Shown in pieces: positions 1 through 64,000 of a stretch of 64,000 bases of DNA. The stretch lies in the NCBI GenBank assembly GCA_004802725.1, contig SGPM01000001.1, positions 372,001 to 436,000 on the forward strand, in the 5' to 3' direction. The notes under the pieces were generated by a model, which ran no database searches, had not been told where the DNA came from, and saw only the letters and a program-made list of their open reading frames with translations. Source of the DNA: Antrodiella citrinella. Lineage: Eukaryota; Basidiomycota; Agaricomycetes; Polyporales; Steccherinaceae. Position 1 is the first letter of the stretch. Every line of letters begins with the position of its first letter. The position numbers were made by a program, and so were the translations under genes.

Positions 1-539
1 ACTGCTGCTGGATAAGGCTGCTCAGGGCCGAGGCGATAGTCGACGGAAACCACCACAGAGTTGGCATCTGACGAGGAACAAGTAGTCAAAAAGAATTTCA
101 ATAGAGCAATCATAGGTCACTGACTCTTGCACATATGTGTCGAGAACGAATTCTCTGTGCTGATGTTGCCGAGGCACCATCCACCTGGGGACGCTTCGTG
201 TCAGCATAGCTCATTTGCAGAGAGAGATCTTAGCATACCACCGTGGAAGAAGATGAAGACTGGCCACCCATCCGGCGGTGGAGACCCTTCTGGCGTGAAT
301 ACGCGCATGTCACAGTGCGAGAGAGGGATGTCTTTGATGTCTCCAACTTTCAGTGGCTCCGATCCTCCAAAGACGGCTGGACCATTGCGAACGGCGGGGT
401 TCCATGGAACAGAGTAGATAGGTGGTACGAACGCCGTGGTGGCGTTGTGGTGTGCGACATACTCGGGGAGCAATTTGGAGACGAAGTCAGGGTGTATAGG
501 CTGTAGCACCTTCCTCGTATCAGCTGTAGTATCGACCAT
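1..539 (-). CDS. Alpha/beta hydrolase, HSL/acetyl-esterase type (3' part outside window)
   Basis: Start ATG at 539. Three exons fit: 539-239, 184-125 and 67-1. Spliced, the first two junctions give an HGGGW oxyanion-hole motif (residues about 101-105) followed by CLGNISTENSF, then SVVVSVDYRLGPEQPYPAA, the typical strand and loop before the GxSxG nucleophile elbow of hormone-sensitive-lipase family esterases. The nucleophile Ser, Asp and His would lie beyond base 1, so the gene is cut by the window edge and is not shown to be broken. The family hydrolyses short-chain esters or amides in the cytosol; the substrate cannot be told from this part. It is divergent from the D-serine dehydratase gene, with 545 bp between the starts. 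Confidence 0.85.
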
Positions 540-1084
540 GTTGGAAAGGACAATTGTGGAACTCGAGCCAACATACCAGTTGTACTTATAGCACGATAAA
601 TCATTGGGCGGTCCGCTGCTCCGGCGCAAGCACCTGCTTCGTCAGATTCTGCTTAAATAACTCTGGTAGCGCCGACAAGCGGCATGGCCCGCTACTGTTA
701 GTGCTTAGTTGGAACTGACGAAAAAATTGAGGCGCATACAGCACGGTGAGTATTTCAACGGCACAGGCAGCGATCCAGGCGCACTTGCTCGCGCAATGCA
801 CACAACTAGAGAACGGCGCGGAAGTAATTACTAGCTCGACGGCATGCCACGGCACGAGGCGGATAACCCAGAGATGGTAACGTTGCGCGGGCCGGTGCGG
901 GCCGGTGCCTCGAACTCGATCATATCTAAGACCCGCTACCGTTAGGTAGCGGGGATTTAACGCTGTGCGGGCCGGAGCGGGACGGTTTGGGCCGGTGCCT
1001 AAACGGTAGCGGAGTCTTCAGTGATACCGAGTCCGGAGCTTTATAAAGAAACAAAGTATCACCTTCCGAGTCAGACCCATCGCG
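540..1084. other. Intergenic promoter region between the hydrolase and DSD1
   Basis: This is the spacer between two divergent genes. I see no coding signal in it; the open frames are short and lack family features. It contains the GC-rich repeat block at 884-1016, annotated separately. No clear TATA box was identified. Confidence 0.6.
884..1016. repeat. GGGCCGG-type short repeats with a 9-bp inverted repeat
   Basis: The core GGGCCGG with a following T or A recurs at about 889, 899, 969 and 989, with a degenerate copy (GGGACGG) at about 979. A perfect inverted repeat, CCCGCTACC-GTTA-GGTAGCGGG, spans 932-953, and CGGTAGCGG recurs at about 1004-1012. The block lies 70-200 bp upstream of the DSD1 start. 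Dense GGGCCGG direct repeats are common near the ends of hAT transposons, so a decayed transposon end is possible, but no partner terminus or target-site duplication was found. It could equally be a cis-regulatory cluster. Confidence 0.55.
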
Positions 1085-2607
1085 ATGCCATCCCTCGTAA
1101 ACTCCCAAACGCACACTCCCGTTCACCTCGCAAACAATCCGAATAAGGAGGCGTTGGTCGATGAATTCAAAGGTCGTTCTGTAGATTCCCTGCGGACCCC
1201 TGCTGCAGTGATCGACAGGGCTATATTTGCAAAGAACTGTGCTCGGATGCACGACAATGCCCGAGCATGGAAATCAAAGTTCCGTGCACACGTCAAGACA
1301 CACAAGGTATGCAGACGGTCTTCACTGCCAAGAGAAGTTTCTGAATACGCTTCACCAGACGAACGAGGGAACGAGATTGCAACTACAGTCCAGCTCTGAC
1401 AGCACGCATGCCATCGTAGTATCTACACTGATGGAGGCCCATGAAATTGTGAAAGGCGGATTTGTTGCCGATGGTACTGTGGACGATGTGCGTGAGCTTG
1501 ATCCATGAAACCTACTTCAGATGAATTAACGAAGTGAATCAGATACTCTATGGCTTACCTATACCGGTCAACAAGTTGGCAGACCTGTCCTCGTTATGGG
1601 ACACGATTGCCACCTTTGGCGCGACCATCAGGGTCTTAATCGACCACCCTGACCAGATTACAGCTATCGAGCAATTTGAGCAGGGACTGGAGAAAACGAG
1701 AAAGTGGTCAGCGTTCCTCAAGGTGGATTCCGGTGGAAAGTGAGCTTACCTTACACGCACGACAAGGACATATACTGACTGAATCCAGACGTGCAGGACT
1801 AGACCCTTCCTCGGCTGCCTTTAAAGAGGTCCTGGAATGCGCCTTGACTAGCCCGCACGTGGAGGTGTTTGGATTCTATTGCCATGCAGGTAATTCCTAC
1901 GCGTCAACGTCCCCTGAAGAAGCTTCAAAGTTCTTGTCTGTGGAGCTCAACGCAGTCAATGACGCGGCGCGTCTGGCGAAATCGTTCCTGGCAGGAATCG
2001 GCGCTACTAGAGAAAGCCCCTTCACCCTTTCTGTTGGATCTACACCCACCGCTCACGCCGCTACACCCGAAAACAGCGCCAAGCTGGCGAACATCTTGAA
2101 TGGCACGCTAGAGCTCCACGCTGGTAAGTACATTGTATCATGTTAGTTTAGGCAAAATTGACTTCATAATTATTTTCAGGGAATTACCCACTGCTCGACC
2201 TCCAGCAGCTTCACACTGGGCTCATCCACCGTGATCGCTTCGCGCAGTATGTGACCGCGACAGTAATTTCTTACTATCGTGGTAGAGCAGCGGACGGTTC
2301 CGATGAAGCGCTATGCGATGCCGGAGCGATTGCCATGAGTAAGGATACGGGTCCTAGTGGCTCGTTTGGGGAAGTCGTCGGGAAGGCCTGGAAGCTCGGC
2401 CGTGTTTCACAGGAGCATGGTATCCTGGCAGAAGATTCGCAGCGAGCAGACCAAGATGGAATCAAGATAGGAGAAGTTGTGCACATCGTTGGGCAGCATG
2501 CATGTCTGATACTGGCTGCTTATCCGTGGTACTACATTGTTGATTCTGAAGGCCAGGGCGGAGCGGAAGTTGTTCAGGATGTGTGGGTACCTTGGAAGGG
2601 TTGGTAA
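1085..2607 (+). CDS. DSD1: D-serine dehydratase (PLP- and zinc-dependent, eukaryotic DSD1 type)
   Basis: The enzyme deaminates D-serine to pyruvate and ammonia in the cytosol. Exons 1085-1306, 1359-1491, 1535-1739, 1789-2123 and 2180-2607 join in frame to 440 residues, close to the family length. Residues about 37-75 carry the alanine-racemase-like N-terminal fold, ending in RAHVKTHK, which includes the PLP-binding Lys. FLKVDSGGKRAG follows at the exon 3/4 junction. Near the C-terminus GQHACL supplies the His and Cys zinc ligands known from the chicken and yeast enzymes. The start is the first ATG in frame with these motifs. All five exons have GT-AG borders. The Rab4-type gene follows on the same strand after 291 bp. 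Confidence 0.93.
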
Positions 2608-2898
2608 ACGCACCTAGTCGTCATTAAGTCGAGCGGATTAAGTAGATCGTGATAGTATATTCGAAACAAGTAGTAAATTGACTTGCTGGAAGTATGAGAC
2701 GAGCTCGAGTGAAGAGGACGAAGGAGGAGGCAAGCGCTTACAGTTACGTGGAGCCGATCTTGAGCGTCTAACTCCGACCCTTCCTCGTTCCGCTGCCTTA
2801 ACGCTCAACAACTCTCGTGCCAGTTTCGTCCTGAGCACCTTCTAAAAACATATTGAAGACTTCTCGGGACCACCAGAACTACAGGAAACCATTGAAAC

Positions 2899-4000
<1,102 letters not shown>

Positions 4001-5021
4001 TGCTGTGTATGAAGACGCTTCTCCATATTGGTTAGCTCGCATGCGCTGACGTGGCATGTGCGAATTTGTGCGAATCCATCATCTCTTGATCGTCCGTCAA
4101 CTTACCATCGGTTTCCCCATCCTTAGGTTGGAACTCATTTTCGCCGGGCTTGAGCCTTCGCTTGCCCTACGTTTCGATGTTTCGGAACGCATTCATACCC
4201 ATTCATCCGCTATACCATTTCACAGCCATTACTATTCGCCGAGCACGCCCTCCCACGCCTTATGCCTTCTTTCGCATCCGATGGCTACACTCGCCCACGA
4301 CATTCATTTTTCTGGACCCCTTGTAACGTTCGTAATGGGATTCTTGTATTTTTGTGCCCCATGTTTATTTTTATACCTCACAAAGGACTTGAGATACGAC
4401 CATTTCGTATCTTGACTTGGATCACGAAGGTGGTTTACTACATATCGAATGGCTGTATCCATTGGCACGTCACAGTTGCTCATGGATTACCCCACGCGTG
4501 TGTAGATCTCTTCCCGTTTCCCATCACTGCATGACCAGTCTCGATAAGACTTGTGTCCTACTGCTTTGTCCGTACATGGCCCATCACGTACGTTTAGGTA
4601 GGAGTTTAAGCGTTTAAAAGCGCGCGCATGACTGAGAAGGTTAGTTTTGCCATACTGTACACTCTTCTGTACCATCTGCACGCTGACCTCAGGGACAAAT
4701 TTGTGTCTTCTTCTGCCCTGGTGAGCAGTCCTGTCGGTAGCATCCGCATGGAATATCTGGTCACTGTGTCCGGTCACTTGGGACTGGAAGGACTGGAATC
4801 AGTCAGTTGATAATGTGAGAAGCTCGGATTCCGGTATGTTTCGGTCGTTCCGCCGTACTACAGTCGAGATTTTCCCGATCCCACGTTGAATCGCCTCTTA
4901 CTCAGGACGTTCATATACCTTGGGACATGGCTCAAGCAAACGAGTTTCCGCTGATTTGCCATCGCTCTGACTTTGCCATTGTGCCCCATCTTGGTCCTGG
5001 GCATCGCGTCGGACACAGGTG
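4001..5021. other. 1-kb intergenic region, probably the long leader/promoter of the next gene
   Basis: Open frames here (for example 4062-4415) are made of ordinary composition with no recognisable domain and no consistent intron pattern, so I do not call a gene. The region probably holds the 3' UTR of the Rab4-type gene and the promoter and 5' leader of the Ser/Thr/Pro-rich membrane protein that starts at about 5022. I see no repeat or RNA gene. Confidence 0.45.
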
Positions 5022-8000
5022 ATGACCATTGCGGTCTCCTCCTTTACGCCTGGTAAGTTGTTCCATTGCAGTTCATTGTCGCTATAGCCGCAATGCTATC
5101 TTGACTGGGAATGTCCTTTGCTACGAAGAGAGCGTATTCATCATCGCTATGCATTGCCGCTATGTGTCAGACGTGTCCTTAGTCGACTGTTCGCTGATGA
5201 CCGCTCCCCCTTTCATTAATGACATTCCGACAACCCTTCAAACCCCTCCAGGCATAAGTGCGGTTTCAAACGGGGCCAATCTATCTGCACCTACGTTTAC
5301 TTCTATTCCTGGCCCTTCCTTGGGTCCTTCCTCGTCGAATAGTTCCTTGATCAGCTCCCCGTCTGCATCTAGTTCTGTCCCTCAGTTCTCCTCGGTGTCC
5401 CCGTCCATCTCTGCAGTGCCTTCAAGGGCAAGCGAGCCTGTGAGCACCGTCTTAGCAGTGTCCTCAGGTGCAAGCGAGCCCGTGAGCATTGTCCCGTCTG
5501 CACCACCTTCCGTGGTGGCGGCCTCTCCTTCTGGCACGCTCATAACGATCCCTTCAGAAAGTGTTGCGGTGCCTAGCTCTGCTCCAGCACCAACTTCCCA
5601 AGTTCTGAGCCGACCTGTACGCGGAGGACCCGGGATATCCGCATCTCCCTCAGTGTCGCCGATCATCACCATGCCTTCTTCAGGTGTCGACCGCGCTGCG
5701 CCGCCTTCAGCAACTCCTTCAGCAGCACCAAGTGACCAGAAATCAGCAGACGTGTCAGTACGAGCAGACATACGTGTCATTTCACGTGAACTGACCAGTG
5801 ACTTCTCTTATCAGGTCGAGCGTCACGGGATCCGGTAGCAATACCGACATCCCTCCTCAGTCTGCAACTCCATCCGACAAAAGGCCGACTGGCCCTGACA
5901 CTCCGACTGTTCCTCCAACATCTGCAGTGTCTTCCGAGGTGCCCTCGACACCTTCAGCGAAGTCTCAATCGGCCGTGGTCTCACCGACACCACCACCTTC
6001 GAAACCGGTCGCACCTCCATCTCCCCCAACTTCCAGTCATTCAGCGTCCCCGTCGAGGGCAACACCTCCCGTATCCACCCCAGCAGCAGCCAGCTCACCG
6101 GCCCCTCCGACGCAGCCGCAGCCGCCCCAAACCGATGCTCAACAGACGGAGCCTGTGGTTAGTTTCCATTCATCTGTCCCCTCTGTTCCACAGACGGTGC
6201 CAAGTAACGGTGTTACCCCAGTGGTGAGCTCGAATGTGGTCAAGCCGGTGCAGACGCCACCTGCAGCCAGCGGTCCTCCACGGGCTCCCGAGATCACTGA
6301 GAGCGCTGCTACGCCGTTGACAAGTGCTCAGGTCCCAGAGGGGACTAAGAGTGCTACTGTACCGTTGACGAGCCAAGCTCCAGAGGCGGCTGAGGGCGTT
6401 GCTGTCGAGAGTACCAACCACGGTGCTGTACCCACCCCTCCTTTCTCGCCTTCTTCTCTTGCATTCCCTGCAGCAGTACCTGGAGTCTCACCTGTTGATC
6501 ACCTCCAGGCTAACGGGCAGTCCAGTGCATCTATCAGCACGATCACGGACAGACCGGAAACGACGTTGTCTTCGCCCGTGTTCGTCTCCACGACAGACTC
6601 TGCGGGCCATGTGTCATTGAGTGTGCCTCCCGTATTCACGAGCCTTGGCGTGTCGACGGAGCCGAATGGGCAGTTGGTTAGTGTCACACATGTCATTGCG
6701 AACCCGACTGGAATATGGGGTGTCGGCGATAACACAGTTGAGACTAAAGAAGGGTAAATATATGCGTATTCCGTTGTTACATGATGTACTGTGAATTGAC
6801 GTTGGCCTACTATCTGCAGGTTCTTCGGAAACACTGGCGCTGTAGCAGGCGTATTCCTTGTCGTAGGCATCCTCGTCGCGGCTATTGCTTCTACAATCGC
6901 ATGGATTCTCTGCCGCAAACGTCGCCGACGCGTACTCCGCAACAGCATCTCCCGACCTCTGCCCTACCCCGAGAACCCCTTTGAAGACCCACGCGAGACC
7001 CCTTCTCCTACACAGATGCGCTACGTCGGTTCCGACTCGTCTCATCGTAACCTCGTCGGTACGGTGGCGGCAGCCCCAGGCAGGAACTTGCTTGACGATG
7101 AGGTGGATGGGAATGAGGACGTGCCGCCTGCGCCTCTGCCGCCGAGTTTGACCTACCCGACTGAAGTTGGCCAGGTGTATGACAGAGGTAGACAACCAGG
7201 TTCGGCCACCAATCTCCGCCCGATGTCCCAGACCATGGGTCTGGCTGGTATCGGCGCAGGGAAGCGCAGTTTCGACCGCCCGTCGTACAATGGTCCGTTC
7301 AGTGACTATCATGGCACGCGGTCTGTTGGGCATACCAAGTCCTACAGCACGGGCGGCATGCCTGCGTTCAGGGGAGAACCCACTCGGGGCCCTCCTGCGT
7401 CTCTGAACATCAGGATGCAGAACCTCCCTCCTTTGAGCCCGCCGATGGAGATGCCGAGCGTCGAATCGAGCCCTAGTATCTACCCTTCTTCGCTTCCTCC
7501 AGCACCTACTCCTACGCAAGGCGCAGATCACGGACACGACGACGACGACGACGAAACGGACAACGAAGAGACGATCCGGATTAAACCCTTTATCCCACCT
7601 GTACCGCCTGTGCCACCTCTCCCTGTGCAACAGCCAGCACCTGTGACAGCTGCCGCTGCCAGGCCGCGCACGAACCCACCCGTGATACCCCCACGCAGCC
7701 CGCTCCGGCACAGCGGCGGCTATGGCACACCTGCGACCGAAACTAAACAAGCGTTGATCATCCAGACGCAGATGTCGGCCCCGCAGTTGAAGACGGCGTA
7801 TCAAGGGTACGAGCCTCTGACGCCGCCCGCGTCGCTGTCGTCCGAGGGCTCGCCTGGCTCGCCGAGAGAAAAGACGAAGAACCCGTTTGTGGAGTATCAG
7901 GATGAGGTGTTGAAGGCGCCGGCGTTGGTGTCGTTCCCTTCGTCGTCAACTACGCTCACGCAGACGAGTAGTGCGCCGAGTACGAGTGGGAGTGGGTCCA

Positions 8001-8164
8001 CGGAGGAATCTGTGCAAAATGGGAACTTGCGCTCGCAGAATAACTTTTATACGAGGAGAACGTTGATCGAGGTAAGCCATGCGTCTTGATTTCGAAGTAC
8101 TCCAGTTTGCTTATCATGCCGTTTTGCGTAGCTTCGACCTGCAACTACAGAGTGGAAGAATTGA
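5022..8164 (+). CDS. Ser/Thr/Pro-rich single-pass membrane protein A (wall-sensor-like)
   Basis: The function is unknown; the architecture resembles fungal wall or polarity proteins with an O-glycosylated ectodomain (Mid2, SKG6 or Axl2 style). Proposed exons are 5022-5052 (weak), 5171-5753, 5815-6753, 6820-8071 and 8132-8164. About 500 residues are rich in Ser, Thr, Pro and Ala. The exon 3/4 junction then gives GFFGNTGAVAGVFLVVG and a hydrophobic stretch ending at WILC, followed by RKRRRR, a stop-transfer signal. The cytoplasmic tail of about 430 residues is Pro-rich (PPVPPVPPLP), with an acidic run HDDDDDETDNEET. It ends LRPATTEWKN. There is no clear signal peptide, so the N-terminus is uncertain; ATG 5197 is an alternative start. 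Gene B at 10204 is a paralogue. Confidence 0.72.
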
Positions 8165-8327
8165 AGCGTAACGATATATCGGACATGGACGCAAACACGA
8201 GCTCGATTGTAACATACACTGTAATATACATAGACCAATTTGTAGCACGCGTACGCACACATGTATGTACTCTCTTCAGCAGCTTGTATAGAACCTTATG
8301 ACATCACATATTTCAAATGCCCACCCA

Positions 8328-9455
8328 TCATGCCTTAGCAGCAATAGCAGCAGCAGAGACGATCCTACTGCTATCGGTGACGAACCCATAGCCGTTCCCG
8401 CTGTTGTAAATCATATTTTCGTATCCTCCTTCAGGCGATGTGGTCGCCACTGCGTCGCTGATAACAACGCAGTCGTACCCTCGGTAGTAGCAGTCAACCA
8501 AGGTGCCGAGGACGCACTGCAAGCAAGGAATTGAATTATTGGACAGAGAGGGAATTCGAATTACCCACCTGATCTGCGTTGACACCTGCAAACAGGAGAG
8601 TAGTTATGCCTTCCTCCTGGAGGTATAGATCAAGGGCACTCTGTGGCCCCCAAAGTCCACTCATCCTATGAATATTTCCCTTTAGAGAATCTCCGGCATC
8701 AGAAAGAGAGACCTTACCTGTTCTTGTGAATCCAGACATCCGTCCCCGCGTCCTTTCCGGCTTCGTACAGTGGCTGCAACGGGCCATACAAGTCGGAGTT
8801 GTACGCCCCGCGTATGAGGAGACGGCCGAAAGTACCAGGGAGTTCAGCACCGAATCCACCCTGTCCGTTCTTCATGAAACTGCGTACGAGGGAAGGTGGG
8901 ATCGTGGTGAGTTCGTGGTCGGTGAGTCCCCAGTTTCTAGCGGAGTTGACGTTTCAGAATGTATGCATGCCTCAGATAGTGCAACGTACACCCAGAGGAT
9001 CTTTGCACCTAGAGAACGTAATGCAGGAACTGCGCCTTCCAATGGAGGTACACATGCAAGGCCTTTTGGGTGTGCTCTCAAATCCGGGTGGAGGAAGAAA
9101 CTGTTTAACTTCGATGAGATGGAGATACCGGTATGAACGAACAACCGTACTTCTGCATGTCAACGACGACAATTGCAGTCTGCGCCTTGTTTAGACGCAG
9201 TGTCCTGCCGCCATCCACTTCAAGTTCGAATTGAGTGTCCGACTTCAGCGGGGGAGACGCGACGTTCCCCGTCTCGCCTACGACATCCTTGTCGACTTTC
9301 AGGGCTACATGCGCGGAGCGGGTAAGATCGACAAGGCCTGACGGGTACTCGACCCAGAAAGAGGCGGCATTGCCGTACTCCACGACGGCATCGACTTTAG
9401 GCCGTCTGATCATGTCTTGGATGGGGTAATCGTAGTTCGGGGGTGGAGCAGACAT
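8328..9455 (-). CDS. Isochorismatase-like cysteine hydrolase
   Basis: This is a member of the isochorismatase/nicotinamidase fold (PF00857), which hydrolyses amides, ureides or vinyl ethers using an Asp-Lys-Cys triad. The start is ATG 9455. Five exons fit: the exon 1/2 junction yields AIVVVDMQNFFLHPDLR with the Asp, exon 3 has WIHKN with the likely Lys before RMSGLWG, and the exon 4/5 junction gives GVNADQCVLGT with the Cys. It ends VSAAAIAAKA and TGA at 8328. An extra N-terminal part of about 85 residues precedes the fold, as in other fungal members. The substrate is not evident. It is convergent with protein A (163 bp) and divergent from protein B (748 bp). Confidence 0.87.
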
Positions 9456-10203
9456 GGGATGGACCGTCAGTGGGGTGATCCTTGGATCACCATTGAAGGG
9501 TAAACCTTACAGGTAGTGGGAATAAGACGACGTCAAGGTGGGAGGTGTGAGAGGCAACCGGCGACGGTGAGGTCTGAGGCCCAACTTTCATAGCAAATTC
9601 ACAAGGAGTACTGATCTATATTTGGTGCATCCAGATTGTTGATAACGGCTTGAGGAGGAGCGCGGGCATAGAGACATGGGCATCGGAGCGGCGGGACATG
9701 ATGCACCAGGAGTCAGCAAACAGTATCGGGCCTGCCAAAATCAATCGAGAGGACTATAGAGCATAAAGAGAGATGAAGCGAATGTGAGCGAAAAGGAGAT
9801 CGGCCAGGATTGTTATCGCAGAAGATTGGTTTGGCTGAAGCAGAAAATAGAGCTTAGAGGGCGCTGTGGTAATTTGACACTAGTGGCTGGATGTCGGATT
9901 GAGTACTGTAGAGAACACAGCCATGAAAACGACGTGTACGGGGGCTGTCGGATTGTACCGGGGTGGTGAGCAGCAGAGGCGGGACAGAGGGGGGAGTGCG
10001 TCGGGATGTGTCCTGGAAAGGGAAGCGTCGGGAGCACGTGCATGACGTCTTTCGGATTAGCCAGACTGAGTTGTATTTATCCTTTATGTCCCTCCTAAAC
10101 CACATCGTGGCCGGCGCACCACATACACGCCCAAGGTAATGTCCTCTCTCTCTTTCCTCCCGTCGTCGTCGTCGTCGTCGTCGAGCTCGTGTCTGTCCTC
10201 ACC
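9456..10203. other. Intergenic region with a CGT trinucleotide run
   Basis: This is a shared upstream region of two divergent genes. No coding signal was seen on either strand. A perfect run of the triplet CGT occupies about 10161-10183, directly before the start codon of protein B; being a triplet repeat in a leader it may vary in length between strains. A second ATG at 10139 opens a short Ser-rich upstream frame of about 30 codons that ends before the main frame could begin. Confidence 0.5.
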
Positions 10204-12418
10204 ATGCGCCTTCATCCTCGGCAGACTTTGACCGCACCCTCTGGCCAGTCTGCCACGGCCACCTCTGGCGACTCTCCGTCTTCACAGCTTTCCGCGTCTC
10301 GAGGTGTGTCCTCTTTCCTTTCTCCTTTACAGTCGCTGCACCCATTTTCATCTTCATCTTCGCCTCCAATTTCCGCGTGCTTTAGCCTTTTCCTCCATCC
10401 CCATACGCGTTTTCCTCATTCTCTCTTTTCAAAGGCGTTGCTGCTTCCTCACCACCGTCAACCTCGCCTTCTCTTCCAACATCTCCAACCCTTTCCGCAC
10501 CCTCGAACGCGGCAGCCTCTTCACCGTCTCAGTCCATGTCCACGAACCCATCTCCACCTGCATCTGTGTCCTCCCAATCTCCAGCACCTACTGACTCTTC
10601 TCCTGCTTCTCCTCTGTCTACCCCTGCTCCGCCTACATCTACTCCTGCTTCTCAACCCTCCGATCCTCCAACGTCTGCGCCCAACTCTATGGCGACAGGT
10701 TCGTCCGCTGCCTCTGCACCTTCTTCACCACCCGCGTCCCTGTAAGTGCTTCTTGGCTGTGCCTGATTTCCCGTGCTCATTCCCACAATTGTTATTCTCA
10801 GAGCGCCCTCGTCTCCGCCTGCGACAGCGAGTTCAGACCCACCAACCACCATGAGTACTCCGTCGAGCACCCCATCCTCCATACCGTCCTCGACGCCATC
10901 CTCGACACCGTCTTCTACGCCGTCTTCTACGCCGTCGTCGACCCCTTCGTCGACCCCCTCGTCGACACCCTCGTCAACGCCTTCATCGACACCTACATCG
11001 ACACCTTCATCNACACCCTCTTCAACACCCTCTTCAACACCTTCGTCTACTCCTTCATCTACACCCTCGTCTACACCTTCGTCCACACCCTCGTCGACCG
11101 CAGCTTCCACACCCTCGTCTACACCGTCNTCAACGCCTTCGTCTGCACCGTCTACTACGCCCTCATCGACTCCGTCTGCTACCCGGACGTCTGCACCGGT
11201 GTCAACTTCTGATCCNGCAGCAACGTACGTGCTTTTTACACCAGCAAAGTGACCCGCATATTTACTAACTCCACACCAGTACGACTTTCCCGACTGTAGT
11301 TGTCGTTACGGAAACCGGTACCAACGGACAGGTCGTCACCACCACGCCACCATTCGTTACTCAAACGGTTACGACAGTTGGGAGCAACGGTAGCCCAAGC
11401 ATCGTCACTATCATAGGAAGCAACCCAACCACAATCAACTCCAGCAACGATGCAGGTGGAGCGTCACAGTAAGTCTCCCTCCCGATGCATCTGGCCTCCG
11501 GTCGTTCGCAACTTCTAATCCCTTTCCCATCATCGTAGGTTCTTCCGAAACAAAGGCGCTGTGGCCGGTGTTTTCCTCATTGTAGGTCTGGCGGCAGCAT
11601 CTATTGTGCTCTTCCTGTACTTCTTCATCCGGAGACGGAGGCGCACAGCTCGGTTGGAGCATGATGCAGCTGTCGCATCGACGCTCGCTGAGGCAGGGTT
11701 CAACCGTACACCTGTGGACGGAGACGATGATGATGTCAGGATGAGACAAAACTCGTTTGGCACACGGACGTTCGGCTCTATACCAAGCGCAAGCCAACCG
11801 GGGACGCTTGCTAGTGCCGGTGGTGCGCCACCTGAACGATATCTGGACGACCCATTTGCAGCTCCGCCTCCGCTTGAATTCAACCCTTACGATGGATTCG
11901 GTGCAATCGCGGCCCCTGCTGCTGCTGTTGCGGGCACTAGTCGCAATGGGTATGCACCAGCCCGCACGAGTAGCCCACCGCCCGGTGGAGGACATAGCCA
12001 TAATCATAGCTACAGTTCCAGCTCGGGAGGACACGCCGCTCGTGAGAGTGCTGGTAGCTTCGAGCCGCTGCTTGCTCAGTACAACAAGAGCTCTGGACCG
12101 ACACCTCCACTCACGCCTGGGGTTTCTCCCAATAGTCTGGCCCCGCCGCCCGTGGTGCCACCACGGAATCCTGCGCGAGATACGGAGTCCAGGCCCAATA
12201 CACGGAGTGGCGAAGGTCCCGTCACGAAAGATGATGCGAGCTCTGTTTACTCGGCCGAGGGCGATCTGGTTCCAGACTTGACGCCTCAAACCAAGTTGGA
12301 GGTAAGCTCTAGGTTTAGGGTATCGTGTGTCGTCATTGTCTGACGATGGACTCTTCGTTCGTAGATTCGCAATCTCCAACCTGGAGACATCTCTCGTGAC
12401 CCCTCCATCCGACGATGA
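10204..12418 (+). CDS. Ser/Thr/Pro-rich single-pass membrane protein B (paralogue of A)
   Basis: Exons 10204-10303, 10435-10741, 10802-11224, 11280-11468, 11539-12301 and 12365-12418 join in frame. The ectodomain is rich in Ser, Thr and Pro, with a tandem TPSS array at about 10860-11200, then a VTETGTNGQVVTTT segment. Across the exon 4/5 junction comes QFFRNKGAVAGVFLIVG, a transmembrane helix and FFIRRRRRT. The tail is Pro-rich (PPPVVPPRNP) and ends SRDPSIRR. The FF-x-N-x-GAVAGVFL block and the intron phases around it match protein A. No signal peptide is obvious. A surface sensor or polarity role is inferred only from architecture. Three N bases (11012, 11129, 11216) lie in the repeat exon, so the repeat count may be wrong. 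Confidence 0.8.
10860..11200 (+). repeat. TPSS-coding tandem repeat
   Basis: A 12-bp unit coding Thr-Pro-Ser-Ser recurs more than 20 times with codon changes (ACG, ACC, ACA; CCG, CCC, CCT). In the protein it forms an extended, probably O-mannosylated stalk. The Ns at 11012 and 11129 show that the assembly was uncertain here. Confidence 0.8.
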
Positions 12419-13000
12419 CCGAGGATATACTGTTATGTTCATATCACCTGTTGTTGCTTATAACACTTGATCTTTGTCTGCACTTCATTCACATGCTACT
12501 CACCAATCCTTGCATTGCACAATGTCCCAGACATTCACTCTTTACGACTTTTGCTTTACGCTCTTTGGCTGTTTGATCTCTACCATACTTACTTCTCGCA
12601 CCACCTTATTGCTTCATATCCCTGCCTTTTTTGGTTGCTTTTTACTTGGTTGCTCGTTGCAAAAGGGATTTTTGACGACGTTCACGACACTCGGACACTA
12701 CGCTCGCACTCTTCCCTCTCTCACCAACGGACAGTTTTCCGATACACGCATCTTTTTATCGTGCTTGCTTTAGTTTAGTTGTTGTGAATAAGACAATAGA
12801 ATTCCGTCGGTCGTTTGTGTCCGTTGCGTTGTGAAAGCGTCTCGGAACCGCAGCCAAATAAGCGCTTCGTATCTCTTGGCAAATATGCCAGTGGTGTGCA
12901 CTGCACTTGAAGTTGTACTCGTCTCGTCGTGTTCACATTCCTACTCTCTCGTATCTTATTTCCTTCATCTCTGGCGTCCAGGAGACACGAAACACCCACC
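12419..13000. other. Intergenic region
   Basis: It holds the 3' UTR of protein B and the promoter of the next gene. Pyrimidine-rich stretches precede the ATG at 13001. Open frames at 12467-12778 have no recognisable features. Nothing else was seen. Confidence 0.5.
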
Positions 13001-14565
13001 ATGATCGTCACTGACCCAGACAAGAAGCAAGACCCCTCGCTGCTCGTGGACGTCGCAGACCCCACCGAGTCCTTCGCGACCGCCGGACCGTCTACGTCTA
13101 CGCCGCTAGACCCTCCACCCACCTTCGCCGAGAGTGCAGCGGATAGGGCCCTCAATGCGGAGCTCGCGAATTCAGATGTGTTTGTGCCTTTGGGTGGCGA
13201 GGAGGCCCCGCCAGAGTTTACCCCTTATGAGGCGGAGTTCTTCCTCACTGGGAACCAGGATGTCGTGTCGCATGATACGCACCTGAACAAGGATGGTACG
13301 TACTTCGCAACGTTATGATATTCGTGATTCGCCAACGTAAGCTTACCTGACCCTAACGCCACACCTAGGCGAGGCCCTGTACCGCTTCCTCCTCTCCCAA
13401 GCCCGCATCCCACCCAAACTCACCGTCTGCCTCGCCGGATCCCACACCGAGCAGCGCCACCGCACCGTCCACTCCCGCGACGCGCAAGGGCGCCACCAGA
13501 CGCGGTCGGAATCCTACACCGAGACGATCATCGACTTCGACTTCGCCATCGACCTCTCGCAGCACATCCTCCAGAACGCTGTCGTGCACTGGAGCGTACC
13601 GGACGAAGAGCCCGCTTACCGCGGGCGTATGTACCGCGAGGTCGACGGCGCGTTCGCCCTCTCCGGTGGGCCGAGTGCGAATAGCGGGCCGATTAGGCTA
13701 GCGGAGGATGCGGAGGGGGGACGGAAGACCACGAGGCGAAAGGCGGTGAAGACAGAGTTGAAGAGTGCGAAGACGTGGAAGGTGTCGCGGTGGCAGAGGG
13801 GGTTGCCGCCGTGGGTCGGCCCTGGGAGTGTGTTGCCAGGCGAGTTGGTCGTGGGCGCTGCTGGAGCGCACGCGAGTACGGCTGAGGCGAATGTGTTGAA
13901 GTCGAGCAAGACGTTGAGGGAGTGGGCGGATGAGTATTGTGCCAGTGATAAGTGGTTGAAGGAGTTCACGTATGAGAAGGTATTTGCGTCTGAACGCGTT
14001 CACTAAGAGTTAATTAGCTGACGTGAGTTACTTGATTTCCTAGGTCATTCATGGCTGGAATATAGGTGCACTGGAAGCAGCTATCAACGCCGCTGTGAAG
14101 TCAACGTATTATGATGGTGACTTCACGGTCAAGTTCAAGATATCTAGCTCTAAGATTTACGTCCGTCCAGACTCCCAATTCTCCCGCCTTCTCTCCAAGA
14201 CCTGGTTCAAAGTCATACTTTGGATACTTCTGATCTACCCTTTCATCTGGCTCTACAAGCGATTCCACTCCCGCGGCGGTGGACGCTGGGAAGTCTGCGG
14301 CGGAGCGTACGCACTCAAACGCTGGCAACCTATTGAAGACGATGATCTTGGGCCGCCCCCGCCATTCTCCGCATCGAGGCGGGTGGCACATGGTGCTGTG
14401 AGCGGACATGCGCGACTGGTGGGGTTGAGAGAGGGTGAATGGTTCCAGATGTGGGAAGGGTCGATCAAGAGGGCGGTGACAGGACGTCTGAAGGCGAGAG
14501 AACCTTTGGTGGTGCCGGATGGACTCTCGTATGAGGCGCGTATATTGGATGGGTACCAGAATTAG
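13001..14565 (+). CDS. Conserved-looking membrane-anchored protein of unknown function
   Basis: Exons 13001-13295, 13369-13979 and 14044-14565 join in frame to about 475 residues. I do not recognise the family. The N-terminus is acidic and Ser/Pro-rich (SFATAGPSTSTPLDPPP). The middle has a hydrophilic region with TETIIDFDFAIDLSQHI and a basic patch RKTTRRKAVKTELK. After YYDGDFTVKFKISSSKIYVRPD comes one hydrophobic segment, FKVILWILLIYPFIWLYKRF (about residues 350-370), then a soluble tail of about 110 residues with WEVCGGAYALKRWQP. There is no signal peptide, so it is probably a membrane protein with a long cytosolic N-terminal part. It is convergent with RRP36 (91 bp). Confidence 0.8.
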
Positions 14566-14656
14566 CTTGGTTACGCGACATATAATACCAGTAATCTATT
14601 TCACAGGAGGACAATACATACCAGAGAGATCAATGGACATTGCAGAAAAAATGATA

Positions 14657-16127
14657 TTATGAGACCCGCTGTCGTTTGTTAGGTATACGTTCTCCTGCAG
14701 CTGCGTCTCGCATTCGTTTACCAGCCCAACCAGAATCGGATCCTCCTCTCGATTGGTTGACACTAAACGGTCTGCGTTTCCTCTCTTTCGAGTTGACCTT
14801 CTTCTGTTTCTTCTCGATCGCCCTCTTCACGGCACTCTTTCCGCCATCTTCTTCCAAGGCCTCGTACTTTGCACGAACGAGCAGCTCCTTCTTGTCGTCT
14901 GTCGCAAAGGTTGGTTAACGCGAACGTGCAATGCAAACGGTAGACTTACTTTGCTTCATATACCAAGCACCTTTACCCATTTTCCTCTTCTCCCTCTCTT
15001 CCTTCGAGATCTTCTCCATCGCCTGCTGCTCCACTTTCTCTCTCCTATCCTTATTCACAGTACTTTCTGCCCTCTTCAACGCTCTCTCTAGCCTCGCAAC
15101 CTCCGCTTGCGCCTCCTCTCGCATGTCACGCGGTGTCGTTAGCAGCATCTTCCGTGCGCGTTTGATGTTGTCTCTCAACGTGGACAGCTCGTCTTTGTGG
15201 ATGGACGTGAGGAAGCTGTATTGCGATTGGAAGCGGGGAGCGGAGAATTCACCGACGAGCGGGAGGAATCGAGGGTCCCTGGGGACCGGGCCTTTGTTTT
15301 CGATCTCTATTTTCTTCCTCCCTACTGGTTTCTTCGAGGTCATCTCCATGGGTCTAGACGAATAGAATGAGCAAGACTTAGGATAGGAGAGAATAATCGT
15401 ATGAGGACGCACGCGTGCTTGTTTTTCCGTTTCTCGAGGGTTCGTTTCTCCCTGTCTTTGCCTTTCGGTTTTGTAGAGAATGCAGAGGGTTCTTCTTCTG
15501 GCTCTGAACCACCCGAGGAACCTTCGCTACCAGCGTCCTCAGCTATCAGTGTATTTTGCGCTTTGCGAAGGGTGCCGAAGGGTAATGCTGATAGAGCTAC
15601 GAAGTATACGTGAGATGAGATGAGATTTTGTGGTGGTAAGACATACTATTTTGCAGGTATCCCTGAAGTACGAGCAAAATGGTCACTACACAATCTATAA
15701 GAGACGATGCAGACTAGGACGCACCATGTCTGCAGGCTTCGTATCATCTTCTTCATCGCTCGGATCCTCTTCCTCCTCTGAGCTCTCAACTTCCAGTTCA
15801 TCCTCATCCACCCATTGCGCTATCCTAGGCGCGTCCGCGTCCAAATCCTCATCTTCTACTTCGCTATCCTCGTCCTCGCCATCCGACTCATCCCTACCGC
15901 CAGCCTCATTTGACCCCTCGTCATCCTCGTCTTCCTCACCACTCTGCTGAACTGGGACAGCTCGCTTGGACGATGCTGGCTTCAGCTGGACTTTGGAGCT
16001 CGAGGCTATAGGTGCTGCATGCGAGTTTTTTTTTCTTGTCGCTCGTTTTGGACGATACGGCCTCTTGCTGTTGAACAGGAGCCGTCGGAGGCGGTTTTCG
16101 TGATACTGGTCGAGGTCGGCGAGGCAT
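14657..16127 (-). CDS. RRP36: rRNA biogenesis protein RRP36 (probable 1-bp frame break in an A9 run)
   Basis: RRP36 is a nucleolar factor needed for early cleavages of the 35S pre-rRNA (SSU processome, 18S maturation). The N-terminus MPRRPRPVSRKPPP leads into a long acidic Ser/Glu/Asp region, then LPFGTLRKAQ, then RDPRFLPLVGEFS, an Arg/Glu/Lys-rich helical region, and a C-terminal block AKYEALEEDGGKSAVKRAIEKK, all features of the family. The donor at about 14857 and acceptor about 50 bp on join MKQ to NDKKELLVRAKY. Between the start and the acidic region the frame changes inside nine consecutive A residues (16025-16035 on the + strand as T). Eight would keep the frame, and no intron of correct phase explains it, so a homopolymer error is likely. 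Confidence 0.85.
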
Positions 16128-16321
16128 GTTGATATAATTGAGCTCGGTGCGTGAATAGAGTTACCAATATGAAGAAACACCTATAATTTGCATGTTGCTT
16201 ACGATCGGGTTCCCTGTCAGTGATGAATGCTTACGATCTAGGCGCTCGTAAGCAATGACTGAGATATTTTAAAACCGACGCGTCGGCGACTAGCCGTCAC
16301 TTGGAATTTGACTATCATCAT

Positions 16322-16331
16322 CTACCTCTGC
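16322..16331. repeat. Left target-site duplication of the MITE
   Basis: The sequence CTACCTCTGC is repeated directly at 16722-16731 on the other side of the element. The first two bases may belong to the element end on the right side, so 8 bp is the minimum length. Confidence 0.75.
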
Positions 16332-16723
16332 AGGACCCCGGGTAATACACCCAAATGCCACTTGAAAATCCCGACAAAATAAGGCCAAAAATGGGCGAAT
16401 GCCTGTGTAAGTCCCGACAAAATGAAGGTTCCGGCGCCGAAGGCTTGTGTGCAGGTCCCGACAAAATAGTGGCTGAGACTCATCATTCGCAAAATTTTGC
16501 CGCGATTTTGTGGAATATGGTCTTCAATGACCTCTGGCGACGTGTTGACCTCACAGGGAGACAAATTACACTTTGGGCGGGCGATTTTTGCGATTTTTGG
16601 GACTGCCGTGCACCGGCGCCTGAGAGCGTTTGAGGGTATGCCACCTTGCGTTTTCCAGGGCCGTCCTGACATCGACTTTTTTCAGAGTCTCAAGTGGCAT
16701 TTGGGTGGATTGCCCGGGGTCCT
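16332..16723. mobile_element. Non-autonomous inverted-repeat DNA transposon (MITE), 392 bp
   Basis: The two ends are inverted repeats of about 34 bp matching at 32 positions. Both begin AGGACCCCGGG and end CACCCAAATGCCACTTGA, with single differences at positions 12 and 16. The element is flanked by a direct repeat: ACCTCTGC at 16324-16331 and again at 16724-16731. The identity extends to CTACCTCTGC, so the duplication is 8-10 bp depending on where the element end is set. Inside, TCCCGACAAAAT occurs three times near the left end (16369, 16412, 16456). There is no transposase. An 8-bp duplication with subterminal repeats fits hAT; 9-10 bp would fit a Mutator-like element. Confidence 0.85.
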
Positions 16724-17134
16724 ACCTCTGCTCGCATATCGCTGCAGGATGATTCAGAGACCGTGTTCGTGTGAATCGTTGACCGTTCTACATCATCATA
16801 ATAGCATTTCGTCTAGCATTCCGTCATGTCTTGCAAAAATCACCATCGCATCTTCGACGGCGGCTTGGGCAACGTACGTCTTATCTCTTCGCGTTACCTT
16901 TGTCAGCCCCCTCTGCTTACCACCTGGTACTGACGTTGTCCTCAGCCGTGATTGGGCATCAATGTTTTTTAATCCTGAATAGGCCTGAATATTGAATATT
17001 GAATTCCCCTATGTAGCTTTCGCAAGCAGAAACGCCTTCGCACGTGAGTGCCTATGTTTTGACTATAAAAACGGAAACCGATTTACCTACGTCCCTTAGA
17101 ACACACACAACCACCCGTTTTACACACAACTACA

Positions 17135-17770
17135 ATGGCCGCTGTAAAGAAGATCGCTCTCATCGTCGGAAGCTCCCGTGTCGGCGGCAACGCACCAGGC
17201 ATCGCTGCATGGTTGTCCCCCCTCATCCAGAAACAACTCAACCTCACTTCCGCCACCACCAAACAATCCTATGAGGTTGTCGTCGTTCACCCTACCGACC
17301 ACCCCCTCGGGCCCGTCGTCTGGGGAGCCAAAATGCCCATGCAGATTCGCGACCCCGCAGACTACCCCTCCCAGACCGTTCGCGACTGGAGCGCGTTCGT
17401 CTCTTCGTTCGCCGGGTTCGTCTTCCTGACGCCCGAGTACAACGGTGGATACCCCGGAGATTTGAAGAACGCCCTTGACCATGTCTACTGGGAGTGGGAG
17501 GGCAAGGCGGCCTCTATTGTGTCGTATGGTGGAGGAGGAGGAGGAAGGAGTGCTGCGCAGCTCACGGACATCCTGAAGAGCGTCAGGCTCACGTTGACGA
17601 GCAAGGCGGTGAATATCACTGTACCGGGACCGTTTATTAGTGGCGAGGACAGGGTTCTGGCTGGCAGCGCACACCCCGAGTTCCTGGGGGCGTACGTCCA
17701 GCCTGTGGAAGAGGCTACCGGCGAGCTTTTGGCGCTGCTCCAGGAAGAGAAGAAGGCTGAGAGCACCTAG
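17135..17770 (+). CDS. NAD(P)H-dependent FMN reductase (flavodoxin-like fold)
   Basis: This is a 211-residue single-exon protein of the NADPH-dependent FMN reductase family (PF03358), which reduces flavins or quinones in the cytosol. Motifs in order are IALIVGSSRVGGN (flavin phosphate loop, residues 7-19), FLTPEYNGGYPGDLKNALDH (about 98-117; flavin ring loop) and SIVSYGGGGGGRS. The length is normal. It is one of the very few genes in the window with no intron. The ATG at 17135 is the only start that keeps the first beta strand. It is convergent with the large membrane protein gene after about 700 bp. Confidence 0.93.
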   Translation: MAAVKKIALIVGSSRVGGNAPGIAAWLSPLIQKQLNLTSATTKQSYEVVVVHPTDHPLGPVVWGAKMPMQIRDPADYPSQTVRDWSAFVSSFAGFVFLTPEYNGGYPGDLKNALDHVYWEWEGKAASIVSYGGGGGGRSAAQLTDILKSVRLTLTSKAVNITVPGPFISGEDRVLAGSAHPEFLGAYVQPVEEATGELLALLQEEKKAEST

Positions 17771-18478
17771 TTCTTTGTTGTATGGACATTTCCAACCGCT
17801 ATACCTCCACGATTCATTTAGAAACTACAATGTGTATAGTAATTGAGGGCTCCTTGATCTACGTTGGTTCCTTGACCCAGTCGCGAATTCTGCCTTCCCT
17901 CGTCATTTTTCTGTCGCGATCAATGCATGTCCTTATAGCCGATGACTATGGATATCTATAAACGAGAGGTGGTAATTGTGTACGGCTCGGAAAGTATCCG
18001 ATGAAGCTGATTAGTTCTCGTTGAGCCGGATTTTGAAACTTGTTCGAAGCAAACAAATATATTTAAGAAGTACAAGGGAAATTCAGGTCCTGAAAACATT
18101 ACAGGCTCATAAACTACTATGTAGACGTCATATCTATACATAATCTCAGTGTCAATAGCATGGACGCGCATTCCGAGTCCTACAGTCGATTGAGAGAAAC
18201 CACCTGAAGGTGTGACAACTCGCAATCAAACGCTCGTGTCTTTCGCACTCAATATTGCATCAGTCACGCTGGCGCATTCGTGACACTTGGGACTCATTCA
18301 ATGAAACAATATCTGTGTTATCCCTCCGTCGCGGATGCCCTCAACTCGTGTACGATAAGCATTCTAGTTTCATTCCTGAAGTTTGATACGATTCAGATTT
18401 ACGTCTAAGAGGGAGGGGACACGACGATTCAAGCTCTTCCTTACGCTGGATCAAGGAGCCGTCAATCACTGTATCTCA
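17771..18478. other. Intergenic region between convergent genes
   Basis: It is longer than needed for two 3' UTRs (708 bp). I see no coding pattern, RNA gene or repeat. Base composition is more AT-rich than the flanking exons. Confidence 0.5.
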
Positions 18479-21400
18479 TTAGACCAACTTCGAAGCAGTA
18501 CTAGTGGGTTTGGTATATGGTGACACTGTATGACCGTCCTGCAAGAGTACATATCGTCCAGTAGCGGCATCCAATCGAACATCTAACGCAAGACCGGGCG
18601 ATGGTACACCCGTCCTCCACAATGGTGTGATCCCAAACCATACTCCGAATTTCGACCATATACTGACGTGTTGCGTCTTCGAGGTGGAAAGCTTGTCACC
18701 CAAGATGCCTTCCCATCGATAAAGAGGTCGAGCTCGAATGACCGAGTCGTTGTGATCGGTACCTCCGCCCGTGCCAACGGTCGAAGGCCGGCCGTCACTG
18801 CCAGCGTCGATCTCTTCCATGTCCAATTCATCCACATCGTCTCCGAGATGGATGATGTTTGCCTTTGAAGTCGTCGTCAATAATGTCGAATTATGTTAAA
18901 CGATAGATGTGCCTTACCATGTGCGAGCGATGGAACACGATATCGTTCATGCGTAAATACAACTTGTTCAAGAAACCGGCGGTGAAGAAATCTCCCCACT
19001 TGGTCTTCTTGTTGTATAAGCCTCTCTGTATGAGGAACGACTCCAAGGCTGCGCGTGGCAGCGGGGTATATGCGATCGACGTGGGGTAATGTGGACAGAA
19101 GTCAGACGCATGCTTCTGTAGACCGCTGATCGTGTCGTAGTTGCGCCGCCACAGGTCATCCTACGCACTCGATTAGTGTTTTGGTTTTCTTCGGCAAGAC
19201 AGGATACTCACCCAGAAGATGTACCACCATGTCGCAAGTTCAGAGGTAGCAACAGCTGAGAGTCGCCGATACGACATCTCAAAAGCTAGCTCACTTCCAA
19301 GCATCAACGAGCGAACCCGCAGGTCCCTCTCATGCTCGATCGAGCTCTGTGCCAGTCCGTCTGGTTCTCTCGGCCTGTTGTATACCAAAGCCAGGAATCG
19401 ATACGTGAGAGTGTCTGCCTTCCATGTGCACTCGGTCATGCAGTGCTGGCGATACCTCCACAAGATTCCTTCAAGATGAGATAGAGGACCTGGGATGAGG
19501 TATTCGTTGAGAGCGAGGAAGTGTGCCAGCGGTCTGGTCAGATCGTAGTCGTCGTTGAGACCAATGATCGCGCCGTCAACCTTGACATCCTTGGTGTATG
19601 TCAACTCGACGTCGAACCCGCTTCCGATGTTGACGTGTTCCCAGAGATGCTGGCCTCGTCGCTTCACGTTGAAGGTACCGGAACGGAAATGGACCGTAGT
19701 CTGCGCTTGGTAACGACGGCCACAACACCAAGGCTTCTTGGAACCCACGGGCTACACCAGAGATCTATGTCAATTGCAGTTGACAGAAGACATATGCAAG
19801 TCGTACCTCGACATGATCGTACGGCCAGTTCACAACTTTTCCGTCAAGTGCTCGTAAAGCCATCCGTATCTCTCGTCTACGCTTGATATTATCGCTCGTG
19901 TTTTGCGATATGTAAGACTCGAGTTGAGTGACTTCGCTGAGGACGGCCAAAGGACCATCGTCGTAGCGAATGACCTTCCGGACAAGGTACATAACCCATA
20001 TTCACGCAACAGGGACGGAAGGACGTACCACTGTAGGTGGAAACGGAACCCACCAAGCGTTACCAAAGAACTTGGTACAACCTGGTATCTCTGGTTTCTG
20101 CGGATCCTTCCAGTAACAGTCAGGACCCACGAAATGCACCTGGATCGTTTCCACAAGAAATTTGAACCAAGCGTAATCAGGTCCATACAACAGCGCTACG
20201 CCTTTGCTATAGGCCGCTGACCCCACTTCCCGTAGGATCTTGCAATTGCATGATCAGTCCCATGCCAGTTCTACTTACGGATAAATCCTACCTTCAGATT
20301 CTCGACGTGCCTCTCTCCTGGTTCCCCGCAAAAGTCGTATAAATACGGCGGGAATTCTAGATTCTTGGCCTGCGCATAAACCATCTGCTGTTTCTTGGGT
20401 ATCGCACACTCGGGGTTGGTAAGCATCAGAGTGGTAATGGCCTCTTGCCAGATTCGACGCTTGGTGTGTTGTGATGTGGGAGATAGGTCGATGCTATATA
20501 TGCGTTGGATGACAATTGGGTAACTGAACGTGTAGAGGCTTACCTCGGGGAGAATATATCAATGCCTTTAGGTAGTTAGCAAAGATAGCGACATCTAGGA
20601 CCAACGCTTACTGAAATCAATCCGTGTCGTTAGTCCTGGAGAAACATAAAGTTAGCACTTAGAATGCAGCGCAGATAATGCACACTCACGTTTCACTTCC
20701 CGCCGTAACGGTCCAGTGTTGATGAGAGAAAAGTCTGGGAATAATCAATATACTGCGGTGTGTTAGCCTGGATCAACGTCTCGACTCACACAAGCTCAAG
20801 CCATAAGTTACTGCATAGATTCTGGCAATGCGAATCAGCCGGATCGAGTTGCAGAGAGGAAACGTACGTACATGTACAAAAGGGGTCCATTCAAAAAAGC
20901 CTGTCCAGGCACATTGAGAGCGATAGCCAGAGATAGAGCCGATGTGAGGACGTAGTTGAGCCGAGATATCCATTCGCTGGCGTTGCTGACTGGATCCAAG
21001 AACGGCACAAGAATACACTGTACAAGAAAGAAAGAAAGCATGGCCAGGAGCAGCAGGATTTGGCGGGCAATGGCGACGTAGTTACGAGTAAGCGTGCGGA
21101 AAAGACAGTTGTCGGGATTGACGATAGCCGTCATAAGCAACGCCGTCAGCTTCGCGAACAAGGTGACAGATTCATAGTTGGCCCATCCGCGACGATAGTC
21201 TAAAATTTGGTCAGTCAAAGAATCGCAAAGAGTGTAACCAACATCTCGTACCGTCGTAGAGGAACGTCAGCGGATTCTGGTCGCGCGCCAGTAAACGCTG
21301 ATATTCCCGGTCCATCTCGCTCGGGCTTCGCGCACGCCCAAGTTCTGTGTACTTGTCCGCTATCGGAGCCATCCTCAGCGTGATCCGACGCAAGTAGATT

Positions 21401-22942
21401 GGATACCACACGGTCAACTGCGTGTACACGTTCAGATAATTATGATGATGATGTATAGTGACCAACGAATGTACATACCCATCCTACGCAAACGAGTGAA
21501 ATGATGATGATTACAGGCGCATAGTTGAGTTGACTTCTTTCCATCGTGGTGGTCCAGCAGAAGTCCAGCGGATCGCGAAACTGATCTGACGGTCCCAACG
21601 GGGGCAGCTGTGGAGGAAAAGTCGTCGCATTGGTGTATGGATTCGGCACCACCCATAGATCATCTGACCACACGAGAACGTGCATAGCCATGGTGCTCAG
21701 AGGCAGGTAAAGGATAGTTAACACGAAGCTGATGAGGACCAAGCTCCAGTTACCGGTGATGAGAACGACGCGTTGAAGACCTTCCGGTGGTCCCAGGCTG
21801 GAACAAAGAGACGTCTTCTTGTAAAATAGCCAAAGTAGAGTCCCTGCTATGATCATAAATATAAGTAGTAAGGCCAGTGAGACAAGGGTGTTCGTCGCCA
21901 GGTTGAACGCAAGAATGTTGGGTCTGCGAACGCTCATGAGTCGCATTGGGCATTCTAGAACGTTCTACGCACATAGTTCCTAATATGATCTGCTTCCATT
22001 GGGACTCGAATTGTCCCTTATGATCTGATGAAATACGTTAGTACCAGGTCAATGGATTGTGATGAAAAATCATACTTATGGTATTGAGAATGAGTGCAAA
22101 TATTTGAATGGTATCGAACAAGCCGTGAAGACTGTAGAATGAGGCCACAAGACTGGATCCCTAAGGTCGGTTCAGTCAATTTACAGGGAAAGCCTGAAGT
22201 GATATACCGTTATGCCAAGGACCCATCCGGTGAGAGTACCGAAGATACTGGTGCGATTTCTCCAATAGGGCGCAACTTGGTTGTTGTTCTCAAGATCCTC
22301 TAGTGTTTTCCCAGTTGCAGCAAGGCGGTCCATCGGCGGAAACATCGCCCCTTTCTTCTCCAGAATAGGGAACGAAGGCGCAGGGAGAGTAGCAATAAAG
22401 TTATCGAGGTGGGATAGATAGAGAGGCGCGGCACTTCTGGAAAAGATGACTGACGCGGGTATAGGTGTGTGAGTGCCCAAAAGCGGCGTGTATGTGGGCC
22501 TAACGGTTGAAGTTTCGGACGTCATGAGTTCTTCGTACGACGCGTCTGGACGAGCCGTACTTGAAGAGCTCTCAGGTGCCATGAGTATACCACTGGTGTA
22601 CCCCGTTGTCGGCAGAAGGGTATGCAGCTCGTGGGTTTCGGCTTCAGAGGGATTGCGAGAGTTGGCAGGGGTGCGCTTTCGAATTCCAAGGGATTGTGCA
22701 TTGAGTTTGTCCGGTGTCAAACCATCTCCTGCGATTTCATTACTATCTTGATTGTCATTATCTCCGTGAAGGGTGACGGATATGTCGGAACCCGTGAGAG
22801 TAGTGCTGGGGTAGTTGCTGTCCTCGTCCTCGTCCCTTGGTCCAAGCAAAGGCAGACCATCGATAGAATTAAGGTCACCGTGCCCGGCAAGTAGAGGGTG
22901 TTTCATGAATCTAGCAGGTGCTCTTGGAGGCGAAACTATCAT
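18479..22942 (-). CDS. Large polytopic membrane protein of unknown function
   Basis: I do not recognise a functional family. The start ATG 22942 opens a hydrophilic N-terminal region of about 240 residues with PSFPILEKKGAMFPPMDRL. About seven or eight hydrophobic segments follow, including SSLVASFYSLHGLFDTIQIF, NLATNTLVSLALLLIFMII, SLVLISFVLTILYLPLSTM and ARQILLLLAMLSFFLVQCIL. Between them are YTELGRARSPSEMDREYQRL and YRRGWANYESVTLFAKL. The second half is a large soluble region: YGPDYAWFKFLVETIQ, CTKFFGNAWWVPFPP, MALRALDGKVVNWPYDHVE, GSGFDVELTYTKDVKVDG, ATWWYIFWDDLWRRNYDTIS and GTGGGTDHNDSVIRARPLYR. There are about 15 short introns. The size and layout suggest an integral membrane protein with a cytosolic regulatory or catalytic domain, but no active site is visible. 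Confidence 0.75.
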
Positions 22943-23401
22943 CGCCGAATAGTGAGTCCCTCCGAAGCACAGACTCGCAGTGATTCTTGAGACGCACCTG
23001 GATTCGATGTTCTCCTACGTTTTTCCCCATCCTCCGCGCCATTTCCACGTGTCTCAAAGTGTCCAACGAGCTTCCTGACCGCCATTAGTTCGAAAGCTTT
23101 GAAACAGGAGGGATAGGAGAGATCATTCTCATTTCACGGTAGACGTAGAAGCACAACCCAATATTACCGAAGTAGATCGGTCGCCGATCACATTTGATCA
23201 CTTGGGTTAGGGTTTCGATCATACAGCCTTCTTCTCAAGGCTTGGCGACTGCGAAGGTACATCCTGTCCGAAGGAAAATGAGACTGGAATTGGTGAATGA
23301 AATTTATTGAACGATGCATGATATCACGAAACTATAGGTATCCATATCAAACAACAACGAGACCTGAACAGAAGCTATGATCACAAGACATTAATCAACC
23401 A
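22943..23401. other. Intergenic region
   Basis: It holds the promoter of the large membrane protein (start 22942) and the 3' UTR of ICE2 (stop 23402). No coding or repeat signal was found. Confidence 0.5.
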
Positions 23402-24751
23402 TTAATCAACCTTCCATTTCTTCGCGACTTCATCGTCTTCGTTGGTCACCAAAAGCTCTATTGACCATAAGACTAACGTGAAGAAAATATTCATCCATCT
23501 CCACCAGACTTGCGAAGAGTGATCCAAGACTAAGAGGAGGACATAAGTCAAAATATGGTATGCAGAAGTTGAAACGTCACTTACGCAATAGGTGGGAGTA
23601 CACAGTCACGAATATTGACTGTCGATAGGTCAAAACCAGATGGGTTAGGGTGGAAGTCTTTGCCGTTGCGAGTGCGCTTTCAGCATCGTGTAAGAAATAA
23701 GAACACATGGAACTCACGGGTCTCTCGTTCCATCCGTGGTCGATGCCTGCCTCTCCCTCCCAACTATCAGCACCAATGGCAGGCAAAATTTGTGATGCAA
23801 AGTGGAGGACGACCAAACGATACAAAAGCGCGACAAGGACAGGTTTAGGTAACGTGTTTGTGATGAAGACCGCTAGTGCTTGCAGGTGAGGAAGTATATT
23901 TGATAGTAATGGCGCACTTCCCCAGAATCAGCATGCGTTTAACGGTTGAGAAGGAATATACAGCTCACTATTCCACCGCAGTGTCCACTGCAGACTTCTC
24001 ATTCACGCCACACAGCCATACGTTATAGGCAAGGAAGAGCGCGAGTCCCGATGATTCGATGACATTTGTCCGCCTGAGAACAAAGCCAATGCATGTGAGG
24101 AAGACGAAGGCAGTGACGGCCGCGCCAAGTAGAGTGGACGACAGAGGAGACGAGGCAGCCGTCGGGTAGGACTATCACATTTATTAATTCATGACACCTA
24201 CAGTATGATAACATGAACTGACCGCAACAATCCACCAAGCGGAAGTAACATATGCAGCGGCCGCACCAATGAGCAGACCGAACTGATAGCTCTCTCCTTC
24301 TCCGACCAACTCCTTTCCCACTTGGCCCAGCTTCTGCGAGACTAGAAGACTAGACATGCCTTCCAAGACAATGAATCCTGGACTAGACCAATGCAGGATC
24401 CTCCCCCACCATGAAGCCATAGTGATCAACCATGGATTTGCCGTATGCGAGAAGGCATTGAAGCAGACTAGGAGCAGGAATGGGTGCGCTGGGACTTGTA
24501 GCACCGATAGTGCCGAGGAGCCCCACACTAGGGTCAGCGTTCCGTGTATTAGGGAATGTCCGAAGAGTAAGAGAGAAAGGAGAAGGAACGCAGATGTCGA
24601 TAGCGTTGATAAAGTAAGTGGGAGGTAAATGAGGATCTGTAGAACGGTAGAAAGGCTGAGATGCCGGTCAGAAACTCAGATTATTGAAACTGAACAGGTG
24701 ACCTCACCGAGCAGTGCTTGAAAGGGCACTCCAGAGGAACCACGGTGGCAT
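23402..24751 (-). CDS. ICE2: ER membrane protein ICE2
   Basis: ICE2 is a polytopic ER protein that supports cortical ER inheritance and links lipid droplets and phospholipid synthesis to ER expansion by restraining the Nem1-Spo7/Pah1 pathway. Exon 1 (24751-24708) reads MPPWFLWSALSSTAR and joins at 24655 to LSTVLQILIYLPLTLSTL, the family's N-terminus. Later segments are ASWWGRILHWSSPGFIVLEG, LLIGAAAAYVTSAWWIVA, LGAAVTAFVFLTCIGFVL, KPVLVALLYRLVVLHFASQI and, in the last exon, VWWRWMNIFFTLVLWSIELL, ending KKWKVD. This run of hydrophobic segments and the final WWRW and WKVD match ICE2. About five introns are implied. The neighbour upstream on the same strand is DUG3. Confidence 0.88.
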
Positions 24752-25071
24752 CGTTAGGGTCATCAATCGTAAGGAATAGCGTTGGAGGGTACGAGCTACA
24801 CAGACAACATTCAGAGGGAAGAAAGAGGAGTGAAAGAGAGCAGGTAGTTGAGTTAGCGCCGTAGCTCGTGTGCCACCAATTTAAAGACCACGCTAGCTCC
24901 TCCATCCACATCCACAGTTGTAGATCGTGACGACGAGTTTTTGAATCCGGAACTCCAACTATACTAGCAATTCATTACAGTAGTACATACACAGACTCTC
25001 CGATGCTCAATACTGAGACCAGAACAACTACAATGGTATCTCACCAAACGGCCGGAAATCCTCTGAACGAA
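24752..25071. other. Intergenic region (ICE2 promoter)
   Basis: This is a 320-bp spacer between the DUG3 stop and the ICE2 start. No coding feature is visible. Confidence 0.45.
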
Positions 25072-26562
25072 TCAAGCTACTGCAATAGTGGCAGGCTGAG
25101 TTTCCTTACGTGGACTGAGCAGACCTTTGCCTGCCGCGAAGTCGGTATCACGTCCACTCCACTCGGGATCGGTGGGCCTGACGAAGTACTTGTCTATGAT
25201 AGGTACTTGTAGGAGATTCATCTTGGGCGTGATGACGACCATGTGGTTTGTGCGAATTTCCATCCAGTCAGCTAAAAAAGTCTTGGTGAGCAGGATACTT
25301 CCAGCACGGTAACCAATGGCATACCTTTCTCGAAAGTCAACGGCTCACTCGCTATTAGAATAATGTTCTCGCGTTTATCCATCTTCGACATCTTGTAGTG
25401 ACCGCCATCCGCATATTCGCTGAAGGTAGTGCCTGACGAGAACCACTAAGACGTATAGCTGTGTTAGTACAATTGAATGCGGCTTGAGAGCAACATCGTA
25501 CCAGTGATGCCGCTTCGTCGTGCCGGGAGTTGATGTATCGTGTAGCAATAACGCTCTCTCCGTCCGTTACACAGAAGTTCATCAAGCTTGGCTGAAGAAA
25601 AATGTCAATCATCGGGGTCTGTGCGCCAAATTGGAGGGAAAGCGAACCTCTGTAGCATTGACCGCCTCTGTCATTTCATTGATATCTGCAATAGTCTCCA
25701 ACATAGCCTGACGCAGGATCTCAGTGGAGAACTTGCTGGCGTTCGGGTCGGGTAGCTATGCAGCTCACGCATCAGCGTGGTGTAAAACTGCGCTATGAGA
25801 ATAGCCCACCTTTGACAGCAATAGAGCAAAGGCCCACTGCGAATCTAAGCATCATGTTAGAGAGGTCGACATGATACTTTCGAATACAACGTGCCTGTGT
25901 TTCCTGTGACAAAGTCGAAGAGCTCATCCGGCACCTTGGACTGCAGTTTTCTCTTTATCTTCGGGAATTCTGAGATACCTCCATTGTGCATAAACTGAAT
26001 ACGACATCAATGCTAAGCAACCATGGATCCGGTGGTGCGTGCTGACCATGATCTTTCCGAATTGCCATGGGTGGCAGTTGTCCAATGACAGGGATCCTGC
26101 TGTTGTGGCTCGAACATGCGCACTGCAATCGCGCAACTGAGTCACAATCGAAGCATTGTGCAGTGTCTGGGACTCACAAGACCAGTGGTGACTTGATCTT
26201 CTCCGTAAGACGTGTCAGGTTAACGTTGTTCCAGGCCTGTGAGAGTAGATCGCTGAGAGCCCACCACGAAAATGGCTCGGATATGCTCACTGGTGTCACG
26301 GAAGTAAAGATGCATGGTTGAACTCCCAACTCTTCGTCGTAGGTCGAATCGTACCAACCTAGGTCTACATGAGCAAGTAGGTAACGCTGCCAGTCATGAA
26401 GTTGGACGCACCGACACCAAATCCATCCCCATTGATAGGTCTTCTGCGATCCAACCGCAGCCTCGAGTCGAACGCCTGATTTATGATGGAATGGCACGGG
26501 CGGGTGAGCAGGTGAGATAGTTGTACAGGCGCGGTGCCCTTGTAGATGACGAATCGGCACAT
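25072..26562 (-). CDS. DUG3: Glutamine amidotransferase-type subunit DUG3 (glutathione degradation)
   Basis: In yeast Dug2-Dug3 is the cytosolic complex that cleaves the gamma-glutamyl bond of glutathione; Dug3 carries the class II (Ntn) amidotransferase fold. The start MCRFVIYKG places the nucleophile at Cys2. Next come LLTRPCHSIINQAFDSRL, RRRPINGDGFGVGWYD (split by an intron), FAHVRATTAGSLSLDNCHP, GKIMFMHNGGISEFPKIKRKL and ATRYINSRHDEAASLW. The 3' part has ADWMEIRTNHMVVITPKMN, the typical closing strand. About ten introns, some small, are needed. Stop TGA is at 25072. No DUG2 gene is in the window. Confidence 0.9.
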
Positions 26563-26877
26563 CTTGCAAGGATTAGAGTCACTCTGTATGGGGAGACGGT
26601 AGTCCTCGTGAGATGTACCGGAAGACAGAAGGGTGCATGTTATAAGTCGAGTCCGGGTCAGACGAGCGGGAAGTGCAGCGCCAGTGGAGAATTCGGAATC
26701 GCCTGGCGTAATCCTCGCGACTTTTCAAGCTTGAGGAAGCATGCAGTATCCCGCATTTCTTCCGTCAATTCACCATTCACACCACTGGGGTCGGAGAATA
26801 GTACAACTTTCTTATATGCTGCTGCTTAGAGTACACGAATCGATGCTTCTACACTGTAACTTCCTCTCCATATTTCC
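26563..26877. other. Intergenic region (DUG3 promoter)
   Basis: A 315-bp spacer upstream of the DUG3 start and downstream of the PCM1 stop. Nothing is recognised in it. Confidence 0.45.
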
Positions 26878-28801
26878 TCACAGGAATTCGGCAGGGCGCT
26901 GAGCAGGGTCTCCACCAGTCTCGTCATACACGAGTCCGGCTACGCGGAAGGCGAGTTCTGAGAAGGCAGGGGTGAGCTTTCATACGTTGCAATAGCACAC
27001 GGCGGACGTACCATCTGCTTGAGATTTTACCATGGCCTCTGCGTATACACGGACAACGTCTTCTGTGCCACTGGGGCGAACGAAAGCGCGACCGGCCTCA
27101 TAGCGTCGGACGAGCTCATTGATTTTTTCTTGCAGCCCTGCAGGACTGACAAGACGGCGCTCTGCATCTTCTGTCTTGAAGATGTGACGGTCCGCGACCA
27201 CGACCTTGACCAATCGGTTGGGCAGGTCCACGTACAAGGAATCCCATTCGACCCCACTATAGGACTTGTGCGCAAGCACTACCTCTACCAGGAGCAGATC
27301 GGACAAGGCGTCACCGACAGTTTGATTGATCAACTGAGTGAGGTTTACGATGTGATTGAGTGCTGTCGACTGGGCAGGAGTGGAGGGTTGGTGCTCAGCC
27401 AATATCTTGTTCGTCTCAGCTGAGAAAAGGACGGTGCCGTGGCCGTTCGCCTCGAAGTAGACACCAACATCGTAATGTTCGGCGGCGTGGTGAAGATGTT
27501 TCACACCCGTAGAGACACATTTGACTGGCAGTCTCTGTAGCCATTTTGTCTGAGCAAAAAGAATCTCGCGGAAATGAAGGGACACGCGTACCTGGGACAA
27601 ATATTTTGTACTACCACCGTTGGCATATGCCGTCTGCACAATGCCGACCGAAATCTCGTCTTCAAGACCCGCGTTCTTCACGAGCTCTACAATGAACGCT
27701 GCTACCAGTGCCGCAATCTTGTCGCCGTCAAGCATGCGGAACTGATCTCTGTCGTCGAGATAATAGTACATCAGGCGGTCGGCATCACCGTCAAGACTAC
27801 ATGCACGCTGTCCGGTCTTGAGTACGGGCGACAATGATGGAGGCAGCCTCTGCATCGTCTTCACAAAGTCGGCGCCACAGGCGTTGTTCAGGGCGCCGGG
27901 AGTCGTGAGGTCGGCATTGACAGGTACTAGCTGGAGTTTGTCGGAAATGAGTTTGGAGAACTCCTCAACGGCGTATGCTCCAACACCGTTGGCGCAGTCG
28001 ACGACTAGGGGTGGGATGCCTGCCTTGCCTGCCTGAACACAATGCTAAGCTACACCTTCAAATGAATAACGTCTTTGACTTACCACAAGTTTCTTGAACG
28101 CAGCGCTAATCTTGTCATAGTAACCTTCCGAAGTATCTTCGCCGTAAGCGTCTTTGGTGCCCTTGGTATTTGTAGCGCGGACGAGATAATGTAAGATGGG
28201 TGTTGTGGTGACGCCGGCGTCGCGAGCCTCTGCTCCAATAGCATGTAGACCGTCCTCAAGTGCAGCGACAAGAGCTGGACCTGACGGGCGAGTATCGCGT
28301 CCGTATACTACCCTAGCAGGTTTCGAGAGATCGATCTTGGCACTCCTGACGAATTCTGCCAGTGCCTCGACGAACTCCTCGGTTGTGGAAGTATTAGCCA
28401 GCGTAGTAGCGTAACCTTCCCAGGATGCCTCCAGCATTTCGCCGCGGGGATCGACTAATTTCACACCATTATCCTGACGATGAAAGGTCAATCGTAGGTT
28501 CGCGTATGAGAGATCCTCCAGAACAAACCGGTTCAGGATTGTGTGAGGCAGTCACCATGACGCCGATCGTCTTTCCGTCTAGTTTCTTGCTCCTGAGGGC
28601 AGCTATGATGCCGACTTTGAACATCACAGAGTCCAAAGTATTTCCTCTACACACAGAAGTGTCAGAAATTAATCATCAGCGTTGATGACCAGTAGACACG
28701 AACAATGTCCTGAATCCCGCAGTGCCATATTGGAAGCGAAGGTGGGCAGGCTTGGGATGCCTGTCTCCAGCTGCTTGGATTGCTTGGATTGGAAGAGACA
28801 T
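26878..28801 (-). CDS. PCM1: Phosphoacetylglucosamine mutase
   Basis: The enzyme converts GlcNAc-6-phosphate to GlcNAc-1-phosphate, the step before UDP-GlcNAc in chitin and N-glycan precursor synthesis. Exon 1 starts [18 protein letters not shown] and ends in YGTAGFRT. The next exon holds TASHNPEP with the phosphoserine. After [14 protein letters not shown] and [14 protein letters not shown] come the metal loop SLDGDADR, the substrate loop [11 protein letters not shown] and the phosphate-binding [15 protein letters not shown]. The C-terminus is [11 protein letters not shown] with TGA at 26878. All four signature loops of the alpha-phosphohexomutase family are intact. It is divergent from SEC17 with only 186 bp between the starts. 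Confidence 0.95.
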
Positions 28802-28987
28802 GGGTGGGTATGTGCTTATGGTGGTAATTGAGTTCTATGTGTCCTCTGAAACGATATGTCCATGCAAGTTGGAAGAGAGATAATTGTGATCGGGAACGGC
28901 TGCCTGATATAGTAACCGCAGCGTCATCGCCATGTCCTAAGCACTGCAGTCGTCTCTCCATCTCCATCCCATTCACCACCACAAACC
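28802..28987. promoter_or_regulatory. Bidirectional promoter of PCM1 and SEC17
   Basis: Only 186 bp separate the two start codons, so both promoters and leaders must share this space. It has a GGATT-type duplication (TGCTTGGATT twice, about 28782-28799) just inside PCM1. No TATA box is clear. Confidence 0.6.
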
Positions 28988-30012
28988 ATGGCTCCCAAAT
29001 CACCAGCGGAACTGCTTATAGAGAAGGCCGACAAGAAAGCAGGTTCATCTGGCGGATGGTTTTCTTCATCCAGCTCCAAGTACGAGGAGGCCGGCGATCT
29101 CTTCCAACAAGCCGCCAATGCGTTTAAGATTGACAAACTGTTCAAGGAGGCTGGCGACGCCCATGCACGCGAGGCAGAGTGCAGAGAGAAGTGTCAGGAG
29201 TCCAATGAGGCTGCTCAGGCATGGTGGAATGCTGCCAAAGCATACAAACGTGGTCAACCAGATTGTAAGTATCCGTTACCTCTGCATGAAGCGATACACT
29301 CATTTTCTTCAAATAGTGGCGATTCAGGCGTTATCGCAGACTATCACCCATCTCACGAAGCAGGGCCGATTCCGACAAGCGGCAGACAGGGAGAAGGAGA
29401 TTGGGCAGATTTACTTGCAGGAGCTGAGTGATCTACGGAAAGCATGTGATAGCTTCGAGCGAGCAGCGGACTGGTATGCGCAAGAGGACGCAACAGCGTA
29501 TGTCTTCGTTTGGCATTTTCAATATTTTGGGACTCATCTGTTTTCATAGAACGGCCAATGCCTGCTATAAGGATGCCGCCGACCTTCACGCTGATCTGGA
29601 GGAGTATCCGCAGGCCATTGCTCGTTACGAGCAAGTCGCTAATGGCTCCCTCAACTCGCCCCTCACCAAGTACAGTGTGAAGGAGTATTGGCTCAGGTCC
29701 AGCTTGTGCGCTTTGGCCATGAATGTACGTCCACGTATGCTTGTTACAACCTACTTCGCTGACGTGTACCTATAGGATCCTGTTACCGCCAAACGCAACA
29801 TGACCAAGTACACATCTCTCGATACCACTTTCTCCTCCACACGAGAAGCCAAGTTCATCAACTTCCTCATCGACACCATCGAAGGCGGTGACATGGAAGG
29901 ATTTACGGGAGCCGTGTTCGAGTACGATCAAGTCACCAAGCTAGATAACTGGAAGACCAACATTCTACTAAAGATCAAGAGGGGTATCCAGGAAGAGCCT
30001 GGTCTGACCTGA
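28988..30012 (+). CDS. SEC17: Alpha-SNAP
   Basis: Alpha-SNAP recruits the ATPase NSF (Sec18) to SNARE complexes and drives their disassembly after membrane fusion. Exons 28988-29264, 29317-29497, 29550-29724 and 29776-30012 give about 289 residues, the normal size. Helical TPR-like repeats include YEEAGDLFQQAANAFKIDK, AAQAWWNAAKAYKR, QAADREKEIGQIYLQEL, ACDSFERAADWYAQEDA and ACYKDAADLHADLEEY. The C-terminus NWKTNILLKIKRGIQEEPGL contains the conserved Leu pair needed for NSF stimulation. The start is the first ATG and gives MAPKSPAELLIEKADKK. Confidence 0.95.
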
Positions 30013-30286
30013 TTCTGTCGTTGAGCACGCTCTATTGTAGTATACGTTCCTTAGTTCCATACATCTGTATCCTGGATTCCTTGCTGTCGAGACTCCAGAA
30101 CACATTTGAGCTTGATCCTGTATCACATGTGTATGCCCGCTGCGCACGGTGACAATGCGCGCTTACGGTCGCAGTAATCTCCACGTATCAACCTTCTCCT
30201 TCTCATCTTCAAGTTCCATCCTCTCGTGCAGCCTCTCGAACGCGTCGTTTTAATTCTATACTATCGACGCGCTGGCCGTTTGTACC

Positions 30287-31463
30287 ATGTCCTGGTTGAC
30301 ATATGCTACCCTTTGCTGCATCCACGCTTTGTACACCGTCTACAAATTCGTGCTGACGTGCTGGAGATCCTTCGACGACGCGCCACAGCCTCTCACTGCT
30401 CCGCGAAAGCAACTGCCTGCACATCTTGCCTTGCTTTTGGTTCCGGACGACGAAATCCCAGTGGACATACAAAGAGAGGATATGATGGAGAATGTGGAGC
30501 TCGTTACTTCTTGGTGCAAGATTATAGGCATTCAGAGGCTCACAGTTTACGATCGTGAAGGTGCGTGCATCAGCTCTTAGTCTCGACCACGTATTGACCA
30601 GTTGACCATGGACAGGGATAATGCATGACTCCTCTATCGACCTGCAAGATCGATTGCGCAGCTCAGAAGACTCGTCCAACTCGAGTGCTGAATCTGAGCC
30701 GGAGTATCCTCTAACTCCCCCCCTCTCCGATGTCTCAGACTCGAGGACCTTGACCCCGGAAATAGTATATCCATCATTGCCGCTTTATACTATACACATT
30801 CCCTCATGCGCACCTGCAAAAAGACGGCGAGAAACACGGAATGTTCTCAAACGTCGTAAACATAGTAAGTCGTACACTACCACTTACAACGTATTCAGAA
30901 TGTGAAACATGTTCTCCAGATGCAGACGGCAAATCCGACACTCACCCCATTACATTACACCTAATATCACGAACGGCCGGTAAACCTGCCATGGCGAAGG
31001 CGGCGCAGCACTACCTACAGTTGCAAACGCATTCAGTGGCGAAACCAGACGCGTCAGATTTTCCCTCTTTGGAGGATCTAAGTGCTTGTCTTGAAGGTAA
31101 ATGATTGCCTCATCTGTGTTCAAGTCAGTGTGAATGAACGGGATCATAGGTGAATCAGGGCTCCCTCCTCCAGATCTCATGATAGTCCATGACATGTCCT
31201 CGTCTGGACAGCATAAGACTCTTGAACTTCACGGATTCCCTCCGTGGCAGATGAGATTGACGGAGTTCCAGTGAGTGTCAATTGTCCTCCAACTAGATAT
31301 TGGCATACGCATCTACTTCCACAGGCAAACACGCGATGCACGAAGACATCGAACAGGAGACTCGAGAGCGGATGGGGAGTCAGCTAGCTCAATATTGAGT
31401 GAATCTGAGTTTAGACGAGCATTGGACGCGTTTTCTTCTGCCGAGATGCGCCTGGGGAAATAG
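30287..31463 (+). CDS. NUS1: NUS1, regulatory subunit of dehydrodolichyl diphosphate synthase
   Basis: NUS1 (Nogo-B receptor family) pairs with the catalytic cis-prenyltransferase (RER2/SRT1) on the ER to make the dolichol backbone for N-glycosylation. The N-terminus MSWLTYATLCCIHALYTVYK is hydrophobic and probably membrane-anchoring. ELVTSWCKIIGIQRLTVYDREG matches the first strand of the cis-prenyltransferase fold. The middle has an acidic Ser-rich insert (EDSSNSSAESEPEYPLTPP). PDLMIVHDMSSSGQ and GFPPWQMRLTEF follow. The last exon ends AEMRLGK, which supplies the RxG motif known to help catalysis in NgBR/Nus1. The usual catalytic Asp of the partner enzyme is absent, as expected. Its end lies 100 bp from the convergent MOCS2B. 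Confidence 0.9.
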
Positions 31464-31563
31464 AGCATTTCCACCATCGGAGATTTGACCCACATGCGTA
31501 TCTGCCGGATGACTTTATTGGAATTCAGACTTGCGGCAATAATGAACATTGCCAATACCAGGA

Positions 31564-32134
31564 TCATGTATTTGCTTTCCACTCTGCATCCTCCTCTCGC
31601 TCATCCTCGTAGAACTCCCTCTTCCATATCTGCGCATCTTGCTTTATCTTCTCGAGGATGAACTCGCAGGCTTGGAACGCTTCCTTCCGATGAGGGGATG
31701 ACACGGCGATGACGATAGAGGGCTGGCCAACTGGTACTGTACCCAGTCGATGATACACGACACTCCGGATGACTGAAGGCACGACAGTCCCTTCCGCTTG
31801 GTGGAGCGAGCGAGAGTATGTCTGGTGTGCAGTACGAACGATGGAGGACATGGTCTTGATAGCAAGTCTACTGTAGGCCTGGTAGTCAAGCCGCGTTACG
31901 ATCTTCCCTGTTAAGTCGATGTAGAACATGCAGTCTTTTCTTGCGAACCCATCATTGGTGCTTACCTTTGAATGAGTTGCGTGTCGTACCGATGAAGACC
32001 GCTGTAGCACCTGCTCTGTGGTCTTCCACTAGACGGATGATATTCTCTGTATTGAGCTCCTCGTGAGTCAATGCTACGATGCCTTCCGGGATATCCTCTC
32101 GCGCTTCCATAGATGCCTCCGGCCATTTCGACAT
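31564..32134 (-). CDS. MOCS2B: Molybdopterin synthase catalytic (large) subunit, MoaE type
   Basis: This subunit inserts sulfur into precursor Z to form molybdopterin, using the thiocarboxylated small subunit. The start gives MSKWPEASMEAREDIPEG. Two exons join at TRNSFKG-KIVTRLDYQAYS through a 58-bp intron. Family features are AGATAVFIGTTRNSFKGK, LDYQAYSRLA, HRLGTVPVGQPSIVIAVSSPHR (loop before the active-site Lys region), ACEFILEKIKQDAQIWKREFY and a C-terminal charged tail. At about 170 residues it is the normal size. The small subunit is not in this window. The gene is divergent from the PsuG-PsuK fusion (231 bp). Confidence 0.93.
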
Positions 32135-32365
32135 ATCTGTTGAGGGATAATGAGGAGCTTAATGAGGATCTTGAATGCACTGACTGATTACTGTGCTATA
32201 CTGAGAGGGAGCGGCCGGATCGTGATGTCAAGAGGAGGATCGTCGCGTACTGATACTTATATAGAGGCGCCCATTTATCACTAGCGCGTCTAATCTACAG
32301 CATACACTTTTCCCCGCATCCACCTTCTCGAGTCTCGACAACTTGACAATTCCGACACGGTGAAT

Positions 32366-35300
32366 ATGCTTCGGACAGTTCTTTATAGACGTTCGGCTCT
32401 GGTCAGGACAATTGTCACGGGATCAGCTCAGGACCTCATCGCCAGGGGAGCACCAATCGACATTCACCCAGAGGTACGCGATGCTCTCGCGCACAAACGA
32501 CCAGTCGTGGCGTTGGAAACTACGATCGTGACACATGGAATGCCGTACCCTACAAACCTTGAGACTGCCAGGTCTGTGGAACGCATTGTCAGGGAGAACG
32601 GCGCCATTCCAGCGACTATAGGAATAATCCAAGGACGGGTGAAGATTGGTCTTGAAGCGCATGAGTTGGAGCGACTGGCAGATGTCGGAAACAACTCGTC
32701 TGTCTTCAAGGTCTCACGGCGGGATATTAGTCCTGTTATTGCCCTCAAGAAGGACGGAGGGACTACGTGCAGCTCGACTTTGATCTTCGCTGCCATTGCT
32801 GGAATCAAAGTCAGTACACGATGTTACAATGTCTCTATTCGCGCGTATTACTCAACATTGGAATTTAGGTGTTTGCGACAGGCGGGTAAGACGATTTATG
32901 ACTGAATGTACAAATATTTCACTGACCGTTTCCATAGTCTAGGTGGAGTGCACCGTGGGGCAGAATCTTGTACGTGCAACTTGTATTCAGTGCTTGAAAA
33001 TATAGATCTTTATGTCTTGATAGCCATGGATGTTTCAGCGGACTTGCAGGAACTTACCCGCTGTCCAGTTGGCCTGGTTTCCGCAGGAGTCAAATCAATC
33101 TTGGATATTGGGAGGTCGGTTCCCCTTCTGTCATAATCTGTACACGTTTTATATGTTCATGAATCAGGACTTTGGAATACCTAGTAAGAAACTCATGGTC
33201 TATGTCCTGACATGCTATTTAGCAAGCGATAGGAAACGTTGGGTGTACCAGTCGTAAGCTATGGTGAAACCAACGATTTCCCAGCTTTCTACACCCGCCG
33301 AAGCGGTTTCAAGAGCCCATGGCACCTCAATGACCCAATTTCTGCGGCCACTATTCTCCGTATGCGTTCGCTGATCTCGAGTTCGATATCATACTGATTT
33401 CATTCACACTAGACGCTCAAGATCAGCTCAGGATGAACAATGGTGTCATGTTCGCTGTCCCTATACCAGAACAGTACGAACAGGTCGGTCAAGATATTCA
33501 AAAGGCTGTCGAAATTGCTTTGCAAGAAGCGGATCAACAGGGCATCAGTCGTCGAGGCAAAGAAGTCACTCCATGGCTTCTTAAACGTGTGTCAGAGCTT
33601 ACAGCAGGAAAATCTCTCCCAAGTAGTGCGTACCTTGTGGAGACCTTTTATAATTTCCTTACTATTTTCACCTCTAGATATCGCCCTTATCGAGAACACT
33701 GCCCGTTTTGGTAAATATACACATTCCTTGTGGGACTCCTGATGATCCTGAATCTTTGGGTGTATAGGTGCCCAAATAGCGTCCGAGTATGCGAGATTGG
33801 CGCATGGCACAGTGGGCAGTGAAACTCAACAAAGGTACTGATTGAATGATACTCGCGCAATGGAATTGTAGACGAAGAAAGCTTCTTTGTTCGATATAGC
33901 CTGCCACCTGCAACATTCAATACCACCAAAGATGCTTCACGCACAACACAATCTTTTCAACCTAGACCTGCTGTGCGTCATCCATAGGTTTGTCTGAAAC
34001 CCCGCTCACGATGAATACTCAAGTCTACAAAGCTCGTGGTCGTCGGGGCATCCGCCGTGGATATCACTGCGCAGGCTTCGAAGGCTACACCCTTCACAAC
34101 GCATTCGACTGTTCCTGGAGCAGTACACATGTCATTAGGTGGCGTTGGACGAAATATGGCCGAAGCAGCTCATAGGACACTCACAGCGTCATCTGAACCG
34201 TACACTCACGAGACTGTCCTCGTATCAGCTGTGGGACAAGACTCGTTCGGCCGACTACTCACTGAAGAATCCAAACAGATAGGAATGCGTACGGATGGGT
34301 TCCTGGCTACACCTGGTTCCCGAACGGCTGTATGCAATATGTCTATCGACGAGGACGGTGGTCTGATTGGAGGCGTAGCTGATATGGATATTATTCAGTC
34401 GTTAGAAACAACCGCGGTGAGCAAATGAGTACAATACCTGGGTGTATGGTTTCCTAATTAACCTCGCACATAGGTGCTGGAGTCTCTCACCCGCTACAAT
34501 CCTGTGCTGGTCGCCTTAGATGGTAATCTCTCCGAGGATACTCTTACATCCGTGGTTGCGTTCTGTAATAATCGAAATACACCCGGTGAGTCCATCGAAA
34601 CAGTCCATGTGTCCCTTGTATTCATATCTCGATGTGTGTCTCTAGTGTTCTTGTACGTATAACTCCACTCTTCGCAGTCTTGTAAACCTGAAGATCGCAC
34701 AGTGAACCGACATCTGTGGCAAAGTCCGTACGGATCCTACCAGCTGTCTCAACAAGCAAAATCACTCGACCACCAATAGCGTTTGCCTCTCCCAACCTTT
34801 TGGAACTTGCTCACATGTACAACGCTGCTGGCTCGGACCCCCTTGAGCTGACACAACGCACTTCGTGGTGGGAAGCTATCGACAGCATGAACCTAGGATC
34901 TAATTTCCGTCTGGAATTGGAACAGCTGTCTCGGCGAAATGCAAGTGACCACGACCCATCCAGAGGTACCTTGTCGTTCCTATTGGAAAGAGGCATCGCT
35001 CAGATGGGCATACACCTTCTGCCGTTCATTCAACACCTCATGATCAAGTGTGGAGACCTCGGTGTGGTCGTGATCTTCAGGGTCACTGCGCCATCTGCAT
35101 GGTCTAACGAGCAGACTAACATCCATGCACGGCAGGTACTTGTCAAAGGACAAACAGGTGGACATCTCGTTCTCAAGCATTTCCCTGCAATTCCATTGAA
35201 GGTCGAAGATGTGGTCAACGTGACGGGTGCGGGTGATTCGTTGGTAGGGTCCATGCTGTCGTCTTTATTGCAAAATCCCTCGGCGTTCAAGGATCCGTTG

Positions 35301-35468
35301 ACGCTATCTCAGCTTGTAGCGCACGGACAAGAGGTAGGTTCAAGCTGATTATCATTAAAAGGATTATTCCGAACTGAACATGGGTATCTATCATAGGCGG
35401 CGGTGAAGACTTTGCAGAGCTCCCTTGCGGTGTCCCCGTTGCTATCTCATGCCGCGGTTACACTCTAA
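32366..35468 (+). CDS. Fused pseudouridine-5'-phosphate glycosidase / PfkB-type pseudouridine kinase
   Basis: The first half is PsuG-like: DALAHKRPVVALETTIVTHGMPYPTN, IGIIQGRVKIGL, KDGGTTCSSTL, FATGGLGGVHRGAESS, DVSADLQELTRCPVGLVSAG, FYTRRSGFKSPWHLND and GVMFAVPIPEQYE. The second half is a PfkB sugar kinase: KLVVVGASAVDITAQ, HMSLGGVGRNMAEAAHR, VSAVGQDSFGR, FFEPTSVAKS, SPNLLEL and VVNVTGAGDS with the catalytic Asp. Together they phosphorylate pseudouridine and cleave the C-C glycosidic bond to uracil and ribose-5-phosphate. The Arg-rich start MLRTVLYRRSALVRTIV looks like a mitochondrial presequence. There are more than ten introns and a 7-nt microexon at 34646-34652. The linker is read through splices at about 33818-33872 and 33974-34026. 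Confidence 0.9.
34646..34652 (+). other. 7-nt microexon in the PsuG-PsuK gene
   Basis: The upstream exon ends ACACCCG with donor GTGAGT at 34586. Acceptor TCTCTAG precedes TGTTCTT (34646-34652), then donor GTACGT, and the next exon begins TGAACCG at 34703. Spliced, the frame reads NTPVFFEPTSVAKS, the conserved FEP strand of PfkB kinases. Skipping the 7 nt gives the wrong frame. Confidence 0.85.
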
Positions 35469-35481
35469 ATATTATGCTCAA

Positions 35482-38049
35482 TTATGACAAGCCTAAGGAA
35501 GCTTCGGGCGTCCCAGGGAGCGGTCCGACCTGAACATGATGTTTCATCCGATGTTTGTGCTCCTTTGCGGCGAGAGCCAGACCTTTTTGCTCAGCCTTCG
35601 CCTTGCGCTGACCACGAACCTGTGTGTATGCATAACATAAGTTAAGGATGTGGACGGACCGCTGTCCAAGACGTACCAAAGCACCGTGTTTGATGCGACT
35701 GATAAGGTCCGCCGCCCGTCCTTTCGTCATGCGTTCAATGTCGCCAGTAGGCCCACCGAGTTTGTTGCCCATACGTTTGCGAAGGAAGGCTTGCTGGCCT
35801 TCAGTGGCTTCAGCTCGCCGCCATTTCGCAGACTGCAACAATCTGTCAACCGACGTCATCAGCGCGACGCGGAAAGTGTATTGAGCGATGGCTTGTTACC
35901 CGAGCGACAACGGACTAGGCACGACCTTCTTTGCGTAGGTATCGCAGCCTTTCACAGCTTCCGCCAGATTCCCTGCCGTCAGGATCTGCTGGCTACGCCT
36001 GAATGGAGAAATCTTGAGGATAGCAGCGGTCACCATAGGCATCGATGCGGGTGTATATACTCCTCTGAAACGAGGCTCGTCTGAAATGACTGGATAAATG
36101 GGATCAACATGACCACTAGAGAATGAGGGTCGTCGGAGCAACATACCCTCTAGTTCATTTGAAGCATCTTTTGGAGGGACAGGTTCAATGCGCAGGTGGC
36201 CTTTCCCCATGCACTCTAGAATGTAGATATCTTCGCCACATCCGACCCAAGCATTGGGGCTGAGTCTCCGAATGTGAGGCGCACCAGATGTGTCGGCGGC
36301 AAGTGAAGATAAGTCATCGTGGTCGATGTAGGTGATACTTTTGGGCTCTGGGACAACTGGGCGATCATCTAAACCCGTCGTCAGTGCGATACTTTTCGTT
36401 TCAGCGCGCTTCTCAAGCTCTTCGAGCGAGACGTCTGTAATTCAAAGTAAGAACATGCGGACTTCTGCTGTAGGGTAGGTTACTCGCCATCAAGTAACTC
36501 GGAGGGATCCAGTCCGAATAGCGACGGGGTTGATACGATCCCGGAAACTTTGTCGACGGAGTCTACGAGGTCTATGACGTGACAGTCCTCTTTGCCCGTG
36601 TCTGGAGACAACCGCATACCACGACCAATCTGCCCCCCTGTTAGTACTGTTTAATGTAGGACACTCACAGGATCTCACCATCTGTGTGAAGAGGTTACGC
36701 GACCGAGTGGGACGAGCGACCACAATGCAATCAATGTTGGGTATGTCCGTGCCCTCAGTCAAGACGGCTGTAGACGGGTGTTGCTCAGTCCAGAAGACCT
36801 CTCAGTACGGTGCCATTGTGCTCACCACAATTCATCAGAACCGGAAACTTCCTAGCCTTGAAGTCCGCAATCAGGTTTGCTCGTTCGACTGTTGGAGTAC
36901 CCGAATAAATGTAGCGAGCATCTACTCCTGCAGTGCGAAACGTATCAGTCAGATGGCGGACGTGCGCCAAATTGACGCAGAAGACGACTGTAGACGTTCT
37001 GCTTCCTGCAAACTAGTGGTTAGTGTACTGTCGTCGGGAAATTTTGATATAACTCACCCGCTTTGTCTAACCACGTCTGCAGCACTACCTTGTTCAAGGT
37101 ATCGGTATTGATGACATGGGCGAGACTTGTAGCATTGAAGTCACCGGAAGCCGAGTTAATCGTCACGTCCTCTAAGTTTAGGCTTGCATGAATAGTGGTA
37201 AAACGTACTCCGCAGAGCCTGTCGTCGTCAGATGGCATGAATATACTGCTAATATGCGTACGATTTGCTCTCACCATTGCTCCTTGATCATCTCCAAGAA
37301 ATCGCGGTGGTAGACTATCTGCTCGAATACGGAGCCCAAAGCTAGTCCATCATGTCGACTGAACGTGGCAGAAAAGCCAAGGATGGGGATGGCATGGTCG
37401 TCGTTGAGGTCTTTTGGGAGGTCTTCTGATTCGTCGGGATCCTTGATGGCGTGGTGGAATTTGGACAATATACGGCGATACCTAAGACATGGTCAGACTA
37501 CATGAGAACCCAATACGCATTGACGTACGACGGTGCAGCTGCGTGGTGGGCTTCATCGACAATCACGGCCTTGAAGTTGGTTGGGTGGAATTTAGCCAGA
37601 CGATTCGGCCTCAACAATGTTTGATATGTAGCGACCGTCCTATGCAAATCTATCAGCACGTAGCAGTGAGCCAAGCAGAAGTATGCAACGCACATGTCTG
37701 CCTCTCCTGTAGCAACGTACTGCTTCCCTTGCTCAATCTCCACCGTCCACTCCGGAAAGAGCTTCTTGGCCTGCGCTGCCGTCTGTCGGGCCAACTCCAC
37801 ATTGTTCACAATCACCAGAGACTTGGAGGCTTGGTTGTGCGATGCGATTCGAGATAAAAGAGATAGGAACACAGTCGTCTTGCCTGACCCAGTGGGCAGG
37901 GACACGCCAACTCGAGAGAACCCCGATGCTAACGCCTCTGTGCATGCTTGAAGACACGACTCTTGGTATGGCCTGAGTACAACCGGCGAGTCATGAAGAG
38001 TACTGTGGCTTCTTGCCCATGAAGAACGGGTTCGGTGCAGCCATAACAT
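35482..38049 (-). CDS. Mitochondrial-type DEAD/DEAH helicase, IRC3-like
   Basis: This is a superfamily 2 helicase resembling Irc3, which unwinds branched mitochondrial DNA. The Arg-rich start [17 protein letters not shown] fits a presequence. Motifs in order are [11 protein letters not shown] (Q-like), [11 protein letters not shown] (Walker A), [24 protein letters not shown] (Walker B, DEAH), [13 protein letters not shown] (motif III), [32 protein letters not shown] (motif V) and IGRGMRLSP (motif VI). A basic C-terminal extension of about 300 residues includes [20 protein letters not shown] and ends [11 protein letters not shown]. The last introns join ...VVPSPLSLG to LLQSAKWRR. The stop lies 13 bp from the convergent PsuG-PsuK stop. 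Confidence 0.88.
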
Positions 38050-38393
38050 TGACCTTCACCACCGCAGTCAGATCAGAGCATATCGAGAATGCAGTGAATG
38101 TGTCTGGTCGAAATCCAGTGTACAACATATAAAGGGCGTCGCTCAACGCAGAACACGACCACATCGGCACTTACGTTCTCAAAGCAACTGTCGCAGTTTC
38201 GACATAACCTCTGCATTGTGTATACTACCAAGAACTTATAGGATGATATCCTAGGCACCTTAGAAATTAGAGGCAAAGGAGAGTTAACCACAGGGTCTAT
38301 TGTGGATGATTGTACGAGAAGAAACATAAACAACAGAACTAAGAGGCTAGTACGTAAGTAGAAGTCCAAAGAGTCAAGACAGTTTAGCCAGAT
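38050..38393. other. Intergenic region (IRC3-like promoter)
   Basis: It holds the IRC3-like promoter and the 3' UTR of the ADP/ATP carrier, both on the minus strand. The downstream part is AT-rich. No other signal was seen. Confidence 0.45.
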
Positions 38394-39684
38394 CCTGGAA
38401 GACGACATGTCAGAAAGGCAGATGATAGATTCAGGAAATTTGTACATACCACCGGAGTAGACCTTGCCGAACATGACTTCCTGGAGCTTGTCGTACAACG
38501 ACAAGACACCAGCACCAGCAACACCACGGAGGATGTTGGCACCAGCACCCTTGAACAGCGACTTGGCACCCTCCTTGGCAACAATCTGGGATCCAGCGTC
38601 GAACATGGACTTGTAGTGAGTCGTCGAACCAGACGTCATCATCATGCGACGACTACAGAAGCTCATGTTAGCACTTGCAATGTAACCCACACAGAAATGA
38701 GGACGCACCGGATAGTGTCCAGAGGATACGAAGCCAAACCAGCACCAATGGTAACACCCCAACCGAGTAAGAAAGAGCCGAGGAAAGAGCCCTCCAAGTT
38801 TCCGACGAGAACGACAGGCTCTGAGGTGCATATGAGCACAACTATTGCAGCGGAACGATAACATGCACTTACTGAGTGAGTCGTAGACACCGAAGTAGAG
38901 ACCACGGTACACGATAATACCGACAACTGAGGGCACGAATCCACGGTAAAGACCAGCAAGACCGTCAGAAGCGAGGGTCTTCTTGTAGACATCGACCAGA
39001 CCGTTGAACTGACGAGCTCCTCCACCCTTCGCTGACTTGGCGTCGTTAGCCAGACGAGTACGGGCGTAATCAAGCGAGTACACGAAAAGTAATGACGAGG
39101 CACCGGCGGCACCACCAGATGCGACATTGCCAGCGAACCACGTCCAGTAACCGTCCTGTTTCTTGAAACCGAACAAGGACTTGAAGTAATCCTCTGCAAA
39201 GCACATCAGAGCGCGAAACTACACCCGAATCGCTAAGTCACGCACTGAAGGCAAAGTTCAGGGCCTGTGTAGGGAAGTACCGGATGACGTTGGCGGTGTT
39301 ACCTCTCCATAGAGAGACAAGACCCTCCTCACGGTAGGTACGGCCAAAGCAGTCAACAACACCCTTGTAGGGGCTTGCGAGACGACCCTGCTTGATCATC
39401 TCATCCTGGTTTTGGACCAAGAGCTTGATACGTTCGATGGGGGCAGCGGAGGTCTTCGCGACGGCCTACAAAAGACGACACCTGGTCAGCAACCAAGCCA
39501 GTAATGCAGCGCACACGAGCACTCACAGCGGAGACACCACCCATCAAGAAATCAACTGTTTGAAAGTGCCAGGTCAGCAAAATGTGTTCCCCAACACGTC
39601 GCATCGCCCGCAGTAGCGACGACCGAAACGGCACGACGTACTAGCGAACTCCTTGGGCGTTTTGCCCTTCTTGACGTCGGCCAT
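38394..39684 (-). CDS. AAC1: Mitochondrial ADP/ATP carrier
   Basis: The carrier exchanges cytosolic ADP for matrix ATP across the inner membrane. Exon 1 starts [13 protein letters not shown] at 39684. Then [29 protein letters not shown] (first carrier signature), [40 protein letters not shown] (second signature), [36 protein letters not shown] (third signature with the AAC-specific RRRMMM) and [18 protein letters not shown] follow. A final intron after VYSGG leaves a tiny last exon coding SG and TAA at 38394. About seven introns and about 310 residues, normal size. An abundant protein gene; the upstream region 39685-40078 would be a strong promoter. Confidence 0.96.
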
Positions 39685-40078
39685 TTTTTGTGAGGACGAC
39701 TGGAGGAAAGAGGAATGAAACTGAGTGGAGGTGGAGGGACAAGTTGAAGAAGTACGTTGGGAAGTTTTCGCGCTCACTTATCCTCCCCGGAAAGTTCCTA
39801 ACTCCGACCGAAAGCCGGTGCGGCCCGGATCACAGCTTTGTGTGTCCCAACGCGACTGGCTGCCTCGGTCTGCTCTGCTGGCACTGACAGTCGCGCACTG
39901 ACAAAATCTGTGGGGGTGGCAGTGGCATGTGCATTTCGTCCGAACACCACGCTGCCATTCCATGGACGACCGCGTTTAATACATGTGTTTTCTGTCCGAA
40001 TTACAACGAGAATAAAATCATATTACGTCGACAATATCTTTATCATAACCAATAGCCTCTCTCCCGCTACCAGAAGAC
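39685..40078. other. Intergenic region (ADP/ATP carrier promoter)
   Basis: This is a 394-bp spacer between the carrier start and the SUMO ligase stop. No coding signal was seen. It should hold the carrier promoter and the SUMO ligase 3' UTR. Confidence 0.45.
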
Positions 40079-42649
40079 CTACCGTCGCCAAGCCATAGAA
40101 CCGTTCGCCATGCTCGAAGAGCCTGCCCCATTAGGCCGGGGCACGAAGGCCGGGTTGGCAAGACCAGGCGGACGAGGGTGGATAGCGTGTTGTACAAATG
40201 ATGTAGTGACCGGATACGAATGGTCGTATCGTGTCGCGGATGGTGATGGAGGCGCAGGGGCTGGAGGATGTGATTGTCGTGGGACAGCGAAGCTCGCCGG
40301 ATCCGACACGAACGTAGTTCTCGTCGGAGGCGGTACAGGATTATCCGGTCGTGATTTCTTCCAGATCACCTCTGTAGGCGAGAGTGATTCGACATCCTCC
40401 GCTCGCCGCTTCCTGGTAGGATGCGACGGCGCCTCGTCTTCCGAATCCAGCGTCAAGTCTATCACGTCCGACTCACCCGTCTGCGACCTCGGAGGTGCGG
40501 AGGCAGCAGAACTGGTGCTCGCGTGAGAGCCCATGACCCTTGAGACACGGCTCCTCGGAATACCACCACTACCATAAGAAGGAGATAGCTCCCGCTTGAC
40601 TCTACCCTCGTCGTCGGAGTCGTCAGAATCAAGAATGACTATCTCCGCACTGATGTGTATGGTCCTCTTTTTGTCCAGGTCCGCAATGTTGGGCTTCACC
40701 GGTGTGGGCGAGCGCGCCTTTGGCGGAGGTCCCATCGGAAGACCTGCAGCAATACGCGCAGCTTTCCATCCCGCCGAACCGAAAGCGTTGTCTTCAGAGT
40801 GCCATTCGCCATCGGGTTCAACGATAACGTCCTCTACTTCTTCTGGCGTCGCTTTAACAATTTCGTCAAAGTACCTAAATGTCGCATGAGATTACGCCAA
40901 GATCTAATGTATCACGCGACGCGCTCACCCGTCTACGATCAGATCGTCAATGTTCAGTGCCTTCTCGCAGACTGGGCACATCCACGTCGTGGTTTGCTCC
41001 ATAACATAGAACCACGACTCGGCATCGAAGCATTGTGAATGGACACAACTCCAAGCTCGACAAGGCGTAGCAATACGCATATAGCTCAGCTGATTTGGAG
41101 TTCATCATGAGAAACGGGTTGACACAAAAGAGCCAGAAGGTTTGAGACTCACAGGACACTTCAACGACATCTTCGAGGCACCGGCCACAATGTCATCCTC
41201 GTCGGTCAAGGGCTGTTGCACTGAAAGACAAGCGTCAAGGACGGGCCGACACACCTTGAAAGAGAATACCTACTCTTGGTGATAATCTCATTGCTACTCT
41301 TGTATTTGCCCTTCTTCAGCTTGTCGATGAGTTGTTCCACGGTGGTCACTTCAACCAACATCACGACCAAGTAATATTTCTACGAGCATGAACATCAGCC
41401 ATCGTTCATCCTCACACAATGTTATACTCACCTTTGGCGTGACAGGTTGCTGACTATTCACATATATCATCTCTACACGATTGGCCGCCCCAGGGGTAAG
41501 CCTGACTGATCTGCCAAGGTCTGGCGGTGGGGCAGTTCCAGGTTTCTTCTTCATTCCTTTAAGATTGGCCGTCAACTGCTGCGAGTTGATCCGCACTTCG
41601 CATGTGGGTGGGAATTCGATGGGGCATGGGAGGTTGGTCCGGAACGCTGGCGTAGGAGTGTAGTATGTTGAAGATGTGCAGTACAACCGAAGTTGGTATT
41701 TGGGACTGCCCGGCGGGTAAGTATTCTGTGTACAACAAAGAAAACATCCGACCTCATACCTTGTCGATGCCAATTTCTGGTTCAGATCCGCGTTCACAAT
41801 GAAAGTGACAGTCTGCTGTCGTCTATCCATCTGGTTACTGGATTCTGGGGACCGATAAGTCAGAAACGTCAAAAGCTGAGACTCGAACACGACGTACCTG
41901 GACACTCTATGATATTTGAAACCGCTCGCTCAACGCGAAAGAAAGGTGATGGTTTGAACCGAATATCTGTTTTCAACAAGCCATATTGAGTACATGCCGC
42001 CATTGCCACTGCGTGCGGATGAACTTACTCGGTGTGGTTGCAGATGTTGAGGGTGCCCCTTGGCCCGGAGCAGGCATAGCCGGCCGCCTAGGCGCGGCGT
42101 AGGGGTCGAATCGAGCAATGGTGGAGGAGCCTGAAGCCTGATGAAAGGATGGTCCGGGAGCAGGGTAGTTTCCGTTGGTGGAGGTAGGTGAAGAGTACAA
42201 TTCGCTCGTTGTTCGCGTGGGCGTATATCTAAAACAGGAAATAACAGTGGTATCAGTATCGAGAACGAGAGACCGAGGTAGCTCTCGGAAATGCCAAGGA
42301 GACCAGAAAAAAGGGTGCGCACTGAATGACATACATGCCAGAGCTCCGTACTTGAGTCAATATCGTCTTCGCCTTTGACCACTTATCCGTCGCGTTAGTC
42401 CGCCTCCATGCATCTAACTCCCGGGTAACTCTATCGATGAGGTCCTGCTTCTTCCCCGACTTTGTACAGTTCGTTCCACACTCTTCGTTGAAGCCAGTGA
42501 GGATGTGCTTCAGTCGTTCGACAGTGTTGAGCTTGACGTTGTGTCGCAAAGTCTGATTGGTCAAGTAAGTCAGGCCAAGGCTTGCAGCTGCACGGGATCT
42601 ATGCGATCAGACTCACCTCATAGTCGGACCAGACGTCCATGCTGGCCAT
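40079..42649 (-). CDS. SUMO E3 ligase, Siz/PIAS family (SAP, PINIT, SP-RING)
   Basis: Siz/PIAS proteins direct SUMO from Ubc9 to nuclear targets. Start MASMDVWSDYE at 42649 leads into a SAP-like helix pair (LNTVERLKHILTGFNEECG, KSGKKQDLIDRVTREL). A Pro-rich linker follows, then a PINIT domain (QLRLYCTSSTYYTP, CPIEFPPTCEVRINSQQLTAN, LTPGAANRVEMIYVNSQQP). The SP-RING reads MSLKCPLSYMRIATPCRAWSCVHSQCFDAESWF and TTTWMCPVCEKALNIDDL, with the Cys/His zinc ligands in place. The tail has EIVILDSDDSDDEG and DVIDLTLDSEDE, which look like two SUMO-interacting motifs. The gene is divergent from NUDC (211 bp). Confidence 0.93.
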
Positions 42650-42860
42650 TCCACAGCTGCTGAACCTGTTTCTGTGCTGAAAGAAAAGGAGAATGGGATG
42701 GTGAAAGCACTTGGTCGAGAGCAAAAGTGGGCAGGGCTCGCCCTGAGTCTGGCAGCGGTTGCGGCCTCCTCAGTATAGTTTACCCGTGAGAAAATGGGTA
42801 ATTCTGCCGAATTGCGATCACGTGCACCCGCCCTTTGATTCTTAGACCAGATCGTCCACG
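42650..42860. promoter_or_regulatory. Bidirectional promoter of the SUMO ligase and NUDC
   Basis: Only 211 bp separate the two start codons. No TATA box is clear. A GA-rich stretch (AAAGAAAAGGAGAATGGG, about 42675-42695) lies near the middle. Confidence 0.5.
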
Positions 42861-43761
42861 ATGTCGACACAGGGAGACGACTACGACAAGCTCACAAAGG
42901 AGGAGAGAGCAGTGCGAGACGCTGCTGACAGGGCGCGCGAAAAAGCTGAGCAGGATGGTATGTGTTTTGCATCGGTTTCGATCGTTACGCCACACTAAAA
43001 ACACTCTGTAGCATTGCCCTACAAATGGTCTCAGGTCCTCACAGATGCGGACGTCATAGTCCCAGTCCCTGCAGGCACGCGAGGAAGAGACCTCGCTGTC
43101 GTGCTGCAAAAGCGGAAACTCAGCGTTGGACTCAAAGGCAAGGAACCTATCTTGACCGGCGAGCTCTTCGCCGACATCAAGATGGAAGATAGCACTTGGA
43201 CGCTCGGTAAGTGGACATGATGCTTGTAGATATTCAGCGTGTTTACGCCTCATCATGCAGAGGACAACAAGGAAGTCCAAATTCACCTTGAGAAAGTGAA
43301 CAAGCAGCAATGGTGGCCACATATCCTCACCCATCATCCGAAGATCGATACAACCAAGATCGAGCCGGAGAACAGCAAGCTCAGTGACCTCGATGGAGAG
43401 ACCAGGTAAGTGCGTCATATTCACAGTCGAAAACACGCAAATCTCATTCTGGATCTTCAGAGGAATGGTCGAGAAGATGATGGTACGTCGATCTGCTGAG
43501 ATCCGCGGACCCCCAACTGACTATGTTGCCTTCTTGTAGTTTGACAATCAACAGAAGGTAATGATTATGACCTGAAGTCGTAGATGTGCAACTGACTCTT
43601 CGCTAGCAAATGGGCAAGCCGACATCCGATGAGATGAAGAAGATGGAGGTACGTCACTACCACCTCGTTTCTAGACCGTGTTCTCAACATCGTTGCAGAC
43701 ATTACGCAAATTCCAGGACGCGCATCCAGAGCTCGATTTTTCCAACGCAAAGATCACATAA
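42861..43761 (+). CDS. NUDC: NudC-type nuclear movement protein (CS domain)
   Basis: NudC is a cytosolic co-chaperone of Hsp90 for the dynein/LIS1 nuclear-migration pathway. The start [20 protein letters not shown] leads into a short coiled region, then the CS domain: [59 protein letters not shown] and [20 protein letters not shown]. The C-terminus [30 protein letters not shown] and [19 protein letters not shown] is the conserved NudC tail. Six introns split it, and the spliced product of about 190 residues is normal for the fungal protein. It converges on ESF1 with 92 bp between stops. Confidence 0.94.
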
Positions 43762-43853
43762 AGCTGTCAAACGTCATGAAGACATCCTGTATGTAGCCTT
43801 AGCGTCATGCCCTTGGAAGTAATGACTGTATGCTCTGTACTCGCTATCGAATA

Positions 43854-46164
43854 TCACAACTTTCGTCGCTTTCCTGCACTCGGCTGTTCGAGCGCAGAAC
43901 TTTTCCGCTTCACGTTTGCCACCAGGCTCTTCAGATCCAGCGTAGCACCCTCCTTTGTCGAAGACGTGACAGCTTCTCGAGGCTCGCCTTTCTGGTGCCT
44001 CTTTGACCGCTCTTCAAGCAACGCGGACATACTCTTTGTCTTCTTGAACCTATGACACTGTTAGTATGGTACCGCACAACTGGGCTGAACGAACTTACCG
44101 AGGATTACTGGGATCAATCGCAAATGTATGATCTTCGTGCATGATCTTGAACCGGTCATCCTCCACGTTAATCTGGAAGTCGTCCTGAGTCTCGTTCTCA
44201 GCCTGCTCTGCCCTTTTGCCCTTCTTCTGCTTCCTCTTCTTTCCTTTTAGCTTCTCCGATTTGATGATGTCTTTCATGTTGAAATGATTCGGTTCCTTGT
44301 CTGGATTTTCCGAAGCAGCAATGAGCGCCAACTCTTCAGCGGTCGAAGGTTGGCGAGGTGCGGGTTCTGCTTCTGGAGACGCTTTCGACCGTTTCTTCTT
44401 GCTCTTGGACTTCGGCCGAGGTTCCTCCTCCTCCTCGTCGCTCCCGGTTGCAAATAAATCGTCGCCAGCGGGCGCACCTTTATCCTCGTCCTTCTTCCCC
44501 ACTCTCTCTTCCTTCCGCTTTTTCTTCTTCTCCTTCATTTTCCTCCTGTAAGCTTCCAGCGTCGTCTCATCCTCCGGGTTCTTCGACTCGCTCAGTCCCG
44601 GTGTGAATGTGATTTCCATATCCGCGTCGTCATCCTCGTCCTTACCCCATCCCTCGGGAAGGGTGTCGTCACCACCGCTGAGCAGGAGTGCTCTCAGCTT
44701 GTCCCGGGACGCACCTTTGGAGGCACCATCGTCTTCAGAGTCAGAGTCGGACGCGATGTACGCTCGGAAGTCGTTCTCCTCGATTTCTTTCTTGGAGAGG
44801 GTGCGACGGGTGAGTTGATTTCTCTCGGGATCGTCGTCGTCCCATGTCAATTTCACTTTCGAATGACGGAGCGCCTGCGTGAATAATTTAGTTGCTTGTA
44901 GGCAATTGAACGGTACATACAGTACGTACATCAGTCACGAACTCGAGGCCCTTGTAAGGAACGTTGAGGTCGTCAGAAGCGTCGTCCCTATACATCGTCT
45001 AAACTCAGCCATATCTTCGGTTTCTTCATGCATGGGTACTCACCGAGGTTCATCGTCAAACTTCATATCATCCGGAACGAAGCTCAGGTCGAATACGTTC
45101 GCTGACCGTTCTAGTTCCGTTCCATCCAGCTCGGCGTATATGTGCGAAGCGGCTTCAACGGTGTCACATTCTACGATAGCATAGTAGTACCTGTACATAC
45201 AAATGATGAGACAAGGAGGTAAACAGACTGCACGGTAGACTCCACGAACCGAAGCCGCTCTAGCTGATATTTCCGCAACGCGTCCTCGTTGTAATCTTCG
45301 CCGTCGCCTGTCTCGTACACGGTGACCTCATTCACGTCTTCTTCGTTTTCGATGGTGTTGTTCTTGAATATGTGCGCAGGAGGACCTTCCACCTCTTCTC
45401 GCGCCATGCGCTCCTTTCCAAATTCACTCGGGTAAACACGTACACTGAGAACCTTGCCTCTGGAGACACGGGACTTGACGTCCTTGGGATTTTTGGAGGT
45501 ATTGCCGTTCGATGGGGGTAGCTGGGAGGCGGTTGGAGAGACGAGAGAAGAAAAGATCTTGTATAAATGAGTAGCACGGACATGATCCCAGTCGAGGTTG
45601 ACCACAGCTATCCTGCGAGTAGATTCTCCAGCCAGTTCTCCAGCGTTGTCGTTGTCTTCTGCGTGCTGCTGTGCGTACGCAGTAGCCTGAGCATCGAGGT
45701 CCGCGAATTGAGACTCGTCCAGATCAATCTCGTCTTCGGGTACAGGGATCGGTTTGGAGACTCCGCGTCCAAGGAGTACGACATCCTCGTCGTCGTCGCT
45801 CTCGGCCTCATCTTCTTCTTCGTCCGAAGACTCGAGAAGAACTGCACCACGAGCATAATCGGGGCCTTTTGGTGTAGACTCTTCTTCCTCTTCGTTTTCA
45901 AGACGGTAGAATCTCCGGAGGTTGTCCTCCTGGTATGTATCGGCAAGAGACCTTCCATACTTGTCGACGCGTCCTGCGAAAGATCAATAAAGTGAATGCC
46001 GGAATGAGAAGAAAGCGAATACCTTTGGACTGTTTGTTCTTTTTGCTAGAGCCGGACTCGAAGACGCTCTTGAAGCGATCGTCGACGACTACTTTAGCGT
46101 CCTTTTTGCGGATATGACGGAAACGAGGGTCAGACTTGAGTCTTGCAAAGCGAGGATCCGACAT
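43854..46164 (-). CDS. ESF1: Pre-rRNA processing protein ESF1
   Basis: ESF1 is a nucleolar factor of 18S rRNA maturation. The start gives MSDPRFARLKSDPRFRHIRKK, a near-universal ESF1 opening, then KVVVDDRFKSVF. Acidic stretches follow (LESSDEEEDEAESDDDED). The conserved RRIAVVNLDWDHVRATHLYKI, GKVLSVRVYPSEFGKERMA and YYYAIVECDTVEAASHIYAELDG form the RRM-like part. Next are FEFVTDALRHSKVKLTWDDDDP in pattern and a Lys/Glu-rich region (KKKKRKEERVGKK). The C-terminus has DDRFKIMHEDHTFAIDPSNPRFKK and ends SAGKRRKL. About five introns. Start at ATG 46164; stop at 43854. Confidence 0.93.
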
Positions 46165-46666
46165 GGTGGAGGGGAGGAGGACGTTTACACTAACTCGACA
46201 GTAAATTGTGCGGCTAGAGCGCTAATCAATGGAGGCTGCCTCAGTCACTGAAAGACATAGCATTCGCACCGGAGACTGTTCGTAGCAATCCACGTACATT
46301 CGTACACTGCTTCACTGACCGATGGTGGGATTCCGAGGCAGTCGGTCAGCGCGCTCCCAGGCGTGGTTGTCCTGGAGACTGACGACGCTGAGAGCACAAC
46401 CCGATCATATTTAGATTGATCTTTCCTTATATACCCTCGCCCTGCACACACTTCCCTTTCCCCCATTCTCCCATCTCGTTCCTTCGTGTCAGTATTCCTC
46501 CCTGTTCCTCCGTTGCGTGTTTCGTTCGCTGACCCTCTCGTTTGCAGATTCGTCTTTTCTTTGCGCCAGGTCGCAGGTCCTTTCTGTCGGTTGAACCGTC
46601 CCCCTACCGTGTCACCCAGTGTGCTCTACATATCTAATCGTCCCCTTCGTAACCACTCCTGCAATC
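46165..46666 (+). promoter_or_regulatory. Promoter and leader of the repeat peptide precursor
   Basis: This 502-bp spacer is shared with the divergent ESF1. A TATATA box sits at 46428-46433, 234 bp before the ATG at 46667, in a position that fits the plus-strand gene. A pyrimidine-rich stretch follows. A GTCAGT...TTTGCAG pair at 46488-46547 would form a 60-bp intron in the 5' UTR. Confidence 0.5.
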
Positions 46667-47344
46667 ATGTTCGTCTTCCGCGCCCTTTTCTCCTCCGCTC
46701 TCGCCCTTGTTCTTGCTGGTCAGGCTCTCGCCTACCCCATGCCTATGCCCCTCAGAGTCAGTACCCATATTTGTCATATTTCGCTCCCTTTTGACCCATG
46801 CAAACAGCGCGGACTCCAGCACCGTGAACCCACTCCTCTTGACACGATTCCGGTCTACGTTCGCAGTACCAACACGATCCCCGCCGAGGTAGCAACTAAA
46901 GCCCCGAACGGTGTCATCCAAGAATACAAGCGTTCGACGAATACCATTCCTGCTGAAGTTGCGACCAAGGCTCCCAATGGTGTGATCCAAGAATACAAGC
47001 GTTCGACCAACACTATCCCTGCTGAGGTCGCAACCAAGGCCCCCAACGGTGTAATTCAGGAATACAAACGTTCGACGAACAAGATCCCTGCTGAAGTCGC
47101 CACGAAAGCTCCTAACGGTGTTATCCAAGAATACAAGCGTTCGACGAACACCATCCCCGCTGAGGTTGCTACCAAGGCCCCCAACGGTGTCATCCAGCAG
47201 TATAAGCGTTCGACTAACACCATCCCGGCTGAAGTCGCAACGAAGGCACCCAACGGCGTTATTCAGGAGTACAAGCGGTCCACCAACACCATCCCTGCGG
47301 AAGTCGCGACTAAGGCACCTAACGGTGTCATCCAGAAGTACTAA
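46667..47344 (+). CDS. Secreted Kex2-type repeat peptide precursor (seven near-identical copies)
   Basis: The precursor has about 208 residues after removal of an in-phase 51-bp intron (46760-46810, GTCAGT...AACAG). MFVFRALFSSALALVLAGQALA is a clear signal peptide, followed by YPMPMPLRRGLQHREPTP and a short spacer ending VYVR. Then come seven copies of a 23-residue unit, STNTIPAEVATK-APNGVIQEY-KR, each joined by Lys-Arg, the classical Kex2 site. The last copy ends in KY and stop, with no Lys-Arg. The only amino-acid changes are Thr to Lys in copy 4, Glu to Gln in copy 5 and Glu to Lys in copy 7. There are no Cys, no glycosylation sequons and no CaaX box. The likely product is a 21-residue peptide ending in Tyr. 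Function unknown: a signal, a surface-coat (repellent-like) peptide or a RiPP precursor are possible. Confidence 0.9.
   Translation: MFVFRALFSSALALVLAGQALAYPMPMPLRVSTHICHISLPFDPCKQRGLQHREPTPLDTIPVYVRSTNTIPAEVATKAPNGVIQEYKRSTNTIPAEVATKAPNGVIQEYKRSTNTIPAEVATKAPNGVIQEYKRSTNKIPAEVATKAPNGVIQEYKRSTNTIPAEVATKAPNGVIQQYKRSTNTIPAEVATKAPNGVIQEYKRSTNTIPAEVATKAPNGVIQKY
46865..47341 (+). repeat. Seven tandem 69-bp peptide-coding repeats
   Basis: Units start at 46865, 46934, 47003, 47072, 47141, 47210 and 47279; the last is 63 bp before the stop. Copies 1 and 2 encode the same 23 residues, yet 16 of 23 codons differ, all at synonymous sites. The repeat is therefore old or under strong protein-level constraint and is not a recent expansion. 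Confidence 0.95.
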
Positions 47345-47789
47345 ACTCGTCTAGCTCTGGTATGTCTCGTCTCACTTCATTATTGACTACTCGGCTGACT
47401 ATGCATGTTTCACAGTGAGCAACGTACATGATCAGCGCGGAGCGTGTTGCACTCCTAGATATGCAGAATCACCACTGCTTTCCATTCACCTTCCAGTTGT
47501 ACTGGTCGCTGTAGGAGGCTTTATTGGTTCCCGAACTTTCACTTTCCTTTACACCCCGTTTCATCATTTTGCTCCAGTAGCATCCTTTTTGTCCTCGTTG
47601 CTGCGCATACACAAATACATTTGGTTCGAGATTGGGAAAACTACTGTCCTTTGTGTGTGACGTGATGTGATGCGACGGAACCTACACTAAGCCTGCAGGC
47701 AGACAGAGCCTGGCAGGCAGCCATAGCGACGAGCATGCAGTACTGGACGTATCATAGATACCTATGTCACTGTGAGCGAGGCAGACGTA
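47345..47789. other. 3' UTR of the repeat peptide gene and convergent spacer
   Basis: A likely 3' UTR intron lies at 47360-47415 (GTATGT...TTCACAG), just after the stop. The rest holds the terminators of the repeat peptide gene and EED. No coding signal was seen. Confidence 0.45.
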
Positions 47790-49958
47790 TCATGGTACCT
47801 GCACGTCGGAATCATCACGCAGTCTCCACATGTACAACGTGCTGTTCTTGCCTACGCCAAGCACGACCGCGCCCCTAGCAGCCACCTCGCACGCTTCGAC
47901 GTTCGACATGTCCATCTTCGTTACCTGCGCCGCCCTCTGTACACCGATGGTCCACTTGGGCACAGCTTCCAGCAAGGGCAACGGGACTGGCAGGGCTGGG
48001 AATCTGTCTTTCGGACGCACGAGTCTACTTTCTTGATGATCTTCATCTCCGTCTCTGTATGGATCTTCTTCTTCTTCTTCCATACCGGCTTTACCCATAC
48101 GCTGTGCGAGGTCTGAGACTTGTCCGTCGACCAATTCTGCGTCCAAGGGGAACGCGGGAGGAACGCGTGGCTTGAAGTTCGTGATGTTGAAGATGTGAAT
48201 GACTCGATCGTCTGGCACGAGCAGGATTGGGTCGTGGCTAGCTGGATCGTAGAATACGCTGATATATCTGCAATGAAGCGGTAAGGAGTAGCTTGAGATG
48301 ATCTTGAAGCTCTCTAATTGACCGCCCTTAGAACGTTGTACAAGAGGGTAGAGAAAAGTCACTGACGGCTGCCCTTATAATCCTGCGAGAGCGAGTCAGC
48401 TCACTGAAAGAAGCGCGTCGTTAAGATAACTCACACTCGCGCACCCTCTCATCACTTTCTGCATCGGCTTTTCAGCAGGCATGAAACGATCGAAGCCCAG
48501 CCATCTCCAGATCACGACTGAATATTCACTTCAGTCCAGCGTTGTAGTTACAGGGAATCTCGGATCCTACCTGCTCCTGGTTCATCGTAAAATTCGTTCT
48601 CGTCCTCACCTCCTCTGTACGTGCGCATGGGAGCCGGCGCACCATGGGAAATGAGCATATCATGTCCTAACCTGAGGACGTCGCGTCAAACATGGTGGAT
48701 ATACATGAAGCGGGCAGCATACCACGCGATAGAGAGAACTCGCGCCTTGTGAACGAGGTTGGTACTGAAGAAAGGCTTGTCCTCTCGAGCAAGCTTGTCT
48801 GGATCCATGGGAGGTATGCGCCAAATTTTGACGCAGCGATCCACCTGTAGAAGCGTTTCCTTGAATTAGTATTCAAGAGATACTTCGCTTCTTAAAACTC
48901 ACTCCGCAAGTAGCTATCAATGATGATGTAGGATGAAAAGCCTGGCCGCATACTTGTAAGTGTTAAATCTCTCAGTCGGCATATAATCACACTGACCGCA
49001 CTGAGCACAGCAGCGTCATGCCCTCCAGAGCGACCACCCACTAATACAGCGACACATCTACCCATTCCATCACCTTCACTCTCGGACGCCATCAACCCGA
49101 AAGCAGGACCCGCACGACTCGGAACTGTACTCGGGGGCCAATGCGGGTTGTTCGGTTGCTGACGAGCGTCGGAAGTTAGGTCATATATTCGTGTCGTCAT
49201 GTCTTTAGACGTTGTGCAGAATATGTAAGGGTGTCTTGGGTGTACGGCGATCGAAGTGATTTCCTATATTCAAGTTTGAGCTGAGACACAGCACAAAAGG
49301 TGAATGACGAGAACTTACTCCGCCATGTCCGCGAAGGGTCCCCTTCACCTGTCTGGCGTTGGCATCTACGACAAAGACCAAGCTGTAAGCCGTGAATATG
49401 ATCAGAGGCTCTGCTGGTGCGTTCGAGCTCAATGCCCATGCTATACAACGGACTTCAAACGTCGACTGCTGAATATCGTCAACCTGAAAATATGCAATGA
49501 GCAATCTGTTAGAGAGCAGAGACGAAGGTCGACTGGAAAGTGACAAGTGCGGCTTACGATGTTGTCCTCCGGTAGTTTGATCGTAAACGAGCTACATTTC
49601 TTGGACGCGTACCGAGGAAACACGATTAACTTGCCAGTGGTCCCAACACATATCGTGCCCTGCCACTTTGCCATAGTGTTCTTCCACAGTGGCACTAGTG
49701 CATCGTTTTGCGCGTGTTCACCATCCCACAACGTCTCGAGGGACTTCATATCCCAAGGAAACACGGACGTTGTATGAAACGGCGGCGCGTTGTCTCTATC
49801 AAGCGATTTCTGAACACATACAGTTCAGAAGTCCAGTGAATAGTATTGGATACTCGATGTGGGCGTACCGAAAGAAAACCGGACAGTATAAATGGCACAG
49901 GCTGGTGCTCCGGGTCGCGTCGGTACCATGGCGTGTCGAATTGCTCGGATTCCTCCAT
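47790..49958 (-). CDS. EED-type WD40 protein (Polycomb repressive complex 2)
   Basis: EED binds H3K27me3 and activates the EZH2-type methyltransferase. Start MEESEQFDTPWYRRDPEHQ at 49958. WD repeats include WQGTICVGTTGKLIVF, RCIAWALSSNAPAEPLIIFTAYSL, GTLRGHGGEITSIAVHPRHPYIFCTTSKD, GGHDAAVLSAAFHP and TCGVDRCVKIWRIPPMD; the RGHGGEI and SKDMTTRIYDL blocks match EED rather than other WD40 families. Later blocks are PILLVPDDRVIHIFNI, an acidic insert EEEEEDPYRDGDED and the closing strand GVGKNSTLYMWRLRDD. At least ten short introns. The companion genes SUZ12 and EZH2 are not in the window. It is divergent from the NDUFA11-like gene (277 bp). Confidence 0.85.
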
Positions 49959-50235
49959 CTCTCTAAGGCTGAGATCGAAGCAAATCCAGAGTTCAATCTT
50001 CAAGACCTCAACATAACAGCTGACAATCCGGACTAGATTGCAGAGAACACAGACAATTACGGTACAGACCAAAGAGTAATTGGAGAGACGTGATTGCCTG
50101 CACGCGTTCGGTCCAAATCGGGAGAACAGGCGCTTGAGTTGGCTGCCAACCACTGCTCACAGGTGAACTCAAATCCAAAACTACCCTCGGTCGCATACCT
50201 TTCCTTTCGCTCGTCTTTCTCCTAGAGGTCCCACA

Positions 50236-50885
50236 ATGGCCGAGCACAACGAGGGCGAATCCAGCACATCCATAGCCCCCGCGCCCGTATACGAACCCCG
50301 ACCCTCCCTTCGTTATGCCTCCATCGCAGGCTTGCAGGCGGCGGGAGTCGGTGCTTTCGTCAGTGCCATCCAAAACGCCCTCCAAACACACTCTCGCGGG
50401 GCGAGTGGTTTCCTGACGCGAACAGGTGGAACCATAGGCTTCTTCGGTGCGTTGCGTCTGCGTTCTCGATCCCTTCGCACGCGTTACTCACCGCTTGCAC
50501 TTTCGCTATGCTACGACAGCTGCTATGGGTTTCACTTTTGCGTTGACGGATTCTGTGGTTGCCAACACGCGCGGAAAGGATGATGCATTGAACGGTGTCG
50601 CAGGAGGATGTGCGGCTGGCTTCTTAGCAGGCATTCGAGGTACGCCCATGAGTTTGTTTGGGGTGCCGATCAGCTCTGAACCTAAATGACTTTACAGCTC
50701 GTTCTCTGCCTATGGCCGTCGCATCGTGCGCGGTGATTGGTGCTGCCGTGGGCACATTTGACTATGGAGGGAAAGACATTGCTGGTTCACGAGAGCCAGA
50801 GACCCAGGAAGAGAAGCGGAGACGATTCTTCAAGCACCCGCAACCTTCGCCATTTGTCTCACCATCACAACCAGAGGCAGAATAG
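50236..50885 (+). CDS. Complex I accessory subunit of the Tim17/22/23 family (NDUFA11-like)
   Basis: The protein is a mitochondrial inner-membrane subunit of NADH:ubiquinone oxidoreductase related to B14.7/NDUFA11 (fungal 21.3-kDa subunit). The start MAEHNEGESSTSIAPAPV precedes YASIAGLQAAGVGAFVSAIQNAL (helix 1), TGGTIGFFG-ATTAAMGFTFALTDSVVAN (helix 2), DALNGVAGGCAAGFLAGIRARSLPMAVASCAVIGAAVG (helices 3-4) and a hydrophilic tail KRRRFFKHPQPS. Three exons join. The GGCxAGxxxGxxxR pattern is the Tim17-family glycine-rich helix. Alternatively it could be another member of that family, but the length (about 180) and tail favour complex I. Confidence 0.82.
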
Positions 50886-51049
50886 ACAACCACCGTCTGC
50901 TCTCAATATATATTCCGTTGATGCTCGTCGTGCAATATCACCCGAAGCTCGGAGCCACGATACTGAAATCCTACAACAGCTCGCGTATGGAATATGACCG
51001 TCAAGAAATATCACTATGCACAAGAAATACGAAAATGCTTCTTCCAGGT

Positions 51050-53402
51050 CTATTCACTGGATCCACGCCGAAGAATTACTTCGGCCGTAATCTCGCCGTC
51101 CCGATTCTTGTAAAACTCTTCCCATTCTTTCTGCGACATGTAAGAATGCTAACAGCAAAGTGTTGAGCATCCTCATGTGCGGTAAATGGGTATATGGGCA
51201 TACCTGATCAGCGATCGCGGGCCACACCTCTTTGTCCTGCAATTGGTCGGCTTTTCCTTGCACGAACCAAGTCACAATATCTTCGAATGCTGATTGTTTT
51301 TTGCGCAGCCGGATGGCCACTCTCTTCCTAATGTTCTCAATCTCTTCCTTCTGCTTGCTCATCATTCCGTTCCAAGAAATGGCTGTGTGTTGAGGCATCT
51401 GGAGACATCTTGGTGATTGATTTCGTTTGCTCAAATAGAATACAACGGACCTTCTCATACATCTTTTTCGCGAGTGAAGTGTAAGCAGCTTCTGGGTCTC
51501 GATTGAACAACCTAGGCAGGTACTGCGTCATGTATGTGCATTCCTCGTGTGTGAAGAAATTTCTCCCGCCACCATATTCTATAGCATTCGTCGGTGGTGT
51601 CGGAGAGCGTGACGTAGAAGTAGAGCGACGTTCCAATTTGGAGAGGGCGAGGGCATCTTTCAAGTCCTTGTCTGTCCGTGTGGAAGGTGCAGATGTGCTC
51701 GTTGATGTTTTGCTGGATGAAGCCTTGGACGGTGTTGATGTTGTGCGTGCAATTTTTGCGGGGCTTGATTTTGCTAAAGTAGACTTAAGTGTAGTGGCTG
51801 TAGAAAGCTTGGACTTCTTCTCCTGCTTCACCACTTCGCGGTGGGTCGACTTGATGACGTCTGACTTCCTCGGATGGCCTCGTTTCTTAAGAATAGCCAT
51901 CTGCGCCACTATTTTCGACTTCCAAAGGTATCCTTTCACATCCAACAGCATGCAGTTCTCCACACAATCTTCGATGAAATCAGGTTTGACAGCAGATTTC
52001 TTGGTTTCTTCACAAGTCTCGAGCAAGTTCTTGAAATCGCGTTTGTCGGTCTTGCGAGGCCGGAGCACCACATAGTCTGCGTTGCTAATTTCTGAGGCAA
52101 TTCGACCACCGTTCCTCTAATGATCAGGTCAAAACAAAGCTATATCACGAGACAAAGCGGCAGTCCGACCTTGACAATCTCCAACATGTTTGACCTGCCA
52201 TGAATGCCCATTTGTAAATATATCAGGAGTGCTTCCCCTTCGTCGTTGACAAATATTCGAGTAGGTTGTCGTGCAGTGCCCTTGGGACGGTTCTCGCGTA
52301 CAGGCTCCTCCTCACTGCTCTCACTTTCTGAGCGGTCTTCGTCATCCGAGTCTTCAATGCGCGCACGCTTGCCTGAAGATCGTCTCGTTTCTTGTTGCTC
52401 TTGCGCGAGTGGCATATTTCCCGGCTGCGAGCTACGTTTCAAAGAAGAGGGGATGACGGGCTCTGGAGGAGCATAACCCGACATGCCGTCTGGCGGGAAG
52501 TTGGGTACTTGTTGGAGGGGGGCATATTGCGGAAGCAAAGGGTACCCATTGGGCATCGGTCCATGTGCTTGTTGTTCAAAGCCTGAGACAAGTACATAAG
52601 GTAGTGAAAGGGTAGCTTTCGAGAAGAACCTTACTGTGTCTCAGTACATCGTGCATGGTTGCGGCGACGTCCTCTGGGCTGAGATTCGCGAGGTAATGAT
52701 TGAAGAACTCCGGTACGGTAGGAACATAAGGTGATCCCCAAGGCCCTGGGGTATTCATTTGTGAGTTCATATTTTGCTGCGGTACCGGTGGTACCACTCG
52801 CGGATCTTGTACACCATTAGAGGCTGAGCTAGCCGCAGGCACAGGGACGAAGGTGTCGGACGGTGTTTGCCTGGGAGTAGGAAGAGGGCTAGTGGGTTCA
52901 TCAGTTTCCTCATCACAAAAGTGGACAGAATGCCTACCCTTGCGTGGTGCGACTGTTCTCCTTCGTCTCTGATCCCAAATGATACCCGCCCCAGCGTTCT
53001 GGCTGCAATGCCACTCTGTCCTTCCCAAGAGCGGTCCAAGCCCAATCCACGTCGAGGACGACTCTTTCGGGCGGTCTATCGTACTGGCTGATGATTGCTT
53101 TTCGCGCCTTTTCTCGAATCAGGTTGTCAGTATCGTCTTCATCCCTGTCGTCATTTGAGACGAGAATGATTTGTGCATCCTGGGGGTTGTGTGACAGATC
53201 CGCACCCGCTTTCTGAACCGCAAGTCAAATTGAGTACGTCGTACTGTGGATTGGCAAAAATATAGGATACCTTGAGACGACGAATGAGCTTTGGACGGTC
53301 AACGACATCAGAGGCCTCGACATATATGCGTAACCGATTCCCGTTGCCGTCAACGAAGAGGTGGTCCGGAGCGGCGCCCGAACGAGAGCTTTCACCGTTC
53401 AT
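51050..53402 (-). CDS. Rap1-like telomere protein (BRCT and Myb-type domains)
   Basis: Rap1 proteins protect telomeres, often through the TRF/Taz1 partner. The start MNGESSRSGAAPDHLFVDGNG leads into a BRCT-type fold with LRIYVEASDVVDRPKLIRRLK and AGADLSHNPQDAQIILVSND. A Pro-rich linker and a Ser/Glu-rich acidic segment follow (RARIEDSDDEDRSESESSEEE). A second BRCT-like block begins IFVNDEGEALLIYLQMG and continues NMLEIVKRNGGRIASEISNADYVVL. After a Lys/Ser/Thr-rich linker a Rap1-type Myb fold reads GGRNFFTHEECTYMTQYLPRLF, MYEKMPQHTAISWNGMMSKQ. The C-terminus is WEEFYKNRDGEITAEV. Rap1 is my best assignment by domain order; a plain BRCT-Myb protein is the alternative. Confidence 0.72.
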
Positions 53403-53804
53403 TTTGATCCTGATGAGGCTGAAAATCAGGAGCGACGCGATGCTCTGGTTTATGATTAATGAGGTGCACCCTGTCAAAAGGGAAAAGAGATGGGGATAAG
53501 AAGAGGGGGCTACATATAGGCGGAGTGAGCACAAAGGAGTCGGAGACTATGTCACATAGGCGCGTGTCGCGGAAGTCACCAATTTCGTACTAGCACTCCG
53601 AAGAAGCGCAAACACGAATTGGTGGCCTCAAGGCATCCAGTCCGGGAATCAAATCCTCCTGTCTTTCTCTCTGTTCGGTCTATAATACATGCGATGCTAC
53701 AACTCATGATATTGCATGGAACACTGACATACAGCATAGAGTATAAGAGAGTTGGACGTAGGAGAGCATGACAATGCAAAGAAGACACCAGCCACCACCA
53801 ACGT

Positions 53805-54343
53805 TTACCGGTAACTACACGGGAAATGTGAGCCAATCCATGATATGATGTCGTGCAGACGTACCTCTTCTGTCTGCGGGCACGGGCACCTCCACCACCG
53901 AACTTCTTGGGCTCCATCCGTCTGGGGTCTGCAATGAGGAGTGTTCGGTCGTAGGCGACAAGCTTCTTCTTCAACTCCATTGCGCTGAAGGCGTCGACGT
54001 ACTTGGCGTGGTACGCAACGACGGCCTTCGCGATAGCCTGGCGGATAGCGTAGACTTGCGAAGTGTGTCCTCCTCCCTTGACGCGGACACGGATGTCGAC
54101 ACCGCCGAATGAGTCTTCACCAGCAACGAGGATGGCCTCGTAGACCTTGAAGCGGAGGATCTCGGGCTGCAGGAGTGTGATGGGGGAGCCGTTAATGTGA
54201 ATGAGGCCACGACCCTCCTTTGCGTGGGCGACCGCAGTAGCAGTCTGAAGGACGATGTTCAGTCGGATTACTTGGGAGCAGCGTAGTCTTGCACATACCT
54301 TCTTTTTGCCGAAAGTCTGAACGGCCTTTGCTGAGGATGCCAT
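53805..54343 (-). CDS. RPS16: Cytosolic ribosomal protein uS9 (S16)
   Basis: uS9 is a small-subunit protein whose C-terminal tail contacts P-site tRNA. The start [15 protein letters not shown] at 54343 is followed, after an intron, by [101 protein letters not shown] and YR, with TAA at 53805. The final intron splits QKS; the last exon supplies YR. The length, about 142 residues, is exact for the family. It is divergent from the mitochondrial uL4 gene. Confidence 0.96.
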
Positions 54344-54753
54344 GTTTTAGTATAAGACGGGTGAGCCGAACTATAGCGGCAGGTCTTGAACTGTGCAAAC
54401 AGAAGTTGAGTATAAGGTCTAAAAAGTGCGGGCCAACCAAGAGTTGAAGATCTTCGTGTCATCCGACCGCAAAACTATCCATCCAGCCCGTTCCAACACC
54501 ACTTCCACCAGCACGACATATCCATATGTCGAACAGCATCCACGGATATGATTCTGAGAGTTGTAAGAGCATGAACTCACCCGTCTTGAGTGTCTGGAAG
54601 TCGAGTAGGTCGGTATGCCACCGGTATCTGCGTCTGAGAGAGTACACAGCGGGAAGCGGGCGTTAAATCGAACACGTGATTATGTCTTAATCCGGACAGC
54701 ACTGAGCTTTAGAGAGCGCCTCTAACTCTGAGTCTCTTGCTCACTTTGCTTCA
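54344..54753. promoter_or_regulatory. Divergent promoter of RPS16 and mitochondrial uL4
   Basis: This 410-bp spacer lies between a cytosolic and a mitochondrial ribosomal protein gene. A short tract AGCCGAAC (about 54364) lies near the RPS16 start. No TATA box is evident, as is usual for ribosomal protein genes. Confidence 0.5.
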
Positions 54754-55711
54754 ATGTCGCTGGGAATGAAGCGTGCGTTCGATCTAGTAGGTGTCGTATT
54801 GTAATGCTTTAATTCGCGTTCTTACCCCCTCAACAGCTTGGACGACGATGGTTGTCAACCACTGTCGCAGAGACCTCGTCTCATGACCTGCCAACAAGTA
54901 TAATTGGTACAGGGAATCTTAGACGCACAGCTGCACGGAGGGTCCCAGTGGATGTCAAAGGTATGTACACTTGGTTGACGATATAGTTCGTAAGCTTACT
55001 GCCCGATTCACAGCCGCTCCCATCTCCAAACCCGTGTTTGTCACTTTGTCCCACCTCGTTGCTCCTGCATCCAAAGCTACTGAAGAAGAGGTGGTTGAGC
55101 TCGACCCATTTGTATTCTCACATCCCATACGACGAGATATCCTCCATCTATGTGTTGTCCAACATCTAGACTCCCTCCGGCAAGGATCGGCTTCCACCAA
55201 AACCCGTGGAGAAGTGCGAGGTTCGGGGAGGAAAATCAGACCACAGAAGGGTAGTGGTAAAGCTCGTCTTGGAGACGGGCAGAGTCCTATGCTGCGGGGT
55301 GGCGGTATCGCGTTTGGTCCTAAGCCCAGAGACTTCAGCACCGAGCTGCCTCGCAAAGTCATCATGATGGGTCTGCGGGTAGCCCTTAGCGCAAGGGTGA
55401 AGGAACACGGGCTGGGCATTGTGCCCTCACTAGCATGGCCCGAACCCAAGACGCGGATACTGGCCGAACGTTTGGATCAGCTCGGCTGGCGGAACACACT
55501 GTTCGTGACCGGCGGGAAAGGCGAGGCGGATGGGCTGGAGCGGGCTGCCAACAATCTCTACAAGGTGGAGACGAAGAAGGTGTCCGAGCTGAACGTATAC
55601 GACCTGGTGAAGTGGCCGAGGGTGGTGTTAGACGTGGCAGCGGTGGAATGGTTAGAGCGGACACTCGCGAAGGACTCTACTTCGCCTTGGGGAGATGCTC
55701 AAGGTCTATAG
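54754..55711 (+). CDS. Mitochondrial ribosomal protein uL4m
   Basis: This is a mitochondrial large-subunit protein near the exit tunnel. Exon 1 codes MSLGMKRAFDL and joins LGRRWLSTTVAE, an Arg-rich presequence. A second exon ends VPVDVKA and the third starts APISKPVFVTLSHL. Family motifs are DILHLCVVQHLDSLRQG, GSGRKIRPQKGSGKARLGDGQSPMLRGGGIAFGPKPRDFSTELPRKV (the uL4 loop), ALSARVKEHGLGIVP and NVYDLVKWPRVVLDVAAVEWLE. Start at ATG 54754, stop at 55711. It is followed on the same strand by RAD51 after 297 bp. Confidence 0.94.
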
Positions 55712-56008
55712 TCTTTTAATCTAATCACCAGTACTATGCTATTCGACATGCGATATCATTTTTCGGGACAGATTTATGGTCCCAGTCAATTCTACGTATT
55801 TGGCGGTCGTTCCTTTTGCGCTCTCGTCGACTCGCGTTGACTACGGGCGCTAGATAAATTGCATCGCGATCACCTGACAAAGACGCGTCTGACTCTGCGC
55901 AGTGCGTCGCGTCCTCGAGGCTCCCTTCCTTCTCCCTCTACCTCCACGACCGAATACCACTCTTTCTAATCATACCCACGAGACTACCATTCAACTATCC
56001 ACGACACT

Positions 56009-57269
56009 ATGTCTCAACAATCTCAGCAAGATGAAGATGAGCTCCAAATATCTGGCCCTCTCTTGGTCGGCAAGCTGCAGGAGTCCGGCATCAACCCTCA
56101 GGATATCAAGAAGCTCTCGGAGAGCGGACTGAACACCGTTGAAGCCGTTGCGTATACACCCAAGAAGGCGTTGATGCAGATCAAGGGAATCTCTGAACAG
56201 AAAGCCGAGAAGATCCTTGCAGAAGGTGAGCTTCGTTTGCTCGAACCTACACGAGGTCCGTACTGAACGCCTGAGTGATCCTTAGCGCACAAGATCATCC
56301 CACTTGGGTTCCAAAGCGCGACCGAAGTCCACGCGCGTCGTTCTGAGCTCGTCCACATCACGACCGGCTCTAAGAATCTCGACGCGTTACTCGGCGGCGG
56401 TATCGAGACCGGAGCGATCACCGAGCTCTTTGGTGAATTCCGTACGGGAAAGTCCCAGATATGCCACACGCTAGCTGTGACATGCCAACTCCCGGTGGAC
56501 ATGGGCGGTGGAGAAGGCAAATGCTTGTACATCGACACAGAGGGCACGTTCCGACCCGTGCGATTACTCGCAGTGGCTGAACGGTTAGGATTGAATGGAG
56601 AGGAAGTGTTGGATAACGTCGCATATGCTCGTGCATACAATGCAGATCATCAGAACCAGCTGTTGACTTCTGCAAGTGCTTTGATGTCGGAATCACGGTG
56701 TGTGGTGTTCAGGGCTCGCTATATGCGCCCTTGATTTCTGAAGGCAGTAAAAGACTGATGGCTTTGGATAGGTTCTGTCTTCTTATAGTGGACTCCGTCA
56801 TGAATTTGTACCGGACAGATTTCGCTGGAAGAGGAGAGCTTTCAGCGAGACAGGCACATTTGGGAAAGTTTCTGAGGACTCTGCAACGGCTTGCGGATGA
56901 GGTGCGCCATTGATATTCATTACCGTTACAATCAGCCGACACTTCTAACCACCTATTCAGTTCGGCATCGCTGTTGTGATAAGCAACCAAGTGATGTCAA
57001 ATCCAGATGCGTCTGCTGGACCATATGTCGCGAATGAGAAGAAACCAGTAGGAGGTAACATCCTGGCACATGCTTCAACGACTCGGTGAGACACCCCTCG
57101 TGCATTTCATTACAGTCCTCGAGGCTCATTTTACCTTAGGTTGCAACTGAGGAAGAGTCGAGGAAACACCCGTTCGGCGAAGATTTATGATTCCCCATGT
57201 TTGCCAGAATCCGAAACCACCTTCGCCATCCTGCAGAGTGGTATCGGTGACCCAGAGGAGGACACATAG
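56009..57269 (+). CDS. RAD51: RAD51 recombinase
   Basis: RAD51 forms the filament that carries out strand invasion in homologous recombination. Start [21 protein letters not shown]. The helix-hairpin-helix N-terminal domain reads [21 protein letters not shown] and [15 protein letters not shown]. The ATPase core has [19 protein letters not shown] (Walker A), [44 protein letters not shown] (Walker B and L1), [11 protein letters not shown] and [21 protein letters not shown] (L2). It ends GDPEEDT at TAG 57269. About four introns; length close to the usual 339-345 residues. No frame breaks. Confidence 0.97.
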
Positions 57270-57546
57270 ACATTGCGACACATACCACCTATACTGCCGC
57301 TCTTTTTTCTTCTCCTCGCATGCTGTATTCTTAGAAGTGGTATATGAATAATGAGGGTTTTCGACTATGAAGACAAGCTAGTGATGAGTGGGAGTGTACA
57401 AGATGTTGAATGAGGCACTATTTCTACAGGTATGTTGAACACCGATGCATCTCCAGTGGAGTGAAGACGTCTTGCACAAGATGAGCAAGTCTAAGAGATC
57501 TACAGACAAAAAGTCCGTGGACGAATTTTAGGGATGGCGGGAAAGA

Positions 57547-59012
57547 TCAAGCCAGTAGGCGAGTGAGGATGTTCGTGTTTGTCTTGCTAATAGTCTCCCG
57601 GATCCTGTTGATATCGCGGGGACTGACATCTGCAATGTCTGCCATAAGATACGCGACATCGCCCTTGGAATCCGAATACTGCTTCTCCACGTTGTACGGT
57701 GACAACGCCTCGTTGACCTGCTTGAGCACACCGGGGATGTTGTTGTGCACATAGCAGATACGAACGTGACTGCCCTGTTCCGCTGTGATCGCGCGCAGGT
57801 CGACTTCAGGGAAGTTAACAGCGCCGACGGTCGCCCCGTAGTTGAGATATCTCGACAGGGATGAGGAGACCTCCTCGCCGATCATTGTCTGCGCTTCCTC
57901 CGTAGAGCCACCGATGTGGGGGGTAAGGATGACGTTGGGGAGGGATCGGAGAGCGTCAGACCATTTGTTGAGCGTGTTGTCGAAAGGTGAGCCGTTGGAA
58001 GCCGGCTCGGAAGGGAAGACATCAATGGCTGCTCCAGCGAGGTGCTTGGAACGGAGGGCGTCAATAAGAGCAGGGATGTCCACGACGCGACCACGAGCGT
58101 TGTTGATCAAATAGGCACCAGACTTCATCTGGGCCAGCTGCGTCGCTGAGATCATGTTCGTCGTCTCTGGCAGCTCGGGAACGTGTAGTGTGACGAAGTC
58201 TGATTCGGAGAGCAGGGCTTCAAGCGACTCGACTTGGCGAGCTGAACCGAGCGGCATGATGTTGACCACATCGTAGAAGAGGACGCGGATACCGAACGCC
58301 TCTGCGAGAACAGAAAGCTGTGCCCCGATGTGGCCGTACCCAACAATCCCGAGGGTCTTGCCGCGGACCTCCCAACAACCCTTAGATTGCTTGTTCCAGA
58401 GGCCATTCCGCATCTCCCAGCCACGCTCGAAGTACTGGCGCGAGAGCGCAATGACTTCGGAGATGACAAGCTCGGCAACCGAGCGAGAGTTGGAGAAGGG
58501 TGAGTTGAAGACGGGAATGCCAGCTTTGCCTGCGGTCTCCAAGTCTACTTGGTTGGTACCAATGCAGAAGCAACCAATGACCAGTAGCTAGCAATACAGC
58601 AAAGAGGCATCAACATATGAGCCGGACGTCATGAATTTTATGAGCTTACCTTGGAAGCAGCCTTGATGACTCGCTCTGTGATTTTGGTCTTGCTGCGAAT
58701 ACCAATAGCATGGTACGAGCCAATGTTGGCAACAAGCTCATCCTCCGACATGGCCTTGGTAGAGTGATCTACATGGAAGCCCTGTGCCTGGAAAGCCTTA
58801 ACGGCATCCTGGCTAATGTTCTCCAAGAGCAGCAGCCTCAAGTCGTCGTTCTCGACCGGGTGCAGTACCTTTGGCATGCGCACATTTCCGGACAAGTTGC
58901 TTCCTATTGAGTTCTTGAGTCGTTCATGGAGCGTCGAAGATGTCGGGGACAGTGAGACGGTGACTGCCTTCGGAGAGATGGGCTGGGGGATGGAGATGGG
59001 TAGAGCTGGCAT
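57547..59012 (-). CDS. SER3: D-3-phosphoglycerate dehydrogenase (serine biosynthesis)
   Basis: The enzyme oxidises 3-phosphoglycerate with NAD+ in the first committed step of serine synthesis. Two exons (59012-58650 and 58587-57547). The start MPALPISIPQPISPK is followed by LLLLENISQDAVKAFQ and DELVANIGSYHAIGIRSKTK. The NAD domain reads LGIVGYGHIGAQLSVLAEAFG. The active site has the Arg in LINNARGRVVDIPAL, VFPSEPAS, and His in LTPHIGGSTEEAQ. A C-terminal ACT domain (VRICYVHNNIPGVLKQVNEAL) would bind serine for feedback inhibition. About 467 residues, normal for the fungal form. It is divergent from HIS7. Confidence 0.96.
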
Positions 59013-59395
59013 GGCTGGAGGGGAGATGGGTGTACGGAAACAAGTTGCAGGATTCAGGACGGGTTTGTACGGTCGGTTTTATGTACATACGCACTTTTCA
59101 AAGTTTTCATTTACAGTAATTGGCGGCAACTCAGACTACGCTAGCCACAAACTACCTGCCATATGCATCTGGCGACCCAGTGCTGACATCCGTGCTATAA
59201 TAAAAACGAATCGCACAGATATGGCGTCAGTGCTAAAGTAAAAGTAGGGTGATTCTCAAAGTGTAGTAGCGTAGTGACATGACTCGGTGAAATAAACGGC
59301 CTCAGAGCCATTCACGCTCAGGCACCCAGCCCATACCCAGGTCATACCCAGCTTTCATGAATCCACACCCAAGATAACTCTGTCCCTCGACGGTC
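59013..59395. promoter_or_regulatory. Divergent promoter of SER3 and HIS7, with a Gcn4/Cpc1-like site
   Basis: This 383-bp spacer is shared by two amino-acid biosynthesis genes. TGACTCG at 59280-59286 matches 6 of 7 positions of the general amino-acid control site TGACTCA and sits 110 bp upstream of the HIS7 ATG and about 268 bp upstream of the SER3 ATG. Sharing a control element would allow coordinated response to starvation, but this is inferred. Confidence 0.5.
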
Positions 59396-61110
59396 ATGGG
59401 TCTCTTCTTCCTCGACTATGGCGCAGGCAACGTGCAGAGTCTTGCCAACTCGCTGAGAAAACTCGGCCATACCTTCCAGTGGATCACATCTGCTGATGAC
59501 TTCCACAAAGCTACCGTATGTCTCGTCTCCAACCACACGATCCCCCTCCGCATGCTCATACGCCTCTGTAGAGCCTCATATTCCCTGGCGTAGGGGCTTT
59601 TGGAAGTGCTATCACGGCCTTGGAGGCTAAAGGCCTCCTCGAGCCCCTTCGAGCGTACATTGCCTCCGGCAAGCCGTATTTCGGGATATGCATTGGCATG
59701 CAGGTCCTCTACGAGTCGTCTGCCGAATCACCCGCCTCGAGGGGACTCGGTCTGATCCCATGTGCGATAGAATCGTTCAGCAACGTGGACAAGACGGTCC
59801 CTCACATGGGCTGGAATTCCGCTGAGCTGTTAGACAGCCAGGACAAATCAGACGAAGGCGTCGACGAGGGATCACATTATTACTACGTGCATTCCTTCCG
59901 AGCGCGGTATGACCCTGAGACACACCCCGAAGCAGCAGAGTGGGCTCACTCCGTCACGCAGTACGGACAAGAGGTGTTCGTATCCTCCGTCCGGAAAGCG
60001 AACATCTTCGCCACACAATTCCATCCCGAGAAATCAGGCGAGGCTGGACTCAAAGTCATCTCTGCCTGGCTCTCCGAGTCTGAAAATTCCCGTTCGCACG
60101 CACCACCCACACCCCGTATTCCGCACGCTCCCCGACCCCGCGACGGCCTCACAAAACGCATCGTCGCATGCATGGACGTCCGATCGAACGATCAAGGCGA
60201 CCTCGTCGTAACCAAAGGCGACCAATACGACGTCCGCGAAAAAGCCGTCGCAGGCGCAGTGCGCAACCTCGGGAAACCCGTCGCCCTCGCCGCGCGGTAC
60301 TACCTCGCGGGCGCCGACGAGCTCTGCCTCTTGAACATCACGTCCTTCCGGCACTCCCCCCTGCGCGACCAGCCGATGCTCGCCGTCGTGCGCGCTGCAG
60401 CAGAGGAAGTGTTCGTACCGCTTACGATTGGCGGCGGGATCAAGGACACGGTCGATCCTGACGGGACGAAGCGGTCTGCGTTGGACGTAGCCGGGCTTTA
60501 CTTCCGCGCTGGGGCTGACAAGGTGAGTATCGGGTCTGAAGCGGTGCACGCCGTGGAACGTATGCTGGAGCAAAAATCAGAGGATGGTATTGGGGAAGGC
60601 GACGGCACGAGCGCAATTGAGACGATTGCGCATGCGTATGGTCGTCAGGCCGTCGTCGTGTCTGTGGACCCGCGGAGGGTGTACGTTGACCTGGATTACG
60701 ACGGTCCGTACAAGGATGAAATAGTGCGAGGGACGTCGGACGAGGAACGCGGCAAGGCATGGTGGTACCAATGCACTGTCAGCGGAGGACGCGAGAGTCG
60801 GCCGTTGTCTGTCGTGCAGCTTGCAAGAGGGGTAGAGAAGCTCGGAGCGGGGGAGATTCTGCTGAATAGCATTGATAGAGACGGTACGGGCAAGGGGTTC
60901 GACTTGGACCTCGTCAATCTCGTGAGGCGCAACGTCCGAATTCCTATGGTGGCGAGTAGCGGTGCTGGGAGTGCTGCTCACTTCGTCGATGTCTTTGAGA
61001 AGACGGACGTTGAAGCCGCGCTTGCAGCTGGTATTTTCCACCGCGGCGAAGTAGAGATTGGTGAAGTAAAGCATAGCTTGATTAGAGCAAGTGTTAACGC
61101 GAGACACTAG
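59396..61110 (+). CDS. HIS7: Imidazole glycerol phosphate synthase, fused HisH-HisF
   Basis: HIS7 catalyses the step of histidine synthesis that makes imidazole glycerol phosphate and releases AICAR. Exons 59396-59515 and 59572-61110 join ATS-LIFPGVGAFG. The N-terminal glutaminase has MGLFFLDYGAGN, KPYFGICIGMQVL with the nucleophile Cys, and FATQFHPEKSGE with His and Glu. The linker is about 50 residues. The cyclase reads RIVACMDVRSNDQGDLVVTKGD, GGGIKDT, GADKVSIGSEAV, IDRDGTGKGFDL and ASSGAGSAAHF. About 552 residues, normal for the eukaryotic fusion. No breaks were seen. Confidence 0.97.
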
Positions 61111-61605
61111 GAGAAACCCCAAAGATGTACTTCGCATGTAGAATACACGATCTTCACTGGACTCTCACGGATAGGTCCTCAATAATTTGTACAGGAATGA
61201 GCGACAGGACATACATACATTCGAAAAAGGCAATGTCAAAAGGAAAGAACGTCAACGTACAGCTAGTACACTAGGTCCGAAATGAAAGAAGCAACCAGTC
61301 GAAGAGGTATATTGGACCTGGGTAACTAACGAGTAAGTCTGAATACAAGCGTCATTGGGGCGTTGAGTGTACAGGTAAAGGATGACGAAAAGCGGAAGAG
61401 ATAAAAACACGTCCAACCCAACATCAAAACTCTATCATGACAATGAGTTCGGACAGTTTGCAGATACGTTGTCAGAGGGACAATGAGATGGGGTAGAAAA
61501 AGTAGGAAAGGATGGAAACGCAGGTTCATACAGCGATCATCAGAAGTGGGCATGTGTGAGGAGGAAAAAAGTGAAAGGTATCGAGTGTGCATGAGGTATG
61601 GCAGG
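61111..61605. other. Intergenic region between convergent genes
   Basis: This is a 495-bp spacer between HIS7 and the Pal1-like gene with A/G-rich stretches (about 61480-61580). It contains no recognisable coding or repeat signal. Confidence 0.45.
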
Positions 61606-63173
61606 TCACTTAGCGTTAGCGCCTTTGACCACGCCCTTCATCTTCTTCAGCAAACTAGTCTTGCGTCCCAGGCCACCTGGAGAAGTAGCGTAGCCTCCGC
61701 CGGGCGAATCGAAAAATCCATCATCGGTTTCATAGGGATATTGACCGCCGGAAACTGGAGGCGTGGCGGGAAGAGATTTATCCTTCCCAGCACGGGTAGG
61801 ATCATCGACGTAAACAAATTGCTCGGAATCGGAGGTAGGGGATATACCTTCTTTAGTGGGCACGTTGGCTCCACGTCCCAAACGACCAAGGAAGGAGTTC
61901 TGCGAGCGATGTGTAGGGCGAGTAGGCTTCGGGACGCCGTTCTCGGCAGCGGATGCGAAGGCCGGATCTTCGAATCCACCATTCACCTCATCGTAGTTGA
62001 CTGGTACGTTGGGCGAATCACGCATCTTGCGAATGCGATGCATGAGGGACTTTGTACGCTTGGGTGCGCCAGGCGAAGCTGGCATGGTGGGAGAAGGAGG
62101 GCTGCTTTCAATGTCATCCTCTGGTGCGAACACCGGCTGAGGAGGTGGCAAATTGGGACGTCTGGCTTGTTGACGGCGAGTAGGAGAAGGTTGAGCCTCG
62201 TCCAAATACTCGCGATACTTCTCGCGAGGGTCTTTGTCCCGGGGTTTCCGAGACGCACCGCTGCCAGCAGCAGCGTTCCGAGACGCCCCATTGAACTCGC
62301 CGCTAGTTCGCGGATTGTATCCTCCGCCTGCAGAGAAATCTTCGTACGGTTCAGGCTCGTGTGTCCCCCACGCTTCGGCGATAGCATCGTGCTTCTTCTT
62401 GGGAGCTTCGTACGGCGCATAAACGCCAGGAGATGAAGGGTACGGGGAAGCGTAAGAGCTCGGTGGAATTTCCCTAGCCGCTGCGAAAGCAGTCTTGTCC
62501 TCTTCCGGGGCGCCGCTCCAGGCATACATGGGGGCTTTGGTCCGGTGGCGGTTACGAGAAGGGGCGCACGCATCGAATGGGCCATCGTGGTGGAACACTG
62601 CAAGCAAACAACATGAGTGATCTGAGACAGCACGAGTGAGGATGGCAATACGCACTGGGTCCGACACCGGAAAAATCGAGTCTATCGATCACATCGGCGT
62701 GCGATGAGCCCTTCTTGGCTGCAGTACGGCGAGACTTGCCCTTGTCCTTCTCAGGAGGAATGGGGGCGGAGTCTTGTGACGCAGACCGGCGGGGAGTAGG
62801 AGCGACGGGCTTGGAGGTGGATTGACTGGATGATGTTGAAAATGAGTCGTTATCACATCAAAAGCAAACCAAGTGACATACGGAGGAAGCGCCGTGTTGC
62901 TTCTGGCGACGCGATTGCGAGGGGGACTCTGTGGGTCGACACGACGGATGGTGACGACCTCTCTGACAGCGTCTGCAACGTTGTCGGCGTTGGCCATCCT
63001 GGTGGACTTGGGAGGGACCTTGGGTGGAGGGCAGTTGTACGAGCGGTTGTCTGTTGCTGAGGCGGGGCGTTCCTGGTGAGAGTGGGCACGCCGTAAGACG
63101 AGTAGGAGATGGCAGGAGGGTCAGAGAAGGGATCTGAGGGCTGTTGGCGACGGTGCTGTTTTGAGAGAGCCAT
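61606..63173 (-). CDS. Pal1-type cell-morphology protein (unclear frame near N-terminus)
   Basis: Pal1 family proteins localise to sites of polar growth and endocytic patches. The clear block is HADVIDRLDFSGVGP-MFHHDGPFDACAPSRNRHRTKAPMYAW, the Pal1 signature, spliced through an intron at about 62599-62650. A Pro/Ser-rich tail with GRKTSLLKKMKGVVKGANAK ends at 61606. Upstream, MALSKQHRRQQPSDPFSDPPAISYSSYGVPTLTR (start 63173) and DNRSYNCPPPKVPPKSTRMANADNVADAVREV are both plausible but lie in different frames. A one-base shortfall around 63020-63040, or an unusual splice from about 63152, could join them; I cannot decide. Confidence 0.8.
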
Positions 63174-64000
63174 GGATTTGCCGGAACTACGGGGTAGATG
63201 AGGGGAAGGCTGGTTGGCCAGGTTGAGACAGGTTGATCGGCTGTGAGGAACTCCCACGCCAAGCTTGTGATGTGGATAATGGGGATGATTTGCAAAGAAA
63301 GCAACTGAAAAGAGAAACCAAGACCTGCTTTTCTAAAAAGACAGAGGGAGTGGAAGCGACTGAGGAGGCGATGGGGGTAAAGGAAGAGGAGTGGGAGGGA
63401 GGGTCGCACCCATCCCTGCTGACTCATCACTCTCTCCCACGCGGCACCGGCCCTTGGCTCNCTCGACTACTCTACATTCTACAACTACTCCCAGATCTCC
63501 CCTGCAACACGGCACAACAACTCCAGCTTCTTCACCTCGTCCTGGTCGCAAACAAATCATGTCAGCCACCACCTACTACTCCCGAGACAGCTCGTACCTC
63601 CTCGCTGATCGGATTCCCCTCTACCGTCGACGCAAACCCACATTGCGGACTGATGCTCACCCTACACGCGCATCAGCCTCCGGTCCCCCAGGGCAATCGC
63701 ACTCACTGTTTCAACGCATCTGCACGCGATCGCTTGGGGGGTCCCCTCCATGATCACTCCGATAGCCTCTTCCACACGAACCTTGATATCACTCGCCTCC
63801 TCCAGCTACCGCACGCCGCATTTAGCCAAATCCAGTGGAACCACAACACACACGTACCACGCCGTGCTTCGTCGTCACCAATCCAAGCACAGCCACCTTT
63901 ACAAGAGGAAGATGGCTCAGAGGTTTGAAATCCCCTGCACGGTCCGTGTCGTATTCGAGCTGATCATGACCAAACGCAAACGGTCAGCGGAAGACCACAT
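63174..64000. other. Window-edge region, possible start of a gene on the + strand
   Basis: Two short + strand frames might be exons: ATG 63559 opens MSATTYYSRDSSYLLADRI (64 residues to 63753), and ATG 63912 stays open to the window edge with MAQRFEIPCTVRVVFELI. Neither shows a known domain. The upstream part is the probable promoter of the Pal1-like gene and contains the N at 63461. I do not call a gene. Confidence 0.3.

What the first reader, a model, noticed from the sequence alone, without database searches (positions are those of the whole stretch)
46667..47344. Secreted precursor of seven near-identical 21-residue peptides with Lys-Arg linkers
Signal peptide, then seven in-frame copies of a 23-residue unit ending in Lys-Arg, the recognition site of the Golgi protease Kex2. 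The last copy stops directly after the Tyr that would be the C-terminus after trimming, which fits a defined peptide end. No family of this sequence is known to me. Possible roles are an extracellular signal, a surface-coat peptide like the Ustilago repellents, or a precursor of a modified ribosomal peptide. No DUF3328/UstYa-like, tyrosinase or methyltransferase gene is visible in the window, which argues mildly against a local RiPP cluster.
Basis: partly seen in the sequence, partly recalled or inferred. Interest (0 to 1): 0.92.

Follow-up and report, generated by a model that had tools for sequence, protein, structure and literature searches.

The report
Mushroom multi-copy secreted peptide precursor
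This mushroom-type fungal gene encodes a secreted protein built to be cut into seven near-identical 21-residue peptides, and it belongs to a peptide family already described in other mushrooms whose job is still unknown.

Summary
Window 46667-47344 (+) encodes a signal peptide, a short leader and seven units of STNTIPAEVATKAPNGVIQEY (three vary by one residue). Six are followed by Lys-Arg; the last ends at Tyr-stop. Correction: a 51-nt in-phase, stop-free intron (46757-46807) is very likely spliced out, giving 208 residues. The units' synonymous sites are saturated (pS 0.74) while the peptide barely changes (pN 0.034), so each copy is kept by selection. Searches gave 42 homologues, including Sparassis, Amanita, Serendipita, Tulasnella and one ascomycete. 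38 of the 42 carry the core by pattern. The published Coprinopsis cinerea peptide pyro-QIPAELPTKSINGNIEPY, from KEP 497993, fits the same profile. That peptide was found by mass spectrometry in young caps but not in culture fluid, and its deletion gave no axenic phenotype. No UstYa match lies on the window's contig. Verdict: new member of a known kind (KEX2-processed repeat protein, KEP-497993 type) making linear peptides. The likeliest role is an extracellular signal or interaction peptide; that is inferred, not shown.

The parts
46667..46756 (+). exon 1: signal peptide MFVFRALFSSALALVLAGQALA, then YPMPMPLR
   Evidence: residues 6-21 mean KD 1.84 and ALA before Tyr23; no signal-peptide program was available
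46757..46807 (+). likely intron, 51 nt, GTCAGT...CAG, in phase and without a stop
   Evidence: homologue leaders fit the spliced form better in 14 of 18, tie in 3, worse in 1
46808..46864 (+). leader RGLQHREPTPLDTIPVYVR; the splice junction makes an Arg-Arg, a possible Kex2 site; ends in a single Arg before the first unit
   Evidence: compare RRALSARMPEPLDTIPAYIKR in P0005 and YPMPMPLRR in Sparassis P0006
46865..46933 (+). unit 1, STNTIPAEVATKAPNGVIQEY-KR
46934..47002 (+). unit 2, same peptide, KR
47003..47071 (+). unit 3, same peptide, KR
47072..47140 (+). unit 4, STNKIPAEVATKAPNGVIQEY-KR
47141..47209 (+). unit 5, STNTIPAEVATKAPNGVIQQY-KR
47210..47278 (+). unit 6, STNTIPAEVATKAPNGVIQEY-KR
47279..47344 (+). 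unit 7, STNTIPAEVATKAPNGVIQKY then stop TAA

Best explanation
It is a single-copy KEX2-processed repeat protein (KEP) of the conserved Agaricomycete family represented by Coprinopsis cinerea KEP 497993. The signal peptide sends the 208-residue precursor into the secretory pathway. Kex2 cuts after each Lys-Arg, probably after the leader Arg-Arg, and perhaps less efficiently after the single Arg before unit 1. A Kex1-type carboxypeptidase trims the basic residues. Up to seven linear 21-mers with a free C-terminal Tyr result from each precursor. Release of such a peptide is shown by mass spectrometry for the C. cinerea relative and is inferred here. My best guess for its action is that it is an extracellular ligand whose conserved parts (IPxE, Lys, turn Gly, C-terminal aromatic) are read by a receptor or target, between hyphae or in dealings with other organisms. 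I put that functional step at about 0.35 and identity plus processing near 0.9. The confidence below is for identity and processing, with function weighed in lightly.
For: Layout and coordinates. Homologues: 13 at E<=1 and 41 at E<=0.01 with a profile, 42 distinct in all. Core profile from 87 17-mers of 38 precursors (window included); the published C. cinerea core, not in that set, scores 42.3 bits against a best of 17.4 in 200,000 shuffles and is identical to the window core at 10 of 17 positions, reached by 0 of 200,000 shuffles. Mass spectrometry of that peptide in C. cinerea, ending at Tyr or Tyr-Lys, and its loss in the knockout (PMC9769878, sections read). 32 of 43 precursors end exactly on Tyr/Phe (Y+F are 6.1% of residues). 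pN/pS 0.046 between copies with saturated synonymous sites. Own genome has a kexin-type gene (S8 plus P domain), S10 carboxypeptidase matches, and no second copy found.
Against: No transcript or peptide data for this gene. The full KEP 497993 sequence was not found in the protein database, so only cores, not leaders, were compared with it; Ile at position 10 of its core is not seen in my profile. In C. cinerea the core peptide was mainly in premature caps and not detectable in culture supernatant; the peptide found in fluid was another product of the same precursor, QVPVDEPA. The peptides confirmed in shiitake and oyster mushroom fruit bodies all end in AADW and are not of this family, although homologues are named in those species. 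The knockout had no growth or fruiting phenotype, and no antibacterial activity of synthetic KEP peptides was seen. 78 of 136 cores have one extra residue between the aromatic and the dibasic site, so many relatives need further trimming to expose it. AlphaFold gave no confident structure (mean pLDDT 47.9).
Confidence: 0.85

Rival explanations
1. Structural surface peptide: the peptides assemble on aerial hyphae or the wall, like the repellents cut from Ustilago maydis Rep1.
For: Same kind of precursor; Rep1 peptides are Kex2 products that act on hyphal wall properties and form amyloid-like fibrils (passages, introduction). Many copies per precursor suit a bulk material. The C. cinerea core peptide was found in cap tissue and not in culture supernatant.
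Against: The 21-mer is short and polar; Rep1 peptides are given as 37 residues. The C. cinerea peptide was taken from tissue by a methanol soak and passed a 10 kDa filter, so it is extractable and small. The knockout grew normally. Rep1 itself was not aligned here.
Confidence: 0.15
2. Precursor of a modified, cyclic peptide (dikaritin-type RiPP) made with UstYa-type oxidases encoded elsewhere in the genome.
For: Dikaritin precursors share the layout; the core has a Tyr; this genome has UstYa-type genes (15 matches).
Against: None of the UstYa or tyrosinase matches is on the window's contig. Umemura reports 0 of 64 type #7 KEPs with DUF3328 genes within 15 genes, if this gene is of that type. 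The C. cinerea relatives are linear, reported with pyroglutamate as the modification, which Ser at position 1 cannot form here.
Confidence: 0.05
3. Peptide aimed at other organisms: a defence or interaction peptide rather than a signal among the fungus's own cells.
For: No axenic phenotype in six kep knockouts, and the authors favour biotic interaction. The family also occurs in Serendipita and Tulasnella, root associates (recalled).
Against: No antibacterial activity against the five bacterial strains tested. A sequence kept alike across fungi of different lifestyles fits a self or common target better than an arms race (inference).
Confidence: 0.35
4. Alpha-pheromone-like mating or fusion signal.
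For: Alpha-type pheromone precursors of ascomycetes share the layout; a DPPIV_N (PF00930) gene, the family type of Ste13 (recalled), is present in this genome.
Against: Units start with Ser-Thr, without the XA/XP dipeptides that Ste13 removes, and hold no Trp; basidiomycete mating pheromones are of the prenylated a-type; the C. cinerea knockout fruited normally.
Confidence: 0.05

Closest known systems
Coprinopsis cinerea KEP 497993 (Vogt et al. 2022, PMC9769878)
   Same: Secreted repeat precursor with Kex2 sites; core QIPAELPTKSINGNIEPY against window core ..IPAEVATKAPNGVIQEY, 10 of 17 identical; it fits my profile at every position but the tenth; peptide ends at Tyr
   Different: C. cinerea core starts with Gln (pyroglutamate) where the window has Ser-Thr-Asn-Thr; a second peptide QVPVDEPA has no counterpart seen in the window; full sequence not compared
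KEP type #7 (G-1/P-2) of Umemura 2020 (PMC7329392)
   Same: Most widespread KEP type: 64 KEPs, 62 strains, 49 genera, near single copy, high Tyr content, 0 of 64 beside DUF3328. It includes Coprinopsis, Pleurotus, Hypsizygus and Panaeolus, where KEP 497993 or homologues are named, and one ascomycete genus. Two odd Pfam labels of the type, DUF2188 and DUF1648, also arise by weak chance matching on my homologues P0002 and P0040
   Different: The type's repeat profile is in a figure and supplement that I could not read, so membership is inferred; Lentinula, named by Vogt, is not in the type's genus list
Dikaritin RiPP precursors (ustiloxin, phomopsin, asperipin)
   Same: Signal peptide, repeated cores, Kex2 sites
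   Different: No UstYa match on the contig; the C. cinerea relative gives linear peptides
Ustilago maydis Rep1 repellents
   Same: Kex2-released repeated peptides of a basidiomycete
   Different: 37-residue fibril-forming peptides; no sequence relation was tested here

Membership tests
KEX2-processed repeat protein (KEP) | N-terminal signal peptide | tested here: met
   Residues 6-21 mean KD 1.84, ALA before Tyr23; by inspection and hydropathy only
KEX2-processed repeat protein (KEP) | Repeats of near-identical peptide separated by dibasic sites | tested here: met
   Seven units, six KR
KEX2-processed repeat protein (KEP) | Release of the peptides by Kex2/Kex1 | not testable with these tools
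   Needs mass spectrometry; kexin-type and S10 genes are present
KEP 497993 family (Vogt et al. 2022) | Core peptide of the IPAE..TK..NG.I..Y kind | tested here: met
   42.3 bits against best shuffle 17.4; 10 of 17 identical
KEP 497993 family (Vogt et al. 2022) | Homology along the whole precursor, leader included | not testable with these tools
   KEP 497993 full sequence not retrieved; probe found nothing. Leaders of other homologues such as Sparassis P0006 do match
KEP type #7 / G-1 (Umemura 2020) | Clustering with the type's members by BlastP | not testable with these tools
   Member sequences are in supplements that are not available; genus list, Tyr content, copy number, lack of DUF3328 and two odd Pfam labels agree
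Dikaritin RiPP | UstYa (DUF3328) gene within about 15 genes | tested here: not met
   15 PF11807 matches in the genome, none on contig C1, which is 546,823 bases with the window at 372001-436000
Alpha-type pheromone precursor | Ste13 XA/XP dipeptides at the start of each unit | tested here: not met
   Units start STNT or STNK
Rep1 repellents | Sequence relation to Rep1 and fibril formation | not tested
   Rep1 was not fetched or aligned

The most novel reading that the evidence does not exclude
This family is a conserved peptide hormone of mushroom-forming fungi, perhaps of wider Dikarya, since one ascomycete protein (Rhypophila decipiens) carries closely similar cores. It would be read by a dedicated receptor that recognises the IPxE end, a tight Gly turn (x-P-N/D-G and the like, which would favour a small beta hairpin) and a free C-terminal Tyr/Phe. 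The window gene shows selection acting on every one of the seven copies after their DNA had diverged to near saturation, so dose (seven equal peptides per precursor) would itself be under selection.
Probability: 0.25. Interest if true: 0.75.

Novelty: new member of a known kind. Interest (0 to 1): 0.4.

Why it matters
If the type #7 link holds, this belongs to the most widespread KEP type in that survey, and it still has no function. The family-wide core and the stop placed right after Tyr/Phe name the exact peptide to synthesise, which turns 'what do mushroom KEPs do' into a receptor-binding and co-culture test. Saturated synonymous change with a near-frozen peptide in all seven copies argues that the sequence of each copy matters, despite the lack of an axenic phenotype in C. 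cinerea.

Tried and rejected
Pfam on the repeat region (exon 2) and on the spliced protein gave 10 and 6 families; 5 of 10 and 3 of 6 exceed the whole-protein cut-off, but in none does any stretch pass on its own, and the names are unrelated to one another, so I read them as repeat-driven chance. PDB profile search: 0 matches at E<=1. AlphaFold on exon 2 with 15 of the 42 homologues: mean pLDDT 47.9, no helix or strand of length, so the hairpin idea has no support from the model. A probe of eight joined copies of the published C. cinerea core found no candidate. Literature, open-licence library only: of six core-like strings, two occur, in PMC9769878 alone; six further variants occur in no paper. 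Searches aimed at a Serendipita KEP study, later mushroom KEP peptidomics and turn structure listed nothing closer (listings only). The text of Le Marquer 2019 on conserved motifs names none like this core (its figure and tables were not seen). The bacterial promoter scan is not meaningful for a fungus.

Recent homogenisation of the copies at DNA level was considered and rejected. Synonymous differences are near those of random codon choice, though with neighbour codon usage the copies are slightly more alike than random draws (51 of 5000 draws at or below the observed 13.05), while with the units' own usage they are not (4687 of 5000). Mean differences by distance between copies are 13.3, 11.6, 12.0, 13.7, 16.0 and 15.0 for distances 1 to 6; a weak rise at 5-6 rests on three pairs, two of them involving copy 1.

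Caveats on counts: the core expression itself demands Gly and a final Tyr/Phe and missed 4 of 43 precursors (P0032, P0039, P0041, P0042), so the frequencies at those two positions are not evidence. The precursor-end count (32 of 43) does not depend on it, but the 43 are related and include fragments, so its naive P is not a probability. The 0.69 turn fraction has no background control. The two protein searches scored only the 7992 and 7997 candidates sharing most words. P0007, found, did not reappear.

Full report
What is there. The stretch 46667-47344 (+) is an open frame. It encodes MFVFRALFSSALALVLAGQALA, a leader, and seven units of 21 residues; six are followed by Lys-Arg and the last ends ...QKY-stop. 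Tandem Repeats Finder reports the 69-nt period with score 536. Four units are identical in protein; copies 4, 5 and 7 differ from them by one residue each.

Gene model. A 51-nt stretch, 46757-46807, begins GTCAGT and ends CAG, is in phase and has no stop, so the frame stays open whether or not it is removed. Removing it joins PMPLR to RGLQHR, making an Arg-Arg. Of 18 homologue leaders that align with the spliced leader at a score of 45 or more, 14 score better with the spliced form, 3 tie and 1 (P0033) scores slightly better unspliced. The Sparassis crispa homologue has the identical YPMPMPLRR. I therefore take the spliced 208-residue protein as the gene product; no transcript was seen. The first unit is preceded by Tyr-Val-Arg; P0002, P0005 and P0006 have Lys-Arg at that point. 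Cleavage after single Arg was suggested by Vogt et al. from P. pastoris products (section read), so unit 1 may still be released.

Selection. Pooled over the 21 pairs of units, synonymous sites differ at pS 0.738 and non-synonymous at pN 0.034, ratio 0.046; 21 of 25 variable columns are third positions. Mean pairwise difference is 13.05 nt, against 14.69 expected if codons were drawn by the usage of six neighbouring stretches (51 of 5000 draws as low) and 11.75 by the units' own usage (4687 of 5000 as low). Nearest neighbours are not the most alike pairs, with a weak rise at distances 5-6. So the copies are old as DNA, were not recently copied from one another, and the peptide in each has been kept by selection. 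Within this gene, that is direct sequence evidence for function.

Family. A search with the spliced protein gave 13 proteins at E<=1, the weakest at 1.4e-6. A profile of these gave 41 at E<=0.01, 42 distinct in all. Six carry organism names: Sparassis crispa, Serendipita vermifera, Amanita thiersii, Amanita inopinata, Tulasnella sp. 419 and the ascomycete Rhypophila decipiens; the other 36 carry none. By pattern, 39 of 43 precursors (window included) hold 136 cores. The consensus is I-P-[AEV]-[EQ]-x-[AP]-[VT]-K-[SA]-x-x-G-x-[IV]-x-x-[YF], from 87 17-mers of 38 precursors (Gly and the final aromatic are imposed by the search expression). The Rhypophila cores have one residue more before the Gly and are not among the 87. 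Free of the expression's bias, 32 of 43 precursors stop directly after Tyr or Phe. The 11 that do not include apparent fragments and exceptions such as Sparassis ...EEFFNGPA, P0004 ...ELYGA and P0040 ...PVPFGRR. After the core, 78 of 136 have one residue and then a dibasic site, 16 have the dibasic site at once (6 of them the window's), 23 the stop and 19 something else.

Link to published work. In Vogt et al. 2022 (PMC9769878) I read the introduction, five results sections, discussion and the extraction method. They detected pyro-QIPAELPTKSINGNIEPY and its +Lys form from C. cinerea KEP 497993, primarily in premature caps and not in culture supernatant; another product, pyro-QVPVDEPA, was in supernatant and mycelium. 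These peptides were gone in the knockout, at least 13 homologues were found in other species, and no knockout phenotype or antibacterial effect was seen. The peptides confirmed in shiitake and oyster mushrooms are of another, AADW-ending kind. The KEP 497993 core, which was not in my set, scores 42.3 bits on my profile against at most 17.4 for 200,000 shuffles, and is identical to the window core at 10 of 17 positions, which 0 of 200,000 shuffles reach. The peptide end seen by mass spectrometry is the Tyr that my family count marks. Umemura 2020 (PMC7329392; one results section read, passages) names type #7 / G-1 as the most widespread KEP type: 64 KEPs in 49 genera, 1.03 per strain, 0 of 64 beside DUF3328 genes, rich in Tyr. 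Its genera include Coprinopsis, Pleurotus, Hypsizygus and Panaeolus, all named by Vogt; Lentinula, also named by Vogt, is not in the list. The type carries a list of 27 odd Pfam labels. Of 16 distinct families that my Pfam scans gave weakly for the window protein and eight homologues, two, DUF2188 on P0002 and DUF1648 on P0040, are in that list. That is a small fingerprint in favour, since by uniform chance among 24,736 models 0.02 would be expected (hand reckoning; short models make chance likelier). I infer, but could not check by sequence, that type #7 is this family.

Surroundings. The gene lies between ESF1 (RRM_ESF1 and NUC153 matches, minus strand) and an unassigned minus-strand stretch (47793-48374, no Pfam match). 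I scanned 13 window stretches besides the repeat gene, of the 74 open stretches of 150 or more residues listed, so this is a sample. Matches were a mitochondrial carrier, PINIT, NUC153, RRM_ESF1, a BRCT_2 below its cut-off, ribosomal S9 and L4, Pal1 and histidine biosynthesis; four had no match. UstYa: 15 matches in the genome, none on contig C1; tyrosinase: 3 matches, all on C237. Kexin: S8 and P-domain pieces in neighbouring frames on C21; other S8 matches on C243 and C38. S10 carboxypeptidases (26 matches) and DPPIV_N (3 matches on C37) are present; I did not show which S10 is Kex1. No second copy of the gene was found with either the window protein or Serendipita P0012 as query.

Mechanism. 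Shown in the relative and inferred here: release of a linear peptide ending in Tyr from a secretory repeat precursor. Inferred only: that the peptide is a ligand. The best reading is an extracellular signal or interaction peptide. A wall coat is less likely because the relative's peptide is small and comes out with methanol through a 10 kDa filter, but its absence from culture fluid keeps that rival alive. A cyclic RiPP is unlikely because the relatives are linear and no modifying gene of the tested kinds is near. The Gly with preceding Pro-Asn, Glu-Asn, Asp-Gly and similar pairs (weighted mean 0.69 of cores fit [PEDSK][NDGS]G, no background control) resembles tight-turn sequences (recalled), hence a possible small hairpin, but AlphaFold gave no confident structure.

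Verdict. Ordinary in kind, real in detail: a new member of a published KEP family in an unnamed fungus that looks like an agaricomycete by its nearest named relative in the search, Sparassis. The question of what this conserved mushroom KEP does stays open and is testable.

Noticed in passing
47360-47415 (+): Downstream of the stop lies a GTATGT...CACAG stretch of 56 nt with a CTGAC, which looks like a 3' UTR intron (read).
   Followed up: no
10767-11249 (+): A frame of long TPSS repeats (translation), with a few residues unreadable; a Ser/Thr-rich, wall- or mucin-like stretch.
   Followed up: partly
P0040, Rhypophila decipiens: An ascomycete protein with three closely similar cores (e.g. IPAEVAVKSDASGKAVPF, one residue longer), found only by the profile (E 1e-6); deep ancestry or transfer between phyla is open. 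Umemura's type #7 also holds one ascomycete genus.
   Followed up: no
P0009-P0014, P0016, P0018, P0019 (set resembling Serendipita P0012): In most of these nine precursors the copies differ by position: many open with a copy like IAEEDPVKTDDSGNIVNY and six of nine close with one ending ISLY or LSLY, unlike the near-uniform copies of the window gene.
   Followed up: no
G000 contigs C9, C168, C581, C309, C90, C584, C565: UstYa matches lie on seven contigs of this genome, several with more than one match, a lead for dikaritin-like clusters elsewhere in it.
   Followed up: no
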